Of a DNA stretch of 64,000 nucleotides, positions 1 to 64,000 are shown piece by piece (position 1 is the first letter of the stretch; the number at the start of each line of letters is the position of its first letter). The notes below the pieces were generated by a model that worked only from the letters and a program-made list of their open reading frames with translations, made no database searches and was not told the origin of the DNA. The stretch comes from Escallonia rubra (taxonomy: Eukaryota; Streptophyta; Magnoliopsida; Escalloniales; Escalloniaceae): the NCBI GenBank assembly GCA_033065855.1, contig JAVXUO010002832.1:259001-323000 (forward strand), given 5' to 3'. The position numbers and the translations under genes are program-made.

Positions 1-364
1 TCTGAGGACTTTCAAGAGCATGTATTATGATCTATCTAACCATTATTGATCGGGAAGAGCAAAAGGATGGTTGAGAGGAGTGGAGAGCAAAAACAAAATG
101 AATCGATAGCAAGAAGGATGAGGAGAATTGAAACCTGGTGGATAGTTACGGCGGCGATCGGCGGGCTGGAGGGTGTGAATAGATACGAAGAGATCCAATT
201 TGAGATTACAATTCAGGATATCAAGATATAAAAAGCGTCTTTACTCTAATTTGGGTTATAAGGCGACGGTAGTGCTTTTACCGTTGGTACACATGCACAT
301 ATACTGACGGTGCCGAGAGCACCGTTGGCATTTTCGTGGGGCCATCTCATATTTGTTGTAGTGA

Positions 365-518
365 GTGGTGGCAATAATGGTGGTGGTGGTGGCAGCGGCA
401 GTGGTGATGGCAGTAGTGATGGTGGTGGCAGTGGCGGTGGTGGTGCTGATGGTAGTAGTGGAGGTGGCAACGGCAGTAATGGTGGTACTAGTGGTGGCAG
501 TGGTGGTGGTGGTGTTCA
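365..518. repeat. GGT/GGC-rich trinucleotide microsatellite
   Basis: About 150 bp of imperfect GGT, GGC, AGT and GAT triplets. It leaves glycine/valine-rich frames open on one strand and threonine/proline-rich frames on the other, which is a property of the triplet repeat and not evidence of a gene. The flanks (1-364) show no recognisable gene. Confidence 0.85.
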
Positions 519-559
519 TTGTTGGAGAGATCCAGAAAAAGGGTAAGTAGGTAAATAAT

Positions 560-760
560 TATTTTTAATTCAAGTAAATCGAAATCCCATGAAATTCGAC
601 AATTTTCATCAGATTTCACACTATAGAAATAAATCCAGTCAAATCAAATGAAATCCAATTCCAATTCCTTTTTTTTTAAATGTTCCAAACAACAAACCTT
701 AAGGATTTGAAATGAAATCCCATCAATTTCATGGTTCCAAACACACTCTTAATGTTAAGC
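560..760. repeat. Possible MITE remnant, AT-rich
   Basis: Repeated short motifs (AAATGAAATCC, CCAATTCC, TTCCAAACA) resemble the ends of small non-autonomous hAT-like MITEs common in plants. The right end near 745-757 (TTCCAAACACACTCTTA) looks like a terminus, but I cannot find a matching left terminus or a target duplication. The remainder of 760-1090 is AT-rich and shows nothing. Confidence 0.25.
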
Positions 761-1090
761 ACTGGAAAAGAAAATTGCCCATGTCTGAAATTTAAGTGCT
801 GAATCACTCTACTTTGTTTGAGAAATAGAACAACTAAAATATGAAAACTGTTGAATTTGACACTAAGACCCTTTTACTCTATTTCTAAAACTTTATCAAC
901 CTTGTTAGATAATTGGACAATTAAACGTGTTACTATATCAATGATGGAGACTTGAAATTTATTTTTACAATCACGGGCATAGCTTTGAAACACAAAATAA
1001 TATTCAAATCAATCACACGATAAGAATTAGCAAAAATGTTTGGATAGTCAAAAGTCACATTATTATATACATGAACTACAACCTTAAATT

Positions 1091-1430
1091 ACATAATTAA
1101 ATTACAATTTACTCATAAGTTAACATAAAATAGTGATCAGCTTGTCGTGCTTCCGCTCCCATACCTACTGCATTTTATACTCTCTACAGACTTCGCAAAC
1201 CTACCAGCAATTTTCTTTTTCCAATGACAACCCCGTCATCTCCACACGACATCATGCAAATCACATAATTAAATTACAATTTACTCATAAGTTAACATAA
1301 AATAGTGATCAGCTTGTCGTGCTTCCGCTCCCATACCTACTGAATTTTATACTCTCTACAGACTTCGCAAACCTACCAGCAATTTTCTTTTTCCAATGAC
1401 AACCCCGTCATCTCCACACGACATCATGCA
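1091..1430. repeat. 172-bp direct tandem duplication
   Basis: Bases 1091-1258 recur at 1263-1430 with a period of 172 bp. I see one clear difference between the copies (CTACTGCATTTT versus CTACTGAATTTT), so the duplication is recent. Neither copy encodes anything I recognise. Confidence 0.95.
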
Positions 1431-2272
1431 CCACTCTATTTTCAATGTACCAGTAACAAGCTCTAAAACTTCAAAATATCTGTTTCAATTTCTTTTCTAT
1501 TTGCATCAAGAAGGCAAGTTCTTTTATTAGCAATGTCATACCCCGAAAATATCGGAAATTAATCTAACCGTGAGTATGATTAATTAAAGGGTGCTATGTT
1601 TATTAAGTCGCAATATGTTGGTGATAATTAAGTGTTAGGGAGCTAAATAAGGGGTTAGTGTGGCCTTGGGGGTTAAAATATAATTTTGAAAGTTAAGGAG
1701 CAAAAATGTAATTTTGTAAAATATGGTGAATGGGATGCATATTTTTATTAAGTAGCATCATTACAATGATAATGATGTGTTAGGGGGCTAAAGGAGGCGT
1801 TAGGGTGATTTTGGGGTCAAATTATAATTTTCCCAAAGTTGAGGGGTCAAAATACAATTTTGAAAACTTAAAGGGCTAAAGTGCAAATTGTTGAAAGTTG
1901 TAAAAGGTGTCACAATTGGAGAGAAGACAGCCGAATGGTGGCCACCTCCTGATTAAAATTGGGCTGACTAAGTATGGGAAAATAATAAAATAAAGGGGGA
2001 TAAGGTTAATGAGGTTAAATTATAAAAGAAAAGTTTTGGGGTGCAAAATAAAAAGAGAGGAAACTTAAGAACAACCTGAAGAACACGAACAGAAAAGGGA
2101 AACCAGTGGGAAAGAGGAAAAAAAGAGAAAAAAAGAAGAAGGAAGAAAGAGGAGAAGAAAGGAAAGAAAGAAAGAATTGTGAATTCATCAGGGTAATCCC
2201 CCGATCTTGAACCCTTAATCGCGAAATTGTGAAGGAATTGAATTGAATTTGGCTGAACATATGTGACATACA

Positions 2273-2273
<1 letters not shown>

Positions 2274-2316
<43 letters not shown>
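2274..2316. repeat. (TG)n(TA)n microsatellite left of the MITE
   Basis: Alternating TG then TA dinucleotides directly abut the left end of the MITE. Confidence 0.9.
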
Positions 2317-2317
<1 letters not shown>

Positions 2318-2539
2318 GGGAGCTGATCCGTTGCCCGCGCTAGCAACTTAACCCAAGTTGCTAGCGCGATCTGGCCGTCCACGGTCGAGAATGGACGGCC
2401 AGATCGCGCGTCACGCCCAGTATTTTTTTCACCCGTCCGCTACATAATATAGTGGACGACGAAAAACCGTCCGCTACATAATGTAGCGGACGGCCAAACA
2501 GCGCTAGCAACTTGCTAGCGCTATCAACGGATCAGCTCC

Positions 2540-2541
<2 letters not shown>
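2317..2541. mobile_element. 225-bp MITE with 17-bp terminal inverted repeats between inverted microsatellites
   Basis: The ends TGGGAGCTGATCCGTTG (2317-2333) and its exact complement (2525-2541) are inverted repeats. The interior holds further hairpins: GCTAGCAACTT near 2339 pairs with a copy near 2355, a GATCTGGCCGTCC palindrome lies at about 2369-2405, and CCGTCCGCTACATAAT repeats follow. There is no coding capacity. The left flank is (TG)n(TA)n and the right flank is (CA)n(TA)n, so the flanks are also near-inverted. This recalls microsatellite-targeting plant MITEs such as rice Micron, but the family is not assigned. Confidence 0.8.
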
Positions 2542-2594
<53 letters not shown>

Positions 2595-2595
2595 G
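2542..2595. repeat. (CA)n(TA)n microsatellite right of the MITE
   Basis: Alternating CA then TA dinucleotides directly abut the right end of the MITE, in the orientation inverse to the left microsatellite. Confidence 0.9.
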
Positions 2596-3589
2596 CTTCG
2601 TTTGTGTATATATGTTTCAGGGATGGGAAACATTGGATGGATTTTTGTTGTAATTGTGTAATATGAGAGCTTGGAATAGCAAAAATATGAAAATTGATCA
2701 AGATTACATGTTCGTACAGTGCTCAATGTGCGTGGGTGTGTGTTTATCATGTGTGTTCTTCAAGTTGGTTAATGGGTATGGATTTATATCGGAGTAATGA
2801 TGTAAATTAAGTGGGTTTAGGGTGTTAATGCGTAGATTGCAATGTAATGAGGTGATTAAAGTGTGTAAAAATGGGAGGTTCATGCGTGGGTGTGGTGGTG
2901 TGCCTGGTGATGCCAAGGAAAGCGGGTTCGTACTTACGTGGACGCAGGACACATCAAAGGTGGAACAAGGGCAGAAACCAAGGGCTTCCCAAACAGAGCT
3001 TGAGGGTGGCAGTGCTGCGAGGGCGATAGCGCAAGATGAATACACGACGACAGTCACAGTCTGATGCTTAGGTCCAGAGTCAAGGTCCTGTATGTTTCTC
3101 TCTCTTGGATTCTAGAGTGAGAAAGTGAAAATGTGAGAGTCCTGAAAATGTCCAACCTCCATGTCCCCTCTTAAATGAATTCTAAAGACCTCTATTTATA
3201 GAGATTGAGACGATGATGTCATTAACCGACACGTGACGCTCCCCGGGAGTGACACGTCACCCGGGGGTCCACGGGTGCCGGTGCTCCAGGGACTGTCGGA
3301 TCGCATATTCACCCGGCCTGCCCCACACAGCGTCGCTCTGTCTGTCTGGAAAGACTGGCTCCCACAACGTCAGTGTGGCCAGAGAATCCCCTTGATCTAG
3401 CCTCCAATCCAAGCCCTTGCAGAGTCCCACAGGCCTGGCAGCGGTGGGGAAGACCCGACGCCCAACTGCCAGGTGAACTAGGCGCGATGCCCTCCGAAGA
3501 CCTACTCCCATCTCGGAGTGACCCGGGGGTCATAGTCCCTAGGGGTGCCGACGCAAGCCCCCAGTGCCGGAGCACGTAGGCCAGTCACG

Positions 3590-4110
3590 TAGACACCCTG
3601 GCGGAGATAGTGTCCCGGAAGAGTCGCCTATTCCGCAGGCCGAGGTAGCATCCCGGAGGAGCCGTCTACCTGGCCGGCGAAGGTAGCATACCGAAGGAGC
3701 CGTCTACCTGGGAGAAGGGAAGTCTTCGTGCCGGAGCACTTGGAGCTCCCTGGTAGAGATAGTGTCCTGGAGGAGTCGTCTATCCCCGCGGGTGAGTCCT
3801 TGTGCCGGAGCACTCAGAGCGCGTCAAGGTAGCATCCCGGAGGAGCCGTCTACCCGACTGGCCGAGGTAGCATCCCGGAGGAGCCGTCTACCTGGCGAAA
3901 GGGGAGTTGAAGAGCTCCCTGGCGGAGATAGTGTCCCGGAGAAGTCGTCTATCCCCACGGGTCAGTCCTTGTGCCGGAGCACTCGGAGCATGTCAATGTA
4001 GCATCCCGGAGGAGCCGTCTACCCGACTGGCTGAGGTAGCATCCCGGAGGAGCCGTCTACCTGGCGGAAGGGGAGTTGAAGAGCTACTTGGCGGAGATAG
4101 TGTTCCGGAG
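3590..4110. repeat. Tandem repeat block GTAGCATCCCGGAGGAGCC
   Basis: Motifs such as GGTAGCATCCCGGAGGAGCC and GAGATAGTGTCCCGGA recur several times in higher-order units of roughly 140-180 bp. The block lies in the U3 of the solo LTR and recurs inverted at 46490-46840 and partly at 55310-55555. Confidence 0.85.
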
Positions 4111-4417
4111 GAGTCGCCTATCCCCGCAGGATGTTGCACACTCCGGAGAGTGGGTCGAAGCATGTTCCACGACCAAGGCAAGGTGCGCATGGTGTGGTGC
4201 CCGGGGGGCATGTAACATGATTGTGGCGCATGGACGCGATGAAGTGATTAAGGTGTTGGGGGCACGTCTGTGTTAGTGGCGCGGCACATGGATGCGACGG
4301 AGTGTGTATGGTGCCGGGGGCATGGTAGTGTGATAGAGAACCTGGGGGCACGGTTGTATCAGCGGCGCGGCGCACGGGCGCGGCGGAGTGTTGAAGTGCG
4401 ATGCCCGGACGCCGGCG

Positions 4418-4985
4418 ACGGGGGTCGCGGAGTTGTGTCCGGGCGACGGGGGTCGCGGAGTTGTGTCCGGGCGACGGGGTCGCGGAGTTGTGTCCGGGCG
4501 ACGGGGTCGGGGAGTTGTGTCCGGGCGACGGGGGTCGCGGAGTTGTGTCCGGGCGACGGGGTCGGGGAGTTGGGTCCGGGCGACGGGGTCGCAGAGTTGT
4601 GTCCGGGCGACGGGGTCGTAGAATTGTGTCCGGGCGACGGGGGTCGCGGAGTTGTGTCCGGGCGACGGGGTTGGGGAGTTGGGTCCGGGCGACGGGCGTC
4701 GCGGGGCGACAAGGTCGCGAAGTTGTGTCCGGGCGACGGGGGTCGCGGAGTTGTGTCCGGGCGACGGGGCCGCGGAGTTGTGTCCGGGCGACGGGGTCGC
4801 AGAGTTGTGTCTGGGCGACGGGGTCGGGGGGTTGGGTCCGGGCGACGGGGGTCGCGGAGTTGTGTCCGGGCGACGGGGTCGCGGAGTTGTGTCCGGGCGA
4901 CGGGGGTCGCGGAGTTGTGTCCGGGCGACGGGGTCGCGGAGTTGTGTCCGGGCGACAAGGTCGCGAAGTTGTGTCCGGGCGACGG
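4418..4985. repeat. 27-28-bp GC-rich minisatellite, about 20 copies
   Basis: The unit GTCGCGGAGTTGTGTCCGGG plus GCGACGGG recurs about 20 times with small changes. Because most units are 27 bp (9 codons) or 28 bp, several frames on both strands stay open for 200-300 codons. These open frames are arginine/proline-rich repeats and should not be read as genes. Confidence 0.95.
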
Positions 4986-5049
4986 ACGATGAGGGTCACG
5001 GACGATGTAAGGCCTCTTGAAGAGTAGTGAATGTGTTAAGTATGGAGAC

Positions 5050-5250
5050 CAAAGGCCAACCCATAGGGGAAGTCCAAGGCCAACGCCAAGGGAAGGCCGA
5101 GGCCGACCCCCAAGGGGAGGCCGAGGCCGACCCCATAGGGAAGGCCGAGGCCGAGGCTGACCCCATAGGGAAGGCCAAGGCCGAGGCCTACCCCAAGGGG
5201 AAGGCCAAGGCCGAGGCCGACCCCAAGGGGAAGGCCAAGGCCAACTTCCT
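5050..5250. repeat. Minisatellite of GGCCGAGGCCGACCCC units
   Basis: Imperfect 24-36-bp units built from AAGGCCGAGGCCGACCCC with AAGGGG or ATAGGG spacers. It lies in the U3 of the solo LTR. An inverted copy lies at about 44690-44880 in the related LTR. Confidence 0.9.
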
Positions 5251-6599
5251 TGGGTAAGTGCCATGGTGCGCCGATGGGCGACATGCGAAGTGCGACGGTC
5301 GAAGTGTCATGAGGCTTTGCGCGAAAATGAGCTTCTTAATGACGAAGTAAAGTAACGAAAGTGAGAAGTGCACGTGACTTGAGCGTGCATGCTTTGGCTG
5401 GTTGTGAGCGTTGAAAATGACTGTTGCTTGTACGGATGTGTAATGGAAAATGGGACCCCAGTGGGCCTTTGGGTGCGACCAGAATAGGTTGGGAACACCT
5501 GGTATGTGACGGGCTGAAGGAGGAAGATGAAGAGTGTGTGAAGCTGAGGTGAAATACTAGGTGTAATTATCTGAATAGTAACTTGTAATCATTGCTAAAG
5601 ATGAAAATTCAAGTGAGCAATTCTAATCTGATTTTTTTAAAATAGTTAGGGTCAGATTTATCCAAAGTACAAAACAAAGATCCTAATTATTTTTAAGAGA
5701 TCTCCATCATGGAAAAATTCTGGATTTTTCCAAGGTCAGAAAGGGGGTGAACGAATGTGGTGATTTTTGGAACTTTATAGTGGAATTTAAAATATCAAAC
5801 GAACTCTGTTTTGTGCGAAAATTTTATGGAGACCTTAGGATGCTGAGGAGTTCCATTTCTCAAGATATTAGGTCATTCCGAGGTCATTAGCTATTTTTGG
5901 CCAAACAGGCTTTTAAGCGCTCGGTTCAGACACCGATTCAAAATTTTTTGGCGAAAAAATTATAAAATACGTTTTAGCTCAAAAATAATTTCAAGATGCT
6001 TAAAAATAGTGTTTTAAAGTAGTTTTGAGATTTTTTTGGTGCTGGGAATCCTCAGGGGGGGATTTTGGTAAATTACCGCCAGGAGATGAGTATTTTGGTA
6101 ATTTTCTCGATAAAATTTTCCAAGGGACTTGTTAGTCCGGGAAGAGTTGTAAAACACCTGAAAGGTTGTTTTGAGGCAGATTTGGGGTGTTGGGGTGGTA
6201 GTGAACCCTCAGGGGGTATTTTGGTAATTTACCGCCCATAAGGGTTATTCTGGTAATTTGCCATGTTGAGGCCAAATTTTTGGGAACCCGCGTTATTAAG
6301 CGTCCAGAATGGTGAGAAGTGAGGAATGGTGTTAATACATTGGAAATGAGATGGTTGTTATCGCTAATGCGTCGATAAGGCTAGGTTAAGGATCCAGTTA
6401 TTGGATCGGGTTAACTGGCTGTCATAAAACGCTATGAGCGGTTAAATGGGAAGGCATAGAATAAGGAGTGCATATATGTTGAATGATGTCTAACGAGCAG
6501 AGTACTATTAGTCTAGGTGAAGCAGCTCGTTGTGATCAGAGATTGCGAGTTGCTTTGGCTATAAGCCAATCAAGTAAGAACAATGCAGTTCTATTATGC

Positions 6600-7250
6600 T
6601 AATTCATTGTTTCGATTAGCATACCATGTTGACGACGTTTATGTTGGACTCTTGTTGTTATGAGTTGACACCAGTAGTCATTGTGACCGGTATACGTATA
6701 TTTGAATTGTGTTGTTGAGGACTTAGGGTAGAATAATTCCTTTAGTCCGCCCTGTTGATAGAATTTAATGAGGATGAGGCATGTCCTAGTATGCTATGAT
6801 TTGACTCGATTACCATACCTGACGTTAGGGGTGATATTGTGTAGGTGTTATTGTGTGGTTGTTGTGAGATGTTGGCAATTATTGGTAGCCAATATCTATT
6901 CTCTTTTAGAACACCATTGAGGACTTGTGGCAAACTTCTCCCGAGTCCGCCCTATCGTTGATGATGATGTTGTAGAGATCGTTGTGTTGTTGTTGTGAAA
7001 TGTCGGCACTTATTGATATCCGACATTTCTCTTATGTAAGAACATTGTTGAGGGCTTGCGACATACTTTTCCCAAGTCCGCCCTGTCTATGATGTTATGT
7101 TGAACTCTTGTTGTTTGCTTGGAATACCGGTTGATCTTTTAATCCGGTATTCTTTGTTGAGTTGTGTTGTTGAGGACATATGGTGGAATAATTTTCCCTT
7201 AGTCTGCCTCGTTGATAAAGCATCGTTGTTTAGCTGTAACGTGGTTAGGG
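6600..7250 (+). repeat. Diverged tandem repeat, roughly 120-190-bp units
   Basis: Phrases such as TTGTTGAGGACTTAGGGTAG, CATTGAGGACTTGTGGCA and TTGTTGAGGGCTTGCGACAT, each followed by AGTCCGCCCTGT, recur about four times. The copies are strongly diverged. The block lies inside the LTR-type element at 1534-8197. Confidence 0.6.
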
Positions 7251-8202
7251 ACAAACACTCATGGTGAGTCCCCTCTTGTTGACAGTGTCTCTCTTAAACT
7301 ACTTGAGACTGAGATGAACACCCCATGCAATGGGGCATCAATGAGTTGAATACCAGTGAAAGTGGAGTAACTGGTGACCAGTGAAAATAAAGTAACTGGT
7401 AGTCAGTGAAAATTTAAGTAACTGACAAGGAGGATGAAGCGCGCTAGAGTCTGTCAGTCGAGTCTACATTTACAGTTGATTTTAATTGATGTTGTTGATT
7501 TTTACTATGTACGTTTCCTATGATTAATGTTTTTTTATTGTTTTCTTTTGCATTACACTTGCATAGTCAATGTCTGTCGTGTCCCTGTCCAAGTTGAAAT
7601 GATGATGTTCTGTTGGGCCTTGAAGCCGCTCAGTTTGATGAAGGAAAGTATCGTTCGACAATTATGCTGATGTCGAAAATTTATTGGAACTCTTGATTCA
7701 TTGCTATCGTTGAAATGATTATTATTCCTTTGAGTCTCTTGAATCATTTGTACACGATACTCCTCGTGTTGTCTTTACTAGGTGATTTGTGTTCATTCCT
7801 TATGTTGTATTGTGCAGGCTATAAGGTTGATCAAGGAGAATCCTCTAGAAAGGAAAAAGAAACAAGCTAGAAAAATTGAGCAAGGGGATCAGTTGTGTGA
7901 GGTAAGATCAGCTAGGAATGGTGGGATAAAGATTGAGTTGCGAGATAGGTTGATAAGAGTTCTACGACTATAGTCGTATATTAGGTTGTAAACATTCATG
8001 TTGTTTAAAGACCTTAAAGTCTTCCGCTGCAGTACGATGTATGTTTGTAAAAAAAAATCGTAAGGACGCATTTTGGAGCATCTATTAATGATGTATGAGT
8101 ATGAGGATATAGTTGTTCTGTATTCAGCACAGGGTTTTGAATGTGATATTGATCGATAATTCAGCCCGGTGATGTCACCAGGGTTGAGGGTCTCGCAAGC
8201 AA

Positions 8203-8936
8203 ACAGTAAACCCGATACAAGGTTTAGTAGAACACATCAAGCAGCCCATCAAAATTTGATTCAATGCATTTCAGTTGTCTTAAACTCCTTACCTCCCATT
8301 ACTGTATGGGAATAAATCCTTATACAAAGTGTGCTTATTGTGTGTTACGTCAGATTGCTTTCAATTTCATAAAAATGGCTTGCAATTTTCATATCAGAAA
8401 TCTCTGCTGCAGAGGCAACAAATTCAAATTCCTATAGCTTGTGATGGCGACGACCACCGCTACAACTTCCCTTGAACACTTCTGAGAAAACCCGACACCT
8501 TTTATCTTGGTTTATCATGTTGCCACAAACATGCCGTCAAAGGATAGGCATCGATAGTCCATTTTCTTTCCGTTCGCCTGGAATTTGATATTGCTATTCG
8601 CTAACAGAAAAATTGCAGAAAGCCTTCCTAAATGCCAATCCCGACCAAAAAGCTAACGACCATTGCTTTTCCTCCCATATGTGTATCCAAATTTAGGGTT
8701 TTATTTTTCTGAGTAAATTCAGATGCTATTGCTGCGAGTGATTTTGTCAAGATCATATTCGTGCAATTATGTTAGGAGTACGGTGAGAAGAAATGTTACT
8801 TCGGGTCAATCAGGAGGAAGAAGGAGAAGAGGCAGCAAAGAAGACCAAGAAGAAGAGGAGGCAGATAATTAGGTTTGAGGGCAAATTAGTCGCTTATGGG
8901 TAAAATATTTTAATGACCTACCGTTGAGCGTGTTCA
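8203..8936. other. Intergenic, nothing recognised
   Basis: No convincing open frame or repeat. A short purine-rich stretch (GAAGAAGGAGAAGAGG type) lies near 8815-8865. Confidence 0.5.
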
Positions 8937-8944
8937 GTGATAAG

Positions 8945-10075
8945 TAGACCTGGCAAACGGGTATACCCATTAGGATACGGGTAAAACCCGGTCGGGTACG
9001 GATAAAACTGGGTCGGGTAATTTTTACTCGGGTTTTTACGGGTAGGATTTTTCAGGATCCGTACCCTACCCTTGCCGGTAAGGTATTACCCACGGGTAAA
9101 CAATTAATTTTTTAATTTTTTTATAAACATAATTTAATTACTATAAAATAGTAAACTACCAACTATTTAGGGCTATTTTTTTTCTCTTTCATTTCTTTTG
9201 CTTTTCAGCTTTCTTTTGCTTTTTCAGCCAACTGTCTAACATGTTCGGTATTCCTCATTTCACCAAAAAATAAAAATTATACATATCCCATTCCCCTCCC
9301 ACAATCCAAAATAAAGCAAATTAAATTTCCAATATATATACAATCCTATTTCTTACTAAGTACTAACAATCTAAAATACAACAACTACAACTAAATTTCA
9401 ACAGATACATCATATCATAATTCATATGCACTTCTCTTAAAATAAAATAAAAAATCATATGCATAAATAATGAAAAATTAAATCTTCCATTCGCAGAATT
9501 GGTGTCGATCGACGATGAATAGCGGCGTCGCGGTGGTGATGCAACTTCAATGCAACTTCAGATCGGCGGTGGAGGCGGCGGCGCAGATCGGTGAGGAGGT
9601 GGCGGCGCAGATCTGTGAGGGGGCTATGGCCGACGATAGGTGGCGATCGGCGGTGGCTTTGTTAGTTGTTAGAGTGAGGTGGAAGACGGCGTGATGGCGG
9701 TTGGCCGAGAGGGGCGACGGCGATGGTAGAGAGGAAGGTGACGGCGTGATGACGATCGACTGAGAGGGGCGACGGCGATGGTAGAGAGGAAGGTGACGGC
9801 GTGAGAGAGAGAGAGATGGGAGTTTGAGAGTGAGAGGTGAGAAGTGGGAAGAAAAGAGAGTGAATGTGTTTAGGGCACAAAGCACTCTTCTTATATACGA
9901 ATGAAAACCGAGTAAATCGGGTAACCCGCAACCCGACCCGGACCGACCCGAAAATTACGGGTCGGTTCGGGTACGGGTCTATTTTCGGCGGGTATTCAAA
10001 ACATGTACCCGTACCCGGTATTTTGGCCCAGGTACGGTTCGGGTAACAGGTCCGGATAGCTTTTTGCCAGGTCTA
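8945..10075. mobile_element. Non-autonomous hAT-like element, 1.1 kb
   Basis: The ends TAGACCTGGCAAACGGG and (complement) TAGACCTGGCAAAAAGC form terminal inverted repeats. The flanks 8937-8944 and 10076-10083 are both GTGATAAG, a perfect 8-bp target duplication diagnostic of hAT. Subterminal regions are full of CGGGTA/TACCCG motifs, which probably bind transposase. The interior (9480-9890) has a GC-rich block that on the minus strand resembles a plant 5' UTR (CT-rich) followed by a short proline/serine-rich frame. No transposase is seen. Confidence 0.9.
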
Positions 10076-10083
10076 GTGATAAG

Positions 10084-10756
10084 TAGCTATGGCCTATGGG
10101 TGACTTAAAATATTGTGTGTTAATTAACTTATGACTTATTATATTAAGTGGTAGAAAAAATGCGTTATCAAACGCACTTAATTTGAAATCGTTGAAAATT
10201 TTCAGTTTTAAGTGCTGAATTGCGTTATCAAACACACCCTTAGATTGAACTAATTAAGCTACTACTAGCTAAAATCTGATGTCATATACGGAGACATCAG
10301 TCTTATGCAGTTGATGATGTATGGACAGCTTACTAACGACTTAATTATCAAATAAGGTTCATCAGTGATGGTAGCGGACGCATCAGGTTGCACCGTACAG
10401 AAGTTTTAAGTTATATGGACAAGACCATCATTCTGTGATTGCTTAATCAAAGGAAGTGATATTTGAGCTCTATTTTTCTACCATTTGAGCCATGTTTTCA
10501 AAGCTATAGACCTTAAAGTGTCAATCTACAGCAACTTTAGCAACAAAAGTAAAACTCAAATAAGAGAAGTAATATTTGAGCTCCATTTTAAGATATACCA
10601 ACATTTCATGGGCCCATAAGACTTTCATTTTCATATTACCAAATGTAACTTCTACTTTGCAAAAGAAATAGACATTGCAAAATAGTATTCTCAATCTACC
10701 GGCCTTGCGGCCATAGAAATCCTTGTGTACATGCTGCCTTTTCAGTCTGGACCCGC
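10084..10756. other. Intergenic, possible MITE end near 10150-10240
   Basis: TGCGTTATCAAACGCACTTA (about 10160) and GCGTTATCAAACACACCCTTA (about 10213-10233) look like MITE-type termini, but a complete element cannot be delimited. Nothing else was recognised. Confidence 0.35.
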
Positions 10757-11224
10757 TTTATTGTAATGCCCCGAAATATCTGAAATTCCATTGCTCCGGA
10801 CCTCTGAGGCGTTAACTTATAACATCACACAGATCAGAGCACCTGTCATAATTTCAGATCCTTAAAACAATATAACATTAAGTTTTTCTAACAACATAAA
10901 GTTCCACACAAGGAATTCCAAGCTTAAGTTGTTACAAACTTGTACATAAGTTCTTAACAGGCCCACGCAGGGGTCCTATTTACACAGACTAGGATAGCTG
11001 CCCTTAAGGTCTTACCCGATGCTAGCTCTTCCCCACGCAAACTACAACTGAGGGCTACCTGCAAAACAAAATAATTAAGGGTGAGCTTTTGAGAGCTCAG
11101 TAAGGTCGTTCAAACGAAGAAATTACAAAATATTTCACACATGCAATTCAATGATAATTTTTCAAGAGTTTTAAAAGAATCATAACTAATTCGATGCAAA
11201 CAATCACATATACGATGCAAACAA

Positions 11225-11460
11225 TCACAGATACACCGACTAGTCCATCAAGGAACTAGGCCACACCAATGCACCGACTAGTCCATCAAGGTACTAGACC
11301 ACACTAATGCACCGAATAGTCCATCAAGGTACTAGCCCACACCAATGCACCGACCTCATTCCGTAAAGTAGAATGATCGAACACAACGCAAGATCAAGGT
11401 ACTAGCCCACACCAATGCACCGACTAGTCCATCAAGGTACTAGCCTACACCAATGCAAAA
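11225..11460. repeat. Minisatellite in the left arm, roughly 36-38-bp units
   Basis: Units of CACACCAATGCACCGACTAG plus TCCATCAAGGTACTAGCC recur about five times with one interruption. The inverted counterpart in the right arm is at about 16310-16500. Confidence 0.85.
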
Positions 11461-12402
11461 TCTCATGCCAATTAACAGCGACAACAAACGATAATACATT
11501 GATTACATCGAAGCACAACGAGAAATAAATACAGAGCATCAAATAAGGTTTCCAATAAACGTGTAAGGCACAAAACAGGACATTAAGGGCAAATAATGCA
11601 CATTCCAACTATAACGGAGTTCAACAAAAATTTGATAACAATTCAGAAAAATAGACGAAGATAATTTGATGACTGAGTTTCAGATAGAAGTTTCTTACCT
11701 GATTCACAGCTACGGTATTCTAACCAAAAAAATCCTTTGCTTTAACCTAAATGGAACAGTACAAAGATTAGAATGTAGCTTACATTACTGTATTATAACT
11801 CACATTTAACTCATACACAGTCCCAGAACGACCCCCTCACCGGATGTGTAAAATTATTACAATGCCCTTGGGTTTTTGGCACCCAAAAAATCTCAAAAAT
11901 ATTTTAAAATACTATTTTAAGCATCCCGAAGACATTTCTGGGCTAAAAAGTATTTTAAGAAATTTTTGCTTGAAAATCCCGAACCGATGTCTGGACCGAG
12001 CGCTTAAAAGTCAGTTCGGCTAAAAATACCTATCGGCCTCAGAATGGTACGAAATTTTAGATACTGAATCATATCAATAAATAAGGTTCTCCTAAAATTT
12101 TCATATTAAAATAACTTAATTTACTATGCCAAATAGTTTGATAATTTTAGTTAAGCGATACTCTAATTTAGCACCCTTCGCGGTCACCGAAAATTCCCAA
12201 AATATTTCAGAGCGTATGTCTCGTAAAAATATTGAGGGTTACAGTTTTGCACTTTGTCTAATTTTCTCCCTAACTATTTATAAAAATTTATTAAAAAACT
12301 GTCTAATTTATTCCTACCTTTAGTGACAATTACAGTCACTATTTAAATTAGGGCACATACTAAAACACCTTAGAAACTCACACTTTCTTCTACCTTCAGC
12401 TG

Positions 12403-13858
12403 ATGCGGCATATTTTCCCACACACTACTCCTGCAGCTCACCAATGCACCCTACAACCACATCAATTCATGCCTAACATTCACAAACACCCATCTATACA
12501 CCTAACATATTCAAATTCATACCATCACTCACCCACAACACACATGAACACACACCACCCAATCAGTCACACACACGCACACCACAGTCAAGAACACATA
12601 CTCAGCTTACACCGAAACACACACTAACTCACAGATTACACCCTCACACCATTTGCTACCAACAAGATTCATCCCCCCCCCCCCCTCACACACAACACAT
12701 GAATTACAACATTCACATATATACATACACAACCCAACTCACAGTCGTGATCCATCTCACACATAGAACCCTCCAAAACACGCACCAGGCAGTAGAGAGT
12801 ACACACACTAAATAAAGATACACGCATAAATAAACAAAGAGGTTCCCCTTACAATTTCTCTCTCAATCTATCTCTGATTTCTTTGAGTTTTTCTGCTCGA
12901 AATCCCTCTTCTTCCCCCTGTTTCCTTCCTCACTCTCCCTATTTTTTCTTCTTCTATGTTTCTTTGTTGTTCTGTTAACTGCTTGCCTGGTCTCTTCTTT
13001 TTTCTTTCTTCTGTTCCTCTTAGCTTCTCTTTTACTGCTTTCTCTTCTTCCCTTTTTTTTTTTATCATCTGAGGCTCCCTTATCCCCCAAGACCCATTAT
13101 TAAATCATTTAACATAGTTTTTTTCAAGCGCGAATCTTTCAAGTGCGTTAAAAATATTTTTTATTTCTAAGCGGCAATAAAGGATTTAATTGTGGGTCTT
13201 GGGGGATTAGGGGGACTTGGGAGATAAAAAAAAAAAAAAGAGAAAGCAGTAAAAGAGAAGCTAAGAGGAACAGAAGAAAGAAAAAAGAAGAGACCAGGCA
13301 AGCAGTTAACAGAACAACAAAGAAACATAGAAGAAGAAGAAACAGGGGAAGAAGAGGGACTTCGGGCAGAAAAACTCAGAGAAATCAGAGATAGATTGAG
13401 AGTGAAATTGTAAGGGGAACCTCTTTGTTTATTTATGAATGTATCTTTATTTAGTGTGTGTACTCTCTACTGCCTGGTGCGTGTTTTGGAGGGTTCCGTG
13501 TGTGAGATGGATCACGGTTGTGAGTTGGGTTATGTATGTATATATGTGAATGTTGTAATTCATGTGTTGTGTGTGAGGGGGGGGGGGGGATGAATCTTGT
13601 TGGTAGCAAATGGTGTGAGGGTGTAATCTGTGAGTTAGTGTGTGTTTCGGTGTAAGCTGAGTATGTGTTCTTGACTGTGGTGTGCGTGTGTGTGACTGAT
13701 TGGGTGGTGTGTGTTCATGTGTGTTGTGGGTGAGTGATGGTATGAATTTGAATATGTTAGGTGTATAGATGGGTGTTTGTGAATGTTAGGCATGAATTGA
13801 TGTGGTTGTAGGGTGCATTGGTGAGCTGCAGGAGTAGTGTGCGGGAAAATATGCCGCA
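12403..13858. repeat. Inner hairpin of the fold-back element
   Basis: Bases around 12403-13100 and their complement at about 13190-13858 are almost identical. The same 74-residue open frame is read from 12403 on the plus strand and from 13859 on the minus strand, which shows the near-perfect inversion. Each arm contains a homopolymer run (C near 12672, G near 13577). A further, slightly more diverged pair lies at 14035-14586 and 14657-15190. The open frames are low-complexity His/Thr/Pro or Lys/Arg strings and are not genes. Confidence 0.9.
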
Positions 13859-16309
13859 TCAGCTGAAGTAGAAGAAAGTGTGAGTTTCTAAGGTGTTTTA
13901 GTATGTGCCCTAATTTAAATAGTGACTGTAATTGTCACTAAAGGTAGGAATAAATTAGACAGTTTTTTAATAAATTTTTATAAATAGTTAGGGAGAAAAT
14001 TAGACAAAGTGCAAAACTGTAACCCTCAACACACATGAACACACACCACCCACTCAGTCACACGCACACCACAGTCAAGAACACACACTCACCTTACCTT
14101 GAAACACACACTAACTCACATATTACACCTTCACACCATTTGCTACCAACAAAATTCATCCCCCCCCCCCCCCCCTCACGCACAACACATGAATTACGCC
14201 ATTCACATATATACATACATAACCCAACTCACAGCCGTGATCCATCTCACACACGGAACCCTCCAAAACACGCACCAGGCAGTTAAGAGTACACACACTA
14301 AATAAAGATACACACATAAATAAACAAAGAGGTTCCCCTTACAATTTCACTCTCAATCTATCTCTGATTTCTCTGAGTTTTTCTGCCCGAAGTCCCTCTT
14401 CTTCCTCTGTTGCCTTCCTCTCTCCCTGTTTCTTCTTCTTCTATGTTTCTTTGTTGTTCTGTTAACTGCTTGCCTGGTCTCTTTTTTTTTCCTTCTATTC
14501 CTCTTAGCTTCTCTTTTACTGCTTTCTCTTTTTTTTTTTTTTATCATCCAAGGCTCCCTAATCCCCCAAGACCCATTATTAAATCATTTATTGCCGCTTA
14601 GAAATAAAAAATATTTTTAACGCGCTTGAAAGATTCGCGCTTGAAAAAAACTATGTTAAATGATTTAATAATGGGTCTTGGGGGATAAGGGAGCCTCAGA
14701 TGATAAAAAAAAAGGGAAGAAGAGAAAGCAGTAAAAGAGAAGCTGAGAGGAACATAAGAAAGAAAAAAGAAGAGACCAGTCAAGCAGTTAACAGAACAAC
14801 AAGGAAACATAGAAGAAGAAAAAATAGGGAGAGTGAGGAAGGAAACAGGGGGAAGAAGAGGGATTTCGAGCAGAAAAACTCAAAGAAATCAGAGATAGAT
14901 TGAGAGAGAAATTGTAAGGGGAACCTCTTTGTTTATTTATGCGTGTATCTTTATTTAGTGTGTGTACTCTCTACTGCCTGGTGCGTGTTTTGGAGGGTTC
15001 TATGTGTGAGATGGATCACGACTGTGAGTTGGGTTGTGTATGTATATATGTGAATCTTGTAATTCATGTGTTGTGCGTGAGGGGGGGAGATGAATCTTGT
15101 TGGTAGCAAATGGTGTGAAGGTGTAATCTGTGAGTTAGTGTGTGTTTCGGTGTAAGCTGAGTGTGTGTTCTTGACTGTGGTGTGCATGTGTGTGACTGAA
15201 TGGGTGGTGTGTGTTCATGTGTGTTGTGGGTGAGTGATGGTATGAATTTGAATATGTTAGGTGTATAGATGGGTGTTTGTGAATGTTAGGCATGAATTGA
15301 TGTGGTTGTAGGGTGCATTGGTGAGCTGCAAGAGTAGTGTGTGGGAAAATATGCCGCGGAAGCTGAAGGTAGAAGAAATTGTGTGTTTCTAAGGTGTTTT
15401 AGTATGTGCCCTAATCTAAATAGTTACTGTAATTGTCACTAAAGGTAGGAATAAATTAGGCAATTTTTTCAATAAATTTTTATAAATAGTTAGGGCCAAA
15501 ATTAGACAAAGTTCAAAACTGTAACCCCTAATATTTTTACAAGACGTACACTCGGGAATGTGTCGGGAATTTTTGGTGCCCGTGAAGGGCGCTAAATTAA
15601 AGTATCGGTTAACTAAAATTATCGAATTATTTGACATAGTAAACTAAGTTATTTTAATTTGAAAATTTTAGGAGAACCTTAATTTATTGATATGATTCAG
15701 TATCTAAAATTGTGTACCATTCCGAGGCCGATAGATATTTTTAGCCGAACTAGCTTTTAAGCGCTCTATCTGGACACCGATTCGGAATTTCAAGCAAAAA
15801 TTTTATAAAATACTTTTTAGCCTAAAAATGACTTCAGGATGCTTAAAATAGTATTTTAAGATATTTTGGGAATTTTTCGGTGCCGGAAACCCCTAGGGGC
15901 ATTTTAATAATTTTACACGTCTGGTGAGGGGATCATTCTGGAACTGTGCGTGAGTTAATAGTGATTTATAATACAACAATGTAAACTACATTATAATCTT
16001 TGGACTGTTCCATTTAGGTTAAAGCAAAGAATTTTTTCGGTTAGGATACCGTAGATGTGAACCAGGTAAGAGACTTCTATCCGAAAGCCAATTCATCTAA
16101 TTGTCTTCGTTTATTTTTTTGAATTGTTATCAAATTTTTGTTGAACTCCGTTATAGTTGGAATGTGTATTGTTTGCCTTTAATGTCATGTTTTGAGCCTT
16201 ACACGTTTATTGGAAACCATGTTCGATACTCTGTATTTATTTCTCATAGTGCTTCGATTTAATCGATGTATTATCGTTTGTTGTCGTTCTGTTAATTAGC
16301 ATGAGGTTT

Positions 16310-16500
16310 TGCATTGGTGTAGGCTAGTACCTTGATGGATTAGTCTGTGTATTGGTGTGACTTAGAATCTTGATGGACTAGTCAGTGCATTGGTGTGGGC
16401 TAGTACCTTGATGGACTGGTCGGTGCATTGGTGTGGGCTAGTACCGTGATGGACTGGTCGGTGCATTGGTGTGGGCTAGTATCATGACGGACTACTCGAC
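16310..16500. repeat. Minisatellite in the right arm, roughly 36-38-bp units
   Basis: Units of GCATTGGTGTGGGCTAGTAC plus CTTGATGGACTGGTCG recur about five times, the inverse of the block at 11225-11460. Confidence 0.85.
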
Positions 16501-17000
16501 ATATCTATGATTGTCTGCATCGTATCTAAATTTTTTCTTTGATATCTGATCGAACTAGTTACGATTCTTTTGAAACTCTTGAAAAATTATCATTGAATTG
16601 CATCTGTGAATTATTTCGTAATTCTTTCGTTTGAGCGACGTTACTGAGCTCTCAAAAGCTCACCCTTAATTGTTCCGTTCTGTAGGTAGCCCTCAGTTGT
16701 AGTTCGCGTGGGGAAGAGCTAGCGTCGGGTAAGACCTTAAGGGCACCCTAGTCTGTGTAAATAGGACCCCTGCGCGGGCCTGTACAGTTAGTGTGCTTGT
16801 TAAGAACTTATGTACAAGTTTGTAACAGCTTAAGCTTGGAATTCCTTATGTGGAACTTTATGTTGTTGGAAGAACTTACTGTTATGTTGTTTTAAGGATC
16901 TGAAATTATGACAGGTGCTCTGATCTGTGTGAAGTTATAGGTTAACGCCTCAGGGGTCCGGAGCAATAGAGTTTTGGATTTTCCGGGGCGTTACATTTAT

Positions 17001-17464
17001 AGTAGTTTTTGGTGCAGGTGCAGATCGAGACAAAGCTACTATAATGGATTGAAAAAGAGAGGGAATAATGTAGCACCGTAATCAGAACCTAATGATTCTA
17101 CGAGCAAATGGCTATGTTGCCGACTTCCTTCCCTTAGAAAATGTAGTGAATTGCTTCCTAAAGCTAAAGTTAGGAATGACATAAGGGAATCCGATTCAAC
17201 TCTCACAGTAGATGGGCTATCTCGCATACATTGCGATTAACGGAGTAATTATTAAGAATCACAATTTAATATCCACGACGCATACTAAGTTATTCATCAA
17301 TATTATGATAGCAAATGATCCATTTACGTTGTGTGCAAAGTTTGATCTTGGTTTAGACATGGCCCTATGCATAAAGCGGTATGAACATAAAATGAGCTAT
17401 TTTAATACACTGTAGTTTCTATATGTAACATTCGTAACCTTAGATTTTCAAATTGAAAGAAATC
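17001..17464. other. Intergenic, nothing recognised
   Basis: AT-rich sequence between the fold-back element and the LINE fragment. Short frames only, none with a recognisable domain. Confidence 0.5.
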
Positions 17465-18935
17465 GATTGTTTGGAGGGTTTACCCGCTCTTTCCCCCGGT
17501 ATGTTGTCGCGATGGGAGTCGGATATCCATGTGGTTTGGTTAGTGGCACCCGATTGGCCCTATCATTTCTACCTTGGACAATAGGATTATTTCCGACTTG
17601 GGGCTGGGAAGGCGAGCTAGGGTTTGTGATGTGATCTTGGGCTCGTCGTGGGGCTGGCCTATGTCCAATACCTTTGAGCTTATGAAGCTTCGTGCAAGTA
17701 CCCCTAGCTTTTTTCGTCCGACCCCGGATAGGTCTGCTAGAATTGTTTGGACTGTTAGTGGCTCTGGGGAGTTCTCCATTCCGAGTACATGGGAGGCCCT
17801 ACAGCTCAAGCGGCCTGTAGTTATTGGGGCTTGTTTGTTGTCATGTAAGTGGCGTGTACAATGACGTAGCTTTGTCTTGTGGCTTGCCATTAGGGAAAGA
17901 CTAAGTACATATGATAGGTTTTTTGCTTTTTAATCCATCCTAGCATGAGCTGTGTTTTCTACCGTCTTCCGTTTGAATCTCATGATTATTTATTTTTTAG
18001 TTATCCTTAGTCCTTACTCGCATAAATTATGGTCTATTATTCAAAAGAAATGCAATTTTAACTGGACTATGTTAAGTTGGCAGGGTACGATTGATAGAGT
18101 TGACTCTGAGTGGCAGGGCCCTGGATTCCCGACATCGGTCTATCGGTCGGATAGCCTTTGCAGCACTGGTGTACTTCATCTGGAGTGAGCAAATTTTTTG
18201 TTGCTTTCAGAATCAGTATACTGATGTGATTTCTTGGTCTGCATCTGGTCATCAAGTGGAGATTGGAAGTAGCCAAATCACCAACTAATTGGTGGCTCCA
18301 AGGTGAATGGCAGGTCCCAAACTCCATCTTTGCTTGATCTTGTCGTGGTAATAGTTTTGGTGATGGCTTTGGCTGGGGTTCAATCTCCATCCTTTCTCTT
18401 TTTCTTTTTCTTGGGCTATTGAGATTTGGCACTCGGCCATGTGACTGTTGTAACGCCACTCATATGGGTAGCTCGGTAGAGGGTTGAGTCTTTTTTCTCG
18501 AAAGTGGATTATGGACCGATGGTGGTTTGATTTGGCGCTTCCTATGGTTATCATACCTTTTGACGTGGTTGGGGTTAACCTCCTTTCAAGTATGGTTCTT
18601 TCCCTTACATCATGTTCTATCATCATGTCTCTTCTCTCACTCTTTTATTAGGGGTGGGGTCCCCGGTTGGTGCGAAAACATGTATCCATGCTATGCCTTC
18701 ATCAGATGAATATTTCCTTTCTACTTCCTCTCAGAGGACCCTTTTCCAATCAGGCCTCAATATTTTGCTGAGGGGATTTGATTCCTGTTATTCTTTTTGT
18801 GCTTACTTCTGATTTTCTTGCTTTTGTTGATATATGGCCAGGTTATGCATGTGCTTGTCCTTATTTTGTATATCTTTATGTAGTTGAGCTTTGTTACGAG
18901 TCCAGGGTATGGCCCATGTATGCCATCTTGCATCA
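17465..18935 (+). mobile_element. 5'-truncated LINE (L1-type), 3' end with zf-RVT region
   Basis: This piece is homologous to 42400-43930 of the larger LINE in this window. The frame from 17574 shares GRIISDLGL/NRIISDLGL-type wording with it and contains the C-terminal zf-RVT domain of plant L1-type reverse-transcriptase proteins. Matching phrases continue through the region corresponding to the stop and 3' UTR, ending at CCAGGGTATGGCCCATGTAT (near 18902), the same 3' UTR motif seen at 43913 and 46940. Endonuclease and reverse-transcriptase cores are absent, the usual outcome of incomplete target-primed reverse transcription. Coding frames are interrupted, so it is dead. Confidence 0.75.
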
Positions 18936-19029
18936 AAACACAGCCTGATCCTTCCCTTGAAGCATTGTTGTACACCACAAATTCTTAGTTCTACTCGGCA
19001 AAGTCAAAATTAGAGTTGTAGTTAATCTC

Positions 19030-21436
19030 ATTTTTAACTCCTGAAAACTCACCTCACACTTCTAGGAATATAGTTTAACACTTCTGAGATTGGGATAAGA
19101 TTATAAGGCCTTGTGTGGGATAAGATCCTTATGTAGTTTAATCTCGTTTTCAGTTTGACATTTCTAGGAATGTAGTTTTTATTGAACTCGATTGTAAACA
19201 ATTCCCAATTGCGAATTGTTTGAGCCGCTGTCCATTTGCTATCAATCATTTCCCACCAATAAACAACATCATTCTCAAGTCTAAAAGTTGTAAGTAATAA
19301 TTTTATCTCATCATTCAGCCCCATGGTTTCAAAGATATTCTCCAAGTTCCTAATCCAATTTTCAGGTTGCCCGGATCACTCTCCCCAACAAACTCTGGTG
19401 GTTGTATATTCATGAAATTCTTTAACATTTCAGATTTACCTTGCCTTTCTAGATCATGGTTAGACCCGTGGTGGTTGAGATTGTTATTTTGCTGATTCTC
19501 CATGCAAGAGACCATACGCCCCAATATCACATACACAACTTTCAAAGTATTGTCGATGTCTTTCCCCAAAAAACTTGCTTCTAAGTCAGTCATTCGTACC
19601 TATAAAGAGGCATCAAATTAGAGAAAACTGAAGTTTCAAGATCAAGCTTAAGACTTAACTCCGAAGATCATATCCTAGCTAATAAGCAAAACTTATGCTC
19701 TGATACCATCTTAGTTGTCACGCCCAAAAAGCAATAAAACATATGCTAACACGCTAACCTTCTTTCGAAGGTAATCAGAGTGCACTAGTTTGCATTTGAA
19801 ATGGGGGGGAAAACCAACCATAAAGTCCTTAAGACATATACTAGATTCTTCCATCCTTAGAAATCCAAACTTATAGACACATAAACACACCACACTTCCT
19901 CACTAACTCATAAATAGAGAACTACATAGCACACATCACTCCCTATTTACAAGTGAACAAGGACTTACTATCCCTGATTCTCGGGCACAAAAGGGTGCTC
20001 AAAGTTTTCCTCCCTAACGCCCTCGCCTACCACTTCCTGATTCTCTCCAATATCTAAAAAGTAGAGATGGAAAGGGGTTAGCCACAGTTAAGTAGCGCAA
20101 ACACATGACCAACATAAACACTATCTTAATCATAATGAGCGTGCATAAGCCAAACAAAACATGATTATCTTCAACTCATGTATGGCATATGATAAAATGC
20201 AGCAATTGAGCAAGAAATAACTCAAGTATAATACATATCATAATGACTCTAAGGAGCTCAAAACATAAGCTGCGTTCACCGACCATCCTTTCTTGGTAAG
20301 ACCTTAAATTGATCACTCAAAAGTTGAGCCGATCAAATTCAGTTTATGAATGATAAATTTAGACCTTACACAAGACTAAACTAATCCACCAACTTTAGGT
20401 GCTTCTATGCCAAACAAGCATACAACTTATTCTACATAATTAGGTCATGAATACCACTCATATAATGCATAATATTTTTCAAGAAGAAAGATATCATGCT
20501 ACATGCATAATAACAAGCATGAAATGAAATTTACAGCTAGGTTAAACTAAGGTCCTCACATCCATACATCTCCATGAAGTCCCCCAGAGTGGATACCTTG
20601 TCCTTCAGACTAGACTATGGATTGTCCAGTAGGCATCCCTCAGTAGCGAGCTCGATATCTACAAAAAGGGAAACATAGGGTTAAAAGCAAAGGATAAAAG
20701 TCAAATTGCGTAAAGTTAAGGTTCAAGATTACCATTTTAACACGAGTTAGCTCATTGAGCCCTAACACACCCTCATCCTTCTTCTGTCTGGGGATCGGCT
20801 TCGTCTCGTGACCCTTACCCGTTACATACACCGACACCATCCAAGAAGGGAACAAGATCCCCTCTGCGGTCTCCTCCTTCTTGCCATTCCCTTTTCTGTC
20901 CCAAGTTTCCCTAGCCCGTTGGATCATCTTCGTCCACTCTGCAGTCAAAGAAGGGGCTAATCCTCTTGCACGAACACATCATAGGTATAGAGAATTGTTC
21001 AACAACCTCAAGGAGGACACAACAATCTCCCGAGTCAAACTCTATCTCAACCCCCTGATCCAAAGTCCTGGTATAATACATCTCCACAGAAGGAGCAGTA
21101 GGGATTCAGGGCTCGACATCAGAGTGATGCTGAAAGAGCCCCCTCTCCTCCAAGTAGAACTCTTCCTAAGAGTACAGCTTGGCACCGGGTGTGAGCTCCA
21201 ACTCCTCCGGGTAAAACTCCTCTCCCTGCCACTTGGATGAGAACTCCTGAGAAATAAATGGGTGTGAATATCAATCAAATGAGCATCAAAAGAGAGGGAA
21301 ATTTAAATTCAAACATTGGACTAGACAATTAAACTAGACCAGACTTACTGAGCCTAGACTTGATAATGCATTCTAACAAATAATATAACCCATTATTTAT
21401 TTAATCAAAAATGCCTACAAAAATTAGGTGTTTACA
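19030..21436 (-). mobile_element. Ty3/Gypsy-type LTR retrotransposon remnant (LTR, primer site, gag)
   Basis: On the minus strand the LTR ends GGGCGTGACA at 19716. Seven bases on lies the primer-binding site TGGTATCAGAGC (19697-19708), complementary to the 3' end of initiator tRNA-Met. Gag-like frames follow at 19593-19315 and 19345-19049, with the gag wording WWEMIDSKW and FTIEFNKNYIP. The other end of the LTR is uncertain; TGTAAACACCTAATTTTTG on the minus strand at 21436 is a candidate start, giving an LTR of about 1.7 kb. Protease, reverse transcriptase, integrase and the second LTR are absent. This is a broken fossil. Confidence 0.65.
19697..19708 (-). other. Retrotransposon primer-binding site (tRNA-iMet)
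   Basis: TGGTATCAGAGC on the minus strand, directly downstream of an LTR end, is the standard plant primer site complementary to initiator tRNA-Met. Confidence 0.85.
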
Positions 21437-21639
21437 GAGCCCCTCGAGGATAGAGCACGCTCATGGGTGAACATCACTGAAAAAAGGACAACCCATTTGG
21501 TAGTAAAAATACAGAAAAAGACCACGTGACTCAAAGACTCACAAAGATACGAGGTTGGACCTGCGCAGACTTCGTACTATCCTCCGAAGAGGAACTAGAC
21601 CAACGTAGTTTGAAGGAATACATATATTATCCAAAGTCG

Positions 21640-22140
21640 GAGCTGACAGTAACAACGATTGGTCGTTGAACAATATAAAAAAGGAAATTTTGCCTGTTAC
21701 CAGAGCCACCGAATCGATTCGAATGGTTGACAGACAAAACTCATGTCTAGATGCCAGAATCCCCAAATCGATTTGAAAGGGTCGTCTAGACATGAAAAAG
21801 AATAGCCAAGATGTCTGTTACCAGAGCCCCCAAATCAATTTGAAAGGGTCGACGGACAATATACCGAAGAAAGAACCTTGACTGTTACCGAAGCCACCAA
21901 ATCGATTGGATGGTCAATAGACAAAATTCACGTCTAAATGCCGGAGCCCCAAATCGATTTGAAATGGTCGACTTACAAGATGAAACACTTTTGACCGTTG
22001 CCGGAGCCTTCAAATCGATTTGGAAGAGTTGATGGACAAAGTAAAAAAAAATCTTGCATGTTACCGGAGCCACCAAATCGATTTGGTGGTTGATAGACAA
22101 GATGAAAATGATTTTGACCCTTATTGGAGCCCTCAACGCT
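21640..22140. repeat. Minisatellite with CAAATCGATTTG core, 7-8 units
   Basis: Units of about 55-65 bp contain CGGAGCCACCAAATCGATTT followed by GGTYGAYRGACAA and a short variable tail. The units are diverged but the palindromic AAATCGATTT core persists. It may be part of a decayed LTR. Flanking bases 21437-21640 and 22140-22560 show nothing else recognisable. Confidence 0.8.
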
Positions 22141-22564
22141 CCAAAGTGGTTGGCTGCTGAGACATAAGAGAATCTCGAAAATACCACTCAAAATCGGAGC
22201 CAACAATGCCATAAAGATAGCTAGTCCTTGGGTGTGCAGGTATCAATTCACTTGACATGAGGAAACTGTTGCTTTCAGCAACGCACACGAGATTTTGTAC
22301 TAGTCTTGTACTATACAAAAATCACTGAACAGAACAATAGATTAATAAATCGGGGTCATGAACCATCCCAAGGATAAGATGGCGGACATGCACATGTAGG
22401 CATGCAAGCACACAAATGCTGGATAATAATGCCCTCGGGCAAATGAACATGTATTAGGCAGAATGTGCTGGGAGGCAAGCACACAAAATTATGTTGATGG
22501 TGTAGACATAATAGCACGCAAGTATGCCTTCCCTAATTTTTTTTTCTTTTAAAAAGGGTTTGAA

Positions 22565-22770
22565 AACTGGCCGGTTGGGTCAGAACCTATGTGAGATTTT
22601 AAAATCTTGAAATTTGAGTCAAAAGCTAATTTTTTTTTAATTTTGATAGGAAAACCGGCCGGTTAGTCAGTGACTTTGGGATTTTTGCAAATTTAAAAGT
22701 AAAAAATCGGTTGGTTGGTCAATCACATTGACCAACTTAAATGACAAAACCGGCCGGTTTAGTCGCGCAG
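22565..22770 (+). promoter_or_regulatory. Leader array of ACCGGCCGGTTNGTCAG repeats, copy 1
   Basis: Four copies, at about 22565, 22652, 22704 and 22747, resemble AAACCGGCCGGTTAGTCAG. The core ACCGGCCGGT is a perfect palindrome in two of them. The array lies 120-330 bp upstream of a TATA box (22894) and the start codon of a PMD-type gene (22943). The same motif array precedes the second PMD-like locus at 47257-47446. Confidence 0.6.
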
Positions 22771-22893
22771 TTTTGTGTGCGAATTTAAGGTTTCTATCTA
22801 ACACTTCTAATTCAAATCAACCCTAATCTCTTTCATATTTCTTTTCTCTAGGAGTCTTAGTCGTGTAAACTTGACCCAATCATACTCCTAGCC

Positions 22894-22901
22894 TATAAAT
22901 A
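22894..22901 (+). promoter_or_regulatory. TATA box of the PMD gene remnant
   Basis: TATAAATA in the context CCTAGCCTATAAATACAAC, about 45 bp before the start codon at 22943 and downstream of the leader repeat array. Confidence 0.6.
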
Positions 22902-23550
22902 CAACTAATTTGCACCTTGATTTCTCTCCATCTCGTAAAATCATGGATGAGTACGTTAGAATTCGCAAGGGCCACGAAGGGGGACCCCAAATCAGGAAGA
23001 TTACCCCGTTTCAGCCAAAGAATCAGGCCGATGATCGCTCCTTGCTCACTCCAGAGCAAGGCACTCATCTCAGCAATCTCTATTACACGGAAGAGGTAAG
23101 TTTTGCTCGAATTTTTCCTCTTTACTCATAGTATTTCACCTTACTTCACACACACATACACACACCATGTCCATGTACCGTAGGTCCGACATATTAGGTT
23201 TTTCATGCTATTCACACATGAATTGGACGGTTCCTCAAGTTTTCTTCTTTGCTTTGTGATTTTTCAGTCGCTCCCCATGAATATGCGATGCAAGGGCTGT
23301 CTTAATCTCGTTGTGGTGGGCAAAAATCCCTGTCCCCGTTAAAAATATAGTAGCCGTCATGGGTTTCCATTTGGATGAGTTACATGCTTTTACCCGGAGC
23401 AAAAAACACCTCTTGTGTCTTGCCGAGTGTTGGTGAGATTCTACCAACACTTTTCATATGCCGTTTGGGGAGGCCACGGTCACCCCGTTCAACTTCATGA
23501 ACATCATGAGGTGTTCATTCTCAAGGGAGGCCAGTGCCTTGGGCTCATGA

Positions 23551-24819
23551 TGTGACGACCCGAGTCGCCAATCACCCAATTCAATATCATCAATACAATT
23601 ACAACAGTATCCCATAAGATTACAAGCCCTAGAAATAGGTTACAAATATTTTTAAACTCCAAAACTGCAAATCCCGCTCACATCTCCGCTTGCATGTGCT
23701 CATCTAATTAATCATCTGCACTGGAAGGGTAAATGATGGGGGTTGAGCCGGGTAGCCCAATAAGTGGAATAATCATAACACCATAGGATTAGAATCAAAC
23801 GCGTAAACAATTCAACATCAGTCAATGTATTTGATAGTCAAAATTTCAAAACAAACGTGGCTTAGTACTCCGAATAATTAGTAAACCAATTCAATATCCA
23901 GGTTGCACATAACATTTTAGCATCTTGCTTCCGGTATCCTCAAAGCTCAGCTGTATCATAACATAACATACACATAGACAAATCACTGGAGCACTGTCAT
24001 TGATCAAAAGTACTTAAGCCACGTCCCGCAAACATATGTAAAAAACAAGATGTTTACCAATATTCAAAACAAAGCATTTGAGCAAGATTTTCAGGACAAC
24101 AGTGTTTAGGAGTACAACGAACGTTGAGAAATAAATAACCACGTGGCATAAAAGAATAGTGATATGGAATTCCCCTTACCTAAATCACGAAGAATCCACT
24201 TACACAATTGCTCCCAATCAGGCCTTCTGATTCCTTTTTCATAACGGCGACTAATCTTTTTATCTCACTCTTTAGTTGTCTGTCTAATGCTAAAGTCAAA
24301 GATAAAATAACTTGAAAAGATTAAGGGCCTATTTATAGAAAATTCTAGGAAGCACGAGGTGGAAAGAAACACGAGGTGACAAAACAAGGCTGTGCCACCT
24401 AACAAGTACGACAAGGCTAAGCAAAGCACGACATGGCTGGAAGCACGAGGTGGCAAGACAAGATTGTGCCACCTAGCAAGCACAACAATGCTAACCAAAG
24501 CACGACAAGGCTCGAAGCACGAGGTGGCAGAACGACGTTGTGCCACCTAGCAAGCACGACAATGCTAACCAAAGCATGACAAGGCTCAAAGCACGAGGTG
24601 GCGATACAAGCTTGTGCCACCTATCAAGCACGACAAGGCTTGAAGCACGATGTGTCGCAATGCTATGTTGACACGTCACAAGCACAAGGTGTCGCAATTA
24701 CAGGATCACACCCAACAAGCACGATAATGTCAATCCCAATTCGTACTTAAAATCATCATCATTTTTCCCTCAACCAACCAGTAATATTTTGAGCACCTCT
24801 AAAATTTTGGGGTATTACA
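23551..24819 (-). mobile_element. Solo LTR inserted in the PMD gene
   Basis: It is bounded by CATGA at 23546-23550 and 24820-24824, a perfect 5-bp duplication. On the minus strand it starts TGTAATACCCCAAAATTTTAG and ends GGGTCGTCACA, with a TATA box (CTATAAATAGG, near 24325-24336). U3 holds a tandem repeat (24346-24720). Size (1.27 kb) and layout match the Gypsy-type solo LTR at 56330-58206, though the repeats differ. No internal region remains. Confidence 0.88.
24346..24720. repeat. Roughly 60-75-bp tandem repeat in LTR U3
   Basis: AAGCACGAGGTGGCAAGACA plus AGNTTGTGCCACCTAGCAAG followed by CACGACAAGGCT recurs about five times. GGTGGCA and TGCCACC in each unit form a small hairpin. Confidence 0.85.
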
Positions 24820-26000
24820 CATGATTTTGATAAAGATCAGGATCTTGTGGTCCGTTTGCTCAGCTACAAACCATCCTACAAGAAGGGTGGTTCGATACTC
24901 TTGGGTACTATCAGTGCTCACTATGAACACATGAACTTGGAGGGGGCGGAGCCCGAGGTGGTTGAACAGTTCATTCAAGGACTTTTGCTGTACATTCTGG
25001 GGAGACCCTATCTAGCAACGGGGACGACTTTGTCCAGCAATGGTGCCTTTGGGGCTTTTGAGACTCTTGAGGAGGTTGGGGAGTGCGACCGGGGGTACTC
25101 ATGCTCTGGCTTATCTGTACCAGTCCATCGTGCCGTGTCCTGGAAGCAATCCCAAAACGGGCCCGTACGTTTATCATTTTCATTTTCTATTTTTTGTAAT
25201 GATGATAAAAAAGATTCTTTTTTTGTGTACTTTTACCAGTTCTGTTTTCTTTTTTTTTGTGTCGAAATTTCTATTTTCATTTTAGGTAAAATTACTCAAA
25301 CAGTGACAAAAAACTGAAGGTGTTTTCAGCTTTTTTCACAAAAACTTAACCCAATGTAAGAAAAAGTAGCTAATTTTTTTTTGGTGAAAGTGATAAAAGT
25401 ACATGAATGTATTTTTTACCTGAATACGAAAATCATGAAAATAAAAATACAAAACGAAAATGCTAAACATACAGCCCCCCCCCACCCAATTTGCATTTAT
25501 GACGATAAAATTGAGCTCCTTTTCCTCGACGCAGGACCTATCTCTGGCCATCCACTAGAAACATGTGGATAGCCAAAGATGTAATCCTCTCTGAAGCAAA
25601 CATCAGTGCATCAGCCATCTAGGCCCTCTGCCACAGCCACGCTGATCAAATTATCCTTATCAACCCAACAACCACCTTATATGCAAAGGAAAAATATATA
25701 GTTTGGCGACTTCATGGGATTTTACCATGTTTGGGAGGTATATCTAAGCTTTATGATTGTTGTCTAATTATTTCATGCTTACTCTAGACATATTCTCACA
25801 TGTGACATATTTGCTCTCACAGATTTGGGCTTTTGAGGTTCTCGGTTCTCGTACTCCTCGCCTGAGGGAGGCGCATACCAGCGAGACTACACCAGCGATG
25901 ACTCGGTGGAATTTTAGGGATTAGAGGGCCGGGGTCTTGGAGTTCGTACACCGAGACAACTTTAACGGGTTGAGAGAACGCGCCATAAGCGATCTACTTG

Positions 26001-26619
26001 ACTATGCAATTTTTCTTCTAAGCATGCTTATCGAATTCTCACATTTTCTCTCTTTCTTTGATTTCATTAGTCTCTATCTCGGTGGAGGATGTTAGGGTTT
26101 GGATGTGATAGTAAAGACATGGCTTTGTTTGAAATTGGTGAAGGAGGCGAGCGAAGATCCTGGTTTGGGAGCGAAAATGACTGACTTGGTCGCTTTGCAA
26201 GAAATATGTTGATGGAGTTTGTAGTGGTGTCGGTCGAAGAGAGTAATTTTTTTTTATTTTAAATGGTAAAAGAATATTTTTATTTTTAAAACGTAAAATG
26301 TTTCACGAAAATGTTGACCGTACGGAGGGAGTGTGTAGTCAAAACAAAAATCTTATTGTACCTATGGTGCCATTCATGTGGCAAGCAAAGCACTGAAGCC
26401 ATAGCCAGTTAGCCCTCCCCACCAGCCACTAGTCCAATCAATATAGCAGAGCCAATTGACCCAGACTCCTTTTTCCAACCACAGAGAAACAGTGAAAACA
26501 CGACAGGATAGAGAAAAGATCACAAACTCTGATACTCACGTACAGACGACCTTCCCCTTTACATTTCCACTCCCATCTCTCCGACTTTGCGAGACCGAGC
26601 GATCAAATCCAGCCCGACC
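26001..26619 (+). other. Upstream region of the ATP synthase gene
   Basis: No gene is seen. TACGGAGGGAGTG (26320-26332) resembles one end of a Stowaway-type MITE, but the partner end was not found. A CCAAT motif lies at 26432 and the sequence becomes pyrimidine-rich towards the start codon at 26620, as expected of a plant promoter and 5' UTR. The transcription start cannot be fixed from sequence. Confidence 0.45.
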
Positions 26620-26883
26620 ATGTTCCGCCAAGCCACCGCCCGCCTCCTCTCCCGATCCGCCGCCGCCCGCCCCAAAGCCCGGCCCTTCTCCACCGATCTC
26701 GAGTCGGCCCCGGCCGCCGACCAGGCCTTCGTGGACGCGTGGAAGAAGGTGGCCCCAAACATGGATCCGCCCAAGACACCGCTCTCCTTCATGAAACCCC
26801 GGCCCCCCACCCCTTCCTCCATCCCCTCCAAGCTCACCGTCAATTTCTCCCTCCCTTACGCGTCCGAGCTCTCCGGCAAAGAG
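26620..26883 (+). CDS. Exon 1 of ATP synthase delta-prime
   Basis: Contains the mitochondrial targeting presequence and residues 26-88, ending SELSGKE. The start is the first ATG in frame. It is GC-rich (many C/G third positions), unlike the AT-rich surroundings, a common feature of plant first exons. Confidence 0.93.
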
Positions 26884-29800
26884 GTCAGTGCGTTCTGTTC
26901 AATTTACTCGGATGCCCTTTCAATCGATCGTATTTACTGCGTTACAATGCTTCTCATCTTTAGTAAAAGCCTCGATTGTTTCAATGGATTGTGCCTTTTT
27001 TTTTTTTTACCAGGGTTCAATTTATTTTGTGAGTTTTTGCTGTTTAGGTCTCGTTTGTGTCTGTTCAGATTACTAAAATGCCTTTTCAGTTGCTCCATTT
27101 TGCAGTTTAGCCATGTATTGTTATTCCTATATATATTGCATAAATGGCCTCGATCGATTTGTGTTTGATTTATTGATTTTATCTTTTATCTTGTTTTTTC
27201 ACCTAGGGTTTCGATTAATTATGTCAGTTTTTGCTCTTTAGGTCTATGGTTACTTTTTGGTCTCATCTTAATGGCGTGTGATCTGAGCTTGTTGCTGGTG
27301 TTGTTTAATTTTCATACTAGTTGATTGGTCTCACTTTGTGCGTGTGCGGGTGGGTGTGTGCCATTGGATTTGATGAGTGCTTGGAATGATTTAGCTTTTA
27401 GAATTAGCATTTCAGAGTTTGTAAGTAATCTGCTGCCAAGGGGGTTGTAGTAGACTGGGGTCTCTTTTAATTGTCAGTAGAAAGTTTGATTTCCCATTGT
27501 GCCAATAACAATGTGTGGTGATCTTCAAAGTAATCTACCCCTCCAAAAGTTTAAGAACCCTGATGTTACTAGCCAATTAGAAAGCTGAAGTTTTAATCTT
27601 TAAAAACATGGTTACATGTTGCAATCTAGTGATGTCTTGAAAACCCGTGATATGTTGCATATCTTCGTGTCTTCTGTGCGTCTGAAACTGAAACTTAATT
27701 TGAGTCTTCATAGTAAGTTTTTTGTATCCTTTTGATTTCTATGATTTGGTCGAAAGGGTAAAGAGGAACTATGGCAAGTCAATTGACGTTGGATTATTGT
27801 GGAGAATGATTGGCGAAAAGCTCTAATGCGTAATAGATGTACAACAGAGGAAAGGGGGGCTCTTAAGGATGGTTTAGTTGCCTTTTAAGAGTTCAAGTTG
27901 GGGATTATTGTGACTTCCCCTGTTGCAGGGTGGAACTTGGGAGTCGACGGCCTGACTCCAAGTTTACCTAACAGTGAATCATGCATATGCCGTACTATAT
28001 GTCATTTTAGAAAGAAGTTTGGACAAAATAGTTCATGAATTTGAGCTGCTGTGGTAGAGAGTGCAAAATCCATCTCTATAGGACATTTTGCACCTTTGCA
28101 CTTTATCTGGTTTCCGATTCAGTCCACCGGAAACTTGTAGTGTCAGGGTGCTCTACATTATTGATATTGATGACTTGACCATGATTACACAACATGACAA
28201 CACGAAATCGTGACTTAGGCCCTGTTTGACACAGCTTTTTTTTTTCCAGTTTTGAAAATTGGAAAAAAAAGTTGCGTTTGGTAACCATTTTTTTTTCTTC
28301 GTCAGTTTAAAAAACCAGTTTTTAAATTGAAGAAGAAAAAAAAAACTCCAAAAATGAGTTTTTTTCAGTTTTGGTTTTTTTTTTAGGGCTAATTATACCT
28401 ATGTCCCTGAGGTTAGGGGTAATTACAGTCAATGACACAGTTTCAAAATGTAACATTCCGTGACCAAAAATGTTTCAAATGTATCACCCGTGTCCATCTG
28501 TTAGGGTTCCATCCAAAAAATATACTGTTCATCATTACGTATTTTAAAAATGGCAATACTGCCCTTGTACAGTATATCCTAAAGAATTTTTATAATTTTC
28601 AAATTAAACCTTAATTTTTTAAAATTAGGATTTGCAACTAATTTGCAAATTAAGCTTTTGAAATCCTAAAATTAGGAGGATTTGAAACCCTGATTTAAAA
28701 ATTAGGGTTTTGAAACCTTAAAATTAGGGTTTCAAAACCCTAATTTTCAAATTAGGGTTTCTCTTCTCCTTCTCCATTCCCGCCGGCAGCCCAAGCCTCC
28801 TCCTCACCCCATGCCGCCGGCAGCCTCTCTCGGCCCACCAACCCTGCAGACTCGCCCCACCCCACCACGCCGGCAAGCCCTTTGGCAAACCCACACCGCC
28901 GGCAAGCCCCTTGGCAAACCCACACTGCCGGCAAGCCCGTTGGCAAACCCTCGCTGTTGAGACACCGCCGGCAGCCGTTTCTCTCTCTAAATCCCATTTC
29001 AATTCAATTCAATTTAGTAATTAATGGGTCACCTCGACGGGGTGCGCCGTTACCTCCACGGTTGACTAACTTTGCGGCTACGGGGAAGGGGAAGGGGAAG
29101 GGCGGTCGCGGCGATGGGGACGGCGAAGGGGGAGGGTGGTGCGGCAACGGGGAAGGGGGAGGCAGACGGGGAAGGCGAAGGGGGAGGGTGGTGCGGCAAC
29201 GAGGAAGGGGGAGGCAGACGGGGAGACGAAGGGTGCGGTGGTCGGGGGAGTTTGAAAGACAGAATTGGGTTGGGGGGATAGGGGGTTGGGTGGCGGGGGG
29301 GTGGGGTGGTTAGAATTAGGGTTTTTCTTTTCTAAAAAGACCCAACTGCATTTAAAAAAATAACTTTCTAACATAAGGGCAATAAAGTCATTTTGTTAAA
29401 ACCGTTAGGATTTTTAGGGTTCCGTTTGTCAATGGACATAAGTGTTACATTTTGAAACTTTGTGTCCTCGCGTGTAATTACCCCCAAACCTCAGGGACAT
29501 AGGTGTAATTAGCCATTTTTTTTAGACCACCACCACCACTCTCCCACCTCCAGCCACCACCACCGGCGGTTGCCGGCGGCCAACTACGCCCACCACCACC
29601 GGCGGTCGGTGGCCACCTCCGGCGACCACCGCTGGCAGCCACCACCGGTCGGCGGCAACCTCCGACGCCCATCGGCGACCACCTCCAGCGGCCAACTCCG
29701 GCCACCATCGCCGGTGGCAACCTCTGGCGACCACCGCAGGCGGTCGGTGGCCACCTCCAGTGACCATCGCGGGCAGCCACCGTCAGCCACTGCCACGCCC

Positions 29801-32800
29801 CACCACCGCCACCGCAAACCACAAAAAAAAAAAAACTCAAAATAAAAAAATGGGTTATCAAACACCAAAAAAACTCAAAATAAAAAAATGGGTTATCAAA
29901 CACCAAAAAAACTCAAAATAAAAACTGGGTTATCAAACACCCACCTGTTTTTGTAAAAAAAAAATTAAGCTGCTCTTAATTTTTTTTTTTGGGCAAATTA
30001 CACCTATGTCCCTGAGGTTTGGGGGTAATTACACGCGATGACACAAAGTTTCAAAATGTAACACTTATGTCCATTGACAAACGGAATACAAAAATACTTA
30101 ACGGTTTTGACAAAAAGACTTGATTGCCCCTGACTTTAAAATAAATTACCCACTTAATTTATTGTTTATTCTTCCTCTCCCCACGCCCAACACCCAAACC
30201 CCCCCCCCCCCCGCCCCCGCGCTGTCTGCCTCCCCCTTCCCTGTCACCCGCCCACAACCCCCTTCCCCGGCGGCAACCGATTCAATGCCATCACCAAACC
30301 CGAGGCAATCCATCTGCGCCACCCAGCGTCAGGAGGCCCGATCACCGTCAGCGCAGTAGCAGGCCCTCCGGTGAGGCACCGGCGCCGCAAGATCGTGGTC
30401 TCACTCTCGATCTGCCTGTCGTGGGGCAAGGGAAGGTGCTGCCGTCGTGGGGCGAGGAAAGGGGCTGGCGTCGTGGGGCAAGGGAAGGCGCAGGCTGGTG
30501 TCGTGGGGCGAGGGAAGGCGCTGCCGGTGTGGGCCGAGGGAAGGGGCTGCCGCGTGGAGGGTGAGGTGCGGGGAGAGAGAACAGATGGAAGGGGAAGGGT
30601 GACGTCGCCGGCGATGGAGGCGACGCCGGCAGGAGATTGGTCGCCGGCAATGGGAGAGAGAACAGATGGAAGGGGGAGGGTGACGTTGCCGGCGATGGAG
30701 GAGACGCCGGCAATGGGACATAGAACATATCAAAATTTGCAAATTAGGTTTTCAAGAAAACCCTAATTTGCAAATTAGGGTTCCAAGAAAACCCTAATTT
30801 GCAAATTAGGGTTTCAACAATATCCTAATTTGCAAATTAGGGTTTCAATAAAATCCTAATTGTGACTTTAAATTAAGGCTTGAAATTTTAATTTAAATTT
30901 TTAAAAAATATTCAGTATATACAGTACAAGGGGTAATATCGTCATTTTAAAAATACATATTGATGACATCATACAAAAAGTACAATTTTTGGACGGAACC
31001 CTAACGGATGGACACGGCTGATACATTTTAATACTGTTTGGTCACGGTATGTTGCATTTTAAAACTTAATGTCTTTGACTGTAATTATACCCTAACCTCA
31101 GGGACATTGGTGTAATTTGCCCTTTTTTTTTTGGAAACTAAAAACAAAAAAAAAAGTGTTGTCAAACAGAGCCTTAATATATGATGTGCTTGGAGGTAAT
31201 TAATATGTGAAGAACATGTTGGGATGTCAAGGGAGCAACGACGGTGATTGATCTGGTTCTTTAGGAGGTATTATCCAAGGTAGACATTGGAAATAGGACA
31301 TGCGCTTTGAAACACGAAAGCTAAGACATGGTGTGAGGCTGTGAGGGCAACGGGTATATAGGTTCGGAGTGAAGTAGTTGTCCTGGCTGTCTGTTATCAC
31401 TTTCTAGAAAGATCAAGTTGTAATATGAGAGGGACTGGTGCTGGTGATGAGTTTCTAGTAGATTGCTTTCTTACATTTTTGCATCTCTTAAGGGAGCAAG
31501 GCGGTGATTGATCTGGTTCTTTAGGGATATATAAATCAAGGTAGAGATTGAAATAGGACACAAGCTTTGAAACAGGACAGCTAAGACACGGTGTGTGGCC
31601 GTGATGGCTACAAGTTTACAGGTTCCATGTGAAGTATTCAGTTGTCCTAGCTGCCTATTGTCGTTTTCTAGAAAGATGAAGTTGTAATATGAGTTCAACA
31701 GATGGTGAATTTCCCCTAGATTGCTTTTTTCTTGCATCTGTGAAAGAGATTTGATTGACTAAATTAACTCCTAATGCAACACAATATGAGGATAGGTGAA
31801 ACTTTTGTGCTTTGTTTCTATTGAACTGCAATTAAGTTTATATGTGCTATGGAGCAAGTTGCACAAGAGAGATCAAGGTGCCATTCGTGTCCTAGTAAAT
31901 GGATCATTGAATTTACATTTGACAGATAAAAGGTGCCTGATGTATCTTCTTGAGAATACCCTGAGAGACAAGACTGAACAGGACAGCGAGATCACGTTTT
32001 ATGCTGATGTTTCAAATCAAAACTTATTTATATGTTGTTGGGAGTTCTCTTAGGCTGCTGAAATGCAGCCATTACATGCTCTTTGTTCTCATCTAGGAAG
32101 CACTGTACTTGTAAAAAGGCAATGTGTCTAGTCGGACACGGAGACTTCACAGAGACGTGCTTGTACTTCCTTGACTTGCCCACTGTGTAAATATAAGCAT
32201 CTTAGTTCGGCTCATACCTCTTCAATTCTTGCACAACACCAGCAGACCTTGGATCTTGACTTGTGAATTTAGTATGTAAAACATATATAATCATCATAAC
32301 AAACTAACGAAATTTGTTCGTGATCAACATAAGAAAAGAGCAGACCCATAAAGTCATGGGCAAAGCATAAGGGAAAGCGTTACCAAGGCCTGGTAAGCGT
32401 GACCTTGTCCTACTTTATATGGGCAATCACGTGTTGACGTGTGCGAGTCGAGTTAAGTTGTGTTGGCTTGTTACTTGCTCTTAGTTACTTATTGACCATT
32501 AAATTCCAATGTGTTGCTGTATATCTTCTATCCTATTTGTGCCTTCTCCTCTAGTTGTTCACTTTGCAATGCGGCTACACACCGGCTGAACGTATGTGAT
32601 GGAACAGTATTTACCATCATCTGAGTAGCCTCTGTTTCACTCCAACATTTGAGCAAAGCTGTATTCTAGTTTCTGTTAATGGATGTACTGGTTGTATTAA
32701 AGTAAAAACATAATATTACAATTTCGGCACGGTTAATATTTATGCATTGAAGAGTTTGTGGGACGCACATGACTTGGGCACTGCATGTTCTTGCCTTGAA

Positions 32801-34938
32801 GTATATACTGCTTGAGGACAGCCAAAATAGAAACTATGCTGCTTGAGCTGTCCATTTGGTTCTTTTTAATTCCTCAAAATTAGACTTGGCAAAAAAATAA
32901 AATAAAAATGCCCGTATTCGTGGGTCGACCCAACCCGCTGCAAAAAATTGGGTATGTGCACTAAAAAGTAGAGACCTGTTAGGATTTGACCTGTACTGAA
33001 ATGACCCATAGATCCCGGTTCGCTCAGGGTCGGGTATGGGTTACTCAGACGTACCCGGATAACTGTTATATACAAATTATTTTCTTACACTTGACTTTAG
33101 GTTAGCCCACTTACCCGTTTGAAGTTGTAGGGTTTGTTTTCTTTCTCTTCATCAGCCACCACCCCTCCCCCTCTCTCTCTCTCCCTCTCTCCACGCTCCA
33201 AGTCGGTGCCCCCTCTCTATCCTTCACGCACACAATCAAAACTTCTTTGTCGTCGCTTCTCTCTCTATCTCTCACTGTTGTCCACGTTCACCGCCGCCGT
33301 CCATTTACACCATCCTCCGGAGCTCTTCCGTCCACTTTCCCAACGTCACGAGCCTTTGACTTGGGGCATTGATAAGTACATCAGTGTGGGGGCTAAGCGA
33401 TTTGGTGAAGCTGTGGCTTTAGTTGGGCAATAAAGAACTATTTGCCATACGGATCTGTTCGATTCGGCTTGAACGCAAGCTACAATTGGCTAGACTGCTC
33501 GCTTGGAAAATTGGCTTCCCGTCTCCGCAACACTGCCGTCCACTTCCACCGTCACTACCGACCGCCGTAATCACCTCTGCTGTCTCGTGACTGACTACAC
33601 CGGCATCATTCACTCTCCATTGTCAAAATGAATACTGATTTATTGGTAAAAAAAATAACATACAAAAACCTGAAACTTAGCCATGTTTACCCACGGGTCT
33701 ACCCGGACCGCCTGGGTAGGGTACGGGTACAGGAAAGAGCTAACTGAAAGAAAACCGGGTAATCCTTGCCTGACCCATTTTACCTGGACCCCGGGTTTTA
33801 ACAGTACCCGAGGGGTCGACCCGTTTGGCGGGTGTAGTAATTTTTTTTTTCGTGTTCTGGGGAAATATTGTATCAAGAAAACTGTAAATATGTCTCGACT
33901 GGTAGATCTGTGGAAGGTTATCATCGTAGTTGAGAGGTAGGCATTGGGGGCTCGGTATTTGGAGATTTGGGTTGTTGAATTAGGCGCTTCTTCAGTTTGC
34001 CTAAAAATAGTAACCTTAATGAAGAAACAAAGATTAGGTACTTCTTCTCCAGTAGCGGTGGAGATTTGCTCTTAAGGATCATTCTTTAGTCTGTTGCAAA
34101 TATGACAGAAGGCAAGGAAATTGTTTTTTGGGGAAATCATGGTGGGTGGACGGAGTTGGTCCATTTCCAGTCTCTCTCTCTGTGCTGCGTTGTCAGGGAC
34201 CCTATTTCCACAGTGTTATGCCTTTTCTTCGCAGTGGTTATTTGATCTAGTGGGGGTGGCTAAGATAGGGGTCTTTGTGGATGAAGCTGTTTAATTCCTC
34301 GTCTAAGGAGGCCTCCTTTGCTTGATATGCAAACCCTCTAGGGTCTCCAAATCGTAGCTTTCTTGGTTGGGAAGCTGCCTGGACTCTATACTCATGCGAA
34401 AGTTTGATGGAACTTTTTGTCCTAAGCTGCCTGGAATTCTATGATCGGAGTATTATATCACCTTAATTGGAACTCATTGTTGAACGTGGAAACTGTTTTA
34501 AATCCTGCTTGTTTGGTTTGGAGGCAAGAAAAGAAAGCATGATCATCATCTGTTTCATCTGTCTGTCTTACTGTTCGAGATGTGGTCTTACAGGTCGATA
34601 TGGTGATAGTTCCGGCAACAACTGGGCAGATGGGTATCCTTCCTGGACATGTACCAACAATTGCGGAGCTGAAACCTGGTCTGATGACGGTGCATGAAGG
34701 GAATGATGTGCAAAAATTTTTTGTAAGCAGCGGCTTTGCACTTGTCCATGCAAACTCTTATGCAGACATAATCGCCGTTGAGGCTGTTCCCGTCGATCGA
34801 ATTGACCCAACCTTGGTCCAAAAGGGCCTTGCAGAGTTTACCCAGAAGCTGAATTCAGCCTCAACTGACTTGGAGAAAGCTGAAGCCCAAATTGGTGTGG
34901 AAGTGCATAGTGCTCTCAGTTCAGCTCTCTCGGGCTAG
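26620..34938 (+). CDS. Mitochondrial ATP synthase subunit delta-prime (two exons)
   Basis: The subunit belongs to the central stalk of mitochondrial F1-ATPase; plant delta-prime corresponds to bacterial epsilon and couples rotor movement to catalysis at the inner membrane. Exon 1 (26620-26883, 88 codons) begins with an Arg/Ala/Ser-rich presequence ([18 protein letters not shown], to about residue 25). Exon 2 (34594-34938, 114 codons plus TAG) carries the conserved [20 protein letters not shown] of the N-terminal beta domain, then an alanine/lysine-rich C-terminal helical hairpin. The splice joins GGC AAA GAG to GTC GAT ATG in phase 0, with donor GAG|GTCAGT and acceptor TTACAG|GTC. The predicted protein is 202 residues, close to the usual 200-205. 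No breaks are seen, so the gene looks functional. The 7.7-kb intron is filled with transposons. Confidence 0.95.
28386..29514. mobile_element. Mutator-like TIR unit A, with GC-rich captured-looking interior
   Basis: The ends GGGCTAATTATACCTATGTC and, as complement, GGCTAATTACACCTATGTCC continue as inverted repeats for roughly 90-130 bp (CCTGAGG, GTAATTAC, GTTTCAAAATGTAACA). The interior (28737-29275) is much more GC-rich, with CCGCCGGCAAGCCC repeats at 28860-28940 and GGGGAAGGGGGAGG repeats at 29080-29230. The layout is that of a small Pack-MULE. Flanks are T-rich, so a target duplication cannot be resolved. Confidence 0.55.
29525..29820. repeat. CCACC/GGCGG-rich low-complexity block
   Basis: A GC-rich spacer between units A and B, built from CCACCACCGGCGGT and GGCGGCAACCTC-type phrases. 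It resembles a shuffled trinucleotide repeat and keeps frames open on both strands without coding meaning. Confidence 0.75.
29822..29941. repeat. Three tandem copies of a roughly 39-bp A-rich unit
   Basis: AAAAACTCAAAATAAAAA followed by TGGGTTATCAAACACC occurs three times in tandem. The phrase GTTATCAAACACC resembles the end of a MITE, suggesting amplification of a terminal sequence. Confidence 0.85.
29991..31122. mobile_element. Mutator-like TIR unit B, inverted partner of unit A
   Basis: The ends GGGCAAATTACACCTATGTC and, as complement, GGGCAAATTACACCAATGTC are inverted repeats. Its left end matches unit A's right end almost perfectly over about 100 bp, and its right end matches unit A's left end, so the pair forms one long inverted structure around 29515-29990. 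Both flanks carry about ten T. The interior (30220-30720) is GC-rich, with repeated CGTCGTGGGGCAAGGGAAGG-type phrases. Confidence 0.55.
31229..31743. repeat. 261-bp diverged tandem duplication in the intron
   Basis: Copy 1 (31229-31489) and copy 2 (31490-31743) both begin AAGGGAGCAA and share GGTGATTGATCTGGTTCTTT, CAGCTAAGACACGG-type and AGTTGTAATATGAG phrases, with many substitutions. This is an older duplication than the one at 1091-1430. Confidence 0.85.
31744..32880. other. Intron sequence, nothing recognised
   Basis: AT-rich intron DNA with only short frames. The frame at 31796-32053 has no recognisable domain. Confidence 0.5.
32881..33836. mobile_element. hAT-like element in the ATP synthase intron, about 0.95 kb
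   Basis: The left end TAGACTTGGCAAAAAA and right end (complement) TACACCCGCCAAACGGG resemble the hAT-like element at 8945-10075, with the same subterminal GGGT/ACCC motifs. The interior (33125-33420) is a CT-rich 5'-UTR-like block followed by a short open frame ending [12 protein letters not shown]. No clear 8-bp duplication was found, so the exact ends are provisional. Confidence 0.6.
33837..34593. other. 3' part of the ATP synthase intron
   Basis: Fragments such as 34130-34230 have a degraded-coding look, but no domain could be named. It ends with the polypyrimidine stretch and acceptor TCTTACAG at 34593. Confidence 0.5.
34594..34938 (+). CDS. Exon 2 of ATP synthase delta-prime
   Basis: Starts [14 protein letters not shown] after acceptor CAG (34591-34593) and ends SSALSG with stop TAG. 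It holds most of the beta-sandwich and the whole C-terminal helical pair. Confidence 0.95.
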
Positions 34939-36350
34939 TTTGCAGAGTCTATGCGCTCACCCTTGATTTAATAATTCTCTTTTTGCCTTAGATCTGTTAA
35001 TGACGAAGAGTGGGCATTTCGTTTTCTGTGCTATGTTGAATGCAGAAACAGTGGAATGATGAATTTTCTTCCAATGGAGTTTATCATCAAAATTTTATGA
35101 TAAGTGCCTCTACAATTCTTCATTTATCTTTGTACCAATAGACCCCCGTTATCTTTGGCGTTCCGAGTTCACGCTAAATGACTCGATTAAATAAGCACGT
35201 CTGCACGTGCATTGAATTGTGTTGTGTTCTTATCCAAGCAGCCTGTAATGTCGTCTATTGACGTCTTTAGACTGACTTCTTTTATTCTTTAAGTTCAGGC
35301 TGAGATAGTAGATGCACTTGGCAATTTGCTGCTAAAATTTATGAAAGTTGCAACTCAACTGGCATAAAAAGGTGTTAGCTGTTAACTTAAGTCGTGTTGA
35401 GGTTGACAAAAAGGGTTCATTCGTGATGGTCGATCCACAAGTTGCCCTAAAAATGCCATGTGTGCATGTTAATATCTGAATGAAAAGTAGCAATTCTTGC
35501 ATGGGTAATATCCCAATGAAAATTTGATAAGGGCTATATCCTCCTTTTTTTCTTGAGATGTTTTTCAATTGACTAGGAAGGAAGGAAGAAGAAATTCGTA
35601 TCCTTTGGTGGTTTGTCCCTTTCTTTTGAACGTCGTGCTATGAGTTTAAACAACAAAGATGTTTGTTAAAAGATAGAAGATGAGGAGGAGCTAGTAAATT
35701 GATCCTTCCTCCCTCAGACTTTGTCAATGTTTTAGTATGATACTTCCCCCAGTATGTCTCGTATAACAATCTGTTGCTGCAACAACTTTAATAATGTTAA
35801 ACTGCATTTAACGATTCCAGTAGAGATGCTATACAACTGAAGCAACTTGTTGTTTCTAAGGTAAGGTTATGGCTACCTCAAGTATAGATTCCTCTGACGA
35901 GGAAGTCTATCTGGCTTAGCACGCTACGTCATGTGGTTTCGGTTGATCAAGAGTTGCTCTCTCACCAACAATTTCGTTCGTCCAATACTTTAATTGCGCG
36001 ATTTGCAAATCGTCAAGTCTTTAACCAAATTTTTGTTTAACGAATCGTCAATCAATTCTGGATACTTATAATGACCGTGGAGGTTGAATCAATGGGGGAT
36101 TTAGTAGGCTTGGAATGTCTGCTTACTCGAGGTCTGCGGAATATGCATGGAACTCTCTTAGTTTTAGTTCGTTGGACTCCCTGACGTGTTTTCCTCGTTT
36201 GGATTTCTCTACAGTTGATCTATGGGTTTGTCTAACATGATGTTGTTGCAGAGACTTTCTTTTATAAGGCTGCTTTGCAGTTTGGAGGCTATTTTGTTAA
36301 AGTGTTGGAGGTGGACTGGTCGGAGACTAGACGAAATCATTGTAATATTG
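34939..36350. other. Downstream of the ATP synthase gene, 3' UTR then intergenic
   Basis: AATAAT (about 34969) is a possible polyadenylation signal. Further right, no gene or repeat was recognised. Confidence 0.5.
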
Positions 36351-36600
36351 AGGTTGGTTTTATGGTAAATCTTAGCTGATTATTCACTTGGATCTTTAGA
36401 GACAATTTAGTGAGCATTATAATTTAAGACCTCTAGCGACAATTTTTAAGAACCATAAGTTGTAAATTATCAACAGTTTTTATAATTGATATTATTTTGT
36501 GTCTTTAGTGACGATTGACTTGAACAATATCATTAACGAGCATAAGCGACATTCTTATCGAGCAACCATAAGTTGTAATTGATGAAACTAGGTGCAATTG
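36350..36600 (+). mobile_element. Fragment related to the LTR at 49407 (TTTAGCGACA motif)
   Basis: The phrases CTCTAGCGACAATTTTTAAG, AACCATAAGTTGTAA, CTTTAGTGACGATT and AAGCGACATTC are spaced like those in the U3-like part of the LTR at 49440-49870. This is a degraded fossil piece with unclear ends. Confidence 0.5.
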
Positions 36601-36830
36601 ATAAATAATGAAGACGTAAGAGGCCGACTTGGAAAATTATAATTAGTTCATGTGTTATTACATACATAAAATGAAATTTGTCAATGATTAGTTGTTTCCT
36701 TTAATTGTTATTATTATTTTTTACATATTTACATACATAGAAGGTCAACAGAGAGAGGGAGAAAGAGAGAGCAGAGGAAAGAAATTAGAGGCATTTTGGT
36801 TCCCCCATTTCGATTACACCCAGAATTATA

Positions 36831-36860
36831 TGCCAGAGAGAGAGAGAGAGAGAGAGAGGC
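36831..36860. repeat. (GA)n microsatellite
   Basis: About 14 GA dinucleotides, in a purine-rich stretch that starts near 36750. Confidence 0.9.
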
Positions 36861-37715
36861 AGCGGTCAGTAGAACTCTGAAGAGTTTGGATTTTATTTCG
36901 ATAAATTTCTACACTCCGTGATCGATATAATCTACTACAACTTCGGTGTGTTTTGGGGGGTTGAGAGCAGTGTGTGAGTGATGATTCTGTGAATGTGAGG
37001 AAACGGAGATCAAAACTACAACCTTTTTCATCTGTGAGGGAGGTAGCAAGAGTTTTAGAGAGAGTGAGAGGTTGTAGGCTGTTTTTCCAATGCCGTTGCC
37101 TGATTCCGGCGACAGAGCCGCCACCGCTAGTGGCTGTGGCTCGGATTTGGGCTAACATGTTTTTGTTTTGAAGGTTTTCGAAGCTTCTCGTCAGATTTTG
37201 GCTGTGTTCATAAGCTGGTGACTGGGTTGTAACTCACTAAGCTGCTCGTGGTTTCTTGACTGGCCATTTGGCTCCGACGGTGCTAAACCTTTGAACCTTA
37301 GACGGCAGGTGGTGGTGTAGAAGTTTGGCTGTTTAGCCGGGTTCGGTGGCTGTTGGACGGTGGGGTTCTTTCTCTCGATTTTACATTTGGTTGGCGACTG
37401 ACCTGGTCGGTGTTTTGTTGCGGTCCTGTTGCCGGTGAAGCAGGTCTAGTTGTAGGTTGAGCAGGCCCATCGCCGGTTGTGATTTCCCGGTTTCTCTTTG
37501 TTTGACTAGTTGTTTTCGTGTCTCCGGCGCTGTCATGGTACTTTGCCGGTGATCGGGGCTGTTGTCTCCCCCCCCTCTCCCCCTTCGCCCTTTCCCCTTA
37601 TTCCTTTTCCCCCGGCCGTCTGCCTTGCTGTGCTGGCCCTAATTCTGGGCTGCTGCACAGGCCCTAATTAGGGTTTGTGCAGTAACCCTTGCCAATTTTT
37701 TAAGGGACTGTTCTT

Positions 37716-39509
37716 ATGGCGTCTTCTGATCTTACTTTGAACGAGACCGTTCTTGGTGACGGTCGTTCATTTGTGGTGCCTGTCGGCACTCGGGTTTCCG
37801 ATTTCCTAAAATGACATGCTCAGTCTGCTCGTAATGATGTCACTTGTGTTCTCAATTTGGTGGCTTCTCCTTCACCGCCGGTCAAATGTCGGGAGGCTAC
37901 CCCTGGCCCTTCGGGTAGTGATATTTAGGGATATCCGGTACTGGCAAAGAGTGATGGACCTCTTTTGAAGAAAATTGATGGTTCAGACTGTTTTGATGAG
38001 GAAGCAGTTGTTCTCACGGAAATTAGTGGGTTATAGGATCGCTTCTTGAACGGTTCATTGTCAGCCCGCCAATTTGGTTTGCTTATGGAGGAGCTTGAGT
38101 GCCGGTGACAGGTCGGTGATGAGAAATGTGTGTGGCAGGCAAAGGTGGACTCACTTCGGTGGCAGCTAGGTTCAGAGTCGCTACTGGCTTCGGTCCCGTT
38201 CTCGAGATAAAGGTGGTACCGTTCGGGGTGTTAGAGGAGGTAGGGGCAATTGGGGTGATGCTCGACCTAGAGGAGGGGCAGCCTTTGGTGAGGATAAGGG
38301 AGGAGGAGATACTAGGGCAGACGCTCAGCGCCTTATTGGTTCTTCACCACATATATCCTGGGCTGACAAGGTGAAACTGGGGCCTTCCAATTCTAGAGGT
38401 AAAATGAAATTATCTTACTTCCCACCGACTATTTTTGACGGAAAGGTGCAAGTTTCTCCCCCTAAATTCATTGCTGAAGAGGGTACTAAATTGTGGGGTA
38501 ATTGTGTTGTAGGCTACTTTCTCGATAAAAATTGCCTTATTTCACTGTTAACAACATTGCCCATAAACTGTGGTTGAAAGATCAGTTACAAAAGGTTTTA
38601 GTTGATGATAAGGGTTTTTATTTCTTTAAATTCTCTTATGTGGATACGCTAGACAAGATTCTGGATTTGGGTCTATGGTATTTTGCGAACAAATTAATTG
38701 TGTTGCAACGTTGGAAACTTGGTATGAATCTATGAAAGGAATCCCTTGATGTTCTACCGTTGTGGGTTAGACTCTACAACATTCATGTTGAGTACCTGAT
38801 AGCTAGTGGGTTGAGTTACATAGCGAGTGGCATTGGAAAGCCACTATATGCGGACTCACTTACTGAGAGCTGTGAGCGAATAAGTTTTGTCCGAGTGTGT
38901 GTTGAGGTTTTTGCAACCAGGGAGCTCGTTGATGAGCTTCTTATTGTGCCAAACTTGAGTACCTTGCAGGAAGGGGATTCCCCCTCTGATCCTATGACTG
39001 TTCGGGTAGATTATCAGTGGCGCCTTCTAGTTTGCACGATGTGCAAGTGTTTTGGACATACTACCCTTACTTGTACTTGGACTGAGAGAGATATTCCCCC
39101 TTCTCCTTCAATGTCTGTTCCAAAGCGATCTGACACGATCCTTCCTGCCTCTGTTGCTGCTCTGGCGAAAGAAGCAGAGTGGACAACCGTGAAAAGCAAA
39201 GGCAAGAACAAAGTCAGTAGGGATTCTTCGTCTTCTTCATCTCTTGGTCATATTCAGCAGAATCGTAGTCAACTGGAGACTAGACACCAACAGAAGCTTG
39301 GCATCCAGGTGCAGGTTAGTGCCCAGCAAGCTTCTTCTCAGCAAAAGGTTAGTATTCAGCAGTCTACTCTACTTGAGGTACCTTGTCATTTTCATAATTT
39401 GCCTATTGGTGATCGTGCTTTGCACTCTGATTTGCATTTAGATTCCGGCCTGATTGTGCACTCTGAGTCGAGTTCTGATTTGGACTCTGATTCAGATTTC
39501 ATTCCCTGA
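37716..39509 (+). pseudogene. LINE ORF1 (DUF4283 plus CCHC zinc knuckle), decayed
   Basis: ORF1 proteins of plant L1-type LINEs bind the element RNA. The reading begins MASSDLTLNETVLGDGRSF at 37716 and contains several stops. A DUF4283-type segment is recognisable at 38400-38740 (GNCVVGYFLDKN, then LWYFANKLIVLQRW). A clean frame of 249 codons at 38760-39509 carries LWVRLYNIHVEYL and a zinc knuckle C-x2-C-x4-H-x4-C (CTMCKCFGHTTLTC). A serine/glutamine-rich tail follows. At least four interruptions are visible before 38760. Confidence 0.75.
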
Positions 39510-39669
39510 TCTCTTACTCCAAATAATAGTATGTCTTCTAATTCTGGCAATAAAATAAACCTTGACTCTAGTGTTAATAATAAGAAGAAAAAGAAGAAGT
39601 CTCCCCGTAGGGGAAACCTCACCTGACTCTTACTTCTAGGTTTGTAGCATCCTTTTGGTATTTTGGTAT

Positions 39670-42600
39670 CATGCATAACATCTTTTGCTGGAATTCTCGA
39701 GGATTCAACACAAGTGGTAAGCAAGTGGAGGCCTAACATATGATTGCCTCCTTAAGTTTTATGCTTTTTGGGATCTTGGAAACCAGAGTAGCTGCCCCTA
39801 ATGCGTCAGTTATATATAACCGTAGATTTCTTGGATGGTCTTTTATAAATAACTACCAAATTTTCGTGAATGGTAGAATTTGGGTTTTGTGGAATCCCAA
39901 AGTAGTTAATGTTACTTGTCTTGGTATGTCAGATCAAATAATTCACTATCACATGAACTTAATAGATATGTTGCTTCCTTTGTGTATGGATCAAATGAGC
40001 TTGAGTATAGGTCTCGTCTTTTGGGAATGATCCTTGGTTGTTACTTGGTGATTTCAATGCCATTCAGAGTCCGAGTGAGAAGTTAGGGGGGTAGCAATAG
40101 GTGGCCTCGTTACTATCAGGAGTTCCATGAATGTTTGGTTGCCTCAGAACTTTCTGATTTAAAGTATTCTGGTTGTTTTTATACGTGGACCAACTGTCAG
40201 GATGATGGTAATACTATTTGTAGGAAGCTTGACCGTGTCCTTGTTAACAACAGTTGGATCTCTTAATTTCCTAAATTAGAAGCGTTTTTTTTTGTCGTAG
40301 AGGTATCTCTGATCATTCACCCATCCTCGTCCATTCTCTTGTCAAAGTTGACAAGGTGCCCAAGCCGTTTAATTTTTTTAATATTTGGGTCAATCATCAT
40401 AAGTTTTTGCCTTTGGTTGCTAACGTGTGGGGGCACGCCCCTTGCGGGTTGTGCTATGTTTAGGATTGTCAGGAAGCTAAAGCTGCTTAAGGACTTCAAT
40501 AAAGAACACTTTAGCAACATTTCAGGTAGACTTGATGCGGCTACGACTTCCTTGGAGTATGCTCAGAACATGTTAGCGTTGAACCCTCTTGACCCAGTGT
40601 GGCTTTGGATTGAAAAGAAGAAGCTAGAACTTTTTGCTAGAGTGAGTGGTGAGGAGGAGAGTTTTCTCAAGCAAAAATCTGGGATTCACTAGCTAGATGT
40701 GGGAGATAAAAATAACAATTTTTTTTCAAGTCAGTGAACAAGAGAAGGAATTTCAATAAAATTAGTTTTCTTCTTCGGTCTGACGGGACCATACTTGAAG
40801 ACTCAGATTTGGTTAAGGCTTCGATTGTTGACCATTTTTAGAGTTTGTTAGGGACTCGTGGTCAGGGTAACTATCTGGGATTGACTGAGCTGAGGAACTG
40901 GATGTTGAAGTCCCTTTCAAATTCTCAGCAGCGTGAGATGGGTCGTGAGGTTACTGAGGAAGAGATCCAAAAGGTTTTCTTCTTTCTCAAGGATGGTAAG
41001 TCCCCTGGTCCTAATGGGTATAATGCCTTCTTTTTAAGAGGGCATGGCATATTGTGGGTGAGGAGATAGTGGAAACGATTCAAGATTTTTTTGGGAATGG
41101 TCAGCTTCTCAAAGAAGTTAACAATACTTTTCTTGTCTTAATCCCCAAAGTGTCTAATATCTCGAGTCTTAATGATTACAGCCTATTTCTTGTTGTAACA
41201 CGATTTATAAATGCATTGCCAAGATCATTCCTAATCGTGTTAAGGTGGTGCCTTGGGACCTCATTGATCCTTTCTAGACGGCTTTCGTTGCCTCTCAGAG
41301 TATTGCATATTATCCTTTTGTCTCATGAGCTCATGCGAAACTATCATCGGGAGGATTTCAGGGTTCCTAGATGCACCATGAAGGTGGATTTGATGAAGGC
41401 CTATGATTGTTTGCATTGGGATTTTCTCTTTGATGTGTTGGTTTGCCTTAGATTTCCTTATACAGTTATTAGATGGATCAAAGCTTGTGTTTCTAGCACG
41501 AACTTTTCGATCATCATAAATGGGAAATCTAATGGTTTCTTTCAGGGTAGGCGAGATATCAGGCAGGGGGATCCGATGTCCCCCTACCTTTTTGTTTTTT
41601 GCGTGGATGTTCTTGCATGGATGTTGCAAAGGCTAGTAGTTGGTAGTCAGTTTCGCTACCACTAGAGGTGCCAAAAGGATGGTGTCTTTCAGCTTGCAAA
41701 CTAATGATCTCATGCTCTTTTATCGGGGTGACCTCCCTTCGGTTCAGGTCTTGAAACATGGTCTCTCTGTATTCCAGCAGCTCTCCAGACTCGTTCCCAA
41801 TCCTAACAAGAGCCATGTTTTTTTCTCTGGTTTTGAGACTATTACCAAGGCTTTAATCTCTTCTTGTCTTGGCTTTCTTGAGGGAGAGCTCCTTATGCGG
41901 TATCTGGGAGTCACTCTGATCTCCCTTTGTTTACGGAAAGAGGACTGCCAGCCTCTCCTGGACCATAATGTGAAGAAAGTCAAGCATTGAACTTGCAATT
42001 ACCTATCGTACACTGGTAGGGTTCAATTGATTATATCAGTGTTGTTCTCTATCCAGGTGTATTGGGCTTCAGTTTTTATCCTTCCAAAGAAGTGATTCTA
42101 TAGATGGAGAGGATATTTTGATTTTTCCTTTGGAAGGGTACGAGGCTTTGTACCATGGGAGCCAAGGTAGCTTGGGCTGATGTATGTTGTCCTAAGGCAG
42201 AAGGTGGCCTGGGTATCAAGCAGATTGAGGTGTGGAACTTTGCTGCCATCTCTAGGCACAATTGGTCCATCATATCATTCAGGTCAGATTCTCTCTGTCC
42301 GAGGTGGGTCAAGCCCAACATTCTGATAGGAAGAAGTTTTTGCGAAGTCTATTGTCCCAGTGATTGTAGCTGGTCCTGGGTAAAAAATTCTCATGGTTAG
42401 GGATATGATTCGCTATTTCCTCTGGTATGTAGTTGGGGATGGCAATAGGATCTTTCTGCTGTTTGACTGGTGGCATTCGATAAGTCCTGTCATTCATACC
42501 CTTGCTGGTAGGATTATTTCTGACTTGGGTCTGATTAAGCGAGCGAAGATTTTTGATGTGATCTTGAGTTCCTCGTGGTGTTGGCCTGTGTCCAGTACAC

Positions 42601-43260
42601 TTGAGCTATGGAGTTGCGCGAGAGTACCCCTAGCTCTTTTCATCCTTCCCTGGATATGCCTGATGGAATCGTCTGGACGATAAGTGGTTCTGGGGATTTC
42701 TCCATTGTGAGTATGTGGGAAGCCCTTCGACACAAGTGGTCTTTAGCTAGGTGGGCTTGCCTACTGTAGTGTAAGTGGCGTGTTCCATGCCATAACTTCG
42801 TCTTATGGCTGGCCATTAGGGAGAGGTTAAGTACGCAGGATACACTTTTTGCTTTTCATGTCATTCCTAGCATGAGCTATGTTTTATGTCGCATTCCTTT
42901 TGACTCCCATGATCATCTATTTTTTAGCTGCCCTTTGACGTATAGATTATGGTCTTTTATTCAAAAGAAATGCAATTTTCACTAGTCTATGTTATGTTGG
43001 TAGGGTACGATTGATAGAGCTTCCTCTGAGTGGCAGGGCCCTGGATTCCCGACATCTCTCTGCCGGATAGCTTTTGCAGCACTAGTGTACTACATTTGGA
43101 TAGAACGAAATCTTCGTTCTTTCCAAAATAAGTATACTGATGTGGTTTCTTGTTCTGCGGATCTTGTGCAGGCCATCCGGTAGAGGTTGTTCTCTTCTAG
43201 AAAAGTAGCCAATTCCCCAACTAACCGATGGTTCTAGGGTGAATGGCTACTCCCCGACTT
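39670..43260 (+). pseudogene. LINE ORF2 (endonuclease, reverse transcriptase, zf-RVT), decayed
   Basis: The endonuclease begins MHNIFCWNSRGFN (39671), the usual N-terminal motif of plant LINE endonucleases, and breaks soon after. The reverse transcriptase is recognised at 40920-41660 by KDGKSPGPNGYNAFF, KVDLMKAYDCLHWDFL and RQGDPMSPYLFVFC. The catalytic FADD box reads QTND in the frame at 41640-41990 (QTNDLMLFYRGD), so one metal-binding aspartate is lost. The zf-RVT region follows at 42393-42683, with further decayed zf-RVT text to about 43260. Frame shifts and stops occur roughly every 200-600 bp. Confidence 0.75.
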
Positions 43261-44449
43261 CATATTCGCTTGATCCTGTCCTGGTAAATTTTTGATGATA
43301 TTTGTTTCTGGGTGGGGTTCAGTCTTCATCTTTTCTCAGTTTTCTTCTTCTTGTTCTCCCTTCTTCGGGTGGTGAGATATAACATTCGGCCATGGGAGTG
43401 CATTAGGGCCACTGCCCTGGGTAGCTTGGTAGAGGGATGAGTGTTTCTTTCCTGAGTGATGGGTGTGGACCAGTTGAGGCTTGATGCAATGCTTCCTGTG
43501 GTTATCTTGCCTTTTGCTAATGAATTTCAGGTTTGGCTCTTTCCCTTACTTTCGGCTATCTAAGCAGACTTATTCTCTCACTCATGTCTTGGGGGTGAGG
43601 TTCTGGTAGCCTCTTGGCTATGTGGGGTTTCTTTCCCCTACGCACTTGTTGTTCAGCTTGATTGGCGCTCATACCCGTATTCATGCTATGTCTTCATCAG
43701 CTGGCTATGCCGTTTTTACTTCCTCTCAGGGGACCCTTTGCAAGCGGGTCCCCAATCTTTTGATGAGGGGATTTGATTCCTGGTATTCTATTTGTGCTTA
43801 TTTTTGGGTTTCCTTCTTTGTTGATTTATGGCCTAGGATATGTATGCGGTTATCCTTATGTGCAGATGTCTATTTTAGCTAGGTTTTGAACCTTACTATG
43901 CCTCCGGGGTATGCCCTGCGTATATTGTATTCCTGGGGTATGTCCCTTGCATATGTTGTTCTTGTTAGCTATCCCGGGTATGTCTTGAGTACCTGTTTTG
44001 CTGAGGGCCTTTGGGAGCCTTATATGTTTTAGCCTCTTGTCTTTGAGGTGTTATTGAAATTGTTATTGGAGTCACCCTTCCTGGGGTATGCCTCTTGTAC
44101 ATTGTATTCTGATTCGGGCTGTATTCCTCGTTGATGTTTGGTGTGTGGAAACTCTGGTTAATGCTAGGTGTCCATGTGACCTTCTATTTACCTTGTTACG
44201 TGTGGCAGAGAGATGAGTATTATCATGGGTGCTAAGGTTGAGTGATTTTGGCGAGATGGTTTGATCCAAGTGGCGTTCTCACCTGATGATGGTGTATACT
44301 TATGATGACTGATGTGGTTGGCAGGTTTGGTCCAGATTGATATTTGACGGATTGATCCACGTACAGATAGACCCTTGCCGTTTCTAGCATGAGTTATCGC
44401 AGTTGTTAGTGCGATGGTCTTTCTACCAGGATCTCTAGACTCTCCACGT

Positions 44450-46842
44450 GGCTTCACCTATTGTTGCTACCTTCATGAGGTCACTATTGGGTCTTTCCAC
44501 AAGCAACAATCAATATTCAACGCTCACAACCGGTCAAAGCATGCATACTCAAGTCACGTGCACTTCTTATTTCTTCTACGTGACTTCGTCACCAAGAAAC
44601 TCATCCTTGCGCGACTGCTCATCACGCTCCTACCGTCGCACATCGTCCGTCGCCTGTTGGCGTACCATGGCACTTGCCCAAGGAAGTTGGCCTTGGCCTT
44701 CCCCTTGGGGTCGGCCTCAGCCTTGGCCTTCCCTATGGGGTCGGCCTCGGCCTCGGCCTTCCCTATGGGGTCGGCCTCGGCCTCGGCCTCCCCTATGGGG
44801 TCGGCCTCGGCCTCCCCTTGGGGTCGGCCTCGGCCTCCCCCTAAGGGTCGGCCTCGGCCTCCCCCTATGGGTTGGCCTTTGGTCTCCATACTTAAAACCT
44901 TCATTTCTCTTCAATGGACCATACATCATTCCGCGACCACGTCGCCCGGACATCACTCCGCGACCACGTCGCTCGGACGTCACTCCGCGACCCCAGTCGC
45001 CCGGACGTCACTCCGTGACCCCGTCGTCTAGACGTCGCCCGCGCGCCAACTCTGCGACGCTCGTCGTCCGTCGCCCGGATGTCATCTCCGTGACCCCGGT
45101 CACTGGCGTCCGGGCGTCGCACTCTAACACTCCATTGCGCCCGTGCGCCGCACCGCTAATACAGCTGTGCCCCCAGGCTCTCTGTCACACTACCGTGCTC
45201 CCGGCTAGGGATGGCAATGGGGCGGGTCGGATACGGATCTGATAAAATCCGAACCCGCCCCGCTAGTTATGAAACGTTGCCCTGCCCCGCCCCGCCACCG
45301 GGTTCTATTTATAGAATACCATAACCGATCCTATGTGAATCTAGGAGACCCGCACCCGCCCCGCCCCGCCTCATTAAGCATTACATTCCATAAAAACCCT
45401 ATCTCTCTGGGGCAATTTATCAAACAGCCAGCGTGCATTGTTTATACTATCATTTCCAGCATAACACTCAACCAAAGGACTACCCACATACACATCTACC
45501 TCAAAACCCACATACACATTTACCCACATGCTTTGGATGGTGTTAATGCCGATGGAGCGGCAGACGCAATGTGTAAGATGTTCCTATAAATCGACTATCC
45601 AGTTGGAACAATGATAATTCTTCTACAACAAAAATACACCTTCAAATTGTAGATCGTAGACAGCCCTTTTCATAAACCAAAATCGACCAGATTGTTTCAG
45701 AAACGGCGGGTACCAGCGGCTTCTCCGTCGTATCTAGGCCGAGACTTCGGCTCCGTCTCGGTGCAACTTCTCCGTTGATGTCGGCAGATCTGGGAGGGCA
45801 TGAGATTGAAGTGAGTTGCTATTATTCATGGAAGGTAAATGAGAGAGAGAAAGAGAGACGGACAGAGAGGAGAGCAGAAGACAGCCGAGAAGAGAAGTCG
45901 CAGAGAAGAGAAGACGCAACGGAGTGGCAGAGAAGAGAAGACGCAGCGGCGCCGGTGGCTCTTTGGAGTCTGCAGAAGAAGAGAGCGCCGAGTGAGAGAG
46001 AGAGAATAGATGATCTAGGGTTTTAGTTTAGGACAAAAGCTTATATATATTACATGATGGACGGCTAGGATTAACTATGTATAGGGTATGTATATCGGGG
46101 CGGGTACGGGTCGGATCACGGGGCGGGTTAGGCAGAATACCATACCCGATCCTAACCCGCTGCGGGTTTTAAAAAAATTTACCATACCCGCTCCGTGACC
46201 CGGTCAAAGTCAACATAATCCGCTCCTATAGGAGCGGGGCGGAGCGGATATCCTGCGGGTGCGGGTTGAATTGCCATCCCTACTCCTGGCACCATACGCA
46301 CTCCGTCGCGCCCATGCACGGCGCCACTAACACAAATGTGCCCTCGGCACCTTACTCACTTCATCGCGCCCATGCGCCATAATCATGTTACATGCCCCCC
46401 GGGCACCACACTCATTCACCACACCATGCGCACCTTGCCTTGGTCGTGGAACATGCTTCGACCCACTCTCCGGAGTGTGCAACATCCTGCGGGGATAGGC
46501 GACTCCTCCGGGACACTATCTCGGCTAGGCAGCTCCTCAACTCCCCTTCCGCCAGGTAGACGGCTCCTCCGGGATGCTACCTCGGCCAGTCGGGTAGACG
46601 GCTCCTCTGGGATGCTACCTTGGCGCGCTCTGGCACAAGGACTCACCCGCGAGGATATGCGACTCCTCCGAAACACTATCTCCGCCAGGGAGCTCTTCAA
46701 CTCCCCTTCCGCCAGGTAGACGGCTCCTCCGGGATGCTACATCGGCCAGTCGGGTAGATGGCTCCTCCAGGATGCTACTTTGACGTGCTCCGGCACAAAG
46801 ACTCACCCGCGGGGATATGCGACTCCTCTGAGACACTATCCT
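44450..46842 (+). mobile_element. LTR piece of the 2908-5497 family, inside the LINE 3' UTR
   Basis: Plus-sense homolog of the solo LTR at 2908-5497. It has the same order of leader (44487-44690), GGCCTTGGCC minisatellite (44690-44880), GTCGCCCGGAC repeats (44935-45120) and GGATGCTACCTCGGCCAG repeats (46490-46842). Both ends appear truncated and no target duplication is visible. The region corresponding to the TATA box and R/U5 is missing. It is interrupted by a hAT element at 45206-46282. This is a broken fossil. Confidence 0.75.
45206..46282. mobile_element. Non-autonomous hAT-like element, 1.08 kb
   Basis: The ends TAGGGATGGCAATGGGGCGG and (complement) TAGGGATGGCAATTCAACCC are inverted repeats of the hAT type. 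The flanks CTCCCGGC (45198-45205) and CTCCTGGC (46283-46290) form an 8-bp duplication with one mismatch. The subtermini are packed with CGGGT/ACCCG and GCGGG motifs. The interior 45690-46020 is GA-rich; on the minus strand it reads like a plant 5' UTR (AAACCCTAGATCATC then CT repeats). No transposase is seen. Confidence 0.9.
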
Positions 46843-47256
46843 CTTTTCTTTTGATGCAAGTGTGGCATGTTTTAGCCTAGTTTAGGTTATCTTAGTAGCT
46901 CTTGCTTAGCAAAACTTTTATTTCTTTGTTGTATTCCTGGAGTATGCCCCTTGCATATGTTGTACTTTTGTTTCATCAATTGATATATATTTTTATTTAC
47001 TGAATTTTTTTCCTGCATTTTCAATTAATGACTACTAGTTAGTTTCCTATATTAATGTGTATTACAAGTTTTTGTACTTACACACATGCACAGAAAGAAC
47101 GAGAATGGGACTGGAATGAATGAAAATTAGAGTATGAGAATTATGAATTAAAGTTTGACAGGTACAAGGTTTGGCTAAAAGTAGGCAAACGCTGCGAAAA
47201 TTTAACCAAGACTGATTAACTGCTGGTTAGTCGGTGACCCAAATTATTCTCAAGGA

Positions 47257-47446
47257 AAACTGGTCGGTTGGTCAGAGCCTAAATCCAATTTTAAGGCCAA
47301 ACTAGACGGTTGGTCAGAGACAAACTTGAATATCAAGCAAAAGTTGGCCGGTTGTTCAGAAGAAAATTAAATTTTCTTGAGAGAACCGGACGGTTGATCA
47401 TGGATCATCAAATATGCAAATTAAATAGGAAAATTGGCCGGTTAGT
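47257..47446 (+). promoter_or_regulatory. Leader array of CGGTTGGTCAG repeats, copy 2 (42-bp period)
   Basis: Five copies at 47257, 47299, 47341, 47382 and 47429, with a sixth possible at about 47223. The spacing is 41-48 bp. Cores include ACTGGTCGGTTGGTCAG, AGTTGGCCGGTTGTTCAG and ATTGGCCGGTTAGT. The array is followed by a TATA-like element (47524) and a PMD/DUF7745-like frame. It corresponds to the array at 22565-22770. Confidence 0.65.
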
Positions 47447-47523
47447 AAAAAACCAGACAATTTTTCAGACAAAATTTTTAAAATTTTCAACTCCTAAATG
47501 TATACAAATTAGGGCTACTTGAC

Positions 47524-47532
47524 TATATATAT
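47524..47532 (+). promoter_or_regulatory. TATA-like element of the second PMD/DUF7745-like locus
   Basis: TATATATAT in the context TTGACTATATATATTCAAG, about 70 bp before the first in-frame ATG (47600) and downstream of the leader array. Confidence 0.45.
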
Positions 47533-47599
47533 TCAAGACTCATCCTAGAACGAAATTAGTCCTTTCTTCTTTTTTCAGAACTCTCAGTGGCTTTAGAAG

Positions 47600-48835
47600 A
47601 TGATCCCACAATCTTCGAGCTCCAATTTCGTACATTCATGGACTCTTCAACAAGATTGAATTGATCCTCATGGATGGGAGATTCAAACTAAAATCTTCAT
47701 GAGCGTGAGGAGCGTGATGATTCGTGAAGACATTCTCCGCGCTACTTGCAAACTCTGCCCTACTTTTGAAGAATTCTCTACCCTGGTAGATATCCCAGCT
47801 AATCTTTCAATTGTTATTCCGACCATTCAAGATGGTTATGTGAAGTCCCTCAAAACTTTATTGAAGGTCCCAAAGGAGCGCGCCAGATCTTTCATTCGAG
47901 GTGATGGTATTCAACTCTCTCCCCTGATAGAATATTTTTCTACCAAGCCAACTAGTCGTAATGGACAATATGCCCATGGTCAAGTGTCCACCCTGGAATT
48001 ATGTTTGGTAGCCAAATATCTCACCTTTTTGGCCATGGGGTTGCTGATGTGAGGCTATCTGACGTTCTGCTTCAAGTGTCCACCCGAGGTAAAACCCTGA
48101 TCCCCTTAGTGGCAGCTGAAACTTTACTTGGTATCTTTAATGTTCATAAAGATCCCAGTGTCCCAACGACATAGGTGACTGGATTCCCTTCTTCTGTTGC
48201 GAGAGTCCAAGAACATCCGTTGGTATTGCAAATGGTGGAGGGCTCATAGGCCTATTTTTAGAACAACTAAATATCCCCGCATTTATCTCCTAGTAATGCA
48301 TCAAACATCCTTCTACTTTGCTTGTCGGGTCCTGAGGCAGTTTGGTTATGAGCAAGTGATTTCGAAAGTCTGTGGGGAATTTGTAGGAGAGTAAGCCCTT
48401 AGTCCTTCCATAATCGAGGTTGTTTTGTGAGGCTGGGGCTCTCCACCTTATACCCGCAATTCTATTGTATATAGGCCCTTCATTACTAGTATAGAGCCAG
48501 TTGCTCCCTTGTTGCCTAATATATACATCTATTGGCTTTGGCCCTGTGTCCGTGAAAAAGTGTTAGCTTTGGAGATCACACTAAGGGCGGAGCTGAATTG
48601 GGACTTCCCGAGTGCTTACGAGATACAAACTTTAGAGCAAGCCAAGAGAGAAGCTCATGCTGCTATCGGATTGGGCCTGAAGATGTCTGAGTCTGGAAAG
48701 TCTTCTCAGAGCATAATACAAAGTTCTTATCATTCTCAAGTTGAAAGTGAAGTTTGGATCATTCAGATTAGGTGGTCTTGGATTGGTTCCCAAATGTTCA
48801 AGGTTAAGCCGTAGACTGCTAAGTGTAAACGACCC
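47600..48835 (+). pseudogene. PMD/DUF7745-like transposon-associated gene, decayed
   Basis: The clearest frame (47699-48052) reads REDILRATCKLCPTFEEFST and later STLELCLVAKYL. This resembles the 'CPTFEEF' block near the start of plant DUF7745/PMD-type proteins. Further pieces are 48197-48394 (HRPIFRTTKYPRIYLLVMHQ) and 48509-48814, which has an alanine/glutamate-rich, coiled-coil-like stretch (IQTLEQAKREAHAAIGLGLK). At least three frame breaks separate the pieces, so it is not functional. The leader repeats and TATA placement are shared with the PMD locus at 22560. The family name is inferred from motif wording. Confidence 0.45.
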
Positions 48836-49406
48836 ATTAGTTTACATCACGGTGGCGAATTTTTGTGTCTCGCCAAACTTGTTGAGCATATTTGTTACTA
48901 ACTTTGTGAGCCATGTCACAGTGTATATGACACTTATGTTTCTGATTTACCCCCGTGGATTGGAACGTGGGCTAGCTCAGTGGGATGAGCTAGAGATCGC
49001 GATCTTATTTTCTGAGCCTTGTCCCAGATGTCAGTGATGGCATTTGTGACCTTATTCTGAATAGATCTCTAGTGTCTGTCTCTGTACAAAAATATATTTT
49101 GGCATTTCAAAATTCTTTTGTGTATCTGTTCCGTTAAAAAAATTTGTATGTCCGCAATTTCGTTTTCTCAGATATATTTTATCCTTTTTGGTTGGTCCGT
49201 TGTGCAACCTTACTGGGCATTTGGCTCACTCCCTTATTGTTTTCCTTTCAGGTGATCAATAGAGGGGACTGGATAACGGGGCTAGTTGTGTGACCGAGAG
49301 TTAGTGGTTTTTATCTCAGAGTCAGTATTAGTATTTTTAGATGTAATTATTAAGACAAATTGAATTTGTTTAGATTTTATTTTGAAACTCCGTGTCGGAG
49401 TAATTT

Positions 49407-51440
49407 TGTGATGCCCCGTTCCCCGGTCATTATTACTTTAGCGACCGTTTCTAGGAGTGATGTTCTTTTGAGTTTTAGCGACGAACTCTTGATTAGCGTT
49501 AGTATATTTCTTTTGATGACTTAGAGCGACAATAATTATACGTAATATTTAGCCTCGATTTTCTCAAGTGAATTTCATTGAACCTTTAGCGACAATTGCA
49601 AAATCATAAGTTAGAATTTACGTTAGTAATTATGAATGATATTGTTTGAGGTCTTTAGGGTGATTAGCGTTAATGATATTTAGAACCATTAACGACAATA
49701 TCTATAATTTGCAGCATTATTTTATTAGAACCTTTTTAAGCGACAAGTAGCCAGCAGGTTAGCGTAACAGTCTTTAATAAATTTGCTAACACATGATTCG
49801 TCGTAAGTATTTTATTCTTGGACCATTTTTTTCATAATAATAAGTTGGGTTAGAAGTTTTAGCGACAAATGGGTTTATAGGGTTTCCTACAATTCTAACT
49901 AGGGTTTTCACCCCCCCTTGTATAAATATATAAGATAGTGGGGGGCAGCCAACCTTAGCCGTCAGACTCAACCTAGAGGGGAGACATCGGGAGACAGAGG
50001 AGAGCTCGGCGATCAATAGCAATTTGGTAAGCTCTCTCTTGGCTTTTTATCTTCCAGAATTTAGTTAGATTTCAATATTGTATTGTATATATGACCATGG
50101 GTACGTACACTTTTGGCTGTGAGAACATGTGAAAAAGGGGAGGAAATCGCTGAGTGTTTTAATGGGTTTAGTATAATGCCATGAGAGTGCTGGGTAGGGT
50201 GAGGACATGGTGGTCACGGGTGTACGAATTGGAGCCATGAACGGCCATGGCTGTCGGGGATATGACTTACGGCACCGTCAAGGATCGCATGAAGGTAGAA
50301 GCAAACCCAATAGCTGTGGCCGAGATAAAGACAGTAACTATGACAGAGTTGTGGGTTCAGGGAGAGAGAGAGAGAAGCCTGCGATGTAGTGTCGAGTGAG
50401 TATGCCTTGTATATGGGGACTACACTGGGAAAATAGATGGGAAATTGTGTAGTGTAATATTTCTTGGATGAGATGGAGGGGTGAGTGTTACAGCAAGAGA
50501 GAAACGAAACTAGTAGCGGAGGTGTGCTGGTACTGGGTACTTTGATGGTGCATAATTTGATGATGTTGCTGTAGGTTGGCAAGGATGATGGGGCGTGTAC
50601 ATGGAAGGAGTGTTGAGTGGTGGGTATGTTGGTATGTGACTATTAGGGTGAATATGTGTGTTTTGTGTGTATGGGATTAATGTATAAGCAGCAAAGAGAG
50701 GCTGCCATGGCTACATGCATTATTTATGTGTATGAATGATTCATGAAAAGAAAAGAAAAGAAACGAGAGAGAATGAAGCGAAATGGAAATGGGGGTTACA
50801 GTGCAATGAAAATGGGTGTTGAGTGGTATGTGTATTGGTTGGTAACCCTTAGTGATGGTGTTCGCATGAGAGTGTGTATGTGAGAAGAAATAGTGAGCTG
50901 CCATGGTGGGCATGTAGTCATGGTGCTCTGTGTGTGTGCTGTGTGTGTGTGTTGCCTGTGATTCTGTGAGTTCTTGGGCTGCCAAGACAGCCATACAAAT
51001 GAGGGTATATGTGAGTTATGCATTCAAGTGTGTGTGTGTGTGTATATGGGGATGAGAGTCTTATTCCATGTGTTATATAGAAAGGTGAAGGGAAGGCAGG
51101 CTAATGGGTATTGTGGCTAAAGTGAATTCATGTAAGAACAGTACTGGGTAGGCGTGAAGAAGGAGAAGACTGTAGCGAGAGAGGGAAATGTTCTGTTTTA
51201 ATTTTAGACTCAAAAGTGTCGCTAAAAAGCTATCTTATTCCAGCAGTCTCTTTTCAAAATTTTAAAATATATCTAGAAAATCTTTTGGGCAAAACTCAAA
51301 GAAGTAACTTAGGTTTATTTTTCAAGACCTACACACAGTAAAAGTTTTAGATTTTTCGGAGCTCGGGAAGAGTGCAAAAACTTTTACTCATTTAAAAGAA
51401 ACCTAATACTTAAACGTGCTCGAGCGACAATAAATGACAT
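49407..51440 (+). mobile_element. LTR of a Gypsy-like element with TATA box; right end uncertain
   Basis: The start TGTGATGCCCCGTTCCCCGG is LTR-like. Bases 49436-49870 hold about eight scattered TTTAGCGACA-type motifs, the likely U3. A TATA box (TATAAATATATAAG, about 49922) is followed by a leader (GACTCAACCTAGAGGGGAGA). The remainder is GT-rich with CGCTAAAAAGC near 51216 and CGAGCGACAATAAATGAC at 51421. No convincing right end or target duplication was found. The bases before it (49050-49406) look like the 3' part of another LTR. This is a degraded fossil. Confidence 0.5.
49922..49935 (+). promoter_or_regulatory. TATA box of the LTR at 49407
   Basis: TATAAATATATAAG following a C-rich stretch, placed about 500 bp into the LTR as in the other LTRs of this window. 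Confidence 0.6.
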
Positions 51441-51569
51441 TCGAATGATTTGTGGAAAATGCACTAAGGCATGCCAAGGCTTGGTCGGGTGGGTCATATG
51501 TCCCGCACTTAGAGTTTGAGCTCTCCGGGCGCAATCTTGTCAGCAAAGACAAACTTGAGGCCCCTGCAC

Positions 51570-52865
51570 TAGAGATGGCAATTTGGTCTGTACCCGGAGG
51601 ATATCCGACCCGCTCCGATCCGATAGGAGCGGGTTATTTTGACTTCGACCGGGTTATGGGGCGGGTACGGTATTTAATTTTTTAACCCGCAGCGGGTACG
51701 GGTCGGGTTTGGTATTTTGTTTAATCCCCCTGCTATCCGACCCGCCCGCCCCGTGACCCTTACCTGTCCCATTTTAATTTTATTCTAACACTAAAATAAT
51801 GAGCAATCACAGCAGTCCATCTCGGCCATATAAGTAGCCAAAAAAAAAACCCTAACATACTTTACTCTCTCTCTGCCGCGGCTCTGAATAACCTTTTTAT
51901 CTCTTATCTCTCTGTAGCGGCGCTGAACAACCCTTTGGATCGTCTTCTCTCAGCCTCTTCTCTCCCCCTCACCGTCGTCCCCCCGAGGACGACCACCACC
52001 TCATCGTCCACAAAACACCGCCCAATTTATGGATGCGACTTTCCGAGGGTCAGCAGTTTTACATTTCATATCGTGCAACCCCCGTTCTAAGAACATCTGA
52101 GAACATCTCCAAAATTTGAAGCTTCTTGTTCATGCCAGCTTTGGCGAGCTAGCCAGCCTCATATACACCTGCATCCTCAGCTAATTTTGGGCACCACTAT
52201 AAGGACAACATTGCTGCCCGTTTGAAGGTTTGTGTTATATCTTTTACTTTATGTTAGTCTTCTTGTTAATATGTCAATGATCTTGAGACCAAGTCTGATT
52301 CAGTGTGATTTTTGCTCATTCACATGATGTGTTGCCATTACAAAGAATGAACTGGACTTCTTCTCAAGGCCCATTGTTGATATCAGAGGGCAGAAGATTG
52401 GGGAGCTTTGTGGTTGTTTCCTGTGTTGCAGTGATTGTGATTGTGCTTCCTGTGTTGTAGAAACCAAAGCTTTGTTATAAATCCAGTAATTTTAGTAATT
52501 GTATGCAAGTGAAATCTGAAAAGTAGTGGTACTAATTTCAGTATTTTCAATGATTTTAGTATTTTGTATGCAAGTAAAATCTGGACAATAATTACAATAA
52601 TTTTATTGATTTTAGTAACTATTTTAGTGATTTTGGACATTAATTTTTCCTTTTGGTAATACATTTTTGTAGATTGCATAGTAACTGTTTCTCAAAACAG
52701 GTCGGGGCGGGTTCGGATTTTTTAAAAGATCGCCGGATCGGGGATGGTATTCCCATCCCTTGACCCGGTGACAGGGCGGGGCGGGGCGGGACAGTGTGCA
52801 AGGACTACCGGGATGGGTACGGATTTCATAAGATCTGCATCCGACCCGCCCCATTGCCATCCCTA
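51570..52865. mobile_element. Non-autonomous hAT-like element, 1.3 kb, inside the Gypsy gag region
   Basis: The ends TAGAGATGGCAATTTGG and (complement) TAGGGATGGCAATGGGGCGG are inverted repeats. Flanks 51562-51569 and 52866-52873 are both CCCTGCAC, a perfect 8-bp duplication. Subterminal CGGGT/ACCCG motifs resemble those of the element at 45206-46282, and the two clearly belong to one subfamily. The interior (51850-52050) has AACCCTAACATAC followed by CT-rich sequence like a plant 5' UTR, then AT-rich DNA. No transposase is seen. Confidence 0.93.
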
Positions 52866-54607
52866 CCCTGCACCACTTGAGGTCGTGACCAAATTTTTGA
52901 TGATATGGACAGTAGTTGGGATGGGCTACGTTTTCCAGGGTAGGTTCAGTGTAGCATCGGGCAGGCTTATGGCATTGTCGTCGATCCATGTCTCGAGGAG
53001 AGTTCTAACAGTCTTCAAGTCACACGGGTATTCCGGGGCAGGCATCGGCTGCCCTCTCTTATCAGGGGGCCCATCCCTTCCTTGGGACTGACGCTTGTGG
53101 TTGTTGTCGTCGTTATTGGCTACTTCCATCGTCGCGGTCAAGGCAATATGAGGTTGGGGATTTAGGGTCTTTGACGGACCGACCGAGTCATAGGTGCGTC
53201 GCGCAGCTTTTTTGAGATGTCCCCAGGACCAAAGCTGGAGGTTTTCAAGGTAGACCATGTATGTGTCTTTCATGTTCTTGATGCAAATATGTACAAGGGT
53301 TTCATCTTTGCTGAAGTCAGTGCATTCCAAGCACTTGTGATGAAATCGCGTAACATAGGTGTTGAGGTCTTCCCCGGGGTTCTGGCAGATTTCGGCGATG
53401 TCAACGATGGTCACACGTTCCGTCTCATAGTGAAATTTGTCAAGGAAGAGCTGTACAAGAGTGGATAGTATTGTCGGGAATTTGATGATACCAAGAGTAG
53501 GCGAGACCAGTCAGGGACTTGTAAAATTCTCGAAGCTTCAAAGTGTCGTCCTCCCCGTAGTGCTCCAGGGAGCCAGCAAAACTGGTGAGGTGCTCGCGAG
53601 CGTTGCCTTCTTTGCCGTTGAACAAGGTGAAGGATGGTTGCTTGTACTTGACGGGGTAAGGCTTGGTAGCGAGGCTGCCAGAGTAGGGAGCATGGCCTGA
53701 CAGCTTAGAGGGGGAGTGGGGTAAGGATGACTGCTTGAGACGGTGAATGAGAGCATCCAAGTCATGCTTGGTGACGCATGACGCATGTGAGGGTTTGTGC
53801 CCTGTCAGGATGATTCGGGCACCAGAGCCCCCAAACGCTGTAACCATAGGCATCGAGGGGATGACGATGGTCGAAAGGGGTTGGTGGTGAGGATCAACTT
53901 GTTGGGGCATGGTTTGCATATGGGTAGTGTCAGCTGCTGGAGGCAGATCATCAGGAAAGGTCGACTGGAGTAAGCTAGGGTAATGACTTGTGTTTAGGTT
54001 TCGGCTGGTTATGTTCGGGTTAGGCTCCATCTCAATTGATTCGTGAGTCTCCGAAGTGCTTCGAGCAAGGGTAAGGCGTGGCGCCGGGGGCTGAGGTGCC
54101 GCAAGTCCTACTGTCAAGGGCCCAGAGGACCAAGGCAGCGATGGTCGCGACACTGGGACCTGAGCAGTGTCCAAAACTAGCCCAGGCCCTAAAGGTTGGA
54201 TATGAGCAGGAGGGGCCAAACCTGGAGCTTGGGATAACATGGGATGAGTAATGGGCACAGGGTGCAGAGCTCTAAGGCTTCGGGAAGTCGGTGATTGTGA
54301 AGTCAAGACTTGGATTGATTTTTGCATTTCTAAGATGACAGCCATGAGAGAAGATTGAGAGTCTTGGAGCTCGGTAATGGTAAGAGTAAAGTGTTAGATT
54401 GTGGCGTTGACGATTGTGGCCACATCGGGTGCATCCCTCCCTGGTAGAGGTTGGAGTTGGTTGTGGCTGGTCTCTTCGTGATCATTGAAATGATGCTCCT
54501 CTTGCACGGTGTGGATGAGGCCTTAACTGGTAACCCTCGTAACACTTCGTTGTATAGGCATGGAGACTGAGTGTGAAAGATAGGCAAACTGCAATACGAT
54601 GCTCACC

Positions 54608-54625
54608 TCCCCAGCGGAGTCGCCA
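54608..54625 (-). other. Primer-binding-site-like sequence of the Gypsy fossil
   Basis: TGGCGACTCCGCTGGGGA on the minus strand begins six bases after the LTR end and starts with the TGG expected opposite a tRNA CCA end. The matching tRNA was not identified. Confidence 0.55.
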
Positions 54626-55555
54626 AAAAGATGCCAAGGAAAGTGGGTTCGCAGTGCTTCGTGGAGGTGCCACAAGGAATACAGTCCGAGTCAGATGCCA
54701 AATGTACTGATGTGAGACACAGCAAGGGTGGAACAAGGGCAGAGACCAAGGGCTTCCCAGACAGAGCCTGAGGGTGGCAGTGCTACGAGGGCGATGGCGC
54801 AGGATGAATATACGACGACAGTCACAGTCCGATGCTTAGGTCCAGAGTCAGGGTCCTGTATGTTTCTCTCTAGGATTCTAGAGTGAGAAAGTGAAAATGT
54901 GAGCCTCTTGTTTGTGTCCAACCTCTAAATGAATTCTCAAGACCTCTATTTATAAAGATTGAGATGATGATGTCATTAACTGACATGTGTCGCTCCCCGG
55001 GAGTGACACGTCACCAGAGGGTCCACGGGTGCCAGTGCTCCATGGACTGTCGGATCTCATATTCACCCGCCCTACTCCTCACAGCGTCACTCTGTCTTTC
55101 TGGAAAGACTAGCTCCCACAGCGTCGGTGTGGCCAGAGAACCCCTTGATCTAGCCTCTAATCCAAGCCCTTGCAGAGTCCCACAGGCCTGGCAGCGGTGG
55201 GGAAGACCCGACGCCCAACTGCTCCCATCTCGGAGTGACCCGGGGGTCATAGTCCCTAGGGGTGCCGACGCAAGCCCCCAGTGCCGGAGCACGTAGGCCA
55301 GTCACGCAGACACCCTGGCGGAGATAGTGTCCAGGAGGAGTCTCCTATTCTGCAGGCTGAGGTAGCATCCCGGAGGAGCCGTCTACCTGGCAGAAGGGGA
55401 GTCTTTGCGCCGGAGTACTTGGAGTTCCCTGGCAGAGATAGTGTCCTAGAGGAGTCGCCTATCCCCGCGGGTGAGTCCTTGTGCCGGAGCACTCGGAGCA
55501 AGTCTAGGTAGCATCCCGGAGGAGCCGTCTACTTGGCGGAAGGGGAGTTGAAGAG

Positions 55556-56324
55556 CAATACATAACCACCGAAGCTAGAACAGCAAAGGAAAATACAATT
55601 GGCTAATTTTGGCTAATTTGATATTTCATATTTTCTTATTGGAGATAATTTTGGCTAATTTGAGACTTCTTTTTACTAAGATGCATTTCCTTGGTTATGA
55701 GTTTACTATTTAATTGAGAATGTTTCTCAAAGTTTTACTTTTTATGTTTGTTACTCGGAATTCCTATAAGTATCATATTTGTTCTTGTGTTGAAACTTAT
55801 TTAGACATTTGACTAATTGTACATCATATTTTTTTTGGCATTAAATTGACTTATACATAATTTGGGATTTCCTTCTAATGTGTATATTGATTATTTTGTG
55901 TATGTATTGTTTTATTGTATAGCTAACACATATTTTATATACTTCTTTTGTGTATTTATTGTTTTATTGTATAGCTAACACATATTTTATATACTTCTTG
56001 AACTTTAATCCCATGTCTTTATATGTTCCATATAAAGCTTTGGATTATTTGATACGTTTCCTCATCTTTGATACTTTTGTGTAATTATTGTGTTTTTGCT
56101 TATTTGAGAGTTGTACTGCTTTACATCAACTAGTACAATATGTGGTCCTATTAAATTTTATTTTCTTTTTTTTTCTTCTAAATACAAGTTACTTGAAATT
56201 CTTTTATGTTTGAATTTGAATCATATAGTGCCTCTCTTATCTGACATTGGCATAACCTTGTAGTTAATAATATGATATTTTTCTAACTTTGTAATTTGAG
56301 TTTGATGTGTCTTTGCTTATTTAT
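55556..56324. other. AT-rich intergenic DNA
   Basis: No gene recognised. It includes a 52-bp tandem duplication, listed separately. Confidence 0.5.
55900..56003. repeat. 52-bp tandem duplication
   Basis: TTGTTTTATTGTATAGCTAA followed by CACATATTTTATATACTTCTT occurs twice with a period of 52 bp and almost no differences, so it is recent. Confidence 0.9.
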
Positions 56325-56549
56325 AACTATGTAATACCCCGAAAATTTCCTTTTCCTTATGCAAAAAATTGTATATTTTTGAATAATTAAGTTTGTGGTC
56401 TTTTGTTAACATTAAGAAAATGAATTGGGATTGTTTCTGAAATTTTCGGTTGAATGAAAGTGGTTTCATTCGAATCAAAACTTATTGATGATAAAGTTTT
56501 TGAGTTCTGAAATATTCGGTCGAAGGAAAATAGTTTGGCTTCGAATAAA

Positions 56550-56960
56550 AATGGTTTTCTGAAGTTTTAGTCGAATTTAAAAGGTTTTAGTCGACTAAAA
56601 AAGTGTTTCGGTCGACTAAAAGTGTTTCGGTCGACTAAAAAGTATTTAAATTGCGTAAAAATGATTTTCGGGAGTTTTAGTCGAATTTAAAAGGTTTTAG
56701 TCGACTAAAAGAGTGTTTCGGTCGACTAAAAGTGTTTCGGTCGACTAAAAAGTATTTAAATTGTGTAAAAATGGTTTTCTGGAGTTTTAGTCGAATTTAA
56801 AGGTTTTAGTCGACTAAAAGAGTGTTTCGGTCGACTAAAAGTGTTTCGGTCGACTAAAAAGTATTTAAATTGTGTAAAAATAGTTTTCTGGAGTTTTAGT
56901 CGAATTTAAAGGTTTTAGTCGAGTACAGTAATGTTTTCAGTCGACTAAAAGTTTTAGTTG
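56550..56960. repeat. 106-118-bp tandem repeat with palindromic TTTAGTCGACTAAA
   Basis: About three and a half units, each with GAGTTTTAGTCGAATTTAAA, then TTTTAGTCGACTAAAA and two GTTTCGGTCGACTAAAA. The repeat lies in U3, 120-530 bp before the TATA box. Confidence 0.9.
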
Positions 56961-57076
56961 ATGAACAGTGATTTTGAACAGTAGTATGAACAGTACTTTT
57001 CAGTCGCCAAAAATGTGTTTTTCAGTCGACGGAAAGTTGTTTTCGGTCGACTTAAAGGTTTAAAATTTTTGTCCCC

Positions 57077-57084
57077 TATAAATA
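57077..57084 (+). promoter_or_regulatory. TATA box of the solo LTR
   Basis: TATAAATA in the context CCCCTATAAATAGTG, downstream of the U3 repeats. Confidence 0.75.
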
Positions 57085-58211
57085 GTGTTCTATTTCATTC
57101 CTAGCCCTTTTGTTCTTGATTTCTTGCTCCTTTGCGGCAGAGAGAGAGAGAATAGGAGGCTTGGGAAGCTCATTGGCGCTAGAGTGGTGCTTTAAGGTTT
57201 TCTTTGGTTCAAAAGCTTGTTTGAGGTAAGGGTTTATACGATTTTTGCTGTGGAAAGGTATCTTCGAAAATCCGAAGGCTTATACTTTCGTCACTTTTGA
57301 TTCATCTATGCTCGTTTGTAATTGATTGCTCCACTTTTGCCTTCTTGAGAACATTGTTCACCCTTTCTCATTTGTGCCTTAATGATGCTCAACTTTGAAT
57401 TTGTACATTTGTGACCGTCAATTTAAGATTGACATTGACTATGTTGAACAACTCTCAAATTGAGAGGGTCATTTGGACACATGTTTGTTATACTAGAGAG
57501 CCGAAGTCTCCTAGTATGCTCCGGAGCACGCGTTTGATGTTTGTATGTTTGGTTCGACATTTGGGTCTTATGACCACCATAGTCATCGTATGTTTGTAGC
57601 GTACCCGACATATAATTGAAATGTGTTTGGGTTAAACGCTTAATGACGTTTGCTTTGGTATTTGACAGTAAAATATGATTGCTCATTTTCGTACCTTCGG
57701 GCTTGTATTTGATTTGGGTTCTTTGGACCACTTTATGAACATTTCGTATATTTGATTCGCCTTATTTGCATCGTGGTCAATTGTTATTATTTGTTCGTCA
57801 GATATTTGATTTTGTTTTGGACTACGAATCATCGTATTTGCTTCCCATTTGTTTTCCCCACTTACTGGGCTATTCGAGCTCACCCCCTACTCGTTTGTTT
57901 TGTCCCTTACCACAGGTATCCGACGTGATTTTCGGGCGTGGCATGTTTGGGGGAAATTAGAGTTTTTAGTCTTTGTTAGTATAATTGAGCAATGTAAATT
58001 ATTTCACCGCTGCGTTTGATAATTTATTTTGTAAAGGAATACTCAGTGGAATTATTTTGGTGAACGGATTGTCTTAGACTTTTGTTTGTGGAGATATTTT
58101 ATCTTAGAGGATTTAGTTGCTCTGTCTATACCGTTATCTTTAGAACTGTAATGGTATATAATGGAGTTTGATGTTAGTTGGGACCGCTCGTTTTCGGGGC
58201 GTGACAAACTA

Positions 58212-58990
58212 AGAGTACAATGTGTATTGCTATTGAAGTTTATTTTTTTTCTAACTATTAGTAACTTAAAATTCTTCTACGTGTGCACTCTGGTTATATG
58301 GTACCTTTCTTATTTGTGGGATGTGTAGCCTTATTGCTAATAATATTTCTTTGTCTGATTTTGTATAAATTTATGTATGTTCTCGTGTTTTCTTGTATAC
58401 CATTATAGCTAGCATCTTTTATTTTCTAATCACGTTTATAGATTGACGCCAATACTTCAAATTGCTTTGTATCAATACTATTATATGTGTACAAGCTTTG
58501 ATTCCACTTATAATAATTATAAATTTACAACTTGTAAATTGAAAAATCTATAGTTAAATATGAATAAAATATGAATGTTGTAGTGTTATTTCTAATTGGA
58601 TACCTCAAAATTTTTAACGTGCAGTAAATTTGGGGACCAAATTTTTATAAGGTGGGGTGGATGTGAAACCCCAATCTTAATTAACTTCTAATCATTTTAT
58701 TAACTTTAAACACATTTAAATTTGATTGAAATATTATATTTGTGTTACATTCTTTGACAAAATAAAATAAAACTTATTTCATAATTTTCGCGATTAAGCA
58801 TGCTTAAGGAGGTATTAACCGTTAACCAATGGTAAATTATTGAATTTCATCAATATTTTCTTGAGTATAGTCAAATTAAAGAGCTCGTCGAGGCAAGTCC
58901 AATGCAATTTTAATCGGCTCAATCATATATCGGATGAAGCCTCTATGCGCGTTTACACTCTGGCGGATAATTTTGCGAGCGATTCACCAA
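58212..58990. other. Intergenic, nothing firm
   Basis: AT-rich. TGTGAAACCCCAATCTT near 58670 looks like an LTR start, but no matching end or target duplication was found. Confidence 0.4.
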
Positions 58991-58994
58991 GAAC

Positions 58995-59029
58995 GCGCCA
59001 CGTGGCGAAAGCATAGCGCGCCACGTGGC
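58995..59029. promoter_or_regulatory. Two perfect G-box palindromes (GCCACGTGGC)
   Basis: GCGCCACGTGGC occurs at 58995-59006 and again at 59018-59029, 23 bp apart. CACGTG is the core bound by plant bHLH and bZIP factors. No adjacent functional gene is visible, so these may be promoter elements of a decayed mobile element. Confidence 0.6.
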
Positions 59030-59559
59030 AAAGTTGTCAGCTCTTGTCTCCTTGTCTTTTATCTTGTGTAGCTGTGTTATTTTCCTAATTAACCTAAACC
59101 GTTCATCTAGATTGAATCTAAACCATCGAATTATCATCCTTAATGTGAGTGTATTACATGTAAGAAAATCTTTATGCTATTGTCTTTATTCCTCTCTCTT
59201 CTAGATTGAATCTAAACCATAGATTTTGAGTTTGTGATCTTTTGTAGTTGAAAAGTATGGGCAAGAAGTTGAGCTAGATGTTGCCTTAAAAAAAATCGTG
59301 TGTTTGAATTAATAAAATGTTTTTGGAGCATGGAATCTTGGAATATTTGATGTTGGTGATTTGATCATGGATAATCGTATTTAAAAGTCTAACAATATGG
59401 GTGAAGCTTTGGACAAAAGGCGTACAAAGAGTTTAGTAACTTTGGTTATGAGTTACACTCAGTTATAAGCGAAATGTTATCAAGGACGTGTTTGAATGGC
59501 TCTATTGTGATTTTGTACGGGCGTAAATTTTTGATTGGAAGACTATAGAGTATAAATCC

Positions 59560-60020
59560 TTTGTAATTAGTGTGAAGATTGGTTACTACTTTTGGCGTAC
59601 GATTGAAGTTAAGCGTGTAAATATTAGGCATTGTACCAAGTTTGTGTTTTGATATGTTATCTTAATAGCGCAATGTGAGCCTGCCGGTATTGTATTGGTT
59701 TCAGATGATTTGAATTTTAATTGGAGTAACTTAATTCAACGTGTTTCATTTGTTAGCCAAGTATAGATATTTTGAGAGTGATCTGAATATATTTTGGGGT
59801 AGTGGTGACAATGGAGGTTAAAAACATAAGCTTAAATTTTGTAAAACACGTCATGTGGGATGAGAAATTGTTTAAGTACTTGGTACACCTCAGACTTGAA
59901 GTTAAGCGTGTTATCCGGATTTTGTAAAGTATATGGTTTGGTATATTATCAGAGTAGCGCAGTGGAAGCGTTATGTATTGGAGATTGATTTCATTCATTG
60001 GAATTCGATGTCGTAATTTT
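59560..60020 (+). repeat. Two repeat units with 5S-rRNA-like and initiator-tRNA-Met-like boxes
   Basis: Each unit holds TTGAAGTTAAGCGTG (59603-59617 and 59896-59910), identical over GAAGTTAAGCGTG to the internal promoter region of plant 5S rRNA. About 40 bp later comes a tRNA-like box: AGAGTAGCGCAGTGGAAGCG (59951-59970) in unit 2 and the more diverged AATAGCGCAATGTGAGCCTG (59664-59683) in unit 1. The unit 2 box matches the 5' and D-arm part of initiator tRNA-Met, with two differences over 23 bases from 59948. TAGCGCAGTGG fits the pol III A-box consensus. A weak B-box-like ATTCGATGT lies at 60003. The units are about 290 bp apart and diverged. It is probably a SINE-like family or a TRIM relative. 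Confidence 0.6.
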
Positions 60021-60029
60021 AGCTCAGTC

Positions 60030-60960
60030 CATTTGATAGGCTAGTTAAGCCATGCATGTTTCGAAGTTAGAATTTCAGATAATAGTATGAGGAATGTTTT
60101 GACTCGTTTTGAATCGTTTTTTTTTTACTATAGCAATTTCAATTCTTAAATCTAATTCTTTGTACTACCTGATCAATGGAATTACAAATTATATTCAATT
60201 CCAAGACCACAAGCATTAGAAAATGGAATTGGAATTGATTTACAATTCCTAATTCCAGTTCTAATTCATTGGGCCCTAAGAGTTCATGAGGTCCGTCCTT
60301 CTGCAGCTTCATTGGTGCCAAGGCCTAATACGGAGAAGATGTTGCAAAAAACCAGAATAGAATAGTTCCTTCATCTCAGGATAAAGTGCCAGGTTTCGAG
60401 TAACCCAGCCCACACTGATCAATATAGTTTTCAGTAGTCACGAGTGCACGACCTTGGAGTGGCCAAGGCATTGCGGGAAAGTTTAACAGTGCTGGGTCGA
60501 CACTACTGAAAGTACTGAAGACATTCTTCCCTTGCATTCTGAAATTTGCACATCACTCTGCTTCCTTCTCAATCCACCAAGTAAAACCCTCCCCTCCTTT
60601 CCAGCTTCTCAAATCCACATTTTTTGTAGAGATCAAAGTTCAGCTTCTCCAAAAATTCAACTCAAAGCAATTCACTGAAAATGGAATCCAAAGGGTGCTT
60701 TGGGATAATTGGATTAGATCCGATAGGATGAGGGTACAAATCTTTCACCAAAAAAGATTCGATAAAATTCCTAAACTTCTTCAAGGATGCCAACAGAAAC
60801 TAAAAATTTGGGTGCTAGAAATATTTTGCAATTGCATTTTGTTTTCTTAAAAAATAATATAAAACATAGGGACCCCCCATATAATTACTTCCAGTACTAA
60901 CAGAAAGATACATTTTTGCATATTGATGGAGCGATCTTTTTCTTTTTCTGCACCTGAGCA
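60030..60960. other. Intergenic, downstream of eIF4G
   Basis: 60150-60280 contains AATTCCAATTCC-type inverted phrases, possibly an old MITE. Nothing else was recognised. Part of this sequence presumably belongs to the eIF4G 3' UTR and terminator region, but no clear boundary is seen. Confidence 0.45.
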
Positions 60961-60969
60961 TCCTATCCT

Positions 60970-61300
60970 CTAAATAAACTTATCTAACCTCCATGCTTTT
61001 CTAGAATCACGAGGCCTGAAGTTCTCTAGACGCAAACTGGAGCCTCCGCGAATTTCATTCAAGACGGGATCTCCTTTCTCTGATTTAATGATTTCCAGTA
61101 TGCTTCCAAGAACCTCGGCTGCAAGCCCTATTTCTACAAGACGCCCTTGCTCCTCACCACCTTCATATATCAATCTCCCAATTTCTGTAATTGTAATGAC
61201 ATTTTCTAGGATGACTTTGGCAAAGATACGGCCAAGAAACTCCGCTGCTTTTGGGGCATCGTTTACAGCATCCTCCAAGGTAGCAAGAACAGATTCAAAC
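60970..61300 (-). CDS. EIF4G: eIF4G last exon
   Basis: Begins after acceptor CTAG with the third base of a split glycine codon, then FESVLATLEDAVNDAPKA, and ends at KFI with stop TAG (60972-60970). Length 331 bp. Confidence 0.93.
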
Positions 61301-64000
61301 CTAGCAAGATATATATGAGCAACCGAACCAATTTAGACTGTTATTAAACTAGAAGAGGAGAAAAATGGGGGGAAGGGGGGGGATTGGATGTTTGTGTGGT
61401 TGCCGTACCCTTTAATAAGTTGGTCTTGATTGAGCATGCTATCATGAGACTTCGTAAGATTGATGAGAAGCTTAGCCAACAGATCTCTCTCCATGTCTTT
61501 CCTCTCAAAAGAATCAGTGACCCAGATCGATATCATTGATGGATAAAAGGTGGGGCTGTTCAAGTCCTTGATGCATAGAGCAACTTCCTTCTCATCTTTC
61601 ACACTGGAAGCATGGAAATAATTTTCCATCCAATAATGAAGATAGTTAAAAGAGAGTACAACAGCTATGTACATCACATTTAGCAGTTTAAAATCAGATA
61701 AGAATCTATAAACGAAGTTCTGATACTACAAGAATCTCTAGACAATCACATACTCCTCTGGCCCTATGTACTTTTAAATTTTGGCTTCCTTCCTCCTAGA
61801 AGAAACATACGTGGGGCGTGAATAAATTCCTAGATAATCACATACCCCGGACAATTTTTGAGTGGTAACCTAGCCCACAAGTCTGCCATTTAAATTCTTT
61901 GATAACCACAAAATGTTGGTCACTATTTGAAGTCGAAAGCTCGTGTATATGGTTTTGATTGCATCTTGTATTAGCAGGTTGACTGCATCTAACGTGAAGG
62001 ACCTTCCACACACATTAAAGGAATGTTTCATCAAATTTATGGAATTTTCTAGAATAGATCTTAAACTGGTTAGTCACTAGGCGTAATAATAAATTCATTA
62101 CTGCAATTATTTTGCTGATGATCGACTTCACGAGTCCTCAACACCTAAATGACATTCACCTATATTTCCAATTTAAGCCAACTAAACCAAGTACTTTACA
62201 ACATCAAATGCCATTGCAAAAAGCAAACAAGCGAACAAAATCAGAGAAAACCCTGGCAGCTATGATGCAGGAAGAACAAATTATAATAGACCAGGAAATG
62301 CATACGCAATTTAATCTGACAAGGTAACTTCTTACAAAACGAAGCCTTCTCGGGAGTACTCTATTTATTAACTTCTTTGGAGCTGCTTTAAGCAGCTGAC
62401 AAGATCCCAATTTCTCATTATGATCGCGTTCTTGTAGCTTCTAGACTAGCTAATTGCAGACCAAATCGCACACCTAAGAAGGTTGGAATCTTATATTCTC
62501 TTCTAGGTAAGATCCTACGTATAGACTTAAAACAAGCTTTATTGTTGTTAAAGGCAAAAACAGTCTTGGGCACTAAGGTTTCCAAATGCCTGAAGCGAGA
62601 GGCGAGGCACCACCTGGTCAACTAAGGTGCACCATATAGGTTACAAAACTTAAAACTTCTTCGCAAGAACCAGAGCGTTAAAATGAGATAGGTTTCACAT
62701 AAAACTGAGCTTTGATATTAGTTTTTCATTCACATTTAGCAAGTAGAGAAGAGTTTAATAACTACGTCAATTCATCTTAATCAAAATTAATTGCTTTCCA
62801 TATTTCGAACTGACAAAGAAATTATGGACACTAAAAAAGTATACCCAACCGCTTCACACCAGACATTGATGGGTGATGTTTGCTTGGCTTAGAGGCTTAG
62901 AGTGCACAAACTCAAGAAAATGAAGAGAAACTACAGCTAAACTTTGCAGCAGACAATTAGACAGCAGTACATCAGGGAATGATCGGGAGACAATAAGCTT
63001 GAAATTTGCCAACATTGTACAATTCCACCTTAGCAATGCCATATCAGGACAGGGACTTCAAATCAAGGCCTTTGGACTCCCGAAACGCAGTATTAAGCTA
63101 AATTTTATCCAACGTGGTGCCTATCCAAGTTACCGCCAAGAACAACAATGATTATACTTAGAAAGATACTGGATCGCATACATCTTGCATAGGCCTTTCA
63201 CTTCACACCAGCATCCAGGTCTAGACTCAAAAATTACAAGAGATCAGCATTACACGCTCCCCCATACCTTCCCCACATCCCCCCCCCCCCTCCCCTCCCT
63301 CCTCCTCTTTAGCATACTTTCACAATATCTGCAATTGTATATCCTCCCACAGAGAGTATCTCGCCTTTATATTTACCTAAGGCCCTATGAAAGTCTCAGA
63401 ATATTAGCTCTGAGACAACCAATGCATTACCTCCACCATTCTAAGCATAAGTTTCTAACACTAGCAAGCTTTGATACTTGCATATTATACAGACATAACC
63501 ATAGGTGAAAGACAACAGATTAGTCAAAATCATGCACAAGTCTAGGAAGTACCTGTAATATTCTTTAATAGCTTCAACCGACATATCCCGCAAACGCTCT
63601 TCTGACCAAACCCTTTCGGAAGACACATTTTGCGTCAAAGTTGGTGCCCGACTTCGTGTGGGTGGTGAAGCTGGCAGGGATCTATCAAAACTACGATCTG
63701 CATTCCTTAATTCCCTGTTCACATAATTCAGATTGCGCTCCTGTGTACTAGATTGGTCATGAGCAGACGGGGTTACCAACCTCTCTGGGATGTTTCTTGG
63801 AATGGGATCCTCTCTTGAACCATAAGCTGTGCGATCTGATACAGAACTGTAGCCATTGAGACCAGCGGTCATTCTTCTGGAGTCACCAGGATGAGGCATA
63901 TCAGACGAAGACAAGCTTTGCACAGATGGCTGTCCTCTGATAGACATTCCCCTGGCAAGGCCACCTTGGGGCCCTAGGGTAATAGAATCATCTCCAATGG
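60970..64000 (-). CDS. EIF4G: Eukaryotic translation initiation factor 4G, C-terminal exons (partial at window edge)
   Basis: eIF4G is the cytoplasmic scaffold of the cap-binding complex, joining eIF4E, eIF4A and poly(A)-binding protein to recruit ribosomes. Only the last three exons are visible, on the minus strand: 64000-63553 (continues beyond the window), 61603-61409 and 61300-60970 (stop TAG). The first carries a Ser/Pro/Arg-rich linker (GDDSITLGPQGGLARGMSIR) and ends SVEAIKEYY. The next two encode the MA3 domain: KDEKEVALCIKDLNSP, SIWVTDSFERKDMERDLLAK, then APKAAEFLGRIFAK and the C-terminal RPRDSRKAWRLDKFI. Splice joins are in frame (TAC AG|T GTG and AAA GG|G TTT) with GT donors and AG acceptors. 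No damage is seen. MIF4G and the eIF4E-binding site lie outside the window. Confidence 0.95.
61409..61603 (-). CDS. EIF4G: eIF4G penultimate exon (first part of MA3 domain)
   Basis: 195 bp from acceptor TTCCAG to donor GG|GTACGG. It encodes VKDEKEVALCIKDLN through SMLNQDQLIKG. The intron after it is only 108 bp. Confidence 0.92.
61604..63552 (-). other. 1.95-kb intron of eIF4G
   Basis: Bounded by donor AG|GTACTT (63552) and acceptor TTCCAG (61604). AT-rich with no recognised inserted element. A C-rich run lies near 63280-63300. Confidence 0.8.
63553..64000 (-). CDS. EIF4G: eIF4G exon with disordered linker, continuing past the window
   Basis: Open to the right edge. It encodes a Ser/Arg/Pro-rich stretch and then RVWSEERLRDMSVEAIKEYY, the lead-in to MA3. 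The upstream acceptor is outside the window. Confidence 0.92.

Follow-up and report, generated by a model that had tools for sequence, protein, structure and literature searches.

A palindrome of 6,234 bp occupies positions 10762-16995 of the Escallonia rubra window, the 64,000-nt stretch of contig JAVXUO010002832.1 to which the coordinates below refer; genome-wide searches covered the 566-Mb assembly. Self-comparison revealed that 10762-13731 and 14022-16995 are inverted copies (89.5% over 3,025 columns), and the longest three inverted pairs (383-524 nt, 95-98%) are far above chance. The termini TGTAATGCCCCG...CGGGGCGTTACA are both present, and no ORF of more than 83 aa lies within the element. 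TTTAT stands directly before 10762 and directly after 16995, as the preliminary description had claimed. The symmetry about 14028 that it also reported is inexact: the palindrome is confirmed, but 13731-14022 is an unpaired loop. Using the 2,422-bp L009 LTR as the family reference for piece coordinates, BLASTN resolved the element into four LTR pieces (S1-S4) in the order (-)(+)(-)(+), with the internal domain absent:

10757-10761: left target-site duplication, TTTAT
10762-13116, minus strand: S1, LTR 2422 to 262, reverse (BLASTN against the L009 LTR); its left outer end is U5
11234-11457, minus strand: LTR tandem repeats (38 bp) in the left arm
12275-12282, minus strand: TATAAATA in S1, pointing outward, to the left
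13113-13116: left tip join, CATA, from LTR 262 (-) to LTR ~18 (+)
13118-14029, plus strand: S2, LTR 18-81 and 267-1202, forward, without 82-266
13731-14022: unpaired central loop of the large palindrome, ~290 nt (self-comparison)
13979-13986, plus strand: TATAAATA in S2, of three copies the only one pointing into the palindrome
14027-14029: centre join, CAA common to both sides, from LTR ~1202 (+) to ~906 (-)
14030-14650, minus strand: S3, LTR 906-267 and 82-18, reverse, without 83-266
14652-14655: right tip join, TATG, the mirror of the left tip join
14652-16995, plus strand: S4, LTR 262 to 2422, forward; its right outer end is U5
15481-15488, plus strand: TATAAATA in S4, pointing outward
16310-16498, plus strand: LTR tandem repeats (38 bp) in the right arm
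16996-17000: right target-site duplication, TTTAT

The arms had been described as inverted LTR 3' halves; inverted LTR sequence they are, but each outer arm is a nearly whole LTR (2422 to 262). The nested hairpins with an inverted spacer were borne out, and the two tips are oppositely oriented (13118-13181, LTR 18-81 on the plus strand; 14586-14650, LTR 82-18 on the minus strand). Both tips carry the identical odd join, LTR 262 to LTR 18 at CATA, in mirrored form, and the extra central copy within the palindrome measures ~1.49 kb. The direct LTR order, with one U3 and one U5 outer end, is not found at 10762-16995, where U5 lies outermost on the left and on the right.

The full relative L012 served to identify the source family and the polarity of the ends. 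Matches to Ty3_capsid, RVT_1, RT_RNaseH, Integrase_H2C2 and SH3_Tf2-1 lie between its LTRs, and its LTR matches all four palindrome pieces. Judged by these matches, the pieces are derived from a Ty3/gypsy LTR retrotransposon. Directly beyond the L012 LTR end that is equivalent to the palindrome outer ends stand GT and then TGGTATCAGAGCT, the primer-binding site, while the opposite LTR end is preceded by a purine-rich run. Because the primer-binding site adjoins that same end, the outer ends of the palindrome are U5. The duplication length of the family was read from four relatives, at both ends of each: GAAGC (C1367), AGGTT (C1294) and ATACA (C2664) were exact, and CTGCT/CTGTT (C2375) agreed at four of five bases. 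Other elements and solo LTRs of this family (C1367:49184-58906, C2375, C1294) have LTR sequence, the U5 end and a 5-bp duplication in common with the palindrome; in contrast to its two U5 ends, each of them has U3 on one outer side and U5 on the other. An RNase H piece adjoins the reference L009, which made it a candidate 3' LTR of a complete element; this reading was rejected, since CTGCT and CTGTT on its two sides point to a solo LTR within another element.

The probability that both flanks match over 5 bp by chance is 0.0014 given the local base make-up and 0.0011 given that of the whole window, or about 1 in 700 for the former. The insertion step is most likely, resting on the TTTAT pair (chance ~0.001). 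Given U5 at either outer end and the one direct 5-bp duplication that flanks both, the element was most likely inserted as a palindrome. Our preferred explanation, to which we assign a probability of roughly 0.6, is a single insertion of an aberrant Ty3/gypsy LTR retrotransposon cDNA. The preliminary description had an LTR unit either turn into a palindrome and nevertheless insert or be rebuilt after insertion; U5 at both ends and the direct 5-bp duplication agree with the former, but a mobile fold-back family is unsupported. A chance TTTAT pair is what would be required if deletions had removed the U3 sides and internal regions from two opposite insertions of the same family, adjacent or nested. 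Opposite nesting does exist in this family (C2664:520036-530033, with the target duplication ATACA, lies in an older inverted LTR), but nesting alone leaves U3 at one outer side, and the tip joins would have had to become identical and mirrored through further duplication. We judge such a double insertion quite unlikely.

The host sequence bears on whether the palindrome could have arisen in place. Four copies of the host repeat have both flanks collinear, with order and orientation unchanged; these paralogues are the listed contigs with matches to both flanks, the other listed contigs matching one flank. An exact empty site was not found with a 700-nt joined-flank query among the 40 of 57 candidates scored, which yielded host-repeat paralogues, none spanning the insertion point; in one of the deletion type (L034), ~290 bp around that point lack a counterpart. 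Had an inverted copy been made in place, the left flank would reappear on the right as its reverse complement; the collinear flanks therefore argue against in-place inversion. They thus bear on a scenario in which an ordinary LTR insertion was made palindromic in the chromosome by microhomology-mediated template switching during replication, followed by exchange between the arms. The 3-4 bp of common sequence at the joins would fit such switching, as would the signs that some arms exchanged sequence later, and it could well explain the central 1.49-kb copy even if not the first palindrome. However, an in-place copy would not stop exactly at the U5 boundary with a direct TTTAT and collinear host flanks, and we regard this origin of the whole element as unlikely.

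Under the preferred cDNA insertion, the joins allow a more specific route to be proposed. Priming at the tRNA site would have given two minus-strand DNAs that consequently both ended in U5, and their 3' ends would have come together within U3. One cDNA would have stopped near LTR 262 (...AACATA) and the other near LTR 18 (...CTATG); the two would then have paired via the 4-base match CATA/TATG, and each strand would have been extended on the other. The product would be a linear duplex of two head-to-head LTRs, with U5 at both ends and without an internal domain. Integrase would have joined this duplex to the target, presumably using the two U5 ends, leaving the TTTAT duplication. The 1.5-kb centre would have been duplicated in inverted form at the 3-base match CAA, either by a snap-back during that reverse transcription or at a later time on the chromosome. 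The same mirrored join at both tips implies one event that was then copied; as LTR 82-266 is missing from S2 and S3, the tips depart in detail from what a plain snap-back would give. We put forward this cross-priming of two minus-strand Ty3/gypsy cDNAs at a 4-base match near the U3 end, with integrase inserting the two-U5 palindrome and making a normal 5-bp duplication, tentatively and at somewhat less than even odds.

Next, we compared the divergence of the arms with that of ordinary LTR pairs. Between the outer pieces S1 and S4 there are 197 substitutions over 2,313 columns. A mirrored-read artefact is unlikely given this divergence, and a direct target duplication with collinear flanks is likewise unexpected from a mirrored read. 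S1 and S2 do agree without a difference over two stretches, of 309 and 162 nt, which could confuse an assembler; nevertheless, misassembly, whether from long reads that were mirrored or chimeric or from the collapse of copies, seems very improbable. In projection onto the L009 LTR, likeness is 89.1% for the outer arms S1/S4 versus 89.0% for the ordinary pair L010/L011, and 96.7% versus 91.7% for the inner arms, an age comparison that is softened when L016 is the reference (outer arms 88.0% versus 89.0%) or L012 over a longer stretch (inner arms 92.9% versus 90.5%). The outer halves of S1 and S4 (88.5%) are at about the ordinary LTR-pair level for the family. The greater likeness among inner arms S1, S2 and S4 suggests that these three exchanged sequence by later conversion; S3 (K = 0.081 to S1 and 0.074 to S4) was not homogenised.

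In trees of the outer halves, S1 and S4 paired at 87/85 (first tree) or 82/86 (repeat), unstarred in both, with two exclusively shared states in the repeat. In the first tree, which excluded L015m and dropped the columns of the 38-bp tandem repeat, the projection left S1 with about half of the columns (411/810 common with S4). The repeat used full sequences (14 rows) without L015m and L023. Neither tree includes L014, which is the twin of L013, or those fetched copies that are without the outer half or from a different subfamily. The pairing does not extend to every stretch: at LTR 1196-1430 S1 and S4 are each nearest L009, and at LTR 906-1196 S4 is nearer L010 than S1/S2, so that S1 and S4 pair in neither. 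Either one or two source LTRs for the arms would fit these trees. S1 and S4 differ to about the same extent as many pairs of copies in the family do, and in some stretches each has a closer match in another copy than in the opposite arm; both points would also be expected from two separate insertions.

Further copies with the same inverted order, which the preliminary description had raised as a genome-wide check, were not recovered: the 30-base tip join, allowing up to three mismatches, occurs at exactly two sites in 566 Mb, both inside the element, with no control matches; the centre join was found only in the element among the 40 of 923 candidates scored, and another junction search gave no other match across the join among the 40 of 50 candidates scored. 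Two integrase-type ends and a target duplication are what a non-autonomous fold-back family spread by LTR integrase would display, but given these searches we consider membership in such a mobile family extremely improbable. The element appears to be one old copy rather than a new family of transposons. Other LTR families also carry the TGTAATGCCCCG end motif, which the assembly contains 95 times in forward and 101 times in reverse orientation. The sole forward-then-reverse pair within 10 kb among the places listed (C413:128020-134814) proved to be an ordinary element, its LTRs in direct order, without a match to the palindrome. Another candidate head-to-head pair, C2664:518255-530033, proved to be a full insertion (target duplication ATACA) nested in an older inverted LTR.

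Plant fold-back DNA transposons, Mutator-like and others, have long inverted arms and a target duplication. The palindrome shares both features; unlike them, its arms consist of LTR sequence, the ends are TG...CA and the duplication is 5 bp long. DIRS-type elements have inverted terminal repeats, rely on a tyrosine recombinase and are not known to produce a target duplication. The inverted LTR-like ends are common to both, whereas the palindrome has a target duplication and no ORF above 83 aa. Among the literature matches listed, which were judged by titles and abstract openings and covered few subscription papers, we found no description of an inverted U5/U5 LTR insertion; within the same coverage, no match combined 'inverted LTR' with retrotransposon, reverse transcription and integrase. 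The complexes of plant LTR retrotransposons described by Sabot and Schulman 2007 (PMC1950507) arose by aberrant template switching during reverse transcription and have one 5-bp duplication. In these complexes an internal third LTR lies between two complete internal regions in direct order, the outermost LTRs are highly similar, in keeping with a single reverse transcription, and the outer ends are usable by integrase (PMC1950507). The palindrome resembles them in its one flanking 5-bp duplication and, as we propose, in an origin through aberrant strand switching by reverse transcriptase and in outer LTR ends usable by integrase; it differs in being inverted, in having no internal region and in ending with U5 on both sides.

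If the proposed origin is true, the locus is a natural record of a plant LTR-retrotransposon integrase inserting a two-U5 molecule, and the U3 end would be dispensable for concerted integration. LTR-only palindromes would then constitute a class of reverse-transcription by-products that annotation pipelines seeking direct repeats would miss. The evidence so far is one old copy. Such an insertion would also provide a one-step origin for large genomic palindromes and for templates of hairpin RNA. According to a computed fold, RNA of 14022-15010 would form a long hairpin, and TATAAATA in S1, S2 and S4 is presumably a promoter motif. One idea is that a hairpin transcript could feed small-RNA silencing of related LTRs. 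The element at 1534-8197, earlier named as such a related LTR, does have short matches to the palindrome, but the likeness is limited to four stretches of 68-185 bp at 69-79%.

Self-comparison of the element (10762-16995, 6,234 bp) showed that 10762-13731 and 14022-16995 are inverted copies, 89.5% alike, with about 290 nt in the middle of this large palindrome lacking pairing. A further hairpin lies in each half: 12232-14029 matches itself at 91.8% on the left, and 14022-15231 at 87.0% on the right. TTTAT stands immediately outside each end. The fold-back with nested hairpins and TTTAT flanks in the preliminary description was recovered, both by self-comparison and at the two ends. No ORF longer than 83 aa (ATG, GTG or TTG starts) was found within the element. 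LTR positions were measured on the solo LTR of family copy L009 (5832 down to 3411, 2,422 bp), and the element comprises four LTR pieces.

LTR pieces of the element, left to right, in positions of the L009 LTR
S1: LTR 2422 to 262, reverse
S2: LTR 18-81, then 267-1202, forward
S3: LTR 906-267, then 82-18, reverse
S4: LTR 262 to 2422, forward

S1 and S4 both end at LTR 262; LTR 82-266 is absent from S2, and 83-266 from S3. In L009, the part absent from S2 and S3 (82-266, about 185 bp) has TAAAT at each side; either a small insertion that made a 5-bp duplication of its own or a deletion in S2 and S3 could account for it. The LTR block at 11703-12403, which contains TATAAATA, is common at about 80% to many LTR copies of another subfamily (e.g., L019, L020, L027 and L028).

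Homologues were sought in assembly GCA_033065855.1 (566,129,122 bases, 3,222 contigs), and LTR copies were gathered by three homology searches (best 40 of 5,453, of 1,654 and of 2,156 candidates). The fetched copy L012 has an LTR end that matches the element's outer ends in type; after it come GT and TGGTATCAGAGCT, which we take to be a tRNA-iMet-type primer site, and a purine-rich run precedes the opposite LTR end (6189). From this placement, both outer ends of the element are identified as U5 ends. Pieces of the L012 internal region match Ty3_capsid, reverse transcriptase, RNase H, integrase zinc-binding and Tf2-type SH3 models, and the source family is accordingly classified by sequence as Ty3/gypsy. 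Its insertions carried 5-bp duplications in all four cases with both ends read.

Target duplications of family insertions
C1367:49184-58906: GAAGC; 5' LTR retains only its two ends
Copy on contig C1294: AGGTT
C2664:520036-530033: ATACA
Copy on contig C2375: CTGCT/CTGTT, 4 of 5 bases

L010/L011 on contig C26 and L012/L037 on C1367 are the same insertion with matching flanks on two contigs, their 3' LTRs being 93.6-97.1% alike; they can be read either as haplotypes or as a segmental duplication in the assembly. Contigs C1613 and C1614 likewise hold near-identical copies.

The left tip join (13113..13116) reads AATCATTTAA-CATA-GTTTTTTTCAAGCGCG; its exact reverse complement forms the right tip join (14652..14655). 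At the centre join (14027..14029), CAA is common to the two sources. Across the whole assembly, a 30-mer of the tip join has one forward and one reverse match at up to 3 mismatches, both of them in the element, and its reversed control gave 0 matches. No other match ran through the join for a 310-bp query over the left tip (best 40 of 50 candidates) or a 170-bp query over the centre (best 40 of 923 candidates). The arrangement is thus a singleton as far as these searches reach, the tip join having been met only here at up to 3 mismatches.

Both flanks, the left at 10449-10625 (reaching 10688 in one case) and the right at about 17218-17330, belong to a single older repeat, and keep the same order and orientation in 4/4 fetched paralogues (L033-L036, the four contigs for which matches to the left and the right flank were listed). 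Had an inverted copy arisen in situ, the left flank should reappear past the right end as its reverse complement, but TTTAT there is direct and the host sequence collinear. A pair of independent insertions would require a chance 5-bp match (0.0014 at local composition), and alone would not yield two identical mirrored tip joins. The exact empty site was not found among the four paralogues. The insertion point is surrounded by about 290 bp (10689-10761 and 17001-17217) that the deletion-type paralogue L034 lacks, and in place of which the remaining three carry a different, longer sequence; these 290 bp may represent another nested insertion.

A palindromic cDNA bearing U5 at both ends would explain the direct TTTAT, the collinear flanks and the identical mirrored tip joins. 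Herein, we outline such a process, every step of which we infer. Two minus strands, possibly from different RNAs, would be primed at the tRNA site and so carry U5 at their 5' ends. Their 3' ends, ...AACATA (LTR 262) and ...CTATG (LTR 18), would pair over four bases, whereupon each strand would be extended on the other, giving a complete duplex that ends in U5 on both sides, with no need to open a hairpin. For the second central copy, two origins fit the data alike: the same reaction may have snapped back at CAA, or 12531-14025 may have been tandemly duplicated later and one loop flipped.

Since the strands may derive from two RNAs, this two-strand model needs no single source LTR. In outer-half trees, S1 and S4 pair at 87/85 (15 rows) and 82/86 (14 rows), both unstarred, and only 2 states are exclusive to them in the 14-row set. 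The four pieces group together weakly (65/72) over LTR 300-906. Over LTR 906-1196, S1 and S2 pair at 99/98, and the path from S4 is 0.038 to L010 and 0.052 to S2; over LTR 1196-1430, S1 and S4 are unpaired, with L009 nearest to each. These last two segments argue either against one common source or for mixing among copies. The test is low in power in this star-like family, because the true LTR pair L011 versus L010/L012 was also missed as a pair in both outer-half trees, lying within one five-row group (96/93) in the 14-row tree.

Divergence was compared with that between L010 and L011, the LTR pair of an ordinary C26 insertion that matches L012 in its outer flanks. When the L009 LTR is used for projection, LTR 1422-2422 is 89.1% alike in S1/S4, a value resting on about half of the S1 columns (542 of 992), and 89.0% in L010/L011; full alignment of the S1/S4 outer half gave 88.5% (1,073 columns). 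With L016 as reference, the outer values were 88.0% and 89.0%. Provided that the arms started out identical when inserted, a rate of 1.3e-8 per site and year would place the outer divergence at about 4.5 million years. Over LTR 266-1182, S1/S4 reach 96.7% versus 91.7% for L010/L011 (92.9% versus 90.5% over a longer inner stretch with L012 as reference), and K in LTR 1196-1430 is 0.128 versus 0.196. Runs without any difference extend over 309 and 162 nt in S1/S2 and 252 nt in S1/S4; S1/S2 are 99.3-100% alike over LTR 747-1196, and S1/S4 98.7-99.3% over LTR 449-746. The simplest reading of the inner pieces is patchwise conversion after insertion. S3 appears less involved in this exchange, with K of 0.081 to S1, 0.074 to S4 and 0.057 to S2 (ordinary pair, 0.08-0.09).

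TSD-flanked template-switching complexes are known in grasses, where about 7 Mb of Triticeae sequence contained two, and rice and maize one each (Sabot and Schulman, PMC1950507); unlike the present element, they retain two internal regions along with an internal LTR. Among the papers listed, covering part of the literature, no title or abstract opening described an LTR insertion that is inverted in order and has U5 at either side.

TATAAATA occurs three times, pointing outward in S1 and S4 and inward in S2, and a transcript starting in S2 would read S3 and S4. The RNA of 14022-15010 has a predicted fold of -567.8 kcal/mol (20 shuffles averaged -208.5), which shows a pairing capacity common to any inverted repeat, not function. 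The feature at 1534-8197, proposed earlier as a silencing target, has only stretches of 68-185 bp (69-79%) in common with the element, and no terminal repeat pair was found for it among matches of at least 150 bp. Directly ahead of it, at 1086-1430, a 172-bp unit stands twice in tandem, 98-99% alike. G+C-rich tandem-repeat blocks, probably parts of other LTR elements, lie at 3643-5431, 44499-46840 (inverted relative to the others) and 54716-55532; units in the first two are about 27-30 and 160-170 bp.
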